Part shown: positions 1 through 64,000 of the stretch, in pieces
How the letters are laid out: each line of letters begins with the position of its first letter
Position numbering within the stretch: the first letter of the stretch is position 1
From: Bacteroidales bacterium
Lineage (GTDB): Bacteria; Bacteroidota; Bacteroidia; Bacteroidales; JAGONC01
DNA length: 64,000 nt
Assembly: GCA_028716265.1 (NCBI GenBank)
Contig: JAQUQD010000004.1
Location: forward strand, 1 to 64,000
Reading direction: 5' to 3'
The notes under the pieces: model-generated
Told to the model about the DNA's origin: nothing
The model's input: only the letters and a program-made list of their open reading frames with translations
Databases searched by the model: none
Translations under genes and position numbers: made by a program

Positions 1-1
1 A

Positions 2-802
2 GTATATTCTATCAGAGAAGATCTGGATGGAATCCTTTATGCGGGGGTAACAGATTTTATGGGGGGAGAGGGGGTTTATTGCTCCACAGACCAGGGTGAA
101 ACATGGACGAATTTTGGATTGACTAATGCCTATGTCACTTCCCTTGCAATCAATTCAAACAACGAACTCTTTGCAGGCGCCCAGGGACATCAGTATTTAT
201 TCGAGGAAGGTTCGGGTGTTTATAAATATGATAAGGATTTACAGGGCTGGATACACTTAAAAGATAGTCTAATTGTTGTTTCTATGGTAATTAATTCATT
301 GAATGATATATATGTTGGACTCTCAAACGATTGGGGAACCTATGGTGGAGTCTATGCTTCATATGACAATGGAATGACCTGGGATTTACTGGAAGAAGGA
401 TTGGGTAAAGACTATATGAAACAACTTATGTTAAATTCTCAGGAGTATCTTTATACGATCAGCGGATGGGATACCAATACAATACATAAAAGTGTAAATT
501 CTACTGTTGGGTTAAGCCCTATCGTAAATCCTATTACAGCACTGGTCTACAATTATCCGAATCCTTTTCATGAAGAAACCATGATTTACTGGGCTTTACC
601 TAATGAAATAACTGGGGATTTGTCTTTTAGTGTTTATGATTTGTCGGGTAGCCAAGTTGTCAGGAAACAATTTAAGACTTTCAGAAAGAGCTGGGGCCAA
701 TTACATTTCAGTGCATCTGGATTTTCCAGTGGGGTTTATTTATTTGAGATTATATCCGGAAAGTACCGTATCGGGAATAAGATGGTTATTAAAAAGCAAT
801 AA
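2..802 (+). CDS. T9SS type A sorting domain-containing protein with BNR/propeller-like repeats (5' end outside window)
   Basis: Frame is open from base 2 upstream of the listed ATG at 59. 'GVYCSTDQGETWTNFGL' and 'GVYASYDNGMTWDLL' resemble BNR/Asp-box repeats; C-terminal 'YNYPNPFHEETMIYWALP...GVYLFEIISGKYRIGNKMVIKK' is a typical T9SS CTD. Confidence 0.85.
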   Translation, partial: VYSIREDLDGILYAGVTDFMGGEGVYCSTDQGETWTNFGLTNAYVTSLAINSNNELFAGAQGHQYLFEEGSGVYKYDKDLQGWIHLKDSLIVVSMVINSLNDIYVGLSNDWGTYGGVYASYDNGMTWDLLEEGLGKDYMKQLMLNSQEYLYTISGWDTNTIHKSVNSTVGLSPIVNPITALVYNYPNPFHEETMIYWALPNEITGDLSFSVYDLSGSQVVRKQFKTFRKSWGQLHFSASGFSSGVYLFEIISGKYRIGNKMVIKKQ

Positions 803-845
803 CAGACCATCTTCATCTTTTTCTTACTTTTGTTCCCCTAACTTT

Positions 846-886
846 CCCCCGTCCCCTTCTCCATGTTGGAGAGGGGGCTAAGGGGG
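846..886. repeat. G/C-rich imperfect hairpin (CCCCCGTCCCCTTCTCC-ATGTT-GGAGAGGGGGCTAAGGGGG)
   Basis: Self-complementary arms read directly in the intergenic region. Confidence 0.7.
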
Positions 887-900
887 TGAGGTAATTTACC

Positions 901-2103
901 ATGAAACATTTAATTGTCACCATCATTCTGACCTGGCTGCTGATTCCCTTTGCCCTGACAGCACAGGAAGAAAAACCGGCAAAACCTGAAGAGGGCTATG
1001 TCTTTACGATCGTCAAAGAGGTGAAAACCACACCCGTCGAGAACCAGTACCGGTCGAGCACCTGCTGGAGCTTCTCCTCCACTGCATTTCTCGAATCCGA
1101 ACTGCTGAGGATGCATGACGATGAATACGACCTGTCGGAAATGTTCGTCATCTACTATACGTATCTGGATAAAGCGTTGAAATACATGAGGCTTCAGGGG
1201 AACATCAATCTCGCCGGCGGCGGGGCCTTCCATGACGTCACTGACGTGATGCGCGACTACGGGATGGTGCCCGAAAGCGCGTACACCGGGATGGTGATCG
1301 GCGAGGAGAATCCGGTCCACAACGAGATGGACAAGGTGATCAAGGCATACATGGATGCGGTCATCAGTAATCCCAACGGCAAGCTGACACCGGCATGGAA
1401 AGCGGGGCTCAAGGGAATCCTCGACGCCTATCTTGGCGAGATCCCGGGGGAGTTCAAATACAACGGGAAAAACTATACCCCGAAAAGCTTTGCCGAAAGC
1501 CTGGACCTCGATCCCGACGATTACGTGGAGATCGGATCCTACACCCACCACCCGTTCTACCAGCCCTTCATCATCGAGCTGCCCGACAACTGGCGCTGGG
1601 GTAATGTATACAACGTCCCCCTGAACGAAATGGAAGAGATCATCGACAACGCGCTGAACAACGGGTACTCGGTGGCCTGGGGCGCCGACATCAGCGACAA
1701 GGGATTCTCGTGGAAGAATGGTGTGGCCATCGTGCCCGAAAAAAAGCTCACCGACCTGACGGGAACGGAAAAGGAAAAATGGGAAAAACTGACGGAAAAG
1801 GAGAAACAGGAAGCGCTGTATAAATTCGCCGGCCCGATGAAGGAGAAAACGATCACGCAGGAGATGCGGCAGGAAGCGTTCGACAACTACAGCCTGACCG
1901 ACGACCATGGCATGCAGATCACCGGGATCGCAAAAGACCAAAACGGTAACGTGTATTACCTGGTGAAAAACTCATGGGGCACAGACCAGAAATACAAGGG
2001 CTACCTGTATGCTTCAAAGCCATACGTACTGCTGAACACCATCGACATCATGGTGCATAAGGATGCGATACCAAAGCAGATCCGAAAAAAGCTTGGTTTA
2101 TAA
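901..2103 (+). CDS. C1 family (papain-like, PepC/bleomycin hydrolase-type) peptidase with signal peptide
   Basis: '[23 protein letters not shown]' active-site Cys motif, late '[29 protein letters not shown]' His/Asn motifs. Confidence 0.9.
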
Positions 2104-2828
2104 TGATCCTTTCCATCATCATCCCCGCTTACAACGAAGCAAAGACCATTCACCTGATCCTGGATAAGGTGTTGGCGGTCAGGCTGATCAACGACATTGA
2201 GAAAGAGATCATCATCGTCAACGACTGCTCGAAGGATGCCACTGTGACCGTCGTGGAGCAATACATCGAAACGCATCCTGACCATACTATCCGCCTGTTC
2301 AACCAGCCAAGGAACATGGGTAAAGGTGCGGCGCTGCACCGGGGAATTAATGAGGCAAAAGGGGATTATATCATCATCCAGGATGCCGACCTGGAATATG
2401 ATCCGGAAGAATATAACCTGCTGCTAAAACCCATCATTAGTGGTTTTGCCGATATTGTTTATGGTTCCCGTTTCCTTGGAGGAAATCCTCACCGCATCCT
2501 CTTCTACTGGCACAGCATCGGCAACAAATTCCTGACAAACCTCTCCAACATGTTCACCAACCTGAACCTGACGGACATGGAAACCTGCTATAAGCTATTC
2601 CGGGCGGAGATCATCAAAAAAGTGTATTTCAAAGAGAACCGGTTTGGCTTCGAGCCTGAAGTAACGGCAAAAATTGCACGGTTAAGGGGAATCCGCATCT
2701 ATGAGGTGGGAATATCCTATTATGGGAGAACATACGACGAGGGGAAAAAAATTAACGCCAGGGATGGATTTCGAGCCATTTACTGCATTTTAAAGTATAA
2801 TCTGTTCAATCGCAAGTATCTGAAATGA
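2103..2828 (+). CDS. Glycosyltransferase family 2 (DPM1/dolichyl-phosphate mannosyltransferase-like)
   Basis: '[21 protein letters not shown]', '[12 protein letters not shown]', '[14 protein letters not shown]'. Start overlaps previous stop (TAATG). Confidence 0.92.
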
Positions 2829-2864
2829 TCTTACCCCGGATACCACATACACACACCGGATATT

Positions 2865-2910
2865 AGTACCGTAATGTCCAATACACATTTGGACGGTACT
2901 TTCATTTTTT
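2865..2910. terminator. Putative bidirectional terminator between convergent genes
   Basis: AGTACC...GTCCAA-loop-TTTGGAC-GGTACT stem followed by TTCATTTTTT on + strand; lies at the convergent 3' ends of 2103-2828 (+) and 2902-3798 (-). Confidence 0.6.
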
Positions 2911-3798
2911 AATAATTCTTTCCTGCTGGGCAATCAATAAGCTATCCAGGTTATGGAACTGCCAGTTCATCGTACGGGAAGATAAATGATATTCCAGGAT
3001 CAGTACCGCATTCAGGGGGGAGTTGTTCAGTCCGCACGCCATAAAATGGATCTCATCCACTGAATCCATTGAAAAAGGTGTGCCACTCGTATCCCCCATG
3101 ATACATATCACTTCGGTCCCGCGTTTTTTTACCTCCACAAGCCTTGGATAAATCGTTTTTACAAATGTACTGCCGGACGAATCGCAATTGGAGTTCCAGT
3201 ATACAAAATCACTGTGTGAATAGGCGGCAGGATTGGGCAGATTGGGCACACCGCGCCAAATCCCGTGGTGCATTATCAGAACAAGATGGGATGAAAAATG
3301 TATGGTATCACAGACATCCATCAGGATTTTATATTGCTTCTCAATATTTTCGCAATCGGTGGGGACCAGGTTTGTATTCATGACAATGGAAGTAATTCCC
3401 TTGTTATAATGCGTGAAATAGGTTTCGCGCCCTGTAAATTCCTTCAACCACTCCAGGTTACCATTTCTGGCATCATGGTTACCGAGGGCCCAGTAGGTTG
3501 TGGGACTGGTCAGATCGAATATAGAATCTATATACTGGAGAGTGGAATATTCCAGTGTGGCTTCCGATTGAACATCTCCTCCCAGCCATATTCCTTCGTA
3601 TCCGCTCAGATCAAGCTGTTCCACCCTGGGATCGATTTTATGGTCGGAACTGTATATATGTCCCATAAAAATATACCGCAGGGTATCCTGGTCCTGACCT
3701 GTCGTCCAAAACGGACTCCAAAACAGAATGAAAAGAAATGCCCGGATGATTTTATTGTTTTTTCTCACTGAATCTTTTAATGATCCATTCATTAGCAT
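2902..3798 (-). CDS. Metallophosphoesterase family protein (exported)
   Basis: 'GGDV', 'ALGNHDARNG', 'VLIMHHGIW' motifs typical of calcineurin-like phosphoesterases; N-terminal hydrophobic segment. Confidence 0.75.
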   Translation of the reverse strand: MLMNGSLKDSVRKNNKIIRAFLFILFWSPFWTTGQDQDTLRYIFMGHIYSSDHKIDPRVEQLDLSGYEGIWLGGDVQSEATLEYSTLQYIDSIFDLTSPTTYWALGNHDARNGNLEWLKEFTGRETYFTHYNKGITSIVMNTNLVPTDCENIEKQYKILMDVCDTIHFSSHLVLIMHHGIWRGVPNLPNPAAYSHSDFVYWNSNCDSSGSTFVKTIYPRLVEVKKRGTEVICIMGDTSGTPFSMDSVDEIHFMACGLNNSPLNAVLILEYHLSSRTMNWQFHNLDSLLIAQQERIIKK

Positions 3799-3979
3799 TC
3801 CGATGGATTATTTCATCTATCAAATTTATAACAAAGTCACATCAGAAGGTATTTTAAAGATCAAAAATGATATTATTATTGCTGGAATCTTATCCGGGAT
3901 TCGATCTGAGGGTCTCCGTGATTAAAAATAATTTTACCACAGAGGCGAAGGAAGTAAACACTGAGGCGTGCGGAGGGGT

Positions 3980-4720
3980 TTAGTGGTACATTTCCGACTT
4001 CAGGAGCCCGACGCGGTTCAGGAAATGCGCCAGGGATGTCTTCAGCACCCCGAACGCATAGATGGTGCTGTTCCGTAAATTGATGGAGGATGCTTCCTTG
4101 AAGTACTTCGTGGGGCAGGTGATCTCAGCAACCGGGAATCCCGCATAGATGATCTGCGACAGCATCTGGTTGTCGAACACGAAATTATCCGAGTTGGTAT
4201 TGTAGTTCACCTTTTCCAGCACCTCCCTCGAGAACGCCCTGTAGCCGGTGTGGTATTCTGATAATTTCTGTCCCACCAGCAAATTCTGTATGAAGGTCAG
4301 GAAGCGGTTGGAAACGTACTTGACCCACGGCATCCCGCCTTTAAGGGCGCCGTTGCCCAGGATGCGCGAGCCCAGTACCACGGGATAGACATCGTTGGCG
4401 ATCAAGAATGCCATGGAGTGGATGAGTTTCGGAGTGTACTGGTAATCCGGATGTAGCATGATGACAATGTCGCCTCCAAGCTCCAGCGCCTTGTTGTAGC
4501 AGGTCTTCTGATTGCCTCCGTATCCCTTGTTCCGGTCATGGACCACGATATGCCGGATTCCGATCCGGTGCGCCAGTTCGGCTGTCCGATCGAGGCTTTT
4601 ATCGTCCACCAGCACTACCTCATCCACGATATCAAAGGGGATCTCCTGATACGTCTGTTCCAGCGTCATCTCTGCATTATATGCGGGCAGGACGACGATT
4701 ATTTTCTTGCCGTTGATCAT
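3980..4720 (-). CDS. Glycosyltransferase family 2
   Basis: 'KIIVVLPAYNAEMTLEQTYQEIP', 'EVVLVDDKSLDRT', 'DIVIMLHPDYQYTP'. Confidence 0.92.
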   Translation of the reverse strand: MINGKKIIVVLPAYNAEMTLEQTYQEIPFDIVDEVVLVDDKSLDRTAELAHRIGIRHIVVHDRNKGYGGNQKTCYNKALELGGDIVIMLHPDYQYTPKLIHSMAFLIANDVYPVVLGSRILGNGALKGGMPWVKYVSNRFLTFIQNLLVGQKLSEYHTGYRAFSREVLEKVNYNTNSDNFVFDNQMLSQIIYAGFPVAEITCPTKYFKEASSINLRNSTIYAFGVLKTSLAHFLNRVGLLKSEMYH

Positions 4721-4730
4721 ATCCGGCTGA

Positions 4731-6797
4731 TTAGTTGAGTTTTACGATCTCCAGATCGTCGAAATGAACGGTTTGTTTTCCGCTGTTCCAAAGGTACACC
4801 TTCAGCGGATCATCTCCAAGACCTTCGGGAACCGTCACGTACATCACCAGCTGTCTCCACCCTTTCGCGTCCGTACGGATGTTGTCGTTCACTGCTTTGT
4901 AGAACACGCCAGGTTTGTCAGAGGCTGCCACCAGGTGGCTTTCATAATAATCTTCAAGCCGCCAGACGCTGAGCCGGTAGCGGTCGCCGGATTTAAGTCC
5001 CGTGAGGGCATACTCCAGTCCGAAGCGGTTCTTTGTGTCAAGCTTGACAGAACAGGATCCTGACCGGGCCTTTTCCCGGGATTGCAGCCAGCCTCCTCCG
5101 AATGTATATGCCTGGTTGACAAAACAGGAGCGGTCATCCGTAAGAGAATCGGCGTCACAGAAAATCCGTTCGCCGGAAGGTGCATCCAGGCGGGTTATCA
5201 GGGGCTCAATGGCATTGGTATCCAGTTCGTAAAGCGAATGAATACGGCCACGGTACACTTCTTTCAGGGGGAAGCCTTTCCGGCCGATGGTAGCCACTTC
5301 CTCACCGGAGATTGCCCGGCTGATAAAGATGATCTTTTTGCCCGACATCCGCAGGATGTCTTCCATGCTCATCTCTGCTTCCCAGTTGTAAAAGAGGTAT
5401 GTCCTGCCATCATAGAACCAGGTTTCGGGGTACACCGCTTTCCGCTCGGGCAGGATCATTCGTTTGGCATAGGCACTCTCGAACTTCAGCGCGGAGAATT
5501 TGTTGATGGTGTTGGGATAGTAATATACCCGTGTAAAGCCGGCAAATTGAGCATCGACGCGAGAAAGAGTGGCATCCGTTTCCTCGTTCGTGATGCGGTA
5601 GTAATGATCTGCAGTCTTCAGGTAGGGTATGTTTCCTATTACGAAAATGACCACCAGACCGGTAAACAGGACCGGTGAGGCGATCCGTGTCAGTGCTGGC
5701 CTCCTGATGAGGCGTTCAAGGCTCAGGATGATCAGAAAGACGGCCAGTCCAAGGAATCCCTGTGCGGGAAGAAGGTAGTGGTTGGCATGGTAGTGTTTGG
5801 CCACGATCACGATGCTGAGGGCGATCATGAATGTAATGGCGGAGAGAAGCTTCACCGAGGGTATGGGGCCGTCATGCTTTTCGACAGGCGCCCGCCGGAT
5901 GATCTTTCGGATCAGGAAGGTGGCCAGCAGCGTCAGGGAAACGAAGAAAACCGCTGTCATCACGGGATTCGTAACGAAGATCTGAGCAATGTTGCTGAGA
6001 TAGGTCTGTGTATCTATGACGCCCCTGCTGCCCTGTCCGTAAATGCCTGTATGCGTGGATAGCCGGTAGAACCAGTCGAACATGTGTCGGTACTCCGGGA
6101 AGGCTGGAGAGGTGAATAGAACAAACGTCACCGCCGTTCCGGCGACGAAGAGGCTCTTTCGCAGCCAGCCGCTCAAACGAAGCAGAGGGATGAAGAACAG
6201 AGGGAAATAGGTGGCTTTGGTGGCCAGTCCAAATCCTGAAAGAAGAGCAAAGAGGATCACATATTTCCATGAGTCCCTGTCTGGATCATAGAGATAATAG
6301 ATTAGGGCCATCACCATCAGTGTGGTTACCATGAACAATACGGGTTCCGGCGAGACTTTGGTCCAGACGTGTTCCAGTACGTTGGCCGACAGGAAGGGTG
6401 TGAACTGAAAGATCAGTGCATGCCAGAGGGAGCCCGTTTTCTTCCATCCCACCCATCCCAGCAGGATCAACAAAAGGGCGATGAGTATGATAAAGGTCAC
6501 CCGGATCAGCTGAATGTACCGGTCGGGATCCCGGATCACCCTTTCGATCAGTAAATGGTCATGGTGCCCGTCGAATACGGAGGCCGTTGCCAGGATGGCA
6601 GCATTCATTTCCATCACCGTCGTGCCTGGATTGTCGATATGCCCGACAGGCTTTCCCTTTAACAGGTTCAGCGCGTTGACAAGGTAAATGTAATCGGGAT
6701 CGTTGGCGTAATGGGTCCTGTTGAAGGGGATCCCAAACAGGAGAAAAAGCGCTGGCAGGATCAGTAAGGCAAGGATGGGGGCGGATTTTCTCATCAT
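4731..6797 (-). CDS. Polytopic membrane glycosyltransferase-like protein (GT39/PMT-like) with C-terminal beta-sandwich/CBM-like module
   Basis: Multiple TM segments in the first ~400 aa; soluble C-terminus 'YTFGGGWLQSREKARSGSCSVKLDTKNRFGLEYALTG...VYLWNSGKQTVHFDDLEIV'. Confidence 0.7.
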   Translation of the reverse strand: MMRKSAPILALLILPALFLLFGIPFNRTHYANDPDYIYLVNALNLLKGKPVGHIDNPGTTVMEMNAAILATASVFDGHHDHLLIERVIRDPDRYIQLIRVTFIILIALLLILLGWVGWKKTGSLWHALIFQFTPFLSANVLEHVWTKVSPEPVLFMVTTLMVMALIYYLYDPDRDSWKYVILFALLSGFGLATKATYFPLFFIPLLRLSGWLRKSLFVAGTAVTFVLFTSPAFPEYRHMFDWFYRLSTHTGIYGQGSRGVIDTQTYLSNIAQIFVTNPVMTAVFFVSLTLLATFLIRKIIRRAPVEKHDGPIPSVKLLSAITFMIALSIVIVAKHYHANHYLLPAQGFLGLAVFLIILSLERLIRRPALTRIASPVLFTGLVVIFVIGNIPYLKTADHYYRITNEETDATLSRVDAQFAGFTRVYYYPNTINKFSALKFESAYAKRMILPERKAVYPETWFYDGRTYLFYNWEAEMSMEDILRMSGKKIIFISRAISGEEVATIGRKGFPLKEVYRGRIHSLYELDTNAIEPLITRLDAPSGERIFCDADSLTDDRSCFVNQAYTFGGGWLQSREKARSGSCSVKLDTKNRFGLEYALTGLKSGDRYRLSVWRLEDYYESHLVAASDKPGVFYKAVNDNIRTDAKGWRQLVMYVTVPEGLGDDPLKVYLWNSGKQTVHFDDLEIVKLN

Positions 6798-6813
6798 TGG
6801 ATCGGAAGAAGGA

Positions 6814-7521
6814 TTAGATGGCCACCTGGGACTTAAACAGCAGGATGCCGTTGATGTACTTTGAGTTCTTGATCAGCCGGAACGGTAATTCGCTGGTGAT
6901 CTCATCGGCGACATCGTCCTGGTCAAAATCGTATTTCAGCTCCAGCACCACCTCCGTGTGGATGGAACGGGCCCTCTCAAACTTGTTGGGAAGAGTATAA
7001 ACGTCAAAATACTGCAGCTGGTCGTCAATTGTGATCCTGAAACGGCGATCGTGGCTCTGATAATAACTTCTGTGATACGAGTTCAGGAGTGAGGGCTGAA
7101 GGATGGTCAGCTCATTCTGGACCCATTCAGGTAGTTCTGATTGTGCGAAAACCCTAATTATATCTTCGCCGGTCAATTCCTGGTCAACGTCAAAAGTTAT
7201 AAGGGGAAACGACAGCTTCCGGCCAACATAGCCATTTTTGATCTTGATCTCCAGGACCGGGTTCTGAATTTTGCCAAACAGTTCCCCGTACCATCGTATA
7301 CGGAATTTTTTCCGGTCGGAGCTGCCGTAAATATTATCATAGAAGAAGCGCAGGGAGGGGGTGTCGAAGTACAGGTTGTTGACCTGGCGTTGTTTAAAAA
7401 TGGGTGAAAACACTGCCGGGTGAAACCGGATGATCATTTCTGCCTGAGAACGGGAATACGGGTGGATAAGAAATTTCCTTTCGAACCGTTGCCGGGTCAG
7501 GGGGGTATACTCGGTGTTCAT
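6814..7521 (-). CDS. VTC / polyphosphate polymerase domain-containing protein
   Basis: Triphosphate-tunnel type motifs: 'RFERKFLI', 'NNLYFDTPSLRFFYDN', 'RKKFRIRWYG', 'PVLEIKIKNGYVGRK', 'DRRFRITIDDQLQYF', 'VVLELKYD', 'IKNSKYINGI'. Confidence 0.88.
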   Translation of the reverse strand: MNTEYTPLTRQRFERKFLIHPYSRSQAEMIIRFHPAVFSPIFKQRQVNNLYFDTPSLRFFYDNIYGSSDRKKFRIRWYGELFGKIQNPVLEIKIKNGYVGRKLSFPLITFDVDQELTGEDIIRVFAQSELPEWVQNELTILQPSLLNSYHRSYYQSHDRRFRITIDDQLQYFDVYTLPNKFERARSIHTEVVLELKYDFDQDDVADEITSELPFRLIKNSKYINGILLFKSQVAI

Positions 7522-7536
7522 GATCCTGCGACCCGT

Positions 7537-8220
7537 TTAATACCCTTTGTTGTCGATGAAAACCACTTTTACATCGGGGCTGATCTTCTGCAGTTCTTCT
7601 TTGCAATCCTGGAGGTTCCCGGTCTGTTTGATTTCAACCAGAAAAGAGGCCTCTATCAAATGGTTTGATTCGTCGAAGCGTTTCAGTTCGGCAGCGCTGA
7701 AATTCTTACGCACAATGTCGCTGATCGTATTGAGCTGTATAAGGCCGGGTGAAGCACTTGAAATGGTAAGGTAGAGGTTCTGTTTCTCCGATTTGCGGGA
7801 TAAAAAGTGACGGGCCCACAGGATGGCCACAATGATCAGAAAGGCGATCACCACGATATTACGCTGGTTGGCCCCCAGTCCGAGTCCGATAGAAATGCAC
7901 AGAAAAAGGTAGGCCAGCTCTTCGGGCTCTTTGATGGCGTTCCTGAACCTGACGATGGAAAGGGCTCCGACCAGCCCAAGGGAAAGAGCCAGGGAAGACT
8001 TGACGATGGAGATGATCAGCATGGTGGCAAAGGCCAGGAGAATGAAGTTGGAGGCAAAACTTCTCCGGTTCGAAATACTTTTCCCGCATTTGAGATAGGT
8101 CCACCGTAAGATCAGCATCAATACGACAATGATCGCCGAGTTGATCAGAAAGTCGGTGACCGATATCTCTGATGTCTGGGTGATCAAAAACTTTTGAAAC
8201 AATTGCCATTTATCCTGCAT
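7537..8220 (-). CDS. DUF4956 domain-containing membrane protein
   Basis: 'SLALSLGLVGALSIVRFRNAIKEPEELAYLFLCISIGLGLGANQ' is characteristic of DUF4956. Start set to MQDKWQL (8220) rather than ORF start 8298, which would overlap the upstream CDS. Confidence 0.88.
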   Translation of the reverse strand: MQDKWQLFQKFLITQTSEISVTDFLINSAIIVVLMLILRWTYLKCGKSISNRRSFASNFILLAFATMLIISIVKSSLALSLGLVGALSIVRFRNAIKEPEELAYLFLCISIGLGLGANQRNIVVIAFLIIVAILWARHFLSRKSEKQNLYLTISSASPGLIQLNTISDIVRKNFSAAELKRFDESNHLIEASFLVEIKQTGNLQDCKEELQKISPDVKVVFIDNKGY

Positions 8221-8275
8221 AACCTGATTTTTAAAGAGTGTAAAAATAGATAAAGTGATTGTATTTGGTTCGTTG

Positions 8276-11200
8276 TTAATAAAACATGGAGGCAACATCC
8301 TTTTTGTCTCCCTGTATGATGCTGTCGTTGAGTGTTACAAGTGATTTCAGTTCCACCCAGGTCGCATGCCGGATATTATCAAGCCGGATATTGGCTGCTT
8401 TGATGGTTCCCTCACCGTATTCTGGTTTTTTCCGGTAGGCAGCCAGGCCATAATTACAGTTAATCATTTCACAATCAAACACATTTAAGACAGAAAGATC
8501 TTTTGCAGCCATACCGATATTGCAATCCGTAACCGTGCAGTTCCGGACCGTCAGTGATGATTTCTCTCCACAGCTGATCCCCTTGTCGCCTGCCCTGACC
8601 ACGCTGCACTCTCTAATCTCAACGGTGCTTCCAGAGAAGTCGATAGCATCGTTACCCAGGTTGATATAGCGGCCGTTGATGACCGTTCCTGTGCAAAAGT
8701 CGTTGTCAAAAGCATCGGCAAAGGTATTTTCAAAGGTCAGGAGATCGGCCGTATAATCGCATCGGATCAGGTTCATCGCATCCTCACAGTGGTTATTGCG
8801 TACCACTGTTTCTTTTATATCCACGTCGGACTCATAGTACGTCACGGCGCCGGTGAGTGTCCATCCTTTATAATCCAGTGTATTAAGGTCTTCAAAGATC
8901 ACATGTTGCATGATGCACCGCTCTTTGGATTGCAAAACAGTGAATCCCATGGCTGTGGAATCGGAGGAGGTAATCATGACCGGATCCTGGGCCGTGCCAT
9001 TGAGAAAGACAGGTGAATTGGATATGAAACCCGCCTTATTAATGATATCCAGCTTGCACCCTGGCTCAAAATATACCCTATGTCCTGCCGGAATGATCAG
9101 GAATTCATCAAGAACATGCTTTCCTTTCGTAAAAATCACTTTATCCTGCTCCCTGACAAAGATCGTATCCCTTTCAAAAACACCCAGCTGTTCCAGCTCC
9201 CTTCTCGGATTACCCTCTGTCGGGTATGGCCAGGGGTTGACCGGGACAATGTAAGTCTTCTCTCGTCCCTTTACCCAGAAATAAAGGAACTGAACAGCCG
9301 TGTCCGATTCAATGAGAACGGACTGGTCCATGCCGGAAACAAAGGCAGGGACCGTGAAGCCGGGAGCGACGGGATAACGCAGCCGGTCAGGGCTTTTACC
9401 TGTACCCAATAAAAGGATCTCCTGGGTGTAATTATTAAAAACCCTCACCCAACATGTGCCTCCATCGGTCTTTTCCCTGTAGGCCTTTACGTACTGGGGC
9501 GGGAAAAGATCGTGGAACGTCGTATCATATTTTGTCAGTATCCTGAAATTTTTCAGAATTCTGGAGGCATAATCCGGATCCTCGCTGACCATTTTTTTAT
9601 ACCGCACCAAGGCTTCACGCACTCCGGCAGCGCTCTTCGATAAAAACTGCCTGTCATACCTGTAAAAAGGAAATTCCTTCTGGATCAGTTCCTCATTTTC
9701 AGTCAGATCGGATTCGATGGACTGCATGAACGTGTTGATAAATTCTCCGGATGAATATTTTTCAAGATACTGAATATATAATTTTATAAATTGTTGATCC
9801 TGAAATAGATAAAAAAGCATTACCTGGTGGGGCTCGATATCGGGTTTGCCGAATTTATCGATCTCGCCCAGAAACGCCTGGTTACCGACCGGCAGGATCG
9901 GCCCGTTGGTATATCCGTCAAAAACAATGGGTTCAAGTTTGCAGAGCACGGGATTATAGTACAGCCGCTGGTTGTGCCACGGAATGGCGTGCCAGGCCTG
10001 TGTCACATCGCAAATGGCGTAGTAGCGGGCCAGTTTGTCGAGATCAAACAACTCCGAAGGAGGCTGGAGGGTGTTTTTGAATTCATAGGCAAGGTTCTGT
10101 GCAATAAGGAACTCGGCCATGAGGGCCGGATCGGTCATGGTGCGTTTGACATTAAACGGCTCGATGACCGATGTTTCAAAACAGGGAAGCATATGATACT
10201 TTTTCGTCAGGAAGGCCACCTGCTGGATGGCCCAGAAAGCCTCTTCCGTCAATTTCAGGATGGGTCCTTCCCTGCGGTTCCTGGATTCGACCAGGTGTTT
10301 GTCGAAGTGTTCCTCGTAGGCATACAGGCCAAGACTTCGGTCGGTCAGATAGACCGGTATGAATTCGTATGAAGTGTTCAGTACATCCTCCTGGTCGCAC
10401 AGGCGGTGGGCCGCCCACTCATTGAGAAAATCGCGGGCCATAGGTGTTTGGATGGAAAATGTACGCATGTGCCTCCAGCCGTATTCCTTTCCAAGCTTGA
10501 TCCGGAACGACCATTTATCGCCGTACAGGTGATCGAGCCAGTCGCCTTTCAGGCGGACCTTTGCTTCCATCATATCACCGTCCTGGCCGAAAAACAGGAT
10601 ACCGGGTACCCAGGAGGAGGCATCCGTTTCGAGCACACCCTGTCCGAACGCTTTCATCCTGTCGCGCTGAATGGTGATCATGTCCACTGAATCGATGAAC
10701 AGGCGCAGGGGGCTCTGGCTGTATTCAGGGTATTGTTTCCGTGGTGAGGAAAAAACATGCAGGTCGTCGAAATAGATCGTGGTGGTGTCGGGATTCCAGA
10801 CGTAGATGATCATTTCAGCCTGGTCAATCGTGGGGGGAATAAAAAATTCAAGGCGGATCTGTTCCCAGCCACTGGGGTCAGTCTCCACCACATCCCGGGA
10901 AGCCTGGTAAAAATCATTATCCAGGATATCGGCCACCAGCACGCCGACACCTTTCGTTCCTTTTTTCCAGACCCTCAGGTCAAAATACTCATCGGCCGTG
11001 ACCATTGGAAGGGTGCATTTCAATCCGTACTGTTCATCAGGGGTTAGTTTTATAGAAGATTTCCCCGAACGGGACTGCTCTGCCGTCCGAAGATACGCAC
11101 TGCCCAACCGGTAGCTGGTATCTGTCGTAGTAAACGATGCCCCATCTGAGCTGACACTTTCCAGGTCGCTGAAAAAATCCCTCCCCGGATTGACTTTCTT

Positions 11201-11299
11201 TTCTTCCATGCAGGATATCAGCGAAAGAATCATAAAGAGCCCTCCGACAATCTGGAGGAATCTTCTTTTCCGCTTTAGATAGTGATCAAAAAGAAACAT
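8276..11299 (-). CDS. CotH kinase family lipoprotein with N-terminal beta-sandwich module and C-terminal right-handed beta-helix
   Basis: Lipobox-like 'LSLISCMEEK'; CotH signatures 'MEAKVRLKGDWLDHLYGDKWSFRIKL', 'YYAICDVTQAWHAIPWHNQRLYYNPVLCKLEPIVFDGYT'; C-terminus with parallel beta-helix style repeats ('TVEIRECSVVRAGDKGISCGEKSSLTVRNCTVTDCNIGMAAK'). Confidence 0.88.
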   Translation of the reverse strand: MFLFDHYLKRKRRFLQIVGGLFMILSLISCMEEKKVNPGRDFFSDLESVSSDGASFTTTDTSYRLGSAYLRTAEQSRSGKSSIKLTPDEQYGLKCTLPMVTADEYFDLRVWKKGTKGVGVLVADILDNDFYQASRDVVETDPSGWEQIRLEFFIPPTIDQAEMIIYVWNPDTTTIYFDDLHVFSSPRKQYPEYSQSPLRLFIDSVDMITIQRDRMKAFGQGVLETDASSWVPGILFFGQDGDMMEAKVRLKGDWLDHLYGDKWSFRIKLGKEYGWRHMRTFSIQTPMARDFLNEWAAHRLCDQEDVLNTSYEFIPVYLTDRSLGLYAYEEHFDKHLVESRNRREGPILKLTEEAFWAIQQVAFLTKKYHMLPCFETSVIEPFNVKRTMTDPALMAEFLIAQNLAYEFKNTLQPPSELFDLDKLARYYAICDVTQAWHAIPWHNQRLYYNPVLCKLEPIVFDGYTNGPILPVGNQAFLGEIDKFGKPDIEPHQVMLFYLFQDQQFIKLYIQYLEKYSSGEFINTFMQSIESDLTENEELIQKEFPFYRYDRQFLSKSAAGVREALVRYKKMVSEDPDYASRILKNFRILTKYDTTFHDLFPPQYVKAYREKTDGGTCWVRVFNNYTQEILLLGTGKSPDRLRYPVAPGFTVPAFVSGMDQSVLIESDTAVQFLYFWVKGREKTYIVPVNPWPYPTEGNPRRELEQLGVFERDTIFVREQDKVIFTKGKHVLDEFLIIPAGHRVYFEPGCKLDIINKAGFISNSPVFLNGTAQDPVMITSSDSTAMGFTVLQSKERCIMQHVIFEDLNTLDYKGWTLTGAVTYYESDVDIKETVVRNNHCEDAMNLIRCDYTADLLTFENTFADAFDNDFCTGTVINGRYINLGNDAIDFSGSTVEIRECSVVRAGDKGISCGEKSSLTVRNCTVTDCNIGMAAKDLSVLNVFDCEMINCNYGLAAYRKKPEYGEGTIKAANIRLDNIRHATWVELKSLVTLNDSIIQGDKKDVASMFY

Positions 11300-11300
11300 T

Positions 11301-11350
11301 TGTACTTTTGTAGAAGGTGAATCCTGTTATCCTGCAATTACAAAAGTACA
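11301..11350. promoter_or_regulatory. 12-bp perfect inverted repeat carrying TACTTTTG (-7-like) boxes on both strands
   Basis: TGTACTTTTGTA (11301-11312) and TACAAAAGTACA (11339-11350), in the gap between divergent CDSs 8276-11299 (-) and 11388-12860 (+). Confidence 0.6.
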
Positions 11351-11387
11351 TAATTTTAGAAAACCGGGCAGTTTTCGCCACTATCCC

Positions 11388-12860
11388 ATGAATCCCAAGA
11401 AAAATCACATTATCCTGACATTGCTCCTGTGCTTCCTGCTGACTGCCGGCATGGCTCAGAAGCCGACCGGGAATACATTCGGGGGAGCATTGAATGAACA
11501 GGGAATTTGCTTTGACCTGACGGGCGACAATGGTTTCATCATTGCCGGGAATACACGGAGCATGGGAGCGGGAAGTAACGACATTTACCTGGTGAAGGTG
11601 AATCAGTTCGGGATGCCCGAATGGGAATATTCGTACGGGATCCAGTACCATGATTTCGGGATGTGGGTGGAACAGACGCGGGACATGGGATTCATCGTAA
11701 CGGGATACAAATGGGGGCAGGGACACGGCGGGGAGGATGTCGTATTGCTGAAGACTGATGCATTCGGTGAACAGCAATGGAAAAAATACATCGGTCACCA
11801 GCACCGGGACCAGGGATTCTGTGTCAGGGAACTGTCGGACGGATACATCATCACCGGCCATACGATGAGTTACACCGAACCCGGCGACATTTATGCGGTG
11901 AGAACGGATACAGAGGGCAACGTGATTTGGGATAACTATTTTGGGACCAATCAGATAGATTACAGTTATGACATCACCCCGGCTCCAGACGGACAGTTCC
12001 TCATTGCCGGTACCATGGGTGGATTTTACAATGTGGACCTGACCATTTTCCGTATCCCGGATTGCGATGCGCTGCTTGTCCGGATCAACGGTGAGGGGGA
12101 GCAGGTCTGGCAAAAACTTTATGGTGGAGACGGCCATGACTGGTTCTGGTCGGTGAGTCCCTCTCCCCAGGAAGGATATTACTGCCTGGGGTCCACCCAG
12201 AGCTATGGCTGGGGAAGTTTTGACATGTACCTGGTGAAAATTGACGATGCGGGAGAGGAACTGTGGTATAAGACCTTCGGGGGTAGCCGGTTCGATTATG
12301 GGCAATCGCTCAGCGTAGCCCCGGACGGGAACCTGTATCTTTTAGGCACAACACAAAGCTTCGGGCAAAATGGATCCACAGACCTGTACCTGGTCAAGAC
12401 CGATCCGCTGGGCGAAAAGATCTGGGAGCTGGTGATCGGGGGTGATTATTCGGATTACGGGCACTGCGTCAGGGCCACCCCGGAAGGGGGGTGTGTCATT
12501 CTCGGCGACTACCAGTGGGCGGATGAGACCAAAGATATATACCTGATCCGGATCGACAGCCTGGGTAACATCATATCGCTGGGAAGCGATGACGATCTGG
12601 CGGGGGAGAGTAACCTCTTCATCTATCCGAATCCTTTTACCAGCCAGGCCATGCTGCTGGTCAAAGACAGTTCCGCCCTGAAAGGGTACGACCTCATGAT
12701 CTTTAACCAGAATGGCCAGCTGGTGGAGCAGACAAAGAACCTGAGGTCCCAGAGCGTTCCCCTCAAACGCAGGCACATGGAGCCGGGCTCCTATTACATA
12801 AAGATCTCCTTTCCCGACACGCCGGGGAAAGTCCTGGTGGGAACCTTTATCGTCTACTGA
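11388..12860 (+). CDS. T9SS type A sorting domain-containing protein with repeated ~50-aa beta-propeller-like units
   Basis: Repeats 'GGDGHDWFWSVSPSPQEGYYCLGSTQSYGWGSFDMYLVKIDDAGEELWYKTFGGSRFDYGQSLSVAPDGNLYLLGTTQSFG...'; CTD 'LFIYPNPFTSQAMLLV...GSYYIKISF'. Confidence 0.9.
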   Translation: MNPKKNHIILTLLLCFLLTAGMAQKPTGNTFGGALNEQGICFDLTGDNGFIIAGNTRSMGAGSNDIYLVKVNQFGMPEWEYSYGIQYHDFGMWVEQTRDMGFIVTGYKWGQGHGGEDVVLLKTDAFGEQQWKKYIGHQHRDQGFCVRELSDGYIITGHTMSYTEPGDIYAVRTDTEGNVIWDNYFGTNQIDYSYDITPAPDGQFLIAGTMGGFYNVDLTIFRIPDCDALLVRINGEGEQVWQKLYGGDGHDWFWSVSPSPQEGYYCLGSTQSYGWGSFDMYLVKIDDAGEELWYKTFGGSRFDYGQSLSVAPDGNLYLLGTTQSFGQNGSTDLYLVKTDPLGEKIWELVIGGDYSDYGHCVRATPEGGCVILGDYQWADETKDIYLIRIDSLGNIISLGSDDDLAGESNLFIYPNPFTSQAMLLVKDSSALKGYDLMIFNQNGQLVEQTKNLRSQSVPLKRRHMEPGSYYIKISFPDTPGKVLVGTFIVY

Positions 12861-12954
12861 TCTTTCCATGCTGTGAGATCAGCAGGCTGTCGGGAGAATC
12901 GCACCGGGCATTCCAGCAGATAAAATCAATATACTGAAAGCACTACATGTCCAG

Positions 12955-14286
12955 CTATTCCATCCTGGGATCGATCTTGTTCCTTTTTTCACGTAACTTC
13001 TTATCCACAATCCAGACTGCGTCAATATGGATCATTTCGTCGACAGTAGCATTCCTTTTGGCAGCCTTTTCCCTGATCAGCTCCATCCACTCCTTGTTGT
13101 TCCGGATGTTGCGTTCTGCCTCAGCGATCATGGCTGCCCTTTCAACAGCCGCTTTTCTCCCCTCCACCGTAATCATATCGTACACCTGGTCGGTGAATCC
13201 AAAATCAAAATTAGACAACGTTGCATCAGTGGCCATTAAAATCACAAAATCCGCTGATCTCAGTTCAGCAGGAATATCCAGATCTTTCACCTGCTGATCT
13301 TTAGGATAGGGACCGTATGCTGCACGGAAATAGTACCAGAACTTATCCTGGCTATAGATCTTCTGAGTTATGCCCTTGCCAAAAAGGTTCCAGTTATAGC
13401 TGTCGGCAATGGTGATTACCACTGGTTTGAACGTAGATGCGTCCTCCCTGTAGTAAAATTCAGGATAGGGCATTGCATAGTGCGGGACATCGAAAATCAG
13501 ATTCATACCCCGGGCAATGTCATAATCAGGTACCCGTAATTCATGTGACATAGTCACTTCATTCCATCCAAAATCCACCATCGTTTTACCCTTATCCCGT
13601 TCCATGTATCTTATGATTGAATCCAGGACCAGCCCTTCACCGTAACTGCTCCAGTGAATGCCGGTCTTCGGGTAAAGCGGATAGGGCGCCTTGTCTTTGA
13701 TCAATGTGAACCATTGATTGGCATCGATGAACCGGATCTGTTTTTCTTTCAGTCTTTGCATCAGGTACTCCTGGTTAGTGGTATCCTTTTGCCAGGGTTT
13801 GAATTTATCAGGGATATATTCGGGGAAAAAAGTGCCTTTGCCCGGGGCAAAAACGATCAGCAGGGTGGTGCCGTTCCTGTCAAGGCTGTCGCTGATAGCT
13901 TTGAGCTTTTCGGAGTACCTGTCCCATTTTTCGGTTCCTGTGAAATCTCTTCCAAGATACGCCTTGATATAAAAAACTTCAAAAAGGAAGCCTTTCTTCC
14001 CGAGGATGACATCCTGTGCCAGGGCCATATTAAAACATGAAAAAGCGATCTGGTTATTGATCCTGACCAGGGCGGGCCGGAACCCGATGTGCTGTTCAAA
14101 ATAAGGAGTGTACAAATCCTGGAACGTACTGTTAAAGAAATCATGGAATGAAAAAGCAGGCTCTTTTGCCAGGACATAGGAGCCCTCAAGGGGTTTCACC
14201 CTGACCACCGGCAACACTTTCTGGAACAGAGGCAAAAAGAGCGCCACGACAATAACAGCATAGGTGATGTATTTAATCCTTGTCAT
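12955..14286 (-). CDS. AlgJ/AlgX-like SGNH-fold acetyltransferase (alginate O-acetyltransferase family)
   Basis: Single N-terminal TM; 'VITIADSYNWNLF' (GDS-like) and 'YPKTGIHWSSYGEGLV' (His block); adjacent to MBOAT gene. Confidence 0.8.
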   Translation of the reverse strand: MTRIKYITYAVIVVALFLPLFQKVLPVVRVKPLEGSYVLAKEPAFSFHDFFNSTFQDLYTPYFEQHIGFRPALVRINNQIAFSCFNMALAQDVILGKKGFLFEVFYIKAYLGRDFTGTEKWDRYSEKLKAISDSLDRNGTTLLIVFAPGKGTFFPEYIPDKFKPWQKDTTNQEYLMQRLKEKQIRFIDANQWFTLIKDKAPYPLYPKTGIHWSSYGEGLVLDSIIRYMERDKGKTMVDFGWNEVTMSHELRVPDYDIARGMNLIFDVPHYAMPYPEFYYREDASTFKPVVITIADSYNWNLFGKGITQKIYSQDKFWYYFRAAYGPYPKDQQVKDLDIPAELRSADFVILMATDATLSNFDFGFTDQVYDMITVEGRKAAVERAAMIAEAERNIRNNKEWMELIREKAAKRNATVDEMIHIDAVWIVDKKLREKRNKIDPRME

Positions 14287-14290
14287 GGAA

Positions 14291-15712
14291 TCAGAAACGG
14301 AAATAGATGAATGGATTGAATCCCTGGGATGTGATGGAGCTGGCGCAGATGATCAGCAGAAGCAGTCCTCCTGCGGCCATAGTCAGGATGATCCGGTCGT
14401 TTTGTTGCTTTGAAAAAACCCTTACCTGCCAGGCTTCGATGGCCCTGAAACCGCCGTAGAAGGCAAACAGGGCGCCCAGGGCCAGCATGGTCCAGAACCG
14501 CTTATCGAAGTCAAAGGCAGTTGCCGTGAAATCCAATGCGAACATCTGTCCGAGGTACGACCAGGCTGCCGGCAGGCCGTCGGCCCTGAAAAGCACCCAG
14601 CCGATCAGGGTAATGAAGAAGGTGATGACAATGCTGGGTATTTTGCCGATCTTTTTATACACCTTCAGTAAAAACAGTCGGTCGAGGACGAGAAAGGTCC
14701 CGTGAAAAGCGCCCCATACCACAAAATTCCACGCAGCGCCATGCCAGAGGCCGGAAAGGAGGAATACCAGCCAAAGATTGAAGTACATCCGCAGGGTGGA
14801 GACACGGTTACCGCCCAGAGGTATATACAGGTACCCTTTCATGAACCGTCCAAGGGTCATGTGCCACCGGCGCCAGAATTCAGAGATACTTTGCGAAATG
14901 TAAGGATTGTTGAAGTTTTCCGGGAATTCAAATCCGATCATACGGCCCAGCCCGATGGCCATATCCGAGTATCCTGAGAAATCGTAATAGATCTGGAAAG
15001 CGTAAGCCACCACTCCGATCCATGCCAGGGGTGTGGTCAGTTCAGCGGGAGAAAGGGCAAACACTTTGTCCACATATTCTCCCAATACATTGGCAATCAG
15101 TACTTTTTTAGCGAGGCCTATGGTGAACCTGAAGAAGCCGGTAAGGCGGTTATCCAGGTTTTCGTTGGCCTGGCGATCGTTGATCTGGTCAGCCACCTCC
15201 ACATACCTGACGATGGGCCCTGCGATCAGCTGGGGAAACATCAGGATGTACATGGCAAAATCCCACACATTGTCCAGGGGACCATGCACCTTTCGGTACA
15301 CATCGATGGGGTAGGTCATTTTCTGGAACGTAAAGAAGGATATCCCGATGGGGAGGGCGACGCCCGCCCAGGAAATTTCACCGGCCCCAACATTCTGGAG
15401 GATGGCGTTCAGGTTGTCAACAAAGAAATTAGCGTACTTGAAATATCCGAGCAGGGCGATGTTATGGATGACCGACAGGGTAACGATCTGTTTTCTTTTT
15501 CTGCCTGTGCTCCGGTGCATCCATCTGACCAGGTAGAAATCCAGGGTGATGGAAGCCAGAACAATGAAAATGAATTTGGGTGCGCCCCAGGCATAGAAAA
15601 ATATGCTGGCAATCAGCAGGATGATGTTCTTGTACCGTTTGTCGGACAGATAATATGCCAGCAGAAAGACCGGCAGAAAATAAAAGATGAAGAGGCTGCT
15701 GCTGAATACCAT
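14291..15712 (-). CDS. MBOAT family O-acyltransferase (AlgI-like)
   Basis: 'VFSSSLFIFYFLPVFLLAYYL', 'YPIDVYR', 'FWRRWHMTLGRFMKGYLYIPLGGNR', 'LSGLWHGAAWNFVVWGAFHG' MBOAT signature. Confidence 0.94.
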   Translation of the reverse strand: MVFSSSLFIFYFLPVFLLAYYLSDKRYKNIILLIASIFFYAWGAPKFIFIVLASITLDFYLVRWMHRSTGRKRKQIVTLSVIHNIALLGYFKYANFFVDNLNAILQNVGAGEISWAGVALPIGISFFTFQKMTYPIDVYRKVHGPLDNVWDFAMYILMFPQLIAGPIVRYVEVADQINDRQANENLDNRLTGFFRFTIGLAKKVLIANVLGEYVDKVFALSPAELTTPLAWIGVVAYAFQIYYDFSGYSDMAIGLGRMIGFEFPENFNNPYISQSISEFWRRWHMTLGRFMKGYLYIPLGGNRVSTLRMYFNLWLVFLLSGLWHGAAWNFVVWGAFHGTFLVLDRLFLLKVYKKIGKIPSIVITFFITLIGWVLFRADGLPAAWSYLGQMFALDFTATAFDFDKRFWTMLALGALFAFYGGFRAIEAWQVRVFSKQQNDRIILTMAAGGLLLLIICASSITSQGFNPFIYFRF

Positions 15713-15790
15713 ATCACGGACTTATAACCAACGCAGAATCGATTTTTCCGGCCGTCAAATTTAAAGGAATTTTATAAATATCCGATATTT

Positions 15791-17242
15791 TCATCTCTTG
15801 CTCTCTTTCGCCTGGCGCCTTGCTTCCCGTTCTTGTCTTTGTTTTGAGAGCTTTTCCTGAAGGCCTTTATAATCAGGGTATTCCAGATACTGATAATATT
15901 CTTTAGTAGGTTTCATTTTGCCGAAAGTCTCCCAATAGGCTTTTTTGGTCATGGAAGCAAAATGGATGGCACCGTGAATGTACTGATTGACCTGGAAATT
16001 ATTAAAAAAAATGAGAAAGGCCAGGAAGATAACAGAAGAAATACGAATCCAGATCTTTTTTGTCAGGATCCACTGGATCAGTGCAGCCAGGGGTAAAGCC
16101 AGAATACCATAGGAATCAATGAAAGCCCGAAGGCCAAAACTACCTCCGTACCACCAGTCACACCAGGACGATATGATATAAATATTAACGAGGGTAAATA
16201 ACAGCACGGGCCAGAAAGAGCCCCTCATGTATCTGGGAAGCAAGGGAATGCCGGCAAGGGCAAGTGCCATTACCGGGGTGTAGAGCAGCCAGCCTTTACG
16301 GTAACTGAACAGCACATTGATGATTTCCGGATCATGAAAGAAAAATCCGGCCTTGGAGCCATATGAAAAATAAAAATACGATCCCGCGACTGTTTTCCAG
16401 TACAACAACTGTGGTATCCAGACCAGGCATGCGAACAAAAGGATGATGATCAGTTTCTTATATTCCCGGATGAACAGCTTCAACCTGTTTATCGGGCCGT
16501 GCAACGACGTTGTGCCCCAAAAAAGAAAGAGAATGACCACAACTGCATTCGTGGGACGTATCAGTGTAATGATGCCGCCTAACAGTCCAAGTACGATGGA
16601 TGTCAGATAACGGGGATTTTCATACCACTTGATGACGGTATATAAAAATCCGGTTATAAGTGCAAAACTGTAAGCGTGGGACATCGGTGCCTCTATCGTT
16701 GCATAATAGAGTAAATTAGTCCCAATTACAACCGTGAACAGGGTGATGGACGACGTTATTTCGGAGACATAACGTGAAAGTATCTTTCGAAGAAAAAGAA
16801 GGCCGAGCCCTAAATAGAAGATACAGCTGACCAGCAGGGCAATTTTGTATGTAAGGGTATAACCGTTGGCTTCAAATCCAAGCAGGGGTGCCATTCCATG
16901 GGCTATAAGAAAAAAGGGCGAATAAAGGATAGAAAGGCCACAGGTGAATTGTATCACTCCTTTCCCGGTGGGGCTTTTCAGAAACCAGACCTTGTCCATA
17001 TAGAACTCAACATCCTCTTTAATAAAGTCCAGATAAAGGTCATTGCCATGGATGACGACAGCAGGAAGATAAAGATAATAGCCCATTACATCGCTTACTA
17101 TCGGTTTATTTCCTGTATTCCAAATCTTATAACTAAGGTTATAAATGATAAGAAGAAGAAGAATGAACCAGACAGTGAGCTTGGGTAGTTTTTTTAAAAG
17201 GCCGGGAATAGTGATCTTTAGTCCTTTAAAACGCATCATCAT
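15791..17242 (-). CDS. Polytopic membrane protein, glycosyltransferase 39-like
   Basis: ~11 hydrophobic segments; 'GGIITLIRPTNAVVVILFLFWG', 'SSWCDWWYGGSFGLRAFIDSYGILALPLA' resemble dolichyl-phosphate-mannose-type membrane GTs. Confidence 0.65.
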   Translation of the reverse strand: MMMRFKGLKITIPGLLKKLPKLTVWFILLLLIIYNLSYKIWNTGNKPIVSDVMGYYLYLPAVVIHGNDLYLDFIKEDVEFYMDKVWFLKSPTGKGVIQFTCGLSILYSPFFLIAHGMAPLLGFEANGYTLTYKIALLVSCIFYLGLGLLFLRKILSRYVSEITSSITLFTVVIGTNLLYYATIEAPMSHAYSFALITGFLYTVIKWYENPRYLTSIVLGLLGGIITLIRPTNAVVVILFLFWGTTSLHGPINRLKLFIREYKKLIIILLFACLVWIPQLLYWKTVAGSYFYFSYGSKAGFFFHDPEIINVLFSYRKGWLLYTPVMALALAGIPLLPRYMRGSFWPVLLFTLVNIYIISSWCDWWYGGSFGLRAFIDSYGILALPLAALIQWILTKKIWIRISSVIFLAFLIFFNNFQVNQYIHGAIHFASMTKKAYWETFGKMKPTKEYYQYLEYPDYKGLQEKLSKQRQEREARRQAKESKR

Positions 17243-19484
17243 CGTAATCTTTCTGTTTCTGGGTACCTTGCCCTCCGAAACAGTCTAGATCTACTGAAAG
17301 GGGACTCAGGGGTTTTTCAAAATCTCCCATGGATATATGAAGATCCGGGTCACTGTAAACTTTTTTCATATAGATGGCCCAGATCGGCAGGGCCGTGTTG
17401 GCTCCCTGCCCGAGAGTCAGCGACCGGTAATGGGCGGCGCGGTCCTCACAGCCGGCCCAGATGCCTGTCACCAGCTCCGGCGTCATGCCGATGAACCATC
17501 CGTCGGACTGATTCTGCGTGGTGCCGGTCTTCCCGGCAATGGGATTGGTGAATCCGTACCTGTACCGCAGCCGGACCCCCGTACCGGTCTGCACCACCCC
17601 TTTCATCAGCTCGATCATCAGATAGGCGGTCTCTTCGCTCATGGCCTCATTGATCCGCGGGACAAACCGTTCCAGCACATTACCATAGGCATCTTCGATG
17701 CGCGTGATGAAGATCGGTTCAATATAAACGCCTTTGTTGACAAATGTGTTGAGCGCTCCCACCATCTCATAGAGCGAAAGATCAGCAGATCCCAGGGCTA
17801 TGGAGTACACCGCCGGAATGTCACTGGTTACGCCCATTTTCCGGGTGATGGTGATGACCGATTCCGGGGAGTAGCGCTTTATCAGAAAAGCAGATATCCA
17901 GTTATTGGAATGAGCCAGGGCCTCTTTCAAACTGATCATCTGCCCCAGCTTGTATTCTGATGTGTTCTTTGGTTCCCAGAGACTTCCGTCATATAATTGG
18001 ATACTGTAAGGGATGTTGGGAACCTCTGTACATGGCGAAAACTCACCCTGCTGCATGGCCAGGGTATACAAAAAGGGTTTGAAGGTGGAACCCACCTGGC
18101 GCTTGCCCACCGTCACATTGTCATACTGGAAATATTTGAAGTCCGGACCTCCCACGTATGCTCTGACAAATCCCGTGTTCGGTTCCACCGACATGAGCGA
18201 GGCGCGGTATATGAATTTATAATACCGGATGGAATCCATCGGGCTCATGACCGTATCAACGGGCCCGTCCCACGAAAATACCGTCATGGGGATCCGTGTA
18301 TTGAAAACCAGCTGGATCGAGTCATCCGGCATTCCGGCTTCTTTCATGCCGCGGTACCGGTCACTGCGTTTCATGGCCTGGGTCATCAGCTTTTTGATCT
18401 CCGTGGCAGGGTCGGAATCAGGGAAGACAAAAGGCGCATTGGGTACGTTCTTCCAGTGTTTGTAGAAATCAGGCTGGATGTTCCTGCTCAAATGTTCCCT
18501 GACTGCTTCCTCAGCATACCGCTGATACACGGAGTTAATGGTTGTATAGATCTTCAGTCCGTCCATGTACAGGTTGTACGTCGTGCCATCGGCTTTCCTG
18601 TGGGTCTCGCACCACTCGTTCAGCCTGACGCGGATCGCCTCCCTGAAATACTGGGCGATACCTGAGGTATGATCAAGGATCATATACTTCGTCATATCCA
18701 GGGGCAGTTGATGGATGGAGTCGTATTCCGCCTGGGTTATGAAATCATACTTTCTCATCTGGCCCAGGACGGTTTCCCTTCGTTGCAACGCCCTGTCGGG
18801 ATGCCTGACCGGACTGTAATAGGACGGTGCTTTCAGGATTCCGATCAGCAGAGCAGATTCCTCGATGGTCAGATCGATCGGCTCCTTGTTGAAAAATGTA
18901 CGTGATGCCAGTCTGGCGCCAAACGCCTGGCTGCCAAACGACACCGAATTCAGGTACATCGCGGCAATTTCCTCTTTGGTGTAATTGCGCTCCAGCTTGG
19001 TGGCCGTGATCCATTCCTTTAACTTGAAAAGCACCAGCTCTGCCTTGCCGATATCGGATTTGCGGGGAAAAAGATTTTTGGCCAGCTGTTGTGTGATGGT
19101 GCTGCCTCCTCCCATGTCCTGGCCAGTCAACAGCCCGAATGCCACGCGGAAATTAGCCTTGAAATCAATACCCGAATGTTTGGAGAAACGTATGTCTTCC
19201 GTGGCTAGCAGGGCATGAATCAAATGAGGTGAGATCTCACGGTAAGTCACGTTCGACCGGTTCTCAATGTAATAGGTTCCCAGAGTTTGCTGATCAGCCG
19301 ATATGATTTCCGATGCCAAGTTGCTCTTGGGATTTTCCAGCTCTTCGAACGAAGGCATGAATCCGAACAAACCCATGGATATGCCCAGGAATATCAAAAA
19401 GATGAACCCGATAGTGGAAAGGTAAGCTATCCAGAACCTCCTGATGTATTTCCTGTAGTTATCCGGTATATTCTTTGACTTCAT
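17226..19484 (-). CDS. Penicillin-binding protein 1A (transglycosylase/transpeptidase)
   Basis: GT51 'ALLATEDIRFSKHSGID', 'GGGSTITQQLAKNLFPR'; transpeptidase 'RQVGSTFKPFLYTLAM', 'SNNW', 'GKTGTTQNQSDGWFIG'. Confidence 0.96.
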   Translation of the reverse strand: MKSKNIPDNYRKYIRRFWIAYLSTIGFIFLIFLGISMGLFGFMPSFEELENPKSNLASEIISADQQTLGTYYIENRSNVTYREISPHLIHALLATEDIRFSKHSGIDFKANFRVAFGLLTGQDMGGGSTITQQLAKNLFPRKSDIGKAELVLFKLKEWITATKLERNYTKEEIAAMYLNSVSFGSQAFGARLASRTFFNKEPIDLTIEESALLIGILKAPSYYSPVRHPDRALQRRETVLGQMRKYDFITQAEYDSIHQLPLDMTKYMILDHTSGIAQYFREAIRVRLNEWCETHRKADGTTYNLYMDGLKIYTTINSVYQRYAEEAVREHLSRNIQPDFYKHWKNVPNAPFVFPDSDPATEIKKLMTQAMKRSDRYRGMKEAGMPDDSIQLVFNTRIPMTVFSWDGPVDTVMSPMDSIRYYKFIYRASLMSVEPNTGFVRAYVGGPDFKYFQYDNVTVGKRQVGSTFKPFLYTLAMQQGEFSPCTEVPNIPYSIQLYDGSLWEPKNTSEYKLGQMISLKEALAHSNNWISAFLIKRYSPESVITITRKMGVTSDIPAVYSIALGSADLSLYEMVGALNTFVNKGVYIEPIFITRIEDAYGNVLERFVPRINEAMSEETAYLMIELMKGVVQTGTGVRLRYRYGFTNPIAGKTGTTQNQSDGWFIGMTPELVTGIWAGCEDRAAHYRSLTLGQGANTALPIWAIYMKKVYSDPDLHISMGDFEKPLSPLSVDLDCFGGQGTQKQKDYDDDAF

Positions 19485-19505
19485 GGCAGGATTTCTCTCT
19501 CGGCA

Positions 19506-19976
19506 TTAATACCTTTCGATGCGCAATCCCACATCATGGATCCCTTTCAGGTAATTTTCCCTCATGGCCTGTTCAATGCGGAAAACATACGTTCCTTTCA
19601 TTGGTAAATGAATTCCTTTTCTAAACGGATAACGGTTGTCTTTTATTTTACCCAGGCCCCTTCCTCGCCATTTGCCAGAAGGATCCGCGAGGACATACTC
19701 CACCGTGTCCCTGTAGAGCTGTCCGTCGGGAAAACGGGTGTGAACAAAAAAATAGATGTTGCTGTAAGGATATTCATTGGTATGCCTGAGGTTGATGTAC
19801 AAATTATAAATGGAAATGGTGTCGGCGATCTCCACCCTGAATTCCTTTGCATCACGCGGTATCCATCCTTCCGGATTGACCGGTTCATTGCTGTCGAACA
19901 CCCGGTTCGGATCACACGCCCCCGTCATCACTACCAAAACACCGATAATCAAATATATATACGTCCCATTTTTCAT
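19506..19976 (-). CDS. gldH: Gliding motility lipoprotein GldH
   Basis: Lipobox 'VLVVMTGACDP'; 'NLYINLRHTNEYPYSNIYFFVHTRFPDG', 'GKWRGRGLGKIKDNRYPFRKGI' match GldH. Confidence 0.88.
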   Translation of the reverse strand: MKNGTYIYLIIGVLVVMTGACDPNRVFDSNEPVNPEGWIPRDAKEFRVEIADTISIYNLYINLRHTNEYPYSNIYFFVHTRFPDGQLYRDTVEYVLADPSGKWRGRGLGKIKDNRYPFRKGIHLPMKGTYVFRIEQAMRENYLKGIHDVGLRIERY

Positions 19977-20060
19977 ACAACCCTCTAAACATCCATCACT
20001 ACAATACTGGAACCCCTACAGGGTTCTCCTTTTATCAAAACACCTTTGTGCCGCAGCTTG

Positions 20061-20077
20061 TCCCGACGAAGTCGGGA
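20061..20077. repeat. Short perfect palindrome TCCCGAC-GAA-GTCGGGA
   Basis: Read directly; intergenic between ricT 3' end and gldH 5' end. Confidence 0.7.
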
Positions 20078-20092
20078 TGCCTCTGTGCCTTT

Positions 20093-21226
20093 TCAAATAA
20101 CCACCGAGATCTCATTCCCGCTGTCAAACCGTCTGAGATCATCCTGGCCGACCACATTTTCAAAGTCAACCTTTTGTTCTTTGATCTTGGCAAAATCCTC
20201 CAGCTTTTCAGGGAAAACTCCCTTGGTGTTCTGTTCGATGATCTCCCTTACTTTCTCCACGGGGATGGCCATCAGGTTATTGGGATCCACGACATAGGAA
20301 TACCACATAATCTGGCTGAAGATGTCTGTCTTCTGGTGCACTGCTTCTCCCTTTCGGGTTTTCAGGATGATCTCGCTGTTGGGGAAATGTTTCAGTGCAT
20401 CGATGTAGACTTCGTACTCATATCTCAGGCAGCACTTGAGCTTGCTGCATTGTCCGGCCAGTTTCTGCGGATTGGGCGACAGTTGCTGGACGCGGGCCAT
20501 ATTGGTGCTGACCGACCGGAAATCGGTCAGCCAGGTCGAGCAGCACAATTCCCTTCCGCAGGTACCGATCCCTCCCAGTCTGCCGGATTCCTGGCGAACG
20601 CCAATCTGGCGCATTTCGATCCTGACTTTGAAATTCTCGGCCAGCACTTTGATCAATTCCCTGAAATCCACCCGTTCATCGGCCGTGTAGTAAAAGATGG
20701 CCTTGGTCCCGTCGCCCTGGTATTCCACGTCGTTGATCTTCATCTTCAGTCCGATCCGGGAGGCGATACGCCTGGCCCTGTGCATGGTCTGGTCTTCCTG
20801 ATCCACCATGCTGATCCACTTCTCAATGTCGGATATCCGGGCTTTCCGGTACACCTTCTTTATGTCGTCGGAGGCGGGATTGACTCTTTTCCTGCGCATC
20901 TGCAGACGGACCACCTCACCCGTTAGGGTGATGATCCCGATATCGTGCCCCGGAGAAGCTTCCACTGCAACGATATCGCCCTCATTAAACCAGCTCCCGG
21001 ACGGAATCCTGTAAAAGTCTTTTCTGCTGTTCTTGAAACGTACCTCAATACAGTCAAATCTATCCTGGGAATCAGGAAGGATAATCTCTTTGAGCCAGTT
21101 ATAACTGTCCAGTTTGCTGCAGCCATGCGCATAAACCATCTCATTGTGATACTGCGGTCTGGGTGGCTGGCAACAGCCACGCGACAAAAAGGAATTCTCT
21201 TCGCTGTTCTTGATCTGGTCTTCCAT
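20093..21226 (-). CDS. ricT: PSP1 domain protein / RicT (YaaT)-like regulatory Fe-S complex subunit
   Basis: 'RQESGRLGGIGTCGRELCCSTWLTDF', 'GQCSKLKCCLRYEYEVY' Cys-rich PSP1 signature. Confidence 0.88.
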   Translation of the reverse strand: MEDQIKNSEENSFLSRGCCQPPRPQYHNEMVYAHGCSKLDSYNWLKEIILPDSQDRFDCIEVRFKNSRKDFYRIPSGSWFNEGDIVAVEASPGHDIGIITLTGEVVRLQMRRKRVNPASDDIKKVYRKARISDIEKWISMVDQEDQTMHRARRIASRIGLKMKINDVEYQGDGTKAIFYYTADERVDFRELIKVLAENFKVRIEMRQIGVRQESGRLGGIGTCGRELCCSTWLTDFRSVSTNMARVQQLSPNPQKLAGQCSKLKCCLRYEYEVYIDALKHFPNSEIILKTRKGEAVHQKTDIFSQIMWYSYVVDPNNLMAIPVEKVREIIEQNTKGVFPEKLEDFAKIKEQKVDFENVVGQDDLRRFDSGNEISVVI

Positions 21227-21269
21227 AGGATGAACCTCTGGTCTGCAAAGGTATAAATTTAACTGATCA

Positions 21270-22409
21270 CTATCTGCCGGGCTTCATTTTTAACAACTTA
21301 CCAAAGGTAAGGGACAGGTCCATGAACAACAGGGAGGGATTGGCGTTACGTTCAATATGAGCAAGGGCACGGTTCAGTTCTTCCGTGAACAGGATCCCGT
21401 TGGCTTTATGTATGAACGGTGCGAAGTTCACAGCAAACTCCTTTTCTGCAGGGGTCAGCCGAGAAAGTGCCTGATCGGCGTATGGCAGCATCATGGATTC
21501 CCGGATGAAACGAAGGGCGTACAAGAGGAAGCTCTTCTGCCGCTCCCTACCCTGTTCCGTAAGACCATCAATGAATGCGGAGAGCCCTGCAGCCTTCTGT
21601 TGATAGCATAATCGCATCCACTTGGCGAACCGTCCAAACAGGTCCACTTCCAGCTGACCGTCATTCCATCCGAGAGCCAGGTTCAGGTTGCCGTCAACCT
21701 GACGCACCAGCGAGGTTAACTCATCGCCGGAAAGAGCAAGCCTGGTTCTCAGGACTTCACGAACCGCAGCATCATCGGCTTTGAAGAATTTCACCGGCTG
21801 GGTACGGGACAGGATCGTGGAAATGATCTGATCGTGGTTTGCGCTGATGAGAATAAAAAGTGTCTTGTCGGGGGGTTCTTCAAGGATCTTGAGGATCTTG
21901 GGCGCTGCTGCATGATAAAGCTTTTCCACCATCCAGATGATCATCACCTTGTATTCCGCTTCATAGGCCTTGTAATTCAGCGTTTTAATGATCTCGTTGC
22001 AGTCATCGGCGTTGATGATGGCCTGTTTGTTCTCAAGATCGATCTTTTGGTACCAGTCGTCGAGTGCGACAAAACATCCCCTGGTGATCAGCAGCTCGCG
22101 CCAGTCAGACAGGAACTCCCTGGTGAGGGGATTTTTGGGTACTTTTTTTGTAACCGCCACCGGAAGGATGAAATGCAGGTCGGGGTGAATGAGCTTCTCA
22201 TATTTGATACAGGAGGGGCAGCGGCCGCAGGAATCCTCCTCTGTCCGGTCAGTGCAGTTGATATACTGGGCATAGGCGATGGCCATGGCCAGTTTGCCGG
22301 CTCCCTCGGGTCCGAAGAACAGCTGGGCGTGACTTATACGGCTCTCCCGCACCGTCTGGATCAGGCGGCGTTTGATGTTATTCTGACCGGGGATGGAGGA
22401 AAATCTCAT
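21270..22409 (-). CDS. holB: DNA polymerase III subunit delta' (AAA+ clamp-loader)
   Basis: 'IPGQNNIKRRLIQTVRESRISHAQLFFGPEGAGKLAMAIAYAQYINC', zinc Cys cluster 'CGRCPSCIKYEKLIHPDLHF', 'LKILEEPPDKTLFILIS'. Start set to MRFSSIPGQ; the upstream Met of the listed ORF is inside a tandem repeat. Confidence 0.9.
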   Translation of the reverse strand: MRFSSIPGQNNIKRRLIQTVRESRISHAQLFFGPEGAGKLAMAIAYAQYINCTDRTEEDSCGRCPSCIKYEKLIHPDLHFILPVAVTKKVPKNPLTREFLSDWRELLITRGCFVALDDWYQKIDLENKQAIINADDCNEIIKTLNYKAYEAEYKVMIIWMVEKLYHAAAPKILKILEEPPDKTLFILISANHDQIISTILSRTQPVKFFKADDAAVREVLRTRLALSGDELTSLVRQVDGNLNLALGWNDGQLEVDLFGRFAKWMRLCYQQKAAGLSAFIDGLTEQGRERQKSFLLYALRFIRESMMLPYADQALSRLTPAEKEFAVNFAPFIHKANGILFTEELNRALAHIERNANPSLLFMDLSLTFGKLLKMKPGR

Positions 22410-22411
22410 GA

Positions 22412-22472
22412 ATTGACAATTGTCAATTGTCAATTGTCAATCCCATCGAACATTGTACATTGACAATTAACA
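22412..22472. repeat. ATTGTCA heptamer tandem repeat within palindromic AT-rich block
   Basis: ATTGACAATTGTCAAT palindrome (22412-22427) and three ATTGTCA copies (22419-22439), degenerate ATTGACAATTAACAAT further on. Confidence 0.8.
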
Positions 22473-22480
22473 ATCGGTAA

Positions 22481-23236
22481 TCATACAGTTTTCTGTCCGC
22501 AGACCTTGGCTTTCCAGAACTCGCGGTTCATGCGGGCAATGTTGGTGATCTTGATCCCTTTGGGGCATTCGGCCTCACAGGCATAGGAATTCGTACAGTT
22601 ACCGAATCCCAGCTCGTCCATCCTGGCCACCATGCGTTGCACGCGGCGTTTGGCCTCCACCTTTCCCTGTGGCAGCAGTGCAAACTGTGACACTTTGGCT
22701 GAGACGAACAGCATGGCCGAGGCATTCTTGCAGGCTGCCACACAGGCCCCGCACCCGATGCAAACAGCTGAATCGTACGATTCGTCGGCGTTCTCCTTCT
22801 GAATCTTTGTGGTGTTGGATTCTGCCGCCTGGCCTGTGTCAACCGATATATAACCGCCAGCCACCAGGATCTTTTCAAGCGAGGTCCGGTCCACGATCAG
22901 GTCCCTGATCACCGGGAAAGGCCTGGCGCGCCAGGGCTCCACAACGATAGTCTGTCCGTCCCTGAAAACCCGCATATACAAATGACACGTGGTGGCCAGC
23001 TTCTGTGGACCGTGGGGATGGCCGTTGATGTACAATCCGCAGCTGCCGCAGATCCCCTCGCGGCAGTCGTGCTCGAAGGCCACAGGCATCTCCCCTTTTT
23101 CCACCAGTGTTCCATTCAGCGAATCCAGCATCTCGAGAAAAGACATTTCGGGGGATACGTTATCCATGTCGTAGGTGGCGAACTTTCCTTTTTCAGTGGC
23201 ATTTGGCTGGCGCCATATCTTGAGCCTTAGTTTCAT
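22481..23236 (-). CDS. sdhB: Succinate dehydrogenase/fumarate reductase iron-sulfur subunit
   Basis: '[15 protein letters not shown]', '[24 protein letters not shown]', '[15 protein letters not shown]'. Confidence 0.95.
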
Positions 23237-23251
23237 GGCTGTTTCAGTTTG

Positions 23252-25171
23252 TTATTTGTAACTTCTTTCTTTTAACTCCACATTTTCGAACACCAGGGGT
23301 TCTTTATGCAGAACAGGTGTGCCGGCCTCGTCCGTATACTCCCAGGCCGCAACGTAGGAATATGTCGAATCGATCCGCTGGGCTTCCCCTGATCCGGTCT
23401 GGCTCTCCTCGCGGAAATGGGCACCGCAGGATTCTTTACGGTCAAGGGCATCGGTGATCATTAGTTTGGCCAGTCCGAAGAAATCGGCAATACGGATTGC
23501 TTTTTCAAGCTCCTGGTTCAACTCGTTGGGTGTTCCCGGGATCCTGACGTCCTTCCAGAATTCCTTTTCCAGCTCTTCCACCATGTCATAGGCTTTCTTC
23601 AGGCCTTCTTCGTTGCGTGCCATCCCGCAATGGTTCCACATGATGTTGCCTAGCCGTTTATGGAACGATAGGGCTGTCTTCCGGCCATTGACCTTCATCA
23701 GTTTATCGATCCTGCCGGTAACATTTTTCTCCGCTTCCTCAAAGGCTTTGTCGTCGGTGGCTATATGCGGTGTCCTGATCTCGGCTGCAAGATAGTCGCT
23801 GAGGGTATACGGGAGGATGAAATATCCGTCGCCCGCACACTGCATCAGTGAGGAAGCTCCCAGCCTGTTGGCCCCGTGATCCGAAAAATTGGATTCCCCG
23901 ATGGCGAACAGCCCGTTGATGGTGGTCATCAGGCCATAGTCCACCCACAATCCTCCCATGGTATAATGCCCTGCCGGGTAGATGCGCATGGGCTCTTCAT
24001 AGGGATCGCTTCCTGTGACGCGATGGTACAGCTCGAAAAGATTTCCGTACTTGGCTGCAATGGCCTTTTTACCCTGTTTTTGGATCGCATCCTTGAAATC
24101 AAGGTACACCGAAAGGCCCGTGGGGCCTACGCCATAGCCCGCATCACAGCGTTCCTTGGCTGCCCTAGACCCCACATCCCGTGGCACCAGGTTGCCGTAA
24201 GCCGGATACCTGCGTTCCAGGTAGTAATCCCTGTCCTCCTCCGGAATATGATTGGGATGCCGTTTGTCCTCCTTGTCCTTCGGCACCCAGATGCGGCCGT
24301 CGTTACGAAGCGATTCCGACATCAGGGTAAGCTTCGACTGGTACTCGTTCAGCACCGGCAAGCTGGTCGGGTGTATCTGGACAAAGCTGGGATTGCCAAA
24401 AAAGGCTCCGCGTTTATAGGCTGCCCAAGCTGCCGTAGCGTTGGAGTTGACGGCCAGCGTGGAAAGGTAATAAATGGTTCCGTATCCGCCGGTGGCGAGT
24501 ACCACGGCATGGGCGGCATGCCGTTCGATCACGCCGGTGACAAGGTTGCGGGCTACCACGCCCCGCGCCTTTCCGTCGATCACGACGATATCCAGCACAT
24601 CCCGCCGGGGATACATGGTCACTGTTCCCAGGTCAACCTGGCGGCACAATCCCGAATAGCATCCCAGCAGTACCTGCTGTCCTGTCTGTCCCTGTGCATA
24701 AAACGTGCGTGAAACCTGCACCCCGCCGAACGAACGGTTCGCCAGCGTACCACCATATTCCCTGGCAAAGGGTACACCCTGTGCAACCAGCTGGTCAATG
24801 GAGGCATTGCTCACTTCAGCGGCACGGTAAACATTAGCCTCCCGCGAACGGTAATCACCCCCCTTGATCATGTCATAGAACAAACGGAAGACGCTGTCGC
24901 CGTCGTTCTTATAGTTCTTGGCTGCGTTGATCCCACCTTGCGCCGCCACTGAATGGGCCCTCCGCGGCATGTCCTGATAACAGAAAACCTTCACGTTGTA
25001 TCCCATCTCTCCCAGCGTGGCAGCTGCCGAACTCCCGGCAATGCCGGTACCCACTACGATGATATCCAGCTTTTTGCGGTTGGCGGGATTCACGAGCCGG
25101 GCATGTTCCTTATAATGGGTCCATTTTTCTGCCAGAGGCCCCTGGGGTATTTTCGAATCTAGTTTTGTCAT
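23252..25171 (-). CDS. sdhA: Succinate dehydrogenase/fumarate reductase flavoprotein subunit
   Basis: '[29 protein letters not shown]', '[18 protein letters not shown]', '[44 protein letters not shown]'. Confidence 0.96.
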
Positions 25172-25187
25172 GGTTGTTTTGGTTTTT

Positions 25188-25297
25188 GTTTAGGGGTTAA
25201 GGTTAGGAGGCCAGTGTGGTTCAGTGGTCAGGTTCGGAGGATTTTACCCTGATCGTTACCCTGAACCAAACCGGCATCTTAACCTTTGCCCCTAAAC
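25188..25297. repeat. ~110-bp imperfect long inverted repeat (hairpin) between sdhA and sdhC
   Basis: GTTTAGGGGTTAAGGTTA (25188-25205) vs TAACCTTTGCCCCTAAAC (25280-25297), 16/18 complementary; complementarity continues inward (GTGGTTCAG / CTGAACCAAAC). Confidence 0.75.
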
Positions 25298-25314
25298 GAA
25301 TATTCATCATTCTT

Positions 25315-25983
25315 TCAAAAAATAAGAAAATATAACGGAATGCAAATGAAGCCCAAGGGGACGATGACAGAGTAAGCGTACCCCAGCCACCGGATAATGG
25401 GCGTATACTTACTGTGGTTCAGTCCCAGTGACTGGAAGGCAGACTGAAAGGCATGGCTGAGATGAAATCCCAGCAGGATGAGCAGTACGATGTAAATAAC
25501 GGCATACGTTGTATTGGAAAACAGATTGACCGCCATGTGATAAAAATCATGGTCGCCAAGGACCGGGGCCTGGCCCGTGGGAGGGGCGGTCCATCCCAGT
25601 TTCACAAAATAGAAATTGATAAAATGAATCACCAGGAAAATCAGGATGATGATCCCGGTATGGATCATGAATTTAGAAAAGAAAGAGGTCTGAGACCAGC
25701 CCTCCCTTCTGTACCGTTTTGGCCTGGCTATCCAGTTCTGGATCTGGAGAATGATCCCGTAAACCATATGGATGAGGAACGTCAGAAACAGGACGATCTC
25801 AATAACCTTTACCAACGGATTGGAGGTCATAAATTGTACGGCCTGCCCGAAGATCTCCTGATGATTCACGGTAATGGGCAGGATGAACAGATTAATGCCC
25901 AGATGGACCAGTAAAAAGAGCACAAGGAATATCCCCGCAAAGGCCATGATGAATTTCTTTGTAAGTGACGACTGCTTAATCAT
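25315..25983 (-). CDS. sdhC: Succinate dehydrogenase cytochrome b subunit
   Basis: 'SSLTKKFIMAFAGIFLVLFLLVHLGINLFIL...', 'YHMAVNLFSNTTYAVIYIVLLILLGFHLSHAFQSAFQSLGLNH'; position next to sdhA/B. Confidence 0.93.
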   Translation of the reverse strand: MIKQSSLTKKFIMAFAGIFLVLFLLVHLGINLFILPITVNHQEIFGQAVQFMTSNPLVKVIEIVLFLTFLIHMVYGIILQIQNWIARPKRYRREGWSQTSFFSKFMIHTGIIILIFLVIHFINFYFVKLGWTAPPTGQAPVLGDHDFYHMAVNLFSNTTYAVIYIVLLILLGFHLSHAFQSAFQSLGLNHSKYTPIIRWLGYAYSVIVPLGFICIPLYFLIF

Positions 25984-26064
25984 TTCCCTGAATTTAAGTG
26001 TCTAAAAATAGGTGATCGGTCTCCTGATTAAAGAAAATTTAGTTCTTTTGTATTTGGATGCGAA

Positions 26065-26094
26065 CAAAATTAGGATATGTTAGTTGAATAACAA
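26065..26094 (-). promoter_or_regulatory. Putative Bacteroidota-type promoter of sdhCAB (TTG - 19 nt - TAATTTTG)
   Basis: Minus strand: TTG at 26094-26092, 19-nt spacer, TAATTTTG at 26072-26065, ~80 nt upstream of sdhC ATG; fits -33 TTG / -7 TAnnTTTG pattern. Confidence 0.5.
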
Positions 26095-26155
26095 CTGCGG
26101 GTAATTTATTTTTAGAGATTATAAATAACCTTTGGTGTACCCAAACCTGTCATGC

Positions 26156-27442
26156 ATGAGATACGAATCCATTGATAATCGCTTGTTCATAAAGAATCGC
26201 CTGAAGCTCAGGGAGATGTTGCCTAAAAATGCGCTGGTCGTTGTCAACTCCAATGATGAGCTTTTGCGTTCGGGCGACCAGTATTACCCGTTTCGTCAGA
26301 ATTCGGATCTTTTTTACCTTACAGGTCTCGATCAGGAAAAATGCATTCTTACCATATGTCCCGATCATCCTAACGAGAAATACAGGGAGATCGTCTTCAC
26401 ACTGAAAGCGGATGAGCTGACCGAAACCTGGAACGGGCACAAGTACACCAAACGGGAGATCAGGGCCATTTCGGGCATCGAAACCATTGAGTGGCTCGAC
26501 GATTTCGAGATCACTTTCCGCTATCTGATGGCCTCTGCCGGGGTAGTCTTTCTCAATCAGAACGAGTACATCAAGCTGACCAACGAGGTGCCGCTTCGCG
26601 ACCTGCGTTTTGCGCAAAAGATCCGGGATGCCTTCCCTGTACACCGGTATGAGCGTCTTGCGCCCCTGCTGACCGAGCTGCGACTGGTCAAGGAGCCGGA
26701 GGAGGTCGCCCTGATCAGACGGGCCTGCCATCTCACCGGACAGGCATTCCGGCGGGTACTGCAGTTTGTCAGGCCGGGTGTCATGGAATACGAGGTGGAA
26801 GCGGAGATGACCCATGAGTTCATAAGGAACGGTTCCAGCGGCCATGCCTTCCAGCCCATCATTGGATCCGGGCGCAACGGCCTCGTCCTGCACTATACGG
26901 ATAACCACGATTGTTGCCGGGACGGTGACCTTTTGCTGATGGACTTCGGAGCTGAGTACGCCAATTATATCGCCGACTGCACCCGTACCATCCCTGTCAA
27001 CGGCCGGTTCTCCCCCAGACAACTGCAATGTTATGAGGCGGTGCTCCGTGTCATGAAACAGGCAACATCCTTCTTCGTGCCGGGTAATTCATCTGATTTT
27101 GTCACAAAAGAAACCCATCGGCTCATGGAAAAAGAGATGATCGGCCTTGGCCTGTTCACCCAGGAGCAGGTCGACCGGGAGGATCCGGACAAACCGCTGT
27201 ACTTTAAATATTTGATGCACAACGTATGCCACCCGATCGGGCTGGATGTCCACGACGTGGGCAGTAAACATACTCCCTTCAAAAAAGGAATGGTCCTGAC
27301 GCTCGAACCAGGCCTGTACATTCCGGAAGAAGGGATCGGTATCCGGATAGAAGATGACATCATGGTGGATGATGAACCAGTCGACCTGATGGCCTCCATC
27401 CCGCGCGAGGCGGATGAAGTCGAGGGATTGATGAAGCATTAA
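26156..27442 (+). CDS. Aminopeptidase P family protein (M24, Xaa-Pro aminopeptidase)
   Basis: Metal-ligand motifs 'LLMDFGAEYANYIADCTRTIPVNG', 'HNVCHPIGLDVHDVG', 'LTLEPGLYIPE', 'GIRIEDDIMV'. Start set to ATG 26156 (listed ORF starts at TTG 26132). Confidence 0.93.
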   Translation: MRYESIDNRLFIKNRLKLREMLPKNALVVVNSNDELLRSGDQYYPFRQNSDLFYLTGLDQEKCILTICPDHPNEKYREIVFTLKADELTETWNGHKYTKREIRAISGIETIEWLDDFEITFRYLMASAGVVFLNQNEYIKLTNEVPLRDLRFAQKIRDAFPVHRYERLAPLLTELRLVKEPEEVALIRRACHLTGQAFRRVLQFVRPGVMEYEVEAEMTHEFIRNGSSGHAFQPIIGSGRNGLVLHYTDNHDCCRDGDLLLMDFGAEYANYIADCTRTIPVNGRFSPRQLQCYEAVLRVMKQATSFFVPGNSSDFVTKETHRLMEKEMIGLGLFTQEQVDREDPDKPLYFKYLMHNVCHPIGLDVHDVGSKHTPFKKGMVLTLEPGLYIPEEGIGIRIEDDIMVDDEPVDLMASIPREADEVEGLMKH

Positions 27443-27471
27443 GCAGTTGGCAGTTGGCAATTAGCATTAAG

Positions 27472-27509
27472 ACAATTTAACAATTTAACAATTTAACAAT
27501 TTAACAATA
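27472..27509. repeat. ACAATTTA octamer tandem repeat (4 perfect copies + partial)
   Basis: acaattta x4 at 27472-27503 followed by acaata, directly upstream of the CDS at 27522. Confidence 0.9.
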
Positions 27510-27521
27510 AATCAATTAACC

Positions 27522-28910
27522 ATGTTCAGCAAAAACCTTTACACTGGCCGCCGTAAAAAGCTCGCGGCCAAGATCCGTTCCGGAATCATTCTGATCCAGG
27601 GGAACGCCGAAGCAGCCATGAATTATACGGCGAACACCTATCATTTCAGGCAGGACAGCAACTTTCTTTATTTTTTCGGGCTGGACCAGCCGGATCTGAT
27701 CGGCATCATTGACGCGGACAATCATAAGGAGTATATTTTCGGCAACGACACCGACATTGAAGACATCATCTGGATGGGTCCCCAGCCCACCATAAAAGAA
27801 CTCGCCTCAGACGTAGGGGTGGAGAACACCGGTCCTCTGGATAAAGTGGCTGAGTTGCTGGCTGCAGGCATTAAATCGGGAAGGAAGATCCATTTTCTGC
27901 CCACATACCGTGGCGAGCAGGTGATCCAACTCCACCGGCTGTTGGGTCTGATCCACTCCCGGGTGAACGATTATGCTTCCATGGAGCTGATCCGTGCCGT
28001 GGTTGACCTTCGGTCGGTAAAAGACAGGTACGAGGTTGCAGAGATCGAAAAGGCGATCGACATCGCATACGACATGTTCACCACGGGAATGAAAATGGCT
28101 CACCCGGGAGTATACGAACGGGAAATCGTCGGCGTCATGGAGGGCATATCCATAGCGGGCGGAAATCCCACATCGTTCCCCGTCATCCTTTCGATCAACG
28201 GACAGACGCTGCACAATCACAAGCATGGAAACAAGCTTGTCCCTAACCGCATGCTGATGATGGATGCGGGCTCGGAAAGTCAGATGCATTATGCAAGCGA
28301 TATCACGCGCACGGTGCCCGTTGGCGGTAAATTCTCATCCAAACAGAAAGAGGTATACCAGATCGTCCTCGAAGCCAACATGAAAAGCATCGATGCCATC
28401 CATCCGGGTGTCACCTACAAGAGCATACACCTGTTTGCCGCCAGGACCATTGCCCAGGGCCTGAAAGAGCTCGGCCTGATGAAAGGCAATGTGGAAGAGG
28501 CGGTGGCCAGCGGGGCTCATGCGTTGTTTTTTCCCCATGGACTCGGCCATATGCTGGGACTGGATGTGCATGACATGGAGGGGCTCGGAGAAAACAACGT
28601 GGGCTACGACCACACTGTCATGCGAAGTGACCAGTTCGGGCTGGCTTACCTGCGCATGGCGAAAACCCTTGTCCCGGGATATGTTCTGACCGTCGAGCCC
28701 GGCATTTATTTCATACCGGAACTGATCGACCAGTGGAAAGCGGAAAAGAAATTCGCCGGATTCATCAATTACGATAAGATTGCAGGCTATATGGAGATCG
28801 GCGGTGCCCGCATCGAAGACGATGTCCTGGTGACACCCGAAGGGCACAAGGTACTGGGCCGGCCCATCCCAAAAACCGTAGGGGAAGTCGAAACGACCGT
28901 AAGGGGATAA
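27522..28910 (+). CDS. Aminopeptidase P family protein (M24), paralog of upstream gene
   Basis: 'MMDAGSESQMHYASDITRTVPVGG', 'PHGLGHMLGLDVHDMEG', 'LTVEPGIYF', 'ARIEDDVLV'; N-terminal AMP_N-like domain. Confidence 0.93.
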   Translation: MFSKNLYTGRRKKLAAKIRSGIILIQGNAEAAMNYTANTYHFRQDSNFLYFFGLDQPDLIGIIDADNHKEYIFGNDTDIEDIIWMGPQPTIKELASDVGVENTGPLDKVAELLAAGIKSGRKIHFLPTYRGEQVIQLHRLLGLIHSRVNDYASMELIRAVVDLRSVKDRYEVAEIEKAIDIAYDMFTTGMKMAHPGVYEREIVGVMEGISIAGGNPTSFPVILSINGQTLHNHKHGNKLVPNRMLMMDAGSESQMHYASDITRTVPVGGKFSSKQKEVYQIVLEANMKSIDAIHPGVTYKSIHLFAARTIAQGLKELGLMKGNVEEAVASGAHALFFPHGLGHMLGLDVHDMEGLGENNVGYDHTVMRSDQFGLAYLRMAKTLVPGYVLTVEPGIYFIPELIDQWKAEKKFAGFINYDKIAGYMEIGGARIEDDVLVTPEGHKVLGRPIPKTVGEVETTVRG

Positions 28911-28923
28911 CTTGCTCCGGGCC

Positions 28924-29835
28924 TTAATGTTTTACGAAGATGGCCTTGATGATCTGCGTGGCCATTTTGGGATTCTCCTTCAGGCGGCGGGTAGAATATC
29001 CAAACCACTGCTTCCCGTAGGGAACGTACACGCGCATGTGGTGTCCTTTGTCCACCAGCGTCTTCCTGCGCTCGGGAGTAACACCGTACAGCATCTGGAA
29101 CTCATACTTGTCCCTGGGAACGTTATATTTTTCGATAAGACGCAACGCCCCTTCGATCAGGGGAATATCATGGGTGGCAATGCAAGGGTAAATGCTATTG
29201 CGGAACATGAATTCCAGGTTCTCGAGATAATGCCGGTTGACCTCATGGTACTTTTTATAGGCAATCTCTGCGGGCTCTACGTATATTCCCTTGCATAGCC
29301 TGTAATTGAGGGGCATTTCCCTGCTGTGCAGGTCCATCAGATCCTCCAGGTCCTTACTGGTCCGTTTCAGGTAGGCCTGTACCACCAGACCGACATTTTT
29401 TGGGAATTCTTGTTTCAGCCTGCGAAAAAGAGCGATCTCCATATCGGTGCACTGGGAATCCTCCATATCGATCCGTATAAAGTTATCGTATTTTGCAGCA
29501 CGGGCCACAATTTCCCGTATCATCCGGTAGCACACCTCCTCATCGAGCAACAGTCCGAACAAGGTGGGTTTTACGGAAAGATTCCCGCCGATCCCGCTTT
29601 GCTGTATCACATCGATCACGTTCAGGTATTCCACTTTGTTTTCCTCGGCCTGATCCAGGTTGGTGATGAACTCTCCCAATACATCCATGGTCACCAGTAT
29701 ACCATTTGCGTTAAGTTCTTTCGACACCCGGATGGCGTCTTCCAGCGTCTCTCCAGCTATATACTTCCTGGAAAAAATCCAGACGAATTTCTTCGGGAAA
29801 TAAGGCAACATCGCTGCAATCATCTTATTGATCAT
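28924..29835 (-). CDS. Proline dehydrogenase family protein
   Basis: 'NLSVKPTLFGLLLDEEVCYRMIREIV', 'FIRIDMEDSQCTD', 'LVVQAYLKRTSKDLEDL', 'RLCKGIYVEP', 'EFQMLYGVTPERRKTLVDKGHHMRVYVPYGKQWFGYSTRRLKENP'. Confidence 0.93.
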   Translation of the reverse strand: MINKMIAAMLPYFPKKFVWIFSRKYIAGETLEDAIRVSKELNANGILVTMDVLGEFITNLDQAEENKVEYLNVIDVIQQSGIGGNLSVKPTLFGLLLDEEVCYRMIREIVARAAKYDNFIRIDMEDSQCTDMEIALFRRLKQEFPKNVGLVVQAYLKRTSKDLEDLMDLHSREMPLNYRLCKGIYVEPAEIAYKKYHEVNRHYLENLEFMFRNSIYPCIATHDIPLIEGALRLIEKYNVPRDKYEFQMLYGVTPERRKTLVDKGHHMRVYVPYGKQWFGYSTRRLKENPKMATQIIKAIFVKH

Positions 29836-29962
29836 ACCTTATGAAATTATATGAAACTATTGTTAATAAAATAACAGACAAAAGTAAAGGATTTTTATTT
29901 TTCTACGAATGGGAGCGATTTTATTTTCAGGAGTTTTAATCAATCCCTCCCCCTGCGAGGTT

Positions 29963-30092
29963 TGTCAAAATGAATGTTTTTTATTAAACCACAGAGATCA
30001 CGGAGGAGAACGGAGAATACAGAGGACTGATAACGAGTTATTTAAACTCCGTGAATCCTCCGTGCACTCTGTGGTTAAAATGTATTTTGACA
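29963..30092. repeat. ~130-bp long inverted repeat (CACAGAG...CACGGAGGA...ACGGAG arms; TGTCAAAAT termini)
   Basis: TGTCAAAAT...TTAAACCACAGAGatCACGGAGGA pairs with TCCTCCGTGcaCTCTGTGGTTAAA...ATTTTGACA. Confidence 0.8.
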
Positions 30093-30230
30093 CAGCCCCG
30101 TCCTATTGATGAATCCCCGGCACTTGCACTAGATTTCTGTTCCGGACCCGATCCATGGAGATACCCCGGAATTCATACCAGTAAATATCCTGAATACCAA
30201 TAACAAAAGAATCGCGTTGAAGACTGGCGG

Positions 30231-30261
30231 TTGAAAATGTGAAAAAAAAATACTACCTTTG
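30231..30261 (+). promoter_or_regulatory. Putative Bacteroidota-type promoter (TTG - 20 nt - TACCTTTG)
   Basis: TTG 30231-30233, 20-nt spacer, TACCTTTG 30254-30261, 26 nt before start of glycogen synthase-like CDS. Confidence 0.6.
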
Positions 30262-30287
30262 CAAACCCTTCGTAACACCTCCGGCCT

Positions 30288-31112
30288 ATGGAAAAAATTA
30301 AAGTTTTATTTGTTAATCAGGAGATTACACCTTATCTCAAAGAAAGTCACATGGGTAAGGTAGGGCGGTACTTGCCCCAGGGTATCCAGGAAAAGGGAAA
30401 AGAGATCCGCACGTTCATGCCCCGGTACGGGAACATCAACGAAAGGCGGAACCAACTGCACGAAGTGATCCGGCTTTCAGGAATGAACCTCATCATTGAC
30501 GACACCGATCACCCCCTGATCATTAAGGTTGCCTCGATCCAATCTGCGCGTATGCAGATCTATTTCATCGACAATGAGGATTATTTTCAGCGAAAAGCGA
30601 TGTTTACGGATAAGGACGGCGGATTTTTTGAAGATAACGACGAAAGGGCCATCTTTTATTCCCGCGGAGTCCTGGAAACCGTTAAAAAACTGGGATGGAG
30701 TCCCGATATCGTGCATTGCCACGGGTGGATAACCAGCCTGATCCCCCTCTATATCAAGCGTGCCTTCCGCGAGAACCCGCTCTTCAGTGAAACGCGTGTC
30801 ATATACTCGATTTACAACGATGACTTCCCTGGATTCTTTAAAAAAGACTTTCATAAAAAACTGAAAATGGATGGGATCACCAGCGAGGATCTGAAGCTTT
30901 ACAAAGAACCCAACTTTCTCAATGTTACTAAGGGGGCCATTCACTATTCGGATGCCGTGATTCTGGGAAGCGAAAAAATGAATCCCGAAATTCTTGAACA
31001 CCTGTCCTCCGTCAGCAAACCCTTTCTGAATTACATACCCCTGGATCAGTGTGTCGACGCCTATTCTGATTTCTATGACAGGGTTCTTTCCAATGGGCTC
31101 ATTGATAGGTAA
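30288..31112 (+). CDS. Glycogen/starch synthase-like protein (GT5 N-terminal domain only)
   Basis: 'MEKIKVLFVNQEITPYLKESHMGKVGRYLPQGIQEKGKEIRTFMPRYGNINERRNQLHEV', 'PDIVHCHGWITSLIPLYIK'; 274 aa, about half of a full GlgA. Confidence 0.82.
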   Translation: MEKIKVLFVNQEITPYLKESHMGKVGRYLPQGIQEKGKEIRTFMPRYGNINERRNQLHEVIRLSGMNLIIDDTDHPLIIKVASIQSARMQIYFIDNEDYFQRKAMFTDKDGGFFEDNDERAIFYSRGVLETVKKLGWSPDIVHCHGWITSLIPLYIKRAFRENPLFSETRVIYSIYNDDFPGFFKKDFHKKLKMDGITSEDLKLYKEPNFLNVTKGAIHYSDAVILGSEKMNPEILEHLSSVSKPFLNYIPLDQCVDAYSDFYDRVLSNGLIDR

Positions 31113-31150
31113 AATAATCCGGCGAATTTTTCGTTTTGGAACAGAATCCC

Positions 31151-32473
31151 ATGAACGTAAAAACCGTTAATTCCTTTTTTATACTGATCGCGGCAGGTAT
31201 CCTCCTGCTGTCGTCATTTTTTCTCTCCTGTAAGAAAGATCCTCAGACCCTTGGTTATGATCTGGTTGAAAACAATCCCCTGGAGGTGGTTTTCTGTGAT
31301 ACGGTCACTGTGGTGGCTTACTCCGAGGTGGAAGATTCGGTCCGTACTGACGAAACCACGTACAGCCTGCTGGGTTCCCTCTATGATCCGGTGTTCGGGA
31401 AAACCTCTGCCTCCGTCTTCACGCAGATCAGCCTATCGTCGACAAATCCTGATTTCGGAACCAATCCGCAGTGTGATTCTCTGGTCTTCTCCCTTCAGTA
31501 TACGGGTTATTACGGTGACACCACGACCGTTCAGACCATCCGTCTGTACGAGATAACGGAGTCGCTCTTTCTTGACTCGACCTATTACTCTTCTCATATG
31601 GTTGCTTACGACGCCGTTGAGCTGGCGTCCTACACATTCGCACCTCACCCTAACGACTCGGTGCTCATCGATACCACCTATTACGAGCCCCACCTGCGGT
31701 TCACCATGCCTCCCGCCCTGGGCAACAAGATTCTGACGGCACCTTCGACAGCGCTGGACAGCATCAGTTCCTTCAAGGAATATTTCAAAGGGCTGGCCAT
31801 CCTGCCCGACGATGTTGCCACCGGTCCCGGAATGGGTTCCCTGCTCTATTTTAACTTTTATGCCAATATTTCCCGCATCAACCTGTACTATCATAACGAC
31901 GAAAAGGATTCCCTGTCGTACCGGATCGCCCTGAACGCGACGTCAAATGCCCGTTTTGTGCATTTTGACCACTACGGATACCAGCAGGCGGATGATCTTT
32001 TCCGCCAACAGATCCTTCTGGGCGACACCGCCCTCGGCAACAGCCTCTTATACCTTCAGTCGACTTCCGGTGTAAAGACCAGGATCGAATTCCCTTACCT
32101 GATGAACCTGGTAGGGGATAACAACATTGCTATCAATGAAGCGCAACTGATTGTTTACAATCAGGATCCGCAAAGCGTTTATCCTCCTCCCCAGGAGCTG
32201 GCGCTATACGGGACCAACGACAGTACCCTCTTTTACCTGCCCGACCAGTCGGAAGATGCGGATTATTTTGACGGAAAATACAACGAGCCCCGCTACCGGT
32301 TCAGGATCAGCCGTTATATCCAGGAGACACTCCTTGGAGATCAAAGCAACATCGGCCTGTACCTCTTTACCACGGGTGCCTCCATCAACGCCAACAGGGT
32401 GGTCTTGTATGGCACCGGTACCTCCGGAAACAGAATGAAATTACGGCTTATTTATACCAGACCCAATATTTGA
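31151..32473 (+). CDS. DUF4270 domain-containing lipoprotein
   Basis: 'SSFFLSCKKDPQTLGYDLVENNPLEVVFCDTVTVVAYSEVEDSVRTDETTYSLLGSLYDPVFGKTSASVFTQISL' matches the DUF4270 N-terminal pattern. Confidence 0.85.
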   Translation: MNVKTVNSFFILIAAGILLLSSFFLSCKKDPQTLGYDLVENNPLEVVFCDTVTVVAYSEVEDSVRTDETTYSLLGSLYDPVFGKTSASVFTQISLSSTNPDFGTNPQCDSLVFSLQYTGYYGDTTTVQTIRLYEITESLFLDSTYYSSHMVAYDAVELASYTFAPHPNDSVLIDTTYYEPHLRFTMPPALGNKILTAPSTALDSISSFKEYFKGLAILPDDVATGPGMGSLLYFNFYANISRINLYYHNDEKDSLSYRIALNATSNARFVHFDHYGYQQADDLFRQQILLGDTALGNSLLYLQSTSGVKTRIEFPYLMNLVGDNNIAINEAQLIVYNQDPQSVYPPPQELALYGTNDSTLFYLPDQSEDADYFDGKYNEPRYRFRISRYIQETLLGDQSNIGLYLFTTGASINANRVVLYGTGTSGNRMKLRLIYTRPNI

Positions 32474-32504
32474 TCTAGGATATAACACCTAAACGCTCAT
32501 CATC

Positions 32505-34343
32505 ATGTGTGGCATAGTAGCCTATCTGGGGCATCGGCAAGCCTATCCGATCCTTATCAACGGCCTTCGGAGACTCGAATACCGGGGGTACGACAGTGCA
32601 GGGATCGCCATTATCAATGAAACCATCCATCTTTACAAAAACCAGGGGAAAGTCTCTGACCTGGTCAAACGGATAAAGAACCTTCCCGTGCCAGGTACCG
32701 TTGGAATTGCCCATACCCGCTGGGCAACGCACGGCGCCCCCAACGACGTGAACGCCCATCCGCACTTCTCGCAATCTGGCAATCTGGCCATCATCCACAA
32801 CGGGATCATTGAGAACTATGCCAGCCTGAAAAAGATCCTTCTGGAGAGAGGCTGCCGGTTTCGCAGCGAAACCGACTCCGAGGTCCTGGTACAACTGATC
32901 GAAGATATTCTCAACAATGGGCAGGTTAGTCTTGTAGAGGCAGTACAACAGGCTCTCAATCAGGTTATTGGCGCCTACGCGATCGTGGTGCTCTCTAGGA
33001 ATGAACCCGACATGCTGGTGGCCGCCCGCAAAAGTAGTCCGCTGGTCATCGGTATTGGGGAAGGGGAGTTTTTTCTTGCTTCCGATGCAACTCCTATCGT
33101 GGAATACACTAAGGATGTCGTGTATCTGAACGACGAAGAGATCGCCATCATCAAAAGAAATGAGGATCTGAAGATCAAGACCATCAAGAACGCCGACAAG
33201 ATCCCCTACATACAGAAGCTCGAAATGAACCTGAGTGCGCTTGAAAAAGGAGGTTTTGCCCATTTCATGCTCAAAGAGATATTTGAGCAGCCGGCTTCGG
33301 TCAGGGACAGTATGAGGGGGCGTCTGGACACGGAAAAGGGGATCATCTCCCTTGGCGGGATCCGGGATTATCTTCGAAAACTTATCCAAGCCGACCGGAT
33401 CATCATCGTAGGATGTGGAACATCGTGGCATGCCGGATTGGTCGGAGAGTACCTGATCGAAGAGCTGGCACGTATTCCCGTTGAAGTGGAATATGCCTCT
33501 GAATTCCGTTACCGCAACCCGATCCTTTCCGAAAAAGACATTGTCATTGCCATCTCTCAGTCGGGTGAAACGGCCGATACGCTGGCGGCGATCCAGCTGG
33601 CCAAATCCAAAGAGGCCACCATTCTTGGGATTTGCAATGTGGTCGGCTCCACCATTGCACGTGAAAGTCATGCCGGGTCGTACACCCATGCCGGTCCCGA
33701 GATCGGGGTGGCATCCACAAAAGCTTTTACTGCACAGGTCACGGTCCTTACCCTGCTGGCCCTTGAAATAGCCAAGGCCAAGGGAACGATCACCCAGTCC
33801 CGGTTCTTTCAGATCATCCGGGAGCTTGACAGGATCCCTGAAAAGATTGAAAAGGTGCTCGAAACGAACGGAAAGATCCTTGAGATTGCCCGCAATTACA
33901 GCCATGTGCGCAATTTTCTGTATCTGGGACGAGGGTATAACTTTCCCGTGGCCCTCGAAGGTGCACTCAAACTGAAAGAGATATCATACATCCATGCAGA
34001 AGGATACCCCGCCGCGGAAATGAAACACGGTCCCATCGCCCTGATCGACGAAGAGATGCCCTGTGTGGTCATTGCCACCAACAAAGGCACCTATGAAAAA
34101 GTCGTCTCCAACATCATGGAGATCAAGTCCCGCAAAGGAGAGATCATTGCTATCGTGACAAAGGGTGACAGGCGCGTAAGGGAACAGGCAAATTATGTGA
34201 TCGAGATCCCGGAAACGGAAGAACTGCTGGTCCCGCTGCTGGCGACCATCCCCCTTCAGTTGCTTTCGTACCACATCGCCATCCTGCGCGGGTGCGACGT
34301 GGATCAGCCGCGAAATCTTGCTAAGTCTGTCACAGTGGAATAG
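32505..34343 (+). CDS. glmS: Glutamine--fructose-6-phosphate aminotransferase (isomerizing)
   Basis: 'MCGIVAYLGHRQAYPILINGLRRLEYRGYDSAGIAI', SIS domains, C-terminal 'DVDQPRNLAKSVTVE'. Confidence 0.98.
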   Translation: MCGIVAYLGHRQAYPILINGLRRLEYRGYDSAGIAIINETIHLYKNQGKVSDLVKRIKNLPVPGTVGIAHTRWATHGAPNDVNAHPHFSQSGNLAIIHNGIIENYASLKKILLERGCRFRSETDSEVLVQLIEDILNNGQVSLVEAVQQALNQVIGAYAIVVLSRNEPDMLVAARKSSPLVIGIGEGEFFLASDATPIVEYTKDVVYLNDEEIAIIKRNEDLKIKTIKNADKIPYIQKLEMNLSALEKGGFAHFMLKEIFEQPASVRDSMRGRLDTEKGIISLGGIRDYLRKLIQADRIIIVGCGTSWHAGLVGEYLIEELARIPVEVEYASEFRYRNPILSEKDIVIAISQSGETADTLAAIQLAKSKEATILGICNVVGSTIARESHAGSYTHAGPEIGVASTKAFTAQVTVLTLLALEIAKAKGTITQSRFFQIIRELDRIPEKIEKVLETNGKILEIARNYSHVRNFLYLGRGYNFPVALEGALKLKEISYIHAEGYPAAEMKHGPIALIDEEMPCVVIATNKGTYEKVVSNIMEIKSRKGEIIAIVTKGDRRVREQANYVIEIPETEELLVPLLATIPLQLLSYHIAILRGCDVDQPRNLAKSVTVE

Positions 34344-34398
34344 TTGATGGTCGAATTCCAGACAAATCCCACCCCTGGGGGGTGTTTCCGCCGACTGG

Positions 34399-34974
34399 CT
34401 ACAGCCTGCTGGCAACAGCCCCCCAATCAACGATCTTCCAGAAATCGGCAATATAATCCGGTCGCCGGTTCTGTTTGTCAAGATAGTAGGCGTGTTCCCA
34501 AACATCACAGGTGAGGAGGGGTGTCAGTCCATGCCTGAGCGGATTGCCCGCATTGCTTTCCTGAACGATGGTAAGTGAACCGTCGGGATGCATGACCAGC
34601 CAGGCCCATCCGGAACCGAACAGGGTGGCCGAAGCCTGGGTGAACTTCTGTTTGAACTCGTCCAGCGACCCGAATGAGGTTTCCAGCTGCTTCAGCAAAG
34701 CGGCGGAAGGCCTCTGATCCACTTTCGGCGACAGACAGTTCCAGTAAAAGGTATGGTTCCATACCTGGGCGCCGTTGTTGAAAATCCCTCCTTCGGCCTT
34801 TTTCACAATTTCTTCCAGGGAGCTGTTCTCAAACGGGGTTCCCGGGATCAGCCTGTTCAGATTGTCCACATAGGCGCGGTGGTGCTTGCCGTAATGGAAC
34901 TCCAGGGTTTGCTTCGAAATGAACGGCTCCAGGGCGTTCATTTCGTAGGGTAATTTCGGTAATTCAAAAGCCAT
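34399..34974 (-). CDS. Superoxide dismutase (Fe/Mn family)
   Basis: 'MAFELPKLPYEMNALEPFISKQTLEFHYGKHHRAYVDNLNRLI', 'VWNHTFYW', 'LLTCDVWEHAYYLDKQNRRPDYIADFW'. Confidence 0.97.
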   Translation of the reverse strand: MAFELPKLPYEMNALEPFISKQTLEFHYGKHHRAYVDNLNRLIPGTPFENSSLEEIVKKAEGGIFNNGAQVWNHTFYWNCLSPKVDQRPSAALLKQLETSFGSLDEFKQKFTQASATLFGSGWAWLVMHPDGSLTIVQESNAGNPLRHGLTPLLTCDVWEHAYYLDKQNRRPDYIADFWKIVDWGAVASRL

Positions 34975-34987
34975 GATATACAATTTT

Positions 34988-36655
34988 TTAATTTGGTATT
35001 TTCCTCAATGTGTCAACCGCTTTCAGAAAGATTTTATCATCCTCGTTCAGGATGGGATAAAACGCTTCGTCGTCAAATAAATTCCTGCCGATGTATGCCT
35101 TAAGCAACCGTGCGATCATATCACGCGTCGATCTCAGATCGCGGTCGTTCCGCCGGACACCCTTGGCCTCGCTGTAGGTGATCAGCTGGTTGAACAGTGT
35201 GTCTTCAACGGTAAACCGTTCAATGAATCCGGTAGCGTCAACATAGGTCTTTGACAGTTTCTCGCGGTTCTTATCTGCGAAATCGTAAGCGAACTGGTAG
35301 ATCAGCCCTTTGTTGATCAGCTGGTTATAATAGGAATAATACTGTCCTGTATCGATGGGGACGTAAACATCAGGCATGATTCCGCCGCCGCCGTAAACCA
35401 CTTTACCACGGGGCGTAATGAATTTGAGTGAGTCGGGAAACCGGATACTATCCTGATTGTTCAGTTCGCCGATTTTCAGTCGAAGCAGGAGATCGTCGTA
35501 ATATGCTTCTTCGCCGTTGTTATACGGCCGCTGAATGCATCTTCCCGTTGGGGTGAAATAGCGTGCAACCGTCAGTCTGACAGCGGATCCGTCGTCAAGT
35601 TCGATCTGTTGCTGCACCAGTCCCTTTCCAAACGATCTGCGTCCGATGATGATTCCCCTGTCGTTATCCTGAATGGCACCGGCAAGGATTTCACTGGCAG
35701 AGGCGGAGCCCTCATCGATCAGGATAGCCAGTGCCTGGTCTTCAAACTTTCCCGACTGGGTCGCATAGGCATATTGTCGGGGACGGTTGTTTCCTTCCGT
35801 GTACACGATCAGCTTTTCGTTGCCCAGAAACTCGTCGGCCAGCTTGACGGCAGATTCCAGGTATCCCCCCACATTGCCGCGAAGGTCAAGGATGAGGCGG
35901 GTACTGCCCTGGTCCTTGAGTTTTTGCAGTGCATCGTCGAGTTCTTCGGGGGTGGTGAGTGAAAATTTGCTGACCTTGATATAGCCGATCGAATCATCCG
36001 CCATGTAGGAAATATCCACGCTGTACAGGGGAATGATATCCCGTGTGATGACAAAATCCACCGTTTCTGCGAAATCCGGCCGGTACACTGTAACTTTTAC
36101 CCGGGTACCTCTGGGCCCTTTGAGTTTCTTTACCACCTGCTGGTTGTCCAACTTGAATCCGGTTACGATCGTATCGTTGATCTTTATGATGCGGTCTCCG
36201 TTCCGGAGCCCGATCTTTTCCGAAGGTCCCCCGGGGATCACCTGGATCACATTGATCGTATCGTCCACGACGCGGAATTCGATCCCGATCCCTTCAAAGT
36301 TGCCAAGCAACGATTCATTCGCATCTTGCAGCATTTCCGCACTCATATACTGGGAATGGGGATCCAGTTCGTCCAGCATGCCTTTGATGGCATCTTCCCT
36401 TATTTTATCACCCGAAACGGAATCAACATAATCCTGTTCGATAAAACGAAGCACCTCCATCACCTTGTCGTTCCGGAAAACAGGGATCACAATCCGCTCG
36501 TCGCTCCGGTTCAGGTACCTGACAAGCTGAGTGCCGGCATAAATGCCTATGATCAGTACCAGCAGGATCAGCAGTGGCATACTGATCTGCAGTCCCCTTG
36601 GCCGTTCATTCCCTGATTTTGATTCCATCATATTTTGTTTCGATGCCATTTTCAT
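34988..36655 (-). CDS. S41 family C-terminal processing peptidase (CtpA-like, PDZ domain)
   Basis: PDZ '[25 protein letters not shown]', '[24 protein letters not shown]', '[40 protein letters not shown]'-type region. Start uncertain (36706-36628); later Met codons reduce overlap with upstream gene. Confidence 0.93.
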   Translation of the reverse strand: [555 protein letters not shown]

Positions 36656-38153
36656 ACGAAATAACAATAAAAAGTGTTCCGTCGGGATCATACTTGACCC
36701 AATCACCTTCTTTCAATCCCATGATATACCTTCCTTCTTCCCTGAGCTTTCCGTTTCCCCAGTAATAAACGTGCTTCCCGTTCGGGTTGTCATCAATGAA
36801 GTCTCCAGTGAAACGAAGCTGCCCGTCCTGATAATAGGAAGACCATGTTCCGTTTCGAAGGCCATTGCGGTAGATGCCCTCTTCAAGACAGCCATCGATG
36901 TTGTAGAACCACTTTCCCTCTTCGTTTCCCTCGATGAATTCTCCAGAGGTGACGATGCTCCCGTTTTCATCATACTCCAACGACAGGCCGTCAGCCGATC
37001 CGTTCAGGTAGTTCTCTTCACGGTGCAGCAGTCCGGAAGGGTAATACCACTTCCATAAACCCTCCGTAAGGCCCTCGGTGTTGTAATAGCCCTCCTGTTC
37101 AAGGGTACCGTCAGGATAGTAATATTTCCATCCACCCACCTTTTTGCCTTTGTCGTATTTTCCTTCTGCTTTCAGCTGTCCATCGTAATAATACTCTTTC
37201 CAGGGCCCCTGCTTGATCCCCTCTTCGGTCATGATTCCCTGTCCTGTCATTTTTCCTTCTCTGAACGTAAATGCCATGAGGATCCTTCCGTCTTCCGAAT
37301 ATTCCCTTCGTATCCCTTCAGGAACTCCGTCCTTGAAGCTGGCCACGGTTTTGATCTTTCCGCTGGGATAATAGTCGGTCCTGACATCGAGCTCCACCAG
37401 TTCAGCCACGTTTTCCTGAAGGGTATCATCAATGTATTTCTCAACCACCACTAGGTTTCCATTCCTGTCATACTGCTTGAAATACCCATTCTTCATATCA
37501 TCCCTGTATGCACCTTCCATCCGGATGTACCCATTGTCATAGAAATAGACCCATCTTCCCTGCTTCAGGTTGTTACGGTCCCTGCGATTGATCCTGTCGC
37601 GATTGACAATAAATCCTCTCTTGTACTCGATCATGGTGATGATGGTCCCGTCGTGATCATATTCATACGCCATGCCGTCTTCGATGCCGTTGACAAAAGG
37701 CACCTTCATCCTGAGGTTCCCATCCGGGTAAAAATAAAGCGTGTTACCCTGCTTGATGTCATTGGCAAAATTTTCTTCGACGATTTCATTCTCCATGTAA
37801 GAGCGTCGGATGCCATTCTTTTTATCGTTCTTGTAGGTAATCTCCAGCATCAGTCTGGCATTTTCATCGTAAAATTTCCAAACGCTGTCCAGCATGAAGT
37901 CTTTCCGGTTGCCTTCCGATTTCAGGATTCCGTTCTCATAATAGGTCTTCCAGTATCCGTCAGGCTTTCCGCCGACCATGGTCCCCTCGCTTGAGATCTG
38001 CCCGTTTTCGTAATAGAAGGTGTTGTATCCGTCGGGGATGACCTTGTTTTGCTGGGCATGAACAACACAGGCCACCACCATGAAAAGGGAGGAAAATAAA
38101 TAGTTCACACACTGTGATTTCCAGGCAGAATACCGGGTTTTTCGACGTTCCAT
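36606..38153 (-). CDS. YwqK-family / MORN-like repeat protein (exported)
   Basis: Many ~23-aa repeats such as 'GKKVGGWKYYYPDGTLEQEGYYNTEGLTEGLWKWYYPSGLLHREENYLNGSADGLSLEYDENG'. Confidence 0.85.
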   Translation of the reverse strand: MERRKTRYSAWKSQCVNYLFSSLFMVVACVVHAQQNKVIPDGYNTFYYENGQISSEGTMVGGKPDGYWKTYYENGILKSEGNRKDFMLDSVWKFYDENARLMLEITYKNDKKNGIRRSYMENEIVEENFANDIKQGNTLYFYPDGNLRMKVPFVNGIEDGMAYEYDHDGTIITMIEYKRGFIVNRDRINRRDRNNLKQGRWVYFYDNGYIRMEGAYRDDMKNGYFKQYDRNGNLVVVEKYIDDTLQENVAELVELDVRTDYYPSGKIKTVASFKDGVPEGIRREYSEDGRILMAFTFREGKMTGQGIMTEEGIKQGPWKEYYYDGQLKAEGKYDKGKKVGGWKYYYPDGTLEQEGYYNTEGLTEGLWKWYYPSGLLHREENYLNGSADGLSLEYDENGSIVTSGEFIEGNEEGKWFYNIDGCLEEGIYRNGLRNGTWSSYYQDGQLRFTGDFIDDNPNGKHVYYWGNGKLREEGRYIMGLKEGDWVKYDPDGTLFIVISYENGIETKYDGIKIRE

Positions 38154-38170
38154 GGAATGATATTTTTCTG

Positions 38171-39103
38171 TCAGGACAGTTCAAGCATACGTTCGATGGG
38201 CTTTTTAGCCTTAAGAATCAGGTCACCTGACAATTTGATTTCAGGCTTTTCGTTTTTAAGGCATAAATATAGCTTTTCTACGGTATTCAGTTTCATATAG
38301 GGGCAATCATTACATGCGCAGGTCTGATCCGAGGGAACGACAAAAAACTCCTTGTCAGGTGAAGCTTTTTTCATTGGATGCAGTATTCCTGTTTCAGTAG
38401 CCACTATATATTTCCGGGAGCTGTCCCTGATGGTAAACTTCAGCAGGGCGGTAGTGGATCCAATGAAATCGGCCAGTGCCAGTATCTGGGCTTTGCATTC
38501 AGGATGAGCGATCAGTTTTGCATCCGGGTGCTCCGATTTCAGCCGGATTATCTGTTCAACCGAAAGAATATCATGTACTTCGCAGGTTCCGTTCCAAAGA
38601 ACCATGTTTCTTCCCGTGACTTGGTTCACGTACCCGCCCAGGTTCTTATCCGGGGCAAAAATGATGGGCTGATCTTCAGGAAAGGAGTTGACGATCTGAA
38701 CCGCATTGCTTGACGTGCATATCACATCCGACATGGCCTTTATGGCAGCAGAACAATTGATATAGGAAATGACCACATGATCAGGATATTTTTCTTTGAA
38801 TGCAGCGAATTCCTGCGGTGGACAGGAATCGGCCAGTGAACACCCGGCTTTCATGTCTGGTAGAAGCACTTTACTGTCTGGACTTAATATTTTTGCAGTC
38901 TCGGCCATAAAATGAACGCCGGCAAACACGATGATACCGGCCCTGACACGGGCTGCCTGCTGGGATAGTCCAAGACTGTCGCCAACCACATCAGCCAGAT
39001 CCTGTATTTCAGGTACCTGATAATAGTGGGCCAGCAGGATGGCATTTTTTTCTTGCTTCAGGCGTTTTATCTCTTCAATCAGCTTTTGATGATCCTTTTT
39101 CAT
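38171..39103 (-). CDS. nadA: Quinolinate synthase
   Basis: '[31 protein letters not shown]', '[18 protein letters not shown]', '[24 protein letters not shown]', '[13 protein letters not shown]'. Confidence 0.97.
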
Positions 39104-39627
39104 TTCTTTGCTTTTCTTCCTATGAACAGCACGAATTAATAAATAATTTTAATAAAAAATAGTATATATTATTAATAGCTGTTCATAGTGTTTAAAAAAT
39201 GCAGTCATTCTTCTTGGTATTTTCAATATTAAGGAACGGCTAACAGAATTCATGAATATACAAACAGTTACTTGTATGATTATACAGATGATGGCCGGTT
39301 ATCAACAGGGTGTTTATAACCTTCAGTGTTAATAAAAAAATCATGTTCTATCGGTTTTTTCTGTTTATAAAAAGTTCACATTATTTGATAAAATGTCGGT
39401 TATTTTTATGGATCGCTATGCATGACCGATTTCATGTTTTTATAAATAGTTGATAACAAAATTAAACAGTTATTAACAATGAATTGTTTAAATGTTTTAA
39501 AAAATTGATCTTTAGTTAAATAGATAAAAAACAGAACGGCATGCAACCGGTTATGAAGGTCCAAAATTAAGATGTTCCGGTGTACATCACCGGGTATGAG
39601 TTATTTTTGTGAAAGTAAACACCAATT
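39104..39627. other. Candidate chromosomal replication origin region (oriC-like)
   Basis: AT-rich intergenic region; TTAT(C/T)AACA DnaA-box-like motifs at 39299-39307 (+), 39327-39335 (-), 39470-39478 (+), and TTATCAACT at 39448-39456 (-); AT-rich (~94%) core inside an 11-bp perfect inverted repeat; gene polarity diverges here; parS sites 6-8 kb away. Confidence 0.5.
39120..39188. repeat. Inverted repeat CTATGAACAGC...GCTGTTCATAG flanking a 47-nt ~94% AT segment
   Basis: Arms at 39120-39130 and 39178-39188 are perfect reverse complements; ATTAATAA/TTATTAAT extends pairing inside. Confidence 0.9.
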
Positions 39628-40065
39628 ATGAAAACAATTGCCATTGGATGTGATCATGCGGGGTTTGAACTCAAGGAATATTTAAAGGAACGCCTTTTAT
39701 CCCATGGTTATCTGGTGAAGGATTTCGGGACAAACAGCATCGAAAGCGTTGATTATCCCGATATCATTCATCCGCTGGCGGCAGCCGTCGATAAGCACCT
39801 TTTTGAAACAGCGGTCATCATATGCGGTACAGGGCTAGGGGCAAGCATGGTTGCCAACAAATATCCCGGTGTGCGGGCAGCATTATGCTGGTTACCGGAA
39901 ATTGCATTGCTGGCGCGAAAACACAACAATGCCAATGTGCTTGCTCTTCCGGGAAGATTTATCAGTCCGGATGTGGCCTGGAAGGTGGTGATGGCATTTC
40001 TTTCCACTTCTTTTGAAGGCGGCCGTCATGAACGCCGGGTAAATAAAATATCACCGATCCTGTAA
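39628..40065 (+). CDS. rpiB: Ribose 5-phosphate isomerase B
   Basis: 'MKTIAIGCDHAGFELKEYLKERL', 'VDYPDIIHPLAAAV', 'VIICGTGLGASMVANKYPGVRAALCW', 'NNANVLALPGRFISPD'. Confidence 0.96.
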   Translation: MKTIAIGCDHAGFELKEYLKERLLSHGYLVKDFGTNSIESVDYPDIIHPLAAAVDKHLFETAVIICGTGLGASMVANKYPGVRAALCWLPEIALLARKHNNANVLALPGRFISPDVAWKVVMAFLSTSFEGGRHERRVNKISPIL

Positions 40066-40077
40066 CCACTCATCATC

Positions 40078-41451
40078 ATGTCCACTCAGCGTGTACGGTT
40101 TCTGGAACAGTCAGAGCGCAAAGCCTTTGATACGAAACACAGGAAGACCATCAACCATAATATTTCGCGGTATGAGGATGCCGTGAGCAACGGTGTCCTG
40201 CAATTTGCCAGCCTGGAAAACGCCAAAGAGCGTGCATCCAATATCAAACACAAGGTCATCGAGCATCTGGATGAATACCTGATCGAGTTTGAGTCCAATC
40301 TGAAACACATGGGAGGCAGGGTGGTATGGGCCCTGAACAAGAAGGATGCTGTCAGGGAGATTCTGAAAATCCTGAAGGAACATGATGTGAACATGGTGGT
40401 CAAATCCAAGTCGGTAACCACTGAAGAGCTGGAGTTGAACGAAATGCTGTCGCGGAACGGTATCGAACCGGTTGAAACCGACCTGGGAGAATATATCGTG
40501 CAGGTAGCAGGGGAGAAGCCCTATCACATTCTAACCCCTGCGATGCACAAGTCAAAAGAGGATGTGGCCGCTCTTTTTCATGATAAATTTGGCATTCCTG
40601 CCGACAGTACTCCGGAGCAAATAACCTTGTTTGTCAGGGAAAAGCTCCGGGAGAAGTTTCTTCAGGCTGGCGCGGGAATGACCGGTGCCAATTTCCTGAT
40701 CGCCGACACAGGGGCGGTCGCGGTCACTGAAAACGAAGGCAATGCGTTGATGTCAATGGCCTTTCCAAAACTCCACATTGTGGTTGCCGGCATCGAAAAG
40801 ATCATCCCCTCGCTGTCCGACCTGCACCTTTTCTGGCCCCTGCTGTCCAGTCATGGTTCTGGTCAGAACATCACCGTGTACAATACGCTGCTGACCGGGC
40901 CCAGGAAAGAAAAGGAGACCGACGGGCCGGATGAGATGATCGTGGTGCTGATAGACAACGGAAGGACGGATCTGCTTAAACAGACGCCTCACCGCCGGGC
41001 CCTGTCGTGCATCCACTGCGGCGCTTGCCTGAACGTCTGCCCGGTCTACAAAAACATCGGAGGCCACGCCTATGATGCTACCTATACGGGACCCATCGGA
41101 TCGGTGATCAATCCCTATCTTCATGACTTCAGTCAGTACATTCACCTGAGCTTTGCCTCTTCCCTTTGCGGGCGTTGCACAGCAACCTGCCCGGTGAAAA
41201 TAAACCTCCATGAATTGCTGCTGTTTAACCGTTACGAGTCTGTCAGACGGGGACAGCTTCATCCCGGAGAAAAGGTGATCATGAAAGGATGGAAGTACAT
41301 TATGCTCAAACGTTACAGGATGGATTTTTTCAGGGCTACCACCAAAAACAGAGCCCTTGCGTACTTTTTCGGCCAGGCATGGGGTCAGCGCCGCATACTG
41401 CCTATCATCCGAAAGAAATCATTCCGCCAGCTGTGGACGGAGAATGGATGA
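40078..41451 (+). CDS. lutB: LutB/LldF family L-lactate oxidation iron-sulfur protein
   Basis: '[32 protein letters not shown]'-type block (here [38 protein letters not shown]), '[22 protein letters not shown]'. Confidence 0.9.
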   Translation: [457 protein letters not shown]

Positions 41452-41529
41452 TCCATCATGAGGATTCTTTGCGTACCTTTGCACCCGACCGCGATTATAG
41501 AGAAATTCTCACGGTTGTAAACCGGCAGC

Positions 41530-44500
41530 ATGAACGACAACTATCAGTTTCTGATCCGCAAACTGGATCATTTTATCAGAAAATACTATAAAAATCAAAT
41601 CATCAGGGGTTTGATCTATAGTGTTGCCCTTGTTGCGCTGTTCTACCTGGTAGTCAGCCTTCTTGAATTTCTCGGTCATTTCGGGATGACGGTCCGCACC
41701 CTGCTCTTTTACGGATTTCTTGGCGCCATCCTGCTGGTGCTTGTTCGGCTCATCGTGATACCGACGTTCAAGCTGTTCAGGATTGGCAGGATCATCACAC
41801 GCGAGCAGGCAGCGGAGATCATCGGGAGTCATTTTCCTGAAGTACGGGATAAATTATTGAACACATTGCAACTGAGCCAGATGGAGGATGATTCCAACCG
41901 GGATCTGATCGAGGCCAGCGTTAACCAGAAAATACGGCAGCTCAAACCCGTTCCTTTCCATGCCGCCGTCAATATTCGAGAAAACAGGAAATATATCAAA
42001 TACGCGGTCGTGCCCCTTGGCGTGCTCCTGTTCATCCTGATTGCTTCTCCCAGCATGATCAAGGGACCCACCCAGAGGATCGTAAAGCATAACGTCTATT
42101 TCGAAAGGGAGCTCCCTTTTACAGTAATTGTTGAAAATCAAGAACTTAAAGCCTTGCGCAACACAGATTTCAAACTCTTGATCGGTGTTGCAGGGGATCA
42201 GATTCCTGAAATGTTTTTCCTGGAGATAGAAGGCCAGAGCCTGAAGCTGTCGCGTGAAACCAGCGGGCGCTTCAGCTATCTTTTCCGGAATATTCAGAAA
42301 AATGTCAGTTTCGTCATTACGGCTGACAGGTACCGTTCCGACAGGAAAGAGATCGTTGTCATTCCCAGCCCGGTCATCGGGCGGTTTGAGATAGATGTAT
42401 CACCTCCTTCCTATACGGGTAAGAAAAAGGAGGTGCTGGAAAATACCGGGGACCTGGTGGTATCCGAAGGAACAAGGCTTTCCTGGAAGTTCTTTACCAC
42501 AGATACGGATTCCCTTCGGTTTACCATTGAAGGCAACACCACCACCATCCCTCCGAAAAGCAACAACCTGTTTGTGGCTGATCATTCCTGTTTCCGCAGC
42601 TCCTATTATTCGGTCAGGACCATCAACCGGTACGTCCAGGATCCGGATTCCCTGTTTTATACAATTAACGTGATACCTGACCTGTATCCGACGATCCTGT
42701 GCGACGAATACCATGACACCCTTTTTGCCGGCAGGCTGTATTTCAGGGGAAACATAAAGGACGATTATGGTTTTACGCGGTTGCTTTTTCATTATGAAAG
42801 GAAAGGTTCGCAGGAAATCTGGGAGCATGCTGCCGATTCCGTTCAGCTGATTGCCATTAACCCCAGTCAGTCGCAGCAATCGTTCTACCATTTTTTTGAC
42901 GTTTCAACCCTGGTGCTTTCCCCTGGCGAGGAGATCGACTATTTTTTCGAGGTCTGGGATAACGATGGCGTCAATGGGAGCAAGTCAAGCCGCACACCGC
43001 GAATGACATTCAGGGCGCCATCGCTAGAAGAGATCGATCAGCAGGCCCAGGCTGCCAGTGAGTCCATCAAGAACGAGATGCAATCTGCCCTGATGGATCT
43101 GAAGGGCATGCAGAAAGAGATCGAAGAGCTTCACAAGAGCCTGATCGACAAGAAGAGCCTCAACTGGCAGGAACAGCAACAACTGGAACAACTTATACAA
43201 AAGCAGCAGTCCCTCCAGGACCGCATGGAAGAACTGAACCTGATGAACATGGAAAAATCGCTCAGGGAACAGCAATACAAGGAGGTAGATCCGGATGTCA
43301 TTGAAAAACAAAAAGAACTGGAGAAACTGTTTAACGAGATCCTGTCGGAAGATGTCAGAAAACTGTTTGAGGAGTTTCAGAAAATGATCGACGAAATGGA
43401 TAAGGAGAAGGTCAACGAGATGCTCGAAAAGATGAAATGGGCCAACGAAGACATTGAGGAGCAACTCGACAGAAGCTTTGAACTTTTTAAGAAGCTTGAG
43501 TTTGAAAAGAAGCTGGGAGAAACGATCAGTAAGCTCGATAAGTTGGCCGGGAAACAGGAAGATCTGTCGGAGGAAACCGACAAGAGCCGGGATGAAGAAT
43601 CCGGTAATTTGTTAAAGGAGCAGGAGGAAGTGGAGGAAGAATTCGAACAGATCAGCCAGGACCTCGATGAACTGGATCAGATGAACCAGGAACTGGAAGA
43701 TCCGAACCAGCTGGAGAATACCGATCAGCAGGAGGAGGATATCCGAAACGACATGCAACACAGCAAGAATGAGCTTTCCACGAAAAAGATGTCAAAAGCC
43801 TCCAAATCTCAGAAAAGTGCAGCCCAGAAGATGAAGAACCTAAGCAACAACCTGATGAACATGATGAACAGTATGATGTCGGATCAGCTTGGGGAAGACA
43901 TCTGGACCCTGCGCGAGATCCTGGAGAACCTGCTGCAGGTCTCATTTGACCAGGAGGACCTGATGGATGGGCTGAGGGTCGTCAACAGGAATGACCCGGT
44001 ATACAACCGCATTGTCCAGGATCAGAAAAAGCTCAGGGACGACCTGCTGATGATCGAGGACTCTCTTACGGCGCTGGGGAAGCGGCAGATTTCCATTAAG
44101 TCTGTTGTGCAGCGGGAGATCAATGAAATCAACGACAAGATATCAAGGACGCTGGAAGACCTTATCGATAAAGATATCAGCAACGCACAGATGAACCAGC
44201 AGTATGTGATGACCTCCGTTAACAACCTTGCCCTGTTGCTGTCAGAGGCACTTCAGAACATGCAGTCACAGATGAATCAGATGAGCCAGAATGCGGGAGG
44301 AGGAAGCTGTCCCAATCCGGGAATGGGAACCCCATCGATCAGCACGATGCGGCAGCTGCAGGAGCAGCTCAACAGGCAGCTCGAGCAAATGAAAAAGGGT
44401 ATGGACCAGGGAAAGGAGGGGCAAGGGATGCCTACCATGAGCGAACAGCTTGCACGGCTGGCCGCTCAGCAGGAAGCGCTTCGCAATCAGCTCCAGCAGT

Positions 44501-44862
44501 ACATGGACGAACTGAAGGAACAGGGTATCGGAGACGACGGCAGCATGAAGAAAATGCTTGAGGATATGGAGAAAACGGAGACGGAACTGGTGAACAAAAT
44601 GATCACCAATCAGACCCTGATGCGGCAGCAGGATATCCTGACACGGCTGCTGGAATCCGAGAAAGCCGAACGCATGCGGGAGATGGAAGAAAAGAGGGAA
44701 TCAAAGGAAAGTAAAAATCAAAAAATAAGTAACCCTGAAGAATTTTTTAAGTATAAAGGTATAAAAGACAATCAGACCGAAATCCTAAAGAGCATTCCAC
44801 CAGGCTTAAAACCCTTCTACAAAAGAAAAGTGAACGAATATTTATTTAACTTTGAAGACTGA
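41530..44862 (+). CDS. DUF4175 family protein, large coiled-coil membrane-anchored protein
   Basis: Two N-terminal TM helices, Ig-like middle, then ~500 aa Q/E/K/M-rich coiled coil ending with 'PEEFFKYKGIKDNQTEILKSIPPGLKPFYKRKVNEYLFNFED'. Confidence 0.75.
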   Translation: MNDNYQFLIRKLDHFIRKYYKNQIIRGLIYSVALVALFYLVVSLLEFLGHFGMTVRTLLFYGFLGAILLVLVRLIVIPTFKLFRIGRIITREQAAEIIGSHFPEVRDKLLNTLQLSQMEDDSNRDLIEASVNQKIRQLKPVPFHAAVNIRENRKYIKYAVVPLGVLLFILIASPSMIKGPTQRIVKHNVYFERELPFTVIVENQELKALRNTDFKLLIGVAGDQIPEMFFLEIEGQSLKLSRETSGRFSYLFRNIQKNVSFVITADRYRSDRKEIVVIPSPVIGRFEIDVSPPSYTGKKKEVLENTGDLVVSEGTRLSWKFFTTDTDSLRFTIEGNTTTIPPKSNNLFVADHSCFRSSYYSVRTINRYVQDPDSLFYTINVIPDLYPTILCDEYHDTLFAGRLYFRGNIKDDYGFTRLLFHYERKGSQEIWEHAADSVQLIAINPSQSQQSFYHFFDVSTLVLSPGEEIDYFFEVWDNDGVNGSKSSRTPRMTFRAPSLEEIDQQAQAASESIKNEMQSALMDLKGMQKEIEELHKSLIDKKSLNWQEQQQLEQLIQKQQSLQDRMEELNLMNMEKSLREQQYKEVDPDVIEKQKELEKLFNEILSEDVRKLFEEFQKMIDEMDKEKVNEMLEKMKWANEDIEEQLDRSFELFKKLEFEKKLGETISKLDKLAGKQEDLSEETDKSRDEESGNLLKEQEEVEEEFEQISQDLDELDQMNQELEDPNQLENTDQQEEDIRNDMQHSKNELSTKKMSKASKSQKSAAQKMKNLSNNLMNMMNSMMSDQLGEDIWTLREILENLLQVSFDQEDLMDGLRVVNRNDPVYNRIVQDQKKLRDDLLMIEDSLTALGKRQISIKSVVQREINEINDKISRTLEDLIDKDISNAQMNQQYVMTSVNNLALLLSEALQNMQSQMNQMSQNAGGGSCPNPGMGTPSISTMRQLQEQLNRQLEQMKKGMDQGKEGQGMPTMSEQLARLAAQQEALRNQLQQYMDELKEQGIGDDGSMKKMLEDMEKTETELVNKMITNQTLMRQQDILTRLLESEKAERMREMEEKRESKESKNQKISNPEEFFKYKGIKDNQTEILKSIPPGLKPFYKRKVNEYLFNFED

Positions 44863-44873
44863 TCCGAGGACAT

Positions 44874-45374
44874 ATGAGATTTGAACGGTTAGCCATCAGG
44901 ATTCCTTCAGGCATGAAATACATTCACCTGGTGGAACAGTTTATTGAAGAGATCTGCGACAGGTACAACATTGGGATGGATTATTACGGTAACATTGCTG
45001 CCGCCGTGATGGAGGCTGTTGAAAACAGCATTATCCATGGCAACGGATTACAGGAAGATAAAATGATCGATCTTCTTTTTGAGGCCAAGCCCGGCAGGCT
45101 GATCTTTCAGATCCAGGACAAAGGCGACGGATTCGATGTGAACAAGATCACCGATCCGACGGATACCAACCAGCCTTCCTCCGAACTTGAGGGACGCGGG
45201 CTGTTTATCATCCGGCGGCTGGCCGACGAAGTCCATTTCAACGAGAAAGGCAACTGCATCAAGCTTCATTTCAAGATCAGCGGAATCCGTGAAGCCGTAA
45301 ATATTGACCGCCAGAAGAAGATGGAGTCGTTCAAGAAGACAGAAAAGAAGCCTTCACACGAGGAAAATAGATAA
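44874..45374 (+). CDS. ATP-binding protein, RsbW-like anti-sigma/serine kinase (HATPase) family
   Basis: 'NIAAAVMEAVENSIIHGN', 'IFQIQDKGDGFDVNKI', 'EGRGLFIIRRLADEVHFN'. Confidence 0.88.
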   Translation: MRFERLAIRIPSGMKYIHLVEQFIEEICDRYNIGMDYYGNIAAAVMEAVENSIIHGNGLQEDKMIDLLFEAKPGRLIFQIQDKGDGFDVNKITDPTDTNQPSSELEGRGLFIIRRLADEVHFNEKGNCIKLHFKISGIREAVNIDRQKKMESFKKTEKKPSHEENR

Positions 45375-45387
45375 TCCACCGGCGGTT

Positions 45388-45825
45388 ATGGAAGATCAAA
45401 AGATCCACTTCTTTCATGAAGGCATTGATTATCAGCTTAAAAACAAAACCACACTGCGTCAATGGATCGATATGGTCATCACCATGGAGCACGAAGAATA
45501 CCATGATGTCAACATCATCCTGTGTTCCGACGAATTCTTAAACCAGCTGAGCCTCACCTATCTTTCCCAGGATCATTTCACCGATGTGATGACCTTTGAC
45601 TTTTCGGAAGGCGATCAGGTTGTATCGGGGGATATTTACATCAGCCTGCCCAGGGTAAGAGAGAACGCAAATAAATACGCAAGTTATCTCAAAGACGAAA
45701 TACACAGGGTGATCATTCACGGCATCCTGCATCTGTCGGGCTATAATGACAAACGGCCCAGGGACAGACACCGGATGACCGAAAAGGAAAATCTTTACCT
45801 ATCTTTACGCCCGAAAGGACTCTGA
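45388..45825 (+). CDS. ybeY: rRNA maturation RNase YbeY
   Basis: 'LTYLSQDHFTDVMTFDF', 'GDIYISLPRVRENA', 'IHRVIIHGILHLSGYNDK'. Start placed at ATG 45388. Confidence 0.92.
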   Translation: MEDQKIHFFHEGIDYQLKNKTTLRQWIDMVITMEHEEYHDVNIILCSDEFLNQLSLTYLSQDHFTDVMTFDFSEGDQVVSGDIYISLPRVRENANKYASYLKDEIHRVIIHGILHLSGYNDKRPRDRHRMTEKENLYLSLRPKGL

Positions 45826-45831
45826 AGTCCT

Positions 45832-45847
45832 TGTTTCACGTGAAACA
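45832..45847. other. parS: parS centromere-like site (TGTTTCACGTGAAACA)
   Basis: Exact 16-bp palindrome identical to the ParB/Spo0J parS consensus; located between ybeY and mnmG. Confidence 0.92.
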
Positions 45848-45857
45848 TTCCGGTGCT

Positions 45858-47729
45858 ATGTCTGGTGAATATGATGTCATTGTTGTCGGAGGAGGCCATG
45901 CAGGCTGTGAGGCCGCTGCTGCAGCCGCACGCATGGGTTCCCGTGTGCTGCTGATCACCATGGGCATGACCACCATCGCCCAGATGAGCTGTAATCCCGC
46001 CATGGGAGGTATCGCCAAAGGACAGATCGTCAGGGAGATCGACGCCCTTGGTGGCTTTTCAGGGATCGTCACCGACCGGACCATGATTCAGTTCCGGATG
46101 CTCAACCGTTCCAAGGGCCCCGCCATGTGGAGCCCCAGGGCCCAGAGCGACCGCGCCCTCTTTTCCAGGGAATGGCGTCACGTGCTGGAAAGCATCCCTA
46201 CCCTTTTCTTTCGAGAAGATATGGTGACTGGTCTGGTTTGCACTGACCATCAGGTGAAGGGCGTGACCACCCAGATGGGACAAACCATCTATTCCAGGGC
46301 GGTCATCCTTACCAACGGAACCTTTCTCAATGGCGTGATCCATATTGGCGAAAGCCATTGGGAGGGAGGACGGATCGGTGAAAGAGCAGTGCGGTGCCTG
46401 ACCGAAAACCTGGTTAGCCTGGGTTTTGAAACGGACCGGATGAAAACAGGTACCCCTGTCCGACTGGATGGACGCACCATTGATTATTCAAAACTCGAGG
46501 AACAGAAAGGAGATGACGTACCGGGCCGATTTTCATTTACGGACACCCCCCCGCTGAACCGTCAGCGCAGTTGTTACCTTGCCTGGACAAATGAAAAAGT
46601 GCATGCCGTCCTGCGGACCGGATTCGACAGGTCCCCTCTGTTCGTAGGCCGGATAAAAGGAATCGGGCCAAGATACTGTCCCTCCATCGAAGACAAAATC
46701 GAACGGTTCAGCGATAAGCTCTCTCATCAGCTGTTTGTGGAACCGGAGGGGTGGGATACCGTTGAGGTCTACCTGAACGGTTTTTCATCTTCATTGCCGG
46801 AAGATGTTCAATACAATGCCCTGCGGCTCATTGAGGGCTTTGAAAACGTAAAGATCTTCCGCCCGGGATATGCCATTGAATATGATTATTTTCCCCCGGT
46901 ACAGCTACAGGGTTCTCTTGAGACCAAACGGATCAGGCATCTCTTTTTTGCAGGCCAGATCAACGGCACCACCGGATACGAAGAAGCCGCCGCACAGGGG
47001 ATCATGGCAGGCATCAACGCTCACCTCAGGATCAACGGACAATCCGAATGCATCCTTAAGCGCTCCGAAGCATACATCGGCGTCCTGATCGACGATCTGA
47101 TCACCAAAGGAGTAGATGAGCCTTACCGGATGTTCACCTCACGGGCAGAATACCGGATATTGCTGCGACAGGATAATGCCGACCAACGCCTGACACCGCT
47201 TGCTTTCCGGCTTGGACTGGCAGGCCCTGACCGTATGCAGCGCCTGGAACAAAAGACCGGGAACATCGGCAGGCTCCGGAAATTTCTTTTTACCTCCAGT
47301 GTTGCACCCGATGAGGTCAACGCCTACCTGGCCCTGGGCAATTCAGCCCCGCTGGATCAAAGCGTGAAAATGGCTTCCCTGCTTCTGCGTCCCCAGGTCA
47401 GCATACAGGGATTGCAGTCATGCCTTCCCTCCCTTCGGGAGTTTGTTCAAAAAATGGGATCCTGCGGACCGGAAGTTATGGAAGAAACGGAGATCATGAT
47501 CAAATACGAGGGTTATATCAGCAGGGAAGAAGAAATGGCCTACCACCTGTCGAAGGTGGATGATATCTTTCTCAAGGATACGATCGACTATCATTCAATA
47601 AATGCGCTTTCTTTTGAAGCCAGGGAAAAACTGAACAAAATCCGGCCCAGGACCATCGGCCAGGCTTCCAGGATACCCGGGGTTTCTCCGGCAGATATAT
47701 CCGTATTACTCGTCTTTTTAAGAAGATAA
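45858..47729 (+). CDS. mnmG: tRNA uridine-5-carboxymethylaminomethyl(34) synthesis enzyme MnmG (GidA)
   Basis: 'YDVIVVGGGHAGCEAAAAAARMG', 'CNPAMGGIAKGQIVREIDALGG', 'GTFLNGVIHIG', 'TGTPVRLDGRTID', 'TGYEEAAAQGIMAGINA', C-terminal 'ASRIPGVSPADISVLLVFL'. ATG 45858 preferred over TTG 45831, which would translate parS (MFHVKH). Confidence 0.97.
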   Translation: MSGEYDVIVVGGGHAGCEAAAAAARMGSRVLLITMGMTTIAQMSCNPAMGGIAKGQIVREIDALGGFSGIVTDRTMIQFRMLNRSKGPAMWSPRAQSDRALFSREWRHVLESIPTLFFREDMVTGLVCTDHQVKGVTTQMGQTIYSRAVILTNGTFLNGVIHIGESHWEGGRIGERAVRCLTENLVSLGFETDRMKTGTPVRLDGRTIDYSKLEEQKGDDVPGRFSFTDTPPLNRQRSCYLAWTNEKVHAVLRTGFDRSPLFVGRIKGIGPRYCPSIEDKIERFSDKLSHQLFVEPEGWDTVEVYLNGFSSSLPEDVQYNALRLIEGFENVKIFRPGYAIEYDYFPPVQLQGSLETKRIRHLFFAGQINGTTGYEEAAAQGIMAGINAHLRINGQSECILKRSEAYIGVLIDDLITKGVDEPYRMFTSRAEYRILLRQDNADQRLTPLAFRLGLAGPDRMQRLEQKTGNIGRLRKFLFTSSVAPDEVNAYLALGNSAPLDQSVKMASLLLRPQVSIQGLQSCLPSLREFVQKMGSCGPEVMEETEIMIKYEGYISREEEMAYHLSKVDDIFLKDTIDYHSINALSFEAREKLNKIRPRTIGQASRIPGVSPADISVLLVFLRR

Positions 47730-47734
47730 CCATA

Positions 47735-47750
47735 CGTTCCACGTGAAACA
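47735..47750. other. parS: Second parS-like site (CGTTCCACGTGAAACA)
   Basis: 14/16 to the perfect site; the only outer mismatch is base 1, and position 5 is a known variable position (TGTTNCACGTGAAACA). Lies between mnmG stop and next ATG. Confidence 0.8.
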
Positions 47751-47756
47751 CTACCT

Positions 47757-48653
47757 ATGAAAACGATCACAGCCTGTCCCGTCTGCCTGTCGCTGCTTCC
47801 GGATCCGATAATGGACATCCGTGATCATTTTCTGACCGGCGAAACGTTCCACCTGATGAAATGCCAGCGATGCGGCTGTGGGGTGACAGACCCGTGGCCA
47901 GAAGGACAGGAAATGAACAGGTATTACCGGACAGAGGATTACATTTCCCATTCTTCCTCACCCAAAGGGATCATCAATAAACTTTACCTTCTTATCCGAA
48001 CCTTCACCCTGCGGAAAAAATACAGGTTGGTGTGCCGTATCACCGGCTGTTCAAGGGGATCGATTCTGGATGTGGGTTGCGGATCGGGAGAACTGCTGCA
48101 TCTGTTCAGTAAGAAGCAATGGGTCGCCTTCGGGATAGAACCTGATGAAAATACGCGAAACAAAGCCATCGCCAGATACCGCCTCCAGGTTGGGGACAGC
48201 GGTTCCCTGCAGGATTTGTTGCCCGGGACGTTCCATGTGATCACATGCTGGCACTCACTCGAGCATATCGCCCTTCTTTCGGAAACACTCCATCAACTCA
48301 GGCGGATCCTTGCCCCGGACGGCACCCTGATCGTAGCCGTTCCCAACCATGATTCAAGGGATGCCATGATCTACGGCCCGTTCTGGGCCGCATGGGATAT
48401 GCCAAGACACCTCCTCCATTTTACCCGCACCGCCATGGAGACATTGATGAAACAACATCACTTCCGGATCATTGAAACACTACCGCTGAAAATGGATGCG
48501 TATTATATCAGCATGCTGAGCGAGAAGTACAAATCCGGGAAAATCCATTATGTACGGGCGCTTGCGAACGGATACCGATCCAACCGTTACGCCCGTGCCA
48601 ATAAAAATACCTATTCCAGCCTGATCTATGTTTTGAAACAGGAAAATGCGTAA
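47757..48653 (+). CDS. Class I SAM-dependent methyltransferase with N-terminal zinc-ribbon-like Cys pairs
   Basis: 'ACPVCLSLLPDP...MKCQRCGCGVTDPWP' Cys pairs; 'SILDVGCGSGELLHLFSKKQWVAFGIEPDE', 'HVITCWHSLEHI'. Confidence 0.88.
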   Translation: MKTITACPVCLSLLPDPIMDIRDHFLTGETFHLMKCQRCGCGVTDPWPEGQEMNRYYRTEDYISHSSSPKGIINKLYLLIRTFTLRKKYRLVCRITGCSRGSILDVGCGSGELLHLFSKKQWVAFGIEPDENTRNKAIARYRLQVGDSGSLQDLLPGTFHVITCWHSLEHIALLSETLHQLRRILAPDGTLIVAVPNHDSRDAMIYGPFWAAWDMPRHLLHFTRTAMETLMKQHHFRIIETLPLKMDAYYISMLSEKYKSGKIHYVRALANGYRSNRYARANKNTYSSLIYVLKQENA

Positions 48654-48677
48654 TTTAGTCTGATTTCACCAACCGGC

Positions 48678-51600
48678 ATGACAATCCCAGCATCCCATAC
48701 CAGGAGTATCCTTCTGACCTTCGCGGTATCCCTCTTGTTTCTGGTAATGGCCGTTATTACCGACCGTGGATTGACCCGGAGCCACTCACCAGAAAAAATA
48801 TGCCGCCGCATGGAAACGGTTCTGGCAGATCAATACAACCTCCTCGGTACATATCTTGAACAGCTCCGGGCAATAGAGCCCACAAATCAGGCAGACAACC
48901 AAACAGCGCTGTATGATCTGTACCGGCTCTACGAAAAAAGGGATATGGTCCTTCTGGAATACCATGCTGATTCACTGGTGATGTGGACGTCCAGTGCACT
49001 ACCCATGGATTCGTCGTGGTCACCGGATCAATTCAACCGCCGGATCATGTTTTTTCAGAATGGATGGTACCTCATCCGGAAAACAACCCAGGCCGACAGA
49101 ACCCTGGTGGGGCTTTATCATCTGAAAAATGATTATTCCTATCAAAATAAGTATCTTGACAACGCGTTCAGCAAGTCATTGAATATACCATATAATATAT
49201 TGATAACTAATAAAATAACAGATTATCCAATCCATTACACCGATGGAACTTATTTGTTTTCCCTGGTTTTCCCTCCCACAATGGGTTTAACCGGGAGTCA
49301 GATCTATGTTGTATTCGGGCTGTATTTTTTATTCCTGATTTTTTTTATAGCCGGAATGTACCAGGTGTACCAATGGTTCCGCGAATTTTTAAAGATCAGC
49401 ACCCCGTTGTTGTTCCTGGCGTTTACCTTGGATGTTGCCATCGTCAGGGTGCTTATCCTGGTGTTTCAGCTGCCACACAACCTTTATCAGACCGACCTGT
49501 TCAAACCCCTGTACTATGGCTCATCATTTCTGTTTCCATCGGTTGGCGATCTCGTTGTGAACGTACTTTTACTCTTGTTCATCGCATATGCGTTTTTCGT
49601 CATGGTTCGACCCACACTGAAAGCCAGAAGGATCAGGCGAGTCTTTCGGTATATCCTATCCATCTTTTTCTTCCTGTTCATCTTTTTTCTGATGGATGGA
49701 GTCCTTTACCTGGTGCGGGGGTTGATCCTGGATTCCAATTTTTCGCTCGACCTGAGCAGCCTTTTTGATATCACCTTTTCCAGCATCCTGGGCTTTGGAG
49801 TCATTGCCTGCCTGCTGATATGCTTTTTCATGATGGCTTACACCCTTTTTGTCTGGATCTATCTTTACCTTTTATCGCTCAAACAGTTTGTTCTTTTTCT
49901 GGTCTCTACCCTGATCCTATATTACATCCCGGCCAGTATCCTGGGGTATTCTCCCGATCCGGTCATCATCGGATTCCTGGCCGTCTTCCTGATCTCTTTG
50001 TGGGTGATCCGCGATAAACGGATTCCCCTGCCCTCCTTTAGCGCCCTGGTATACCTTTGTTTTCTCTTTGCTGCATTTTCGACCTATTTCCTTCATTCCT
50101 ATCATCAGGAGAAGGAAAAGGAACAAAGAAAATGGATGGCGATCAAACTTTCGATCGAAAGGGACCAGATCACCGAATACCTGTTTTCGGATACAGAAAA
50201 AAGGATCGCAACCGACAGCATTCTAAGGAGCGACATTTTCTCTGCCGTCACCACTGATTCGGTCGAGCAACGACTCATCCGGATGGTTGAAGAGCGTTAC
50301 CTGTCTTCCTACAGGGATACTTACAGCTATCAGGTCACTATCTGTGACCAGAAGCAAGTCTTGCAGATCCAGCCGGAAAATTACGAAGCAGGATGTATCG
50401 GATTCTTTACGGATATGATCCGTCAGATCGGAAAACCCACCGCCGCCACTACGCTTTACTTTCTTGACGATGGAACCGATGATATCAATTACCTGGCGCG
50501 GTTCTCCTTTGTTTCTCCAACAGGGGCCGATACTGCGGGGCTCTTCATCGAACTTTATTCCAAGTATATACCTAAAGCCCTGGGATATCCCGAGTTGCTG
50601 ATCGATCAGAAGACCTCGGTATTCACCGACCTGACCAACTACTCCTACGCCATTTACAACCGTCATGTGCTGACAAAGAGCGTTGGTAAGTTCTTTTACC
50701 CGATCAATGAGAACGAACTGGGACACTCTGCGGAAGAATTCACGTTTTTCAGCAAGGACGACTACAGCCATCTGCATTATACGGCCGGACCCGACCGCGA
50801 CATCATCGTCAGCACCCAGAGGGATACACTCTGGAGCCTTCTTTCTCCCTTTGCCTACCTAATCCTGTTTTACGGCATCGCCCTGCTGGTACTCCTGATC
50901 ATCCTTAATCCCCCGATGAAAACCAGGATGTCAACTGCCAGTTTTAAATCCCGCCTTCAGGTTGCGGTGATCACCATCATTTTCGTCTCCTTCCTGGTCA
51001 TAGGAATCACCTCTCTGTTCTACCTTGATAACCTGAACACAAAAAAGAACATGGATATTCTAAGCGAGAAGACACATTCGGTGCTGATCGAGCTGGAACA
51101 TAAACTTTCTACCGAACCTTCACTGTCCACCAATCTTACCGGCTACCTGACCGGGCTTCTGAATAAATTTTCCCAGGTATTCTTTACCGACATCAACCTG
51201 TACGACACAACGGGCTATTTACTGGCTTCTTCACGGAACGAGATCTTTGAGGAAGGTTTGCAGTCAAGACAGATGGACCCCATGGCCTTTCACCAGATGG
51301 CATTTCAGAACAAGACGGTATTCATCCACAAGGAACGGATCGGGAGCTATGAATACCTTTCCGCCTATGTGCCCTTTCAGAACAATGCGAATAAAACGAT
51401 CGCGTTTGTCAACCTGCCTTATTTCGCGCGCCAGACTGAACTTCGCCAGGAAATTTCCACTTTTCTGACCACGTTCGTCAACATCAACGTGATATTGATC
51501 GCCCTTGCCACATTTGTTGCCCTGATCGTATCGAGTTACATCACCCGCCCCATGGAGCTGATCCGGGATAAGATGAGGAAGCTGAAACTGGGCAGGACCA

Positions 51601-52391
51601 ACGAGAAGATCAACTGGCCAGGCAAGGATGAGATCGGTAATCTGGTGGAAGAATATAACCGGATGATCGATGAACTGGCAAACAGCGCTGAGCTTCTGGC
51701 CCGCTCGGAACGGGAAAGCGCATGGAGGGAGATGGCCAAGCAGGTTGCCCACGAGATCAAAAATCCCCTCACACCCATGAAACTGAGCATCCAGTATTTG
51801 CAGAAAGCCTGGGACGAAAAAGCCCCCGACTGGGATGTACGGTTGAAACGGTTTACCGACACTATTATTCAACAGATTGATAATCTATCACTTATAGCAA
51901 ATGAATTTTCTGATTTTGCCAAAATGCCCCAGCCGGTCCTTGAAAAGGTTGACCTGAAGGAGGTCATTTTGCACGCGGTGGACCTGTACAACGACATCCA
52001 GCATATCACATTCATTACCTCCGACATGCCCCAGGAGCTATGCCTTGTCAGGGCCGACCGAAAACAGATGCTCAGGGTGTTCAACAACCTGATCAAAAAC
52101 TCCGTGCAGGCCATACCTTCCCGGCAATCCGGGCTGATATCGGTATCCATCCATCCTGAAGAATCTGCCTGCCTGGTGCAGGTGAAAGATAACGGTATCG
52201 GGATACCTGCTGAACAGATCCCCCGGATCTTTACCCCCAGTTTCACCACAAAAACGGGCGGAATGGGCATGGGGCTGGCCATTGTCAAAAGCATCATAGT
52301 GAACTCCGGTGGCGAAATCTGGTTTGAATCACGGGAAGGGGAAGGGACAGTATTCTCTTTCAGGCTGCCCCTCTACCCGGAGAAGAAATAG
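48678..52391 (+). CDS. Large multi-TM sensor histidine kinase (HAMP, HisKA, HATPase; NtrY-like)
   Basis: 'WREMAKQVAHEIKNPLTPMKLSIQYLQKAW', 'RVFNNLIKNSVQAIP', 'VKDNGIGIPAEQIPRIFTPSFTTKTGGMGMGLAIVKSIIVNSGGEIWFES'; many N-terminal TMs. Confidence 0.92.
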   Translation: MTIPASHTRSILLTFAVSLLFLVMAVITDRGLTRSHSPEKICRRMETVLADQYNLLGTYLEQLRAIEPTNQADNQTALYDLYRLYEKRDMVLLEYHADSLVMWTSSALPMDSSWSPDQFNRRIMFFQNGWYLIRKTTQADRTLVGLYHLKNDYSYQNKYLDNAFSKSLNIPYNILITNKITDYPIHYTDGTYLFSLVFPPTMGLTGSQIYVVFGLYFLFLIFFIAGMYQVYQWFREFLKISTPLLFLAFTLDVAIVRVLILVFQLPHNLYQTDLFKPLYYGSSFLFPSVGDLVVNVLLLLFIAYAFFVMVRPTLKARRIRRVFRYILSIFFFLFIFFLMDGVLYLVRGLILDSNFSLDLSSLFDITFSSILGFGVIACLLICFFMMAYTLFVWIYLYLLSLKQFVLFLVSTLILYYIPASILGYSPDPVIIGFLAVFLISLWVIRDKRIPLPSFSALVYLCFLFAAFSTYFLHSYHQEKEKEQRKWMAIKLSIERDQITEYLFSDTEKRIATDSILRSDIFSAVTTDSVEQRLIRMVEERYLSSYRDTYSYQVTICDQKQVLQIQPENYEAGCIGFFTDMIRQIGKPTAATTLYFLDDGTDDINYLARFSFVSPTGADTAGLFIELYSKYIPKALGYPELLIDQKTSVFTDLTNYSYAIYNRHVLTKSVGKFFYPINENELGHSAEEFTFFSKDDYSHLHYTAGPDRDIIVSTQRDTLWSLLSPFAYLILFYGIALLVLLIILNPPMKTRMSTASFKSRLQVAVITIIFVSFLVIGITSLFYLDNLNTKKNMDILSEKTHSVLIELEHKLSTEPSLSTNLTGYLTGLLNKFSQVFFTDINLYDTTGYLLASSRNEIFEEGLQSRQMDPMAFHQMAFQNKTVFIHKERIGSYEYLSAYVPFQNNANKTIAFVNLPYFARQTELRQEISTFLTTFVNINVILIALATFVALIVSSYITRPMELIRDKMRKLKLGRTNEKINWPGKDEIGNLVEEYNRMIDELANSAELLARSERESAWREMAKQVAHEIKNPLTPMKLSIQYLQKAWDEKAPDWDVRLKRFTDTIIQQIDNLSLIANEFSDFAKMPQPVLEKVDLKEVILHAVDLYNDIQHITFITSDMPQELCLVRADRKQMLRVFNNLIKNSVQAIPSRQSGLISVSIHPEESACLVQVKDNGIGIPAEQIPRIFTPSFTTKTGGMGMGLAIVKSIIVNSGGEIWFESREGEGTVFSFRLPLYPEKK

Positions 52392-52442
52392 AGGTGCAAT
52401 AATTTTCCTATTTTTGCGCACAGAGGTAAATTCCACAACGGA

Positions 52443-53936
52443 TTGAATCCACTTCGACAACTTGCCGGCCAGACGCTGATCTACGGAATGGGAACCATCG
52501 TTCCCAGGGTTTTGAATTACCTGCTGCTGACACCGTTCTACACGCGTGTGTTCATTACCGGGGAATATGGTGTGATCACGGAACTCTATGCCTATGTTGC
52601 CTTTCTGATGGTGTTGCTAACATACGGGATGGAGACGGCGTTCTTCCGGTATGCGGAAAGTGAGACCGACAAGGAGAAGGTCTACCGCACATCCCTTACT
52701 TCCCTGTTTTTTACCACGCTGCTTTTCCTGGTGGTAGTGATCCTGTTTGCACAACCCATTGCCAACCTGATCAACTACTCTTCCCATAAAGAGTACATCC
52801 TGTATTTTGCCCTGATCGTGGCGATCGATGCATTCACCGCCATTCCGTTTGCCCGTCTCCGGCAGCAGCAGCAGGCCGCCCGGTTTACCATGATCCGGAT
52901 CGTCAATGTGCTGGTGAACATTGGATTGAATGTATTTTTTCTGTATGTGTGTCCAAGGGTCCTTGCGCATCACCCCGATTCCGTCGTCCGGTTCATTTAC
53001 TCCCCCGGGATAGGCGTGGGCTATGCGTTCATCTCCAACCTGATCGCCAGCGCAACCACGCTGCTGCTCCTGTTGCCTGAGCTTTTGCGTTTCAGGATCC
53101 GCTTTGATCCTGTCCTGCTCAGGCAGCTGTTGGCGTACGCACTTCCTTTGCTGGTGGTGGGCCTGGCGGGCATGGTCAACGAAGTGTCGGATAAGATTTT
53201 ATTGAAATACCTGGTGGTGCCTCCTCCGGGAACTTCCGATCCGGAAGCCTATGCCATGGGGCAGGTGGGCATCTACGGTGCGAATTTCAAACTGGCGGTA
53301 CTCATGACCCTTTTCATCCAGATGTTTCGCTTTGCGGCCGAACCGTTCTTCTTTGCTCAGGCCAAACAGGATAATCCGCAGAAGATCTATGCTGACGTCA
53401 TGAAATACTTTGTCATCTTCTGCCTGCTGATCTTTCTTGCCGTCACCCTTTATATGAACCTTTTCCAGTACCTCATCGGGAAAGATTTCAGGGAAGGACT
53501 TCATATTGTTCCTATTGTATTGATTGCCAATCTTTTACTTGGCGTGTTCTACAATCAGTCGATCTGGTACAAGCTAACCAACCTCACGCGGTACGGAGCC
53601 TACATCGCCCTGATGGGTGCGGCGATCACCGTGATCGTCAACGTGGCGCTGGTTCCCCTGATGGGATATGTGGGATCCGCCCTCGGACATTTGGCCTGTT
53701 ACTCGGGGATGGTCACCGTGTCCTATTTCATTGGGCAGAAGCACTACCCAGTTCCTTATGATATCCGGACCATGGCATTCTATTTCATCATTGCGGCGGT
53801 GCTGTTTGGCATCAGCCTGCTGCTGCCGGATCTGTCCCTCTTCCTGAAGACAGCAGCGCACACCGGATTATTTCTTGTTTTCGTACTTCTTGTCCTCATC
53901 AGGGAAAAGCCGCTTCGGGCAGGCCGGTTTACCTGA
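52443..53936 (+). CDS. Polysaccharide biosynthesis protein / oligosaccharide flippase family (MATE-like)
   Basis: 'LRQLAGQTLIYGMGTIVPRVLNYLLLTPFYTRVF' and ~12-14 TMs. Start codon appears to be TTG. Confidence 0.88.
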   Translation: MNPLRQLAGQTLIYGMGTIVPRVLNYLLLTPFYTRVFITGEYGVITELYAYVAFLMVLLTYGMETAFFRYAESETDKEKVYRTSLTSLFFTTLLFLVVVILFAQPIANLINYSSHKEYILYFALIVAIDAFTAIPFARLRQQQQAARFTMIRIVNVLVNIGLNVFFLYVCPRVLAHHPDSVVRFIYSPGIGVGYAFISNLIASATTLLLLLPELLRFRIRFDPVLLRQLLAYALPLLVVGLAGMVNEVSDKILLKYLVVPPPGTSDPEAYAMGQVGIYGANFKLAVLMTLFIQMFRFAAEPFFFAQAKQDNPQKIYADVMKYFVIFCLLIFLAVTLYMNLFQYLIGKDFREGLHIVPIVLIANLLLGVFYNQSIWYKLTNLTRYGAYIALMGAAITVIVNVALVPLMGYVGSALGHLACYSGMVTVSYFIGQKHYPVPYDIRTMAFYFIIAAVLFGISLLLPDLSLFLKTAAHTGLFLVFVLLVLIREKPLRAGRFT

Positions 53937-53967
53937 TTGATTATTTCCGTAATTTTGCCCGGTTTAA

Positions 53968-54411
53968 ATGTATCCCATGAAGATCAAGATCGTCAACAGG
54001 TCAAAATACCCATGCCCGGCCTATGAAACCGTTTCTTCCGCCGGCATGGATCTCCGTGCCAACCTCAGGCAGCCGATCAGGCTGGAGCCCATGGAACGGA
54101 TGCTTGTCCCGACGGGATTGTTCATAGAGCTCCCTGCGGGATATGAAGCGCAGGTCAGACCGAGAAGCGGTCTGGCGATCCGTCACGGTATCACGGTGCT
54201 AAATACACCGGGCACTATTGATGCGGATTACCGGGGCGAGATCATGGTTATTATGATTAACCTTTCACGGGAACCATTTGATATTCAGGATGGCGACCGT
54301 ATCGCACAAATGATCATCGCCTCCCATGAAAAGGCCGAATGGGTGGAGGTACGGGAGTTGTTGGATACAGACCGGGGCCAGGGCGGCTTTGGTCATACCG
54401 GAAACCATTAA
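53968..54411 (+). CDS. dut: dUTP diphosphatase
   Basis: '[11 protein letters not shown]', '[29 protein letters not shown]', '[10 protein letters not shown]', '[10 protein letters not shown]'. Confidence 0.97.
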
Positions 54412-54428
54412 ACGAACAGATACCTGTT

Positions 54429-56174
54429 ATGAGAAAGAGCGCCATTGTGATCACCGTGCTGGCAGGACTGGTATTTCAATTCGGCTGCAAAGGGCCGCAG
54501 GAAGCCATCCCCTTCGATCCTGCCGCTGTTTCAGCGTACAAGCCCGGGGAGAATTCGGCGCGCGGGATCACGGCACTGTTCATCGACGCAAAAAAGGAGG
54601 CCTTGCTGGGAAATCATATTAAAGCGGGGGCAATGTTTTTATCGGTGATCGATAAAGATCCACGCAGGGATGCTGCCTATCATGAACTGGCACAACTCTA
54701 CGTTCTCCAAAATAACCTGACCGATGCCCAGAAGATGGCCGAAAAAGCCGTGGCATTGGATCCTTCCAACTATTGGTACAAGATCACCCTGGCGGAGATT
54801 TGTCAGCGCAATCAGGATTACACCGGAGCCATCAGGATCTATGAAGAGCTTGTGCGTCTCTTCCCCGGAAATATGGAATATCATTTTCAGCTGGCCGCCT
54901 GCTATGTATATGTAGGGAAAATCAATGATGCGCTGGGAGAGCTCGACCGGATCGAGGAAAAGCTAGGCATCAGCGAAGAGCTGATACGGCAGAAAGAAAA
55001 GCTTTACCTGTACCTGAACAGGGTGGATGAGGCCGCTGCCGGCATACGGAAGCTGATCAGCGCCTATCCGGAGGAAAGCCGTTATTATGGCTGGCTGGCT
55101 GAGTTGTATATGTCGAACAATATGCCAGAGAAAGCCATCGAGGTCTACCAGATCATCGCTGACAGATTTCCGGACGATCCATATATCCATATTTCTTTGT
55201 CCGATTATTACCGGAAACAGGGCGATGACCAGAAAGCGCTGGAGGAGTTAAGGCTTGGTTTTGCCAATCCCCGTCTGGATATTGACACCAAGATCCAGGT
55301 GATGCTGACCTATTATTCGGTCGATGAATTATTTGACAAGATCAGGCCTCAGGCCATGGAGCTGGCGCAGATCCTTATACAGACCCATCCCGACAATCCG
55401 AAAGCGTATTCGATGTATGCTGATTTACTGGTCAGGGACAGTCGGTTCAGTGAGGCCCGTGATCTTTTTCATAAGGTCATCTCCCTCGACAGCAGCAAGT
55501 TCCTGGTATGGGAAAGCCTGCTGAGGGTGGAGGCTGAATTGGAGGATTATCAGGCCATGAAGCATGACAGCCGCCGCATGATCGACCTGTTCCCCCTCCA
55601 GCCCATCGGATATCTGTTCAACGGTGTTGCCCAGATGCAGCTCAGGGAGTACGAGGGAGCCATTGAAGCCTTCAAGGCCGGGTCGGGCCTGGTGGTCGCC
55701 AATAATCTCCTCCTTTCCCAGTTCACAGCATACCTCGGGGATGCTTTCCATCAGCTCGGGGATGTTTCTTCTTCCTTTGAGTACTATGAAAAAACCCTGC
55801 TCCTTGATCCCACCAATTCCTATGTATTGAACAATTATGCCTATTACCTTGCCTTGAGGAAGGAAAAACCCGAAAAAGCTGAATCCATGGCACAAAAAGC
55901 CGTTCAGCTTGATCCGGGGAATTCGTCCAACCTGGATACTTACGGATGGGTGCTATATATTCTGAACCGGTTCGAAGAAGCGGAGTCCTGGATCAGGAAA
56001 GCCCTTGACCGTGGAGGAACAGACAATCCTGTGATCCTGGAACACTACGGGGATGTGCTGTACAGGCTTGGAAGAACGGAAGAAGCACTGAAGTACTGGA
56101 AGAATGCAGTCGGGCAGGGGAAAGGGTCCGACAAGCTCGAACAAAAAGTGAAGGATGGGATTTTATACGAATGA
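54429..56174 (+). CDS. TPR repeat lipoprotein
   Basis: Lipobox-like 'VFQFGCKG'; multiple TPR units ('AYHELAQLYVLQNNLTDAQKMAEKAVALDPSNYWYKITLAEICQRNQDYTGAIRIYEELV'). Start at ATG 54429. Confidence 0.9.
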   Translation: MRKSAIVITVLAGLVFQFGCKGPQEAIPFDPAAVSAYKPGENSARGITALFIDAKKEALLGNHIKAGAMFLSVIDKDPRRDAAYHELAQLYVLQNNLTDAQKMAEKAVALDPSNYWYKITLAEICQRNQDYTGAIRIYEELVRLFPGNMEYHFQLAACYVYVGKINDALGELDRIEEKLGISEELIRQKEKLYLYLNRVDEAAAGIRKLISAYPEESRYYGWLAELYMSNNMPEKAIEVYQIIADRFPDDPYIHISLSDYYRKQGDDQKALEELRLGFANPRLDIDTKIQVMLTYYSVDELFDKIRPQAMELAQILIQTHPDNPKAYSMYADLLVRDSRFSEARDLFHKVISLDSSKFLVWESLLRVEAELEDYQAMKHDSRRMIDLFPLQPIGYLFNGVAQMQLREYEGAIEAFKAGSGLVVANNLLLSQFTAYLGDAFHQLGDVSSSFEYYEKTLLLDPTNSYVLNNYAYYLALRKEKPEKAESMAQKAVQLDPGNSSNLDTYGWVLYILNRFEEAESWIRKALDRGGTDNPVILEHYGDVLYRLGRTEEALKYWKNAVGQGKGSDKLEQKVKDGILYE

Positions 56175-56177
56175 TAT

Positions 56178-57026
56178 ATGCTGCGACATTATTCATTCTT
56201 ACTCAATCATTACTCAGTTATCCTCCTGTTCATTCTTTCTGTTCTGTTTCTGGTCACTTCCTGCAGCACCTCCCGCAAAACTGCAGTGGGACCGCTGACG
56301 GACATTAACGCCGATGTTCTTCTGCAAAAGATGACGGAACACGAACTGGAGTTTCAGACGTTTGCCGCCAGATTCAGTGCCTCCTACCAGGAAGGAGAAT
56401 CACGTGCTTCCTTCAGCGGAACACTCCGTATCCACAGGGACAGCATCGTCTGGTTGTCCTTTTCACCGGCGATGGGCATCGAAGTGATGCGGGTGGCCAT
56501 CACTCGGGATTCAGTGAAGGTCCTCGACCGGATCAGTAAAGTCAGTGTCATACAGGATTTCAGGTATCTTCACCGGTGGGTGAATGGACCACTGGATCTG
56601 GGCATGATCCAGGCGCTGTTAACCGGTACATGTCTGGCATACACCGATGGTGACCATTCCAGGGCTTACGTTGACAAAAAACTGTACAGGCTGGATTGTA
56701 CAAGGGCGTATCCCGATGCTGATTCAATATCGGGCCCTGACCAGGCTGAACTCCCCCAGTCGTTTCAGATTTGGCTGGAACCGGAAAATTTTAAGGTCGT
56801 CCGCACGTTTGTAAAGGAAACACAGGGAGCAACCCAGACCATGGAAGCCAGTTACATGGATTTTAAACTTTCCGGAGAGCAGGCAATTCCCTCGGAAGCG
56901 AACTTTCTGGTAAAGGATGGCAGACACCAAATGGAACTTTCGCTTCGCTATGCCCGCGTAAAGCTGAACGAATCCCTGACATTTCCCTTTACCATACCGG
57001 AGGATTATACAAGAGTGACCGAATGA
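56178..57026 (+). CDS. DUF4292 domain-containing lipoprotein
   Basis: 'LVTSCSTSRKTAVG...FQTFAARFSASYQEGESRASFSGTLRIHRDSIVWLSFSPAMGIEVMRVAITRDSVKVLDRISK'. Confidence 0.85.
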   Translation: MLRHYSFLLNHYSVILLFILSVLFLVTSCSTSRKTAVGPLTDINADVLLQKMTEHELEFQTFAARFSASYQEGESRASFSGTLRIHRDSIVWLSFSPAMGIEVMRVAITRDSVKVLDRISKVSVIQDFRYLHRWVNGPLDLGMIQALLTGTCLAYTDGDHSRAYVDKKLYRLDCTRAYPDADSISGPDQAELPQSFQIWLEPENFKVVRTFVKETQGATQTMEASYMDFKLSGEQAIPSEANFLVKDGRHQMELSLRYARVKLNESLTFPFTIPEDYTRVTE

Positions 57027-58294
57027 CCGCAAAAAGCCGTACAGAAAACAGGAAGTCTACGTCAATCCTAGGGATCCTCTTGACGTTATGGATAATATCT
57101 ATATTGATCCTCGGAAGCAGCTTTCCTCTCAGCGCCCAGGTGGGCGACAAAGAGACGCTTCAGCAAAAAAAGACGGAGATTGAAAAGGAGATCGAATACA
57201 CCAACAAACTTCTGGAAGAGACTCAGAAGAATAGGAAAGCTTCCATGAATGAACTGGCGGTGATCAACCGCAAGATCAGCAGGAGGGAAGACCTGATCCA
57301 GACTATTTCCGATGAACTGGTTGTTTTGGACAGGATGATCCTTCAGAACCAACAGTCGTTGAGTGAACTTGATGCCGAGTTAAAGCAGCTCAAGGATGAG
57401 TATGCCCGGATGATCTACCTGGCTTTTTTGAACCGGGGGGCGTATGACAGACTGATGTTTTTGTTTTCTTCAAGAAATTTCAACCAGGCGTACCAGCGGA
57501 TGAAGTACATGCAGCAATACGGCGACTACCGAAAGCAGCAGGCTGCGCGGATCCTGGACAAGCAGAATGAGCTTACGGAAAAGACCCGGGAAATCGAGCA
57601 GCAGAAAGCGGATAAAGAAACATTGCTCTCTTCCAAAGAAAGTGAACTTATCAAACTGGATGGAGAAAAGAATGACAAAAACGTTACCCTTTCACGTCTT
57701 GGACAAAAAGAGAGTGAATTGCGAAAGACGCTGAAAGAAAAGGAAGCGGCTGCCAGAAAGCTTCAGCAGGCCCTTGAGCGGATCATTGCAGAGGAGATCC
57801 GGAAATCCAATGAAATGATGAACACCCGTGCAGGAGCATCTTCCACGACGTTTGCCCTGACACCTGAAGAAAGGGAGCTTTCCAATTCATTCGCATCCAA
57901 CATGGGCAAGCTGCCCTGGCCTACGGAGAGAGGGATTGTCTCGAGCCCTTTTGGTGAACAGGCGCATCCCGTGCTGAAGGGCATCAAGGTAAAGAACAAC
58001 GGGATCGACATTCTGACAAGTTCCGGATCACCCGCCAGGGCCATCTTTGCAGGGGAAGTCACACGTATCATCTCCGTTCCTAAATACCACAACGTTGTCA
58101 TCATCCGGCATGGCGAGTTCTTGTCGGTATATTCGAACCTGGACGAAGTTATGGTCAGCAAAGGGGAAAGCGTTGTGACCAAGCAGGTGATCGGTTCCAT
58201 TCATACCGATGAATCCTCCTCCCGTACCGAACTTCATTTTGAGCTCTGGAAAGGAAAGGAATTGCAGGATCCCCTGCATTGGATTACTCACTGA
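57023..58294 (+). CDS. Murein hydrolase activator EnvC-like / M23 family peptidase
   Basis: Signal peptide, long coiled coil, C-terminal LytM-like domain 'WPTERGIVSSPFGEQAHPVLKGIKVKNNGIDILTSSGSPARAIFAGEVTRI...GEFLSVYSNLDEVMVSKGE'. Overlaps previous stop (ATGA). Confidence 0.92.
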   Translation: MTAKSRTENRKSTSILGILLTLWIISILILGSSFPLSAQVGDKETLQQKKTEIEKEIEYTNKLLEETQKNRKASMNELAVINRKISRREDLIQTISDELVVLDRMILQNQQSLSELDAELKQLKDEYARMIYLAFLNRGAYDRLMFLFSSRNFNQAYQRMKYMQQYGDYRKQQAARILDKQNELTEKTREIEQQKADKETLLSSKESELIKLDGEKNDKNVTLSRLGQKESELRKTLKEKEAAARKLQQALERIIAEEIRKSNEMMNTRAGASSTTFALTPEERELSNSFASNMGKLPWPTERGIVSSPFGEQAHPVLKGIKVKNNGIDILTSSGSPARAIFAGEVTRIISVPKYHNVVIIRHGEFLSVYSNLDEVMVSKGESVVTKQVIGSIHTDESSSRTELHFELWKGKELQDPLHWITH

Positions 58295-58363
58295 GCGATG
58301 GTGAAACAGGATGTTAAAAAATCTAAAAATTGTTCTTAGCAGGCATTTTGGATGTAAATATTG

Positions 58364-58371
58364 TATCTTTG
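58364..58371 (+). promoter_or_regulatory. TATCTTTG -7-like promoter box upstream of tatA
   Basis: TAnnTTTG pattern 20 nt before ATG 58391; no clear -33 TTG at the ideal spacing. Confidence 0.35.
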
Positions 58372-58390
58372 TTCATTAAACACTATCAAT

Positions 58391-58597
58391 ATGCTCACTG
58401 GATTGATACTTCTGGGCGTGATTGGACACTGGGAAATCCTTCTTATTGTGCTGGTCATCGTTCTGATTTTCTTTGGCGGGAAAAAAATACCAGAATTAAT
58501 GAAGGGATTAGGAAAGGGTGTTCGAAGTTTCAAGGATGGTATGAACGGAGAGGAATCAAAGGAAGATAAGCTTGACGATCTGACCAAGAAGAATTAG
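58391..58597 (+). CDS. tatA: Sec-independent protein translocase TatA/E
   Basis: '[38 protein letters not shown]'; single TM + amphipathic helix. ATG 58391 preferred. Confidence 0.95.
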
Positions 58598-58649
58598 GAT
58601 TTTTCATCGGTTAACCTGATTAGAAGCGGTTTTTATCCGTTTCATCCTG

Positions 58650-58682
58650 CCTAATGAGCCCGTTTCGCTTGTTAGGTTTTTT
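58650..58682 (+). terminator. Rho-independent terminator
   Basis: CCTAATGAGC-CCGTTTC-GCTTGTTAGG (10-bp stem with two G-U pairs) followed by TTTTTT. Confidence 0.8.
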
Positions 58683-58744
58683 ATATATAAATAAAAAATA
58701 AAACAAGGAAACGATAAAAGTTTTTTTGGTTTCTTTTTAATGTA

Positions 58745-58798
58745 CCCTACCCCTGCACCCCTCCCCGGCTAGCAAGGGAGGGGACGGGGGAGGGGTAT
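58745..58798. repeat. G/C-rich imperfect hairpin (CCCCTCCC...GGGAGGGG with outer TACCCC/GGGGTA)
   Basis: Arms 58758-58765 and 58776-58783 perfectly complementary; resembles the hairpin at 846-886. Confidence 0.75.
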
Positions 58799-58839
58799 TA
58801 GGCAGAGTCCCCGGTGCTTGCACCTGAATATGAGTCCAG

Positions 58840-58857
58840 TCCCGATATCTATCGGGA
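58840..58857. repeat. Perfect palindrome TCCCGATA-TC-TATCGGGA
   Basis: Read directly; same TCCCGA/TCGGGA family as 20061-20077. Confidence 0.8.
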
Positions 58858-58896
58858 TGACGAGGGATTTATACCAGTGATTTTTAAAAAATACAC

Positions 58897-60690
58897 ATGA
58901 TGATCAAATTCAACAGCAGATATTTCTCATTGCTTATCATGCCCTTTCTCTTTTTTGGTTGGCTGAGATCTCCTGCCACCTGTCAAACAGTGGCAGCGGA
59001 TTCCTCACAAGTGATTTTCTTCCAGCAAGATACATTAACGGATACACTTTCGCCTATCCTCTCCGCCAGCCGGCCTGACTCCCTGAAATTCACCCTTACT
59101 GAAGATTCGCCCATCGTCAGGGCACTGGACAGCCTGGCTGACATCAAATATTTTAGGGAATATTACTTCAATGCGGACACATCGTTCCTTAATGTATACC
59201 CGTATTCCTTTGAGGCTCCCCCCGAGTTCCCGGATACCGTTTACCGCGACCGAATCCGGTTTCTTGACAAGACGACACCGATCGAATTAACGTATAATGA
59301 AGATGTTAAACGATGGATCCTGCTCTATGCTACTCAGAAAAGACAGCTTACCTCCCGCGTTCTCGGACTTGCTCAGGTATATTTTCCGCTGTTTGAAGAA
59401 TGCCTTGACCGGTATGATCTGCCACTGGAACTCAAGTACCTGGCTATTGTTGAATCCGCACTGAATCCCACGGCCCGCTCAAGGGTAGGAGCCAATGGCT
59501 TGTGGCAATTCATGCTGAATACGGGCAAATTATACGGTCTGAAGGTCACTTCTTACGTGGATGACCGCTTTGATCCGTATAAATCGACCGATGCAGCCTG
59601 CAGGCATATGAGAGACCTGTTTGATATCTATGAGGATTGGTTGCTGGCACTGGCAGCCTATAATTCTGGTTCCGGCAATGTGAACAAAGCCATCCGAAGA
59701 TCCGGGAATATAAAGAATTACTGGGCCATACAGCCTTTTCTTCCCCGGGAAACGCAAGGGTATGTCCCAGCATTCATCTCTGTTTGTTATATCATGAATT
59801 ACAGCCAGGAACACCTGCTCTATCCCATCGATCCAGGTATTCTTTACAACGAGATCGATACCGTGGTCGTGAACAACTTTCTGACGTTCGACCAGTTGAA
59901 TGAAATGCTGGGAGTTCCTATGGAAGACCTGACGTTCCTGAATCCATCCTATAAACTGGGGGTAATCCCTTCGGTCAACAATGAACCGTTTGTCCTCCGT
60001 CTGCCTAAGGAATTCATTGGGCCGTTCATCGCCAATGAACAGGCACTGTATCAGTTTAAAACCCAGAAAGGCATCGAGCGCGAGCAGTTGATGACTGAAG
60101 TCAGCAAGGTAAAAGAAACCCGTTACCATACTGTCCGAAGGGGAGAAAACCTTGGGCTGATTGCCAGTAAATACAATGTGAGGCTGACCGATCTGAAAAA
60201 GTGGAACCACATCAAAGGATCAACCATCTATCCGGGACAGCGGCTGATCGTTTACCAGTCGAGTGGATTGTCCCACGTAACCTCTCCGGTAAGCTCTCCT
60301 GCCAGTTCTTCACCCCCATCGGAGGATCCTCCTCCTCAGGATCAGACAACCACTCACATAGTTAAATCAGGAGAATCACTGGCGTCCATCGCTTCAAAAT
60401 ACGGATGTACGGTGGATCAGTTAAAGAGCTGGAACAACCTGACCTCCAATATGATTTATCCCAGGCAGAAACTAACCCTTAGTTCATCTGTCTCCCGTGG
60501 TGATACCAGAGATCAGGTCAGTCAGGGAGAAACCTTCGTCTATCATATTGTACAGTCAGGGCAAACCCTGTGGGATATTGCCAATTTGTATCCAGGGGCC
60601 ACCGTTGAAAAAATCAAGACATGGAATCAAATCACCAATGCCAAAACCATTCAGCCCGGACAGAAACTGAAGATCGCGGTAAAAGAATGA
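58897..60690 (+). CDS. Lytic transglycosylase (MltD-like, SLT domain) with C-terminal LysM repeats
   Basis: 'PLELKYLAIVESALNPTARSRVGANGLWQFMLNTGKLYGLKV', 'ALAAYNSGSGNVNKAI'; LysM units 'YHTVRRGENLGLIASKYNVRLTDLKKWN', 'HIVKSGESLASIASKYGCTVDQLKSWN', 'YHIVQSGQTLWDIANLYPGATVEKIKTWN'. Confidence 0.96.
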   Translation: MMIKFNSRYFSLLIMPFLFFGWLRSPATCQTVAADSSQVIFFQQDTLTDTLSPILSASRPDSLKFTLTEDSPIVRALDSLADIKYFREYYFNADTSFLNVYPYSFEAPPEFPDTVYRDRIRFLDKTTPIELTYNEDVKRWILLYATQKRQLTSRVLGLAQVYFPLFEECLDRYDLPLELKYLAIVESALNPTARSRVGANGLWQFMLNTGKLYGLKVTSYVDDRFDPYKSTDAACRHMRDLFDIYEDWLLALAAYNSGSGNVNKAIRRSGNIKNYWAIQPFLPRETQGYVPAFISVCYIMNYSQEHLLYPIDPGILYNEIDTVVVNNFLTFDQLNEMLGVPMEDLTFLNPSYKLGVIPSVNNEPFVLRLPKEFIGPFIANEQALYQFKTQKGIEREQLMTEVSKVKETRYHTVRRGENLGLIASKYNVRLTDLKKWNHIKGSTIYPGQRLIVYQSSGLSHVTSPVSSPASSSPPSEDPPPQDQTTTHIVKSGESLASIASKYGCTVDQLKSWNNLTSNMIYPRQKLTLSSSVSRGDTRDQVSQGETFVYHIVQSGQTLWDIANLYPGATVEKIKTWNQITNAKTIQPGQKLKIAVKE

Positions 60691-61751
60691 ATTCTTCATG
60701 GAGCCTGCTGTCTCCGGTCGGTTTGCCGCCCCGGGCACCCGGCAGGCAGATCCTGCACTATTGCCTGATGCTGGGTGTCCTGCTTATGACGATGCTCACA
60801 GCCGGATGCAGGCCAAAGCAGGATAAATCGCCCCGCAAAGAGGATTCCAGCGGTGCTACACTTGAAATCCTTGTTGTGTCAGACAATAAGGAACAATGGA
60901 ATGGATCTCTGGGCGACACGCTGAGGAATTTTTTCGGCCAGTTCCAAACCACCATCTCACAGCCAGAACCCCGCTTCACCCTGGCCCACATCGAGGTGAC
61001 CGGCTTCAGTAAAATGTTCCAGTCCCATCATAACATCCTTATCCTGACCGTGGATTCTCAGAGCCGGAAACCGTTGCTGGAGACACGCAAAGACTTGTGG
61101 GCCGAACCCCAGCGGGTGATCAAGGTCACCGCCCCATCCTATAAGGACCTGATTGACGAGGTCGACAGCAATAAACAGGCATTCATGGATCTGTTCCTGG
61201 AAACGGAATATGCCCGCACTACAAAAACGGATAAAACGCTTCCCGAACATCAACTGATCAGGCAGCTGGAGAATGAATACAAAATATCCCTTGTGATCCC
61301 CGTGGGATACGTACTTGCTAAAAATACCAGCGAATTCATCTGGTTAAGGAAGGAGACCCTCAAGACAAGCCAGGGCATACTTGTATACATCGAGCCCTAC
61401 AAGGATACCCTCCAGTTCAGTAACGACAACATCATCCGGCGAAGGAACCTGTACACTATGAATTGGGTACCCGGTCCCAGCCAGGGATCATTCATGACAA
61501 CGGATGTCAACAACACCAAACCCGTATTTCAACGCATCATGCTGAACGGCCTTTTTGCCGTTGAAACGCGGGGTGCCTGGGAGACCGTAGGCGATTACAT
61601 GGGAGGACCGTTTGTCAGCTACTCGATGGTGGATGAAAAACAAAACCGGCTGGTGACCCTCGAAGGGTATGTTTATGCTCCCAATGCACCTAAAACAATA
61701 CTGCTGCATCACGTGGAGTCCATTTGCCGGACCGTCGGATTCCTGGATTAA
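60687..61751 (+). CDS. DUF4837 family lipoprotein
   Basis: 'MTMLTAGCRPKQDKSPRKEDSSGATLEILVVSDNKEQWNGSLGDTLRNFFGQFQTTISQPEPRFTLAHIE', 'GAWETVGDYMGGPFVSYSMVDEKQNRLVTLEGYVYAPN'. ATG 60687 overlaps previous stop. Confidence 0.85.
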   Translation: MNSSWSLLSPVGLPPRAPGRQILHYCLMLGVLLMTMLTAGCRPKQDKSPRKEDSSGATLEILVVSDNKEQWNGSLGDTLRNFFGQFQTTISQPEPRFTLAHIEVTGFSKMFQSHHNILILTVDSQSRKPLLETRKDLWAEPQRVIKVTAPSYKDLIDEVDSNKQAFMDLFLETEYARTTKTDKTLPEHQLIRQLENEYKISLVIPVGYVLAKNTSEFIWLRKETLKTSQGILVYIEPYKDTLQFSNDNIIRRRNLYTMNWVPGPSQGSFMTTDVNNTKPVFQRIMLNGLFAVETRGAWETVGDYMGGPFVSYSMVDEKQNRLVTLEGYVYAPNAPKTILLHHVESICRTVGFLD

Positions 61752-64000
61752 TCGGTTAACGTGAACCGTTCAGTCTGGTTCCCCACAGTCACTTCAAACT
61801 CACCTGGCTCTGTCACCCATTGTGAGTCGGCATTCACAAAGGCAAGCTCGGAGGGGCTTATGACAAAGGAGACGGTGGTGGTCTCCCCTGGAGCAAGTTC
61901 CACTTTCTGAAAACCGCGCTGCCGCTTTACAGATGGCGTGATGGAGGCATACAGATCGGAAACATAGAGCTGGACCACCTCTTTTCCTGCCCGTGCACCT
62001 GTATTGGTCACGGCGATGCTTATTCTGAGGGAATCGGTGCTGCTAAGTTCACTGGTCGAAAGTGCAAGGTTGGCATAGCTGAACGAAGTATAACTTAATC
62101 CGAACCCGAATTCAAACTGGGGGATGGAAATAACCTCAGGCACCCGTTCCGTATATTTATGGTCGTAGTTGATCAGGGCGTTGGGAGAGCTTGGATAGGT
62201 GTAGGGTAACTTTCCGGAGGGATTGACGTTGCCGAACAAAACCTCAGCAATGGCGATGCCACCTTCATTTCCCGGGAGGTAAGCCATCAGGATCGCATCC
62301 ATGTGGTCTGCAAAGGCAGAGATAAGACGCGGTCTTCCTTCGGTTAGCACCAGGATCACAGGTTTGCCTGTTGCCGCCAGGCGGTTTGCCAGCTCCACCT
62401 GTGCAGGTGGCAGCGAAAGGTCGCCGATGGTTCCGGGTTGTTCACAATATGCCATCTCTCCCAGGCACAGAATGACATAATCCGCATCCCGGGCCTGACG
62501 GACAGCTCTGTCGGCATCCGTGATGGAATCGAACCAAGTGCCTTCCACCCAGGAGACGTTCTGCCCGCCAGCGGCCTCCCGGATGGCTTCCAGGATGGTC
62601 AGCTTATCCGAAGCATACCGGTCGGCCTGATCTCCCTGCCAGGTATGCGACCACCCCCCATTAAGGCAGGCCATGGTGTTGGCTGCAAATCCGGTCACCA
62701 GCACGCGGGAGTTTTTAGGCAGGGGAAGGACGTTATCATTGTTTTTCAGTAATGTGATACACTCTCTGGCCGCTTCCAGGCTGGCAAGACGGTGCTTCTC
62801 CGACCCAAAATCAGGGTAATCGGAAGCCGGATAAAACAGATTTTCGAAGAGGCCCAGCTTGACCTTTACCGTCAGGATGCGCCCCACTGCCTCATCAATA
62901 CGCCAGACCGGTACGGACCCCTCTTTGACCAACTCGAGCAGATACTCGTAGAAAGAGTAATCATAAGGGACCATGCTCATGTCAACCCCAGCCATCACTG
63001 CCATTCTCACGGCTTCCTTAGGTGTGGATGCCACGTGGTGCTTGGTGTGTAAACGGATGATATCTTCCCAGTCACTGCAGGCAAGCCCCTCAAATTTCAG
63101 CTCGTTGCGAAGGATCTCTGTGAGCATGTAATGGCTCGCATGCACCGGTACTCCGTTGATCTCACCCGAGTTGATCATCAGGGTGTGGGCTCCGCATGCA
63201 ATAGCCTCCTCAAAAGTGGGCAGGAAGTATTCACGCAGGTAGTTATCCGGAATCCAGGCAGGCGTGCGGTCCTTCCCCGACACCGGAAAGCCGTACCCCG
63301 TATAATGTTTTATGCAGGAGGCCACCTTGTATTTGTCGCTGATGTCTTCTCCCTCGTACCCTCTGACGATGGCCCGCGTCATCTGCCTGGCAAGGAAGAC
63401 GTCTTCACCGAATGTTTCCCAGAGGCGCGACCAGGCAGCGTGCCGCCCGATATCAAGCACGGGGGAAAAATTCCACGGGATGGCAGCCGCACGGGTCTCG
63501 TAAGCCGTAATAGAGGCTGCCTGTTCCATGAGTCCCGGATTCCAGGTGGCCGCCATGGCGATCTGCTGAGGGAACAAAGTCGCCTTCTCGCAGTAGTTGT
63601 TCCCGTGAATGGCATCAATGCCGTAAAGAACCGGAACCTTGCAATGGTTCTGCTCTGTCATCTCCCGGATAGCCGACATGATCTCATACCAGTGCTCACG
63701 TGAATAACAGTGGTTGGCTACATTGAGAATGGAGCCTGCATGATAGTCGACAATGGCTTTACGAAGTTTGCCGGTATCGATCCGGTGCGGCTCCGCGATG
63801 GCTCCGTTTTCGGTCACCGAGACCACATCAATGCACACCTGAGTCATCTGTCCGATCTTTTCTTGCAGGGTGAGCTGCGCTAGCAGTTCGTTCACTTTTG
63901 CATCGGTGGCTGTGGCCGTTTTGTTGCCCTGCGGAGGATTTTCCGGGGCACAGCCCTGAAGGACGATTATCATCATGATTAAAAGAGAAGGGATCAGAGA
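61748..64000 (-). CDS. Glycoside hydrolase family 3 (BglX-like beta-glucosidase), 5' end probably just outside window
   Basis: 'LTLQEKIGQMTQVCID', 'HYTGYGFPVSGKDRT', 'FEGLACSDWEDIIRLH', 'LLKNNDNVLPLPKNSRVLVTG', 'AYLPGNEGGIAIAEVLFGNVNPSGKLPYTYP', fibronectin-III-like C-terminus. Frame stays open upstream of the listed Met (SLIPSLLIMMIIVLQGC lipoprotein signal). Confidence 0.94.
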   Translation of the reverse strand, partial: SLIPSLLIMMIIVLQGCAPENPPQGNKTATATDAKVNELLAQLTLQEKIGQMTQVCIDVVSVTENGAIAEPHRIDTGKLRKAIVDYHAGSILNVANHCYSREHWYEIMSAIREMTEQNHCKVPVLYGIDAIHGNNYCEKATLFPQQIAMAATWNPGLMEQAASITAYETRAAAIPWNFSPVLDIGRHAAWSRLWETFGEDVFLARQMTRAIVRGYEGEDISDKYKVASCIKHYTGYGFPVSGKDRTPAWIPDNYLREYFLPTFEEAIACGAHTLMINSGEINGVPVHASHYMLTEILRNELKFEGLACSDWEDIIRLHTKHHVASTPKEAVRMAVMAGVDMSMVPYDYSFYEYLLELVKEGSVPVWRIDEAVGRILTVKVKLGLFENLFYPASDYPDFGSEKHRLASLEAARECITLLKNNDNVLPLPKNSRVLVTGFAANTMACLNGGWSHTWQGDQADRYASDKLTILEAIREAAGGQNVSWVEGTWFDSITDADRAVRQARDADYVILCLGEMAYCEQPGTIGDLSLPPAQVELANRLAATGKPVILVLTEGRPRLISAFADHMDAILMAYLPGNEGGIAIAEVLFGNVNPSGKLPYTYPSSPNALINYDHKYTERVPEVISIPQFEFGFGLSYTSFSYANLALSTSELSSTDSLRISIAVTNTGARAGKEVVQLYVSDLYASITPSVKRQRGFQKVELAPGETTTVSFVISPSELAFVNADSQWVTEPGEFEVTVGNQTERFTLTD

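Follow-up and report, generated by a model that had tools for sequence, protein, structure and literature searches.

Replication origins in the Bacteroidetes commonly lie far from dnaA, according to the account of the Prevotella intermedia OMA14 origin in PMC4755523, which cites DoriC on this point, and the same account places the oriC of chromosome I at multiple DnaA boxes that coincide with the GC-skew transition and are not near dnaA. The Escherichia coli type of origin (gidA/mioC) pairs a box cluster with an AT-rich unwinding element away from dnaA, whilst in Bacillus subtilis and others a basal unwinding system arranges a DnaA box, a spacer and DnaA-trios in that order (PMC8287927). The locus described here, a noncoding gap between nadA and rpiB of a Bacteroidales bacterium, is very probably the chromosomal oriC of its host. 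It shares with P. intermedia, a member of the same order, boxes at a skew transition away from dnaA, but the P. intermedia origin was predicted with E. coli-type boxes (PMC4755523). The features of the E. coli type listed above recur, as does the presence of gidA (mnmG) in the neighbourhood, yet the immediate flanks are nadA and rpiB and the boxes read TTATNAACA, one base different from the canonical TTATNCACA. An origin far from dnaA is already known for the Bacteroidetes from the OMA14 account (PMC4755523); what may be new is the combination of detail, with the TTATNAACA dialect, the stable nadA-rpiB address and the position of dnaA near the terminus each a possible novelty. No paper that we found names this address or dialect, in a search that did not extend to DoriC itself, and a literature search with the box sequences returned unrelated matches only.

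The window, which is the whole 64,000-nucleotide stretch of DNA that we analysed, lies on contig C4 of a 3.09 Mb draft genome in 166 contigs, the closest named records being a Lentimicrobiaceae and a Bacteroidetes metagenome assembly. The preliminary description had reported an AT-rich gap of ~520 bp between divergent genes, and 524 bp indeed separate nadA (minus strand) from rpiB (plus strand), at a GC content of 27.7% against 49% for the window (Table 1). Neither RNA families (Rfam search) nor tRNAs were found in the window. The gap carries six TTATNAAC(A/T) boxes where 0.24 are expected, the densest cluster of the window; counted as TTATNAACA there are five (six including TTATNAACT), against a shuffle mean of 0.16–0.24, and none of 2000 dinucleotide-preserving shuffles made from the gap sequence reached the box count of the gap itself. 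All four motifs of the preliminary description are among them (39299 and 39470 on the plus strand, 39327 and 39448 on the minus strand), joined by two that it overlooked, TTATAAACA at 39311 and 39362, both on the minus strand. Two of the boxes form an inverted pair, TTATNNACA-N3-TGTNNATAA (39299–39319), whose single occurrence in the 3.09 Mb genome is in the gap. A looser inverted pattern matched, genome-wide, the gap and five copies of one 25 bp repeat and nothing else, and a same-direction box pattern gave two matches in the gap and one at each of three other places.

The 25 bp repeat (TTATTAACATATTGATTGTTAATAA), identical in its five copies, has the form of an imperfect inverted repeat whose two ends resemble boxes, and it seems to belong to a repeated element. 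The inverted pair was also considered as an origin marker for the whole order and dropped; it was found in 92 of 395 genomes, in many of them elsewhere too, and in relatives G193 and G178 the copy found lies away from the skew minimum, so the pair is not a universal marker.

Table 1 Features of the nadA-rpiB gap and its surroundings (positions in the window unless a contig is given)
Feature	Position	Strand	Remarks
nadA (quinolinate synthase), flanking gene	38171..39103	-	starts at 39103
Proposed oriC, AT-rich noncoding gap	39104..39627		524 bp, 27.7% GC, between nadA and rpiB
Proposed DNA unwinding element	39131..39177		94% AT
DnaA-trio-like repeats TAT TAA TAA TAT	39166..39177	-	run into AT-rich stretch
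Weak DnaA box CTATGAACA	39180..39188	-	spacer GC, then trio-like repeats; aligned block conserved in family
DnaA box TTATCAACA	39299..39307	+	position kept in L003 and L004
DnaA box TTATAAACA	39311..39319	-	inverted pair with 39299 box, 3 bp spacer
DnaA box TTATTAACA	39327..39335	-	position kept in genus
DnaA box TTATAAACA	39362..39370	-	position kept in genus; relatives have TTATGAACT or TTATCAACA
DnaA box variant TTATCAACT	39448..39456	-	motif match
Family-conserved block TTGATAACAAA-N2-TAAACAGTTATTAACAA-N4-TTGTTTAAA	39450..39492		five-sequence family alignment
DnaA box TTATTAACA	39470..39478	+	invariant in genus, nearly invariant in family
rpiB (ribose-5-phosphate isomerase B), flanking gene	39628..40065	+	starts at 39628
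mnmG (gidA)	45831..47729	+	in DUF4175-HATPase-ybeY-mnmG run, also at G270 candidate origin
parS, perfect 16 bp palindrome TGTTTCACGTGAAACA	45832..45847		6.2 kb from gap
parS-like site	47735..47750		2 mismatches; 8.1 kb from gap
25 bp repeat TTATTAACATATTGATTGTTAATAA, copies	G000:C2:80274, C15:49786, C32:33764, C61:81, C76:12386		one near contig end

Orthologues of nadA were present in 50 of 60 relatives. Of the named loci, 69 had 500 bp or more of sequence upstream of nadA, and in 68 of these rpiB was adjacent and divergent, the commonest local order being lutB-rpiB/nadA-MORN (52 of 80 loci). Counts of 9-mers made with no prior choice of motif, in the gaps of 68 relatives and the window's own, returned TTATCAACA as the most enriched (36 gaps against 1.65 expected) and TTATTAACA within the top five (49 gaps against 4.4 expected); at box position 6, A was preferred over C by 210 to 17 across these gaps. 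The count drops to 0–1 boxes for 11 of the 69 orthologous gaps, and the 1.5 kb upstream of nadA hold just two boxes in G193 and G178. Conservation in related genomes, which the preliminary description had proposed as a check, was evident in box positions kept within the genus and in clusters that recur in the orthologous gap of many families. On a contig of the same genus, of which 400 kb were examined, the gap is the sole place with at least three boxes in 500 bp. When five sequences of the family were aligned, conservation within the gap was highest over the block given in Table 1, which was not found outside the family with the same pattern. This block carries inverted TAAACA/TGTTTA halves.

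Divergent genes such as nadA and rpiB require promoters in the space between them and divergent promoter regions are usually AT-rich, which raises the alternative that the gap is an ordinary promoter region and the repeated motif the operator of a transcription regulator; some of the boxes may also regulate the two genes. A simple operator leaves unexplained, however, the switch in GC skew, for which the evidence comes from relatives of this draft genome. Samples of 20 kb were taken, twenty per genome for G156, G128, G401 and G270 and ten for G193 and G178 (20 kb per 120–340 kb of chromosome), a sparse sampling that places the switch to about 5–10% of the chromosome in complete relatives. G156 and G128 are closed or near-closed relatives that retain nadA-rpiB. 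In the former (4.81 Mb), where dnaA lies at 0.4 kb and nadA-rpiB at 2.48 Mb, skew was for the most part negative as far as 2.42 Mb and positive beyond 2.47 Mb. The latter (a 5.26 Mb contig) has nadA-rpiB at 4.65 Mb and its dnaA, close to the opposite switch, at 2.16 Mb; skew there was mostly negative between 2.08 and 4.66 Mb and positive over 0–0.28 Mb. The sign change in both thus falls at nadA-rpiB and not at dnaA, the outcome that the preliminary description had expected of an origin in the gap. On the same-genus contig G001:C12 (454 kb), the gap at about 411.5 kb is itself a local minimum and lies within about 15 kb of the cumulative skew minimum at 396.8 kb, and in G193 and G178 the skew-minimum interval includes nadA. 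Two further relatives bear directly on the promoter alternative. In G401, nadA has moved away and the boxes and skew minimum have stayed with rpiB at 0.22 Mb. In G270, the skew minimum near 2.39 Mb falls at a four-box cluster just upstream of another gene, DUF4175, the first of a DUF4175-HATPase-ybeY-mnmG run that is also present in the window; this cluster is the best candidate for the G270 origin, the alternative being nadA, 0.1 Mb away. Taken with the skew switch, these two genomes make a promoter region with a repeated operator a very unlikely account of the gap.

The limited resolution of the sampled skew leaves room for a true origin nearby, within tens of kilobases, in which case the gap would serve to titrate or regulate DnaA in the manner of datA or DARS, and titration sites can hold clustered DnaA boxes. 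We consider this likewise very unlikely, given that the inverted pair is unique to the gap in the whole genome, that no other place in the 400 kb examined on the same-genus contig has three or more boxes in 500 bp, and that the boxes are adjoined by an AT-rich stretch that resembles an unwinding element and bears a box-trio pattern. This stretch, described beforehand as extremely AT-rich, has the composition given in Table 1, and most of the 69 orthologous gaps have their AT-richest 45-mer close to nadA, no more than about 125 bp away. With the basal unwinding system defined as a DnaA box, a spacer of at most 16 bp and at least three NAN trios, the minus strand from 39188 to 39166 holds a putative example, recognised by its sequence, in which box, short spacer and NAN trinucleotides lead into the AT-rich stretch as in B. 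subtilis. It differs from the B. subtilis system in that CTATGAACA is a one-mismatch box and the trios are TAT/TAA, not 3'-GAT-5', and the pattern is recognisable in just 17 of the 69 orthologous gaps (against 0–6 in shuffled sets), often 65–95 bp from nadA and on the same strand.

Near the proposed oriC lies mnmG (gidA), which is oriC-linked in many bacteria. The parS sites that the preliminary description had put at 6–8 kb were located at 6.2 and 8.1 kb from the gap. The perfect site falls within the start of mnmG, where it codes for the first residues FHVKH, and parS occupies the corresponding position on the same-genus contig (L125:10407).

That the origin sits instead beside dnaA, as is common in bacteria and in keeping with the numbering of several complete relatives in the collection from dnaA, the cluster in the gap being a chance or unrelated feature, is scarcely credible when the genome has no boxes near its dnaA and skew refutes such an origin in the relatives, dnaA lying in the terminus half in six of six (G156, G128, G401, G270, G193 and G178). 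The genome encodes one full dnaA (E = 6.1e-62), on contig C17, in line with the earlier remark that the window has none, and a rival box cluster was sought beside it, with no boxes found in the 3.5 kb around the gene. To call the candidate origin not adjacent to dnaA was accordingly correct, and such an arrangement is normal for the phylum by the OMA14 account (PMC4755523). As a fraction of the chromosome (0.5 being the maximum), the distance from origin to dnaA was 0.48 in G156, 0.47 in G128, 0.40 in G401, 0.39 in G270, 0.40 in G193 and 0.33 in G178, with nadA as the proxy for the origin in the last two; for P. intermedia it is about 0.34 from figures given in the OMA14 account (PMC4755523). 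For six placements that were uniform and independent, the chance that every one reaches 0.33 is about 0.0015, but these genomes share ancestry, and we regard the terminus-half placement of dnaA across six related genomes as a lead. Short DnaA-family ATPase matches, in frames of ~250 aa, occur in G156 (20 places) and also in G213, G165, G114 and others, where they inflate dnaA counts; several score identically within one genome, and they probably correspond to the (IstB-like) ATPase gene that a repeated insertion sequence carries.

The DnaA protein of this genome reads KDHA where E. coli has RDHT, at positions 432–435 of the E. coli protein, which are reported as base contacts (PMC5043019). That the residue change is tied to the change in the box is a hypothesis only, as all parsed relatives have HA at the last two of these positions and so provide no contrast group.

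The boxes, their conservation, the skew switch in relatives and the lack of a cluster at dnaA all support the origin put forward in the preliminary description. In the mechanism we propose for an oriC in the nadA-rpiB gap, DnaA, encoded elsewhere, would bind the six TTATNAACA-type boxes at 39299–39478 and also the weaker box at 39180–39188, from which it would spread along the trio-like repeats into the AT-rich stretch. Melting of that stretch would allow the helicase to load and forks would depart both ways from the gap, whilst ParB at the parS sites 6–8 kb off would probably organise and segregate the newly copied origin. We extend this to the Bacteroidales as a whole only tentatively, as a rather doubtful generalisation in which a TTATNAACA dialect read by a changed DnaA (KDHA vs. 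RDHT), a fixed nadA-rpiB address near mnmG and a dnaA in the terminus half would hold across the order. If true, the initiator gene would be among the last to be copied, which would overturn the dosage logic usually attached to dnaA-oriC linkage.

For a large group represented mostly by draft metagenome assemblies, the nadA-rpiB gap with its TTATNAACA boxes offers a specific, conserved origin marker. Numbering from dnaA and default TTATCCACA searches would mislead origin calls and estimates of replication rate in Bacteroidales drafts, and with such a marker it becomes testable from sequence whether dnaA and oriC lie apart in the phylum.

Follow-up and report, generated by a model that had tools for sequence, protein, structure and literature searches.

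Paired parS sites on both sides of mnmG in a Bacteroidales genome, at a locus conserved across Bacteroidota

Why does a 16-bp palindrome fill the short gap in front of mnmG in a Bacteroidales bacterium, and does it serve that gene or the chromosome? When the window (the whole stretch of 64,000 nucleotides that was analysed) was examined, the original prediction of an exact ParB/Spo0J parS palindrome just before mnmG was confirmed, as site 1 (Table 1) matches the palindromic consensus TGTTNCACGTGAAACA over the complete 16-mer. The prediction was in fact understated, since it had missed a second core behind the gene. This site 2 has one mismatch in the 16-mer and an exact 14-bp core (GTTNCACGTGNAAC). 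Site 1 lies in the 32 bp that separate the ybeY stop (45825) from the mnmG ATG (45858), 6 bp past the former and 10 bp ahead of the latter. Site 2 lies 5 bp past the mnmG stop and 6 bp ahead of the next gene.

Table 1 Predicted parS sites and neighbouring genes in the window
Feature	Position	Strand	Basis and remarks
DUF4175-like large protein, conserved neighbour	41530..44862	+	PF13779; synteny
RsbW-like HATPase, conserved neighbour	44874..45374	+	PF13581; synteny
ybeY (rRNA maturation RNase), conserved neighbour on the upstream side	45388..45825	+	TIGR00043, 98 bits; synteny
parS site 1 (TGTTTCACGTGAAACA)	45832..45847	.	Between ybeY and mnmG; exact consensus; conserved upstream of mnmG in relatives
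mnmG (tRNA uridine-5-carboxymethylaminomethyl synthesis enzyme)	45858..47729	+	TIGR00136, 809.8 bits; start ATG 45858 by comparison
parS site 2 (CGTTCCACGTGAAACA)	47735..47750	.	Directly 3' of mnmG; a site in this position is conserved in Bacteroidales and Flavobacteriales
SAM methyltransferase, often the next gene downstream	47757..48653	+	PF13489; synteny

When the whole assembly (3,086,416 bases, or 3.09 Mb, in 166 contigs; draft, 99.6 % complete) was scanned, two exact GTTNCACGTGNAAC cores were found, both at mnmG within 1.9 kb of each other and none elsewhere. This is the clustering expected of chromosomal parS sites, which the original prediction had proposed as its test, and not a scatter. 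A scan allowing one mismatch gave three further matches compared with nine for a reversed-pattern control, and these additional cores were thus regarded as noise. Base composition predicts 1.6e-5 occurrences of the 16-mer per 64 kb and 0.0008 per genome. The core itself is short, with 0.18 copies expected per genome, so that chance palindromes or an assembly repeat might be proposed. However, the presence of two copies within 1.9 kb and their recurrence at this position throughout the phylum reduce the probability of this explanation to almost nothing, and conservation had already refuted it.

Among 299 genomes spread over the phylum, 277 contained at least one parS core, and the commonest count was two. 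At 80 named mnmG loci (Bacteroidota-type records; ≤700 bp upstream or ≤300 bp downstream of mnmG), the exact core was found beside mnmG in 54, including 28 with a core on both sides, and the number rose to 65 when one mismatch was allowed. None of 199 palindromes made from shuffled half-sites occurs at these 80 loci, and the reversed core is also absent. A further set of genomes had parS beside mnmG in 24 of 30. The usual order at the locus is DUF4175-like gene, HATPase gene, ybeY, (parS), mnmG, (parS) and methyltransferase gene. When a MnmG tree was drawn for 111 loci, the layout of the sites proved to be deeply inherited, and the downstream state requires six changes. Bracketing or downstream sites belong to Bacteroidales and Flavobacteriales, upstream-only sites to the Chitinophaga, Sphingobacteria and Cytophaga groups, and Saprospiria have no parS at mnmG. 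By sequence comparison, parS at mnmG is a deeply conserved putative marker of the chromosome's replication-origin region.

Some loci carry other arrangements. The Flavobacterium locus L076 (4801-5912) has a parS array upstream of mnmG, in which four degenerate copies (TGTTCCACATGGAACA) are approximately 117 bp apart. An exact core is located within the mnmG coding region in a few loci (L063 2322; L053 1523; G017:C1:1086926). Two related gut Bacteroidales (L044 and L080) have a drifted downstream site in common, GTTTCACGAGGAAC, which possibly reflects a changed ParB specificity.

The location of site 1 in the 5' leader of mnmG raises the question of whether the palindromes act as operators or leader elements and regulate this gene through an ordinary transcription factor or RNA hairpins, and the leader RNA does fold better than its shuffled versions (z -2.6). 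However, site 2 comes after mnmG and shows no RNA folding (z 0.43), and both the distance and the frame between site and mnmG vary among loci. Saprospiria also speak against regulation, as their sites are flanked by unrelated genes and mnmG is found in another place. In most of those checked, paired parS sites were observed away from mnmG, in a block consisting of ybeY, thrA, thrB, thrC and parS from which mnmG is gone; in locus L252 the block is DUF4175-like gene, HATPase gene, ybeY and two parS sites. Because parS stays with the ybeY side after mnmG has left, a regulatory role at mnmG is argued against. We therefore consider mnmG regulation very unlikely and conclude that the parS sites go with the chromosomal locus rather than serving mnmG.

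A chromosomal parS calls for a cognate ParB and ParA (ParABS), and both are encoded in the genome; the original prediction had held that a lack of parAB would speak against it. One ParB-family protein over the cut-off was found in the genome, on contig C5, where the ParA gene adjoins the ParB gene; the parS sites are on another contig (C4), and DnaA is encoded on contig C17. This ParB contains the ParB_N, HTH_ParB and ParB_C domains (N-terminal, HTH and dimerisation) and retains the GERR CTP motif. Its matches to ParB, Spo0J and Noc chains of solved structure have E-values of about 1e-50. Another explanation is that the sites serve a Noc-like nucleoid-occlusion paralogue of ParB and not segregation. 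The genome's own ParB does score 226 bits against the Noc model, but this is below the 315-bit cut-off. No Noc protein over the cut-off was found in the genome, and the single ParB-family protein leaves no paralogue above threshold. In the alignments it carries R and G at two specificity positions where Noc has Q and R. The motif at mnmG is parS and not the Noc site, which counts against the nucleoid-occlusion explanation as well, and it was judged extremely improbable.

The exact consensus, the pairing of the sites, their uniqueness in the genome, the single canonical ParAB and the phylum-wide conservation at the locus all agree with the ParB/Spo0J identity that had been proposed. The two palindromes are thus very probably the chromosomal parS loading sites of this bacterium's ParABS system, and not controls of mnmG. 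As the ParABS mechanism is established elsewhere, its steps can be transferred to this genome conditionally. ParB would bind each parS site and close as a CTP-dependent clamp; the clamps would then slide into the flanking DNA, across mnmG, to form a partition complex, and ParA would move the partition complexes, or sister origins, apart after replication. The gaps flanking mnmG probably hold the sites because this locus is an ancestral landmark of the origin region in Bacteroidota, and the sites do not control the gene.

Proximity to the origin was analyzed using GC skew. In the single-contig genomes of three relatives (G119, G271 and G207), the strand-corrected third-position skew changes sign from negative to positive at the mnmG/parS locus or close to it, and the reverse switch (terminus) is located about half a genome away, with a noisy signal close to parS in G207. 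In G239, a member of the same order, some 25-30 kb separate the switch from parS; the distance is within about 30-70 kb in G103, and about 20-65 kb in G119 when finer slices were used. Over five relatives (four of them complete genomes), the distance from parS to the skew change is about 0-70 kb. Since parS and the change point are some tens of kb apart in G239, G119 and G103, parS is a marker of the origin region, not of oriC itself. No cluster of DnaA boxes was found in the 72 kb of contig C4, and none convincing was found around the skew switch in the relatives. dnaA and parB are roughly 0.7-1.4 Mb round the circle from the mnmG/parS locus in G119, G271 and G207, and in the records of G119, G103 and G171, which begin with dnaA at base 1, parS is about 1.0-1.6 Mb away.

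These distances can be set beside the report that oriC is commonly distant from dnaA in Bacteroidetes (PMC4755523). In two Bacteroidetes, B. caecimuris and M. intestinale, Hi-C and coverage showed the origin to be marked by clusters of parS (PMC10197239). Two reports place oriC at mnmG in the Flavobacteriaceae Mariniflexile (PMC11278836) and Algorimicrobium (PMC12843772), using Ori-Finder and GC skew. In the genome under study, unlike the five sampled relatives, almost no replication-strand skew was detected in 20 slices (contigs C1-C17, strand-corrected) or along C4, and skew over the window gave no usable signal. With a skew this weak, origin proximity here rests on synteny. The origin-proximal contig of the original prediction is therefore suggested by the syntenic skew flips of the relatives and the published oriC at mnmG, and its own near-zero skew gives no signal.

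The paired parS at mnmG is a well-preserved example of a known feature. It shares with the chromosomal parS of B. subtilis Spo0J and C. crescentus ParB the same 16-bp palindrome, clustered sites, a canonical ParB and ParA, and a locus near the skew transition, the last observed here in relatives. It differs in that the sites are linked neither to parAB nor to dnaA (about 1 Mb away in complete relatives), in that the sites bracket mnmG, and in that no SMC-ScpAB was detected in the genome. In Firmicutes and Gammaproteobacteria, the gene order of the origin region is mnmG-rsmG-parAB. The closeness of mnmG to parS, and probably to the origin, is common to that region and the present one, but here parAB is no longer beside mnmG, and ybeY and the DUF4175-like gene are its neighbours. 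The same locus was taken as oriC in Mariniflexile (PMC11278836) and Algorimicrobium (PMC12843772), whereas the available portions of these accounts cover two Flavobacteriaceae only and make no connection to parS. As a sequence landmark, parS/mnmG may be used for the Bacteroidota origin region where dnaA misleads, and the exact sites are now named for work on ParB in a phylum with little-studied segregation machinery.

A search for SMC and ScpB in this 99.6 % complete genome found no SMC over the cut-off (best 28 bits) and no ScpB. The sites thus have no detected SMC-ScpAB to recruit, as an SMC-loading parS would; its presence does not define parS itself. ScpB is missing in 28 of 199 genomes of the phylum. 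The sites raise the question of what the ParB-parS complex does in genomes that lack SMC-ScpAB, and of whether ParB recruits something else there. An exact downstream site was found in none of 20 genomes with SMC compared with 9 of 11 without it. Among 30 genomes, the SMC-bearing families f4, f7 and f10 have no exact downstream site (G049 has one with a single mismatch). Of the SMC-less families, f6, like the genome under study, has parS on both sides of mnmG, f2 has one site only, downstream of mnmG, and f11 lacks a downstream site and is a counter-example. In two f11 genomes (L261 and L263), parS is located about 27 kb from mnmG, adjoining a small HTH gene and near a RecF-like gene.

It might be proposed that SMC-less Bacteroidales and Flavobacteriales split parS into two loading sites bracketing mnmG while their SMC-bearing sisters keep a one-sided tandem, the bracket being an altered partition-complex design for condensin-free segregation. 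We regard this as rather doubtful. The correlation draws on few independent events, and f11 does not fit a simple link. As the bracket comes close to a single deep split on the tree, with f11 as an exception, common descent alone may explain it. The mnmG bracket and its overlap with the SMC-less clade may be new to the literature; no description of mnmG-bracketing parS was found there, which is weak evidence of novelty because subscription papers were outside the coverage.

The start of MnmG was also compared. TTG 45831 opens a reading frame which translates site 1 as MFHVKH, and this extension was rejected as an artefact, as the frame between parS and start is not conserved. The nearest upstream parS falls in all three frames relative to the mnmG start (22, 15 and 14 of 51 loci, the window's locus included), and an in-frame TGA is present within the site in 22 of the 51, when the site has the A-type right arm. 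MnmG of relatives starts 10-13 codons ahead of the GGGHAGCEA motif, and the equivalent in the window is ATG 45858. The N-terminal comparison advised in the original prediction thus favours its canonical start, ATG 45858, over TTG 45831. An inverted repeat (AAGGACT-CTGA-AGTCCTT, 45816-45834) was also observed, overlapping the ybeY stop and abutting parS site 1.
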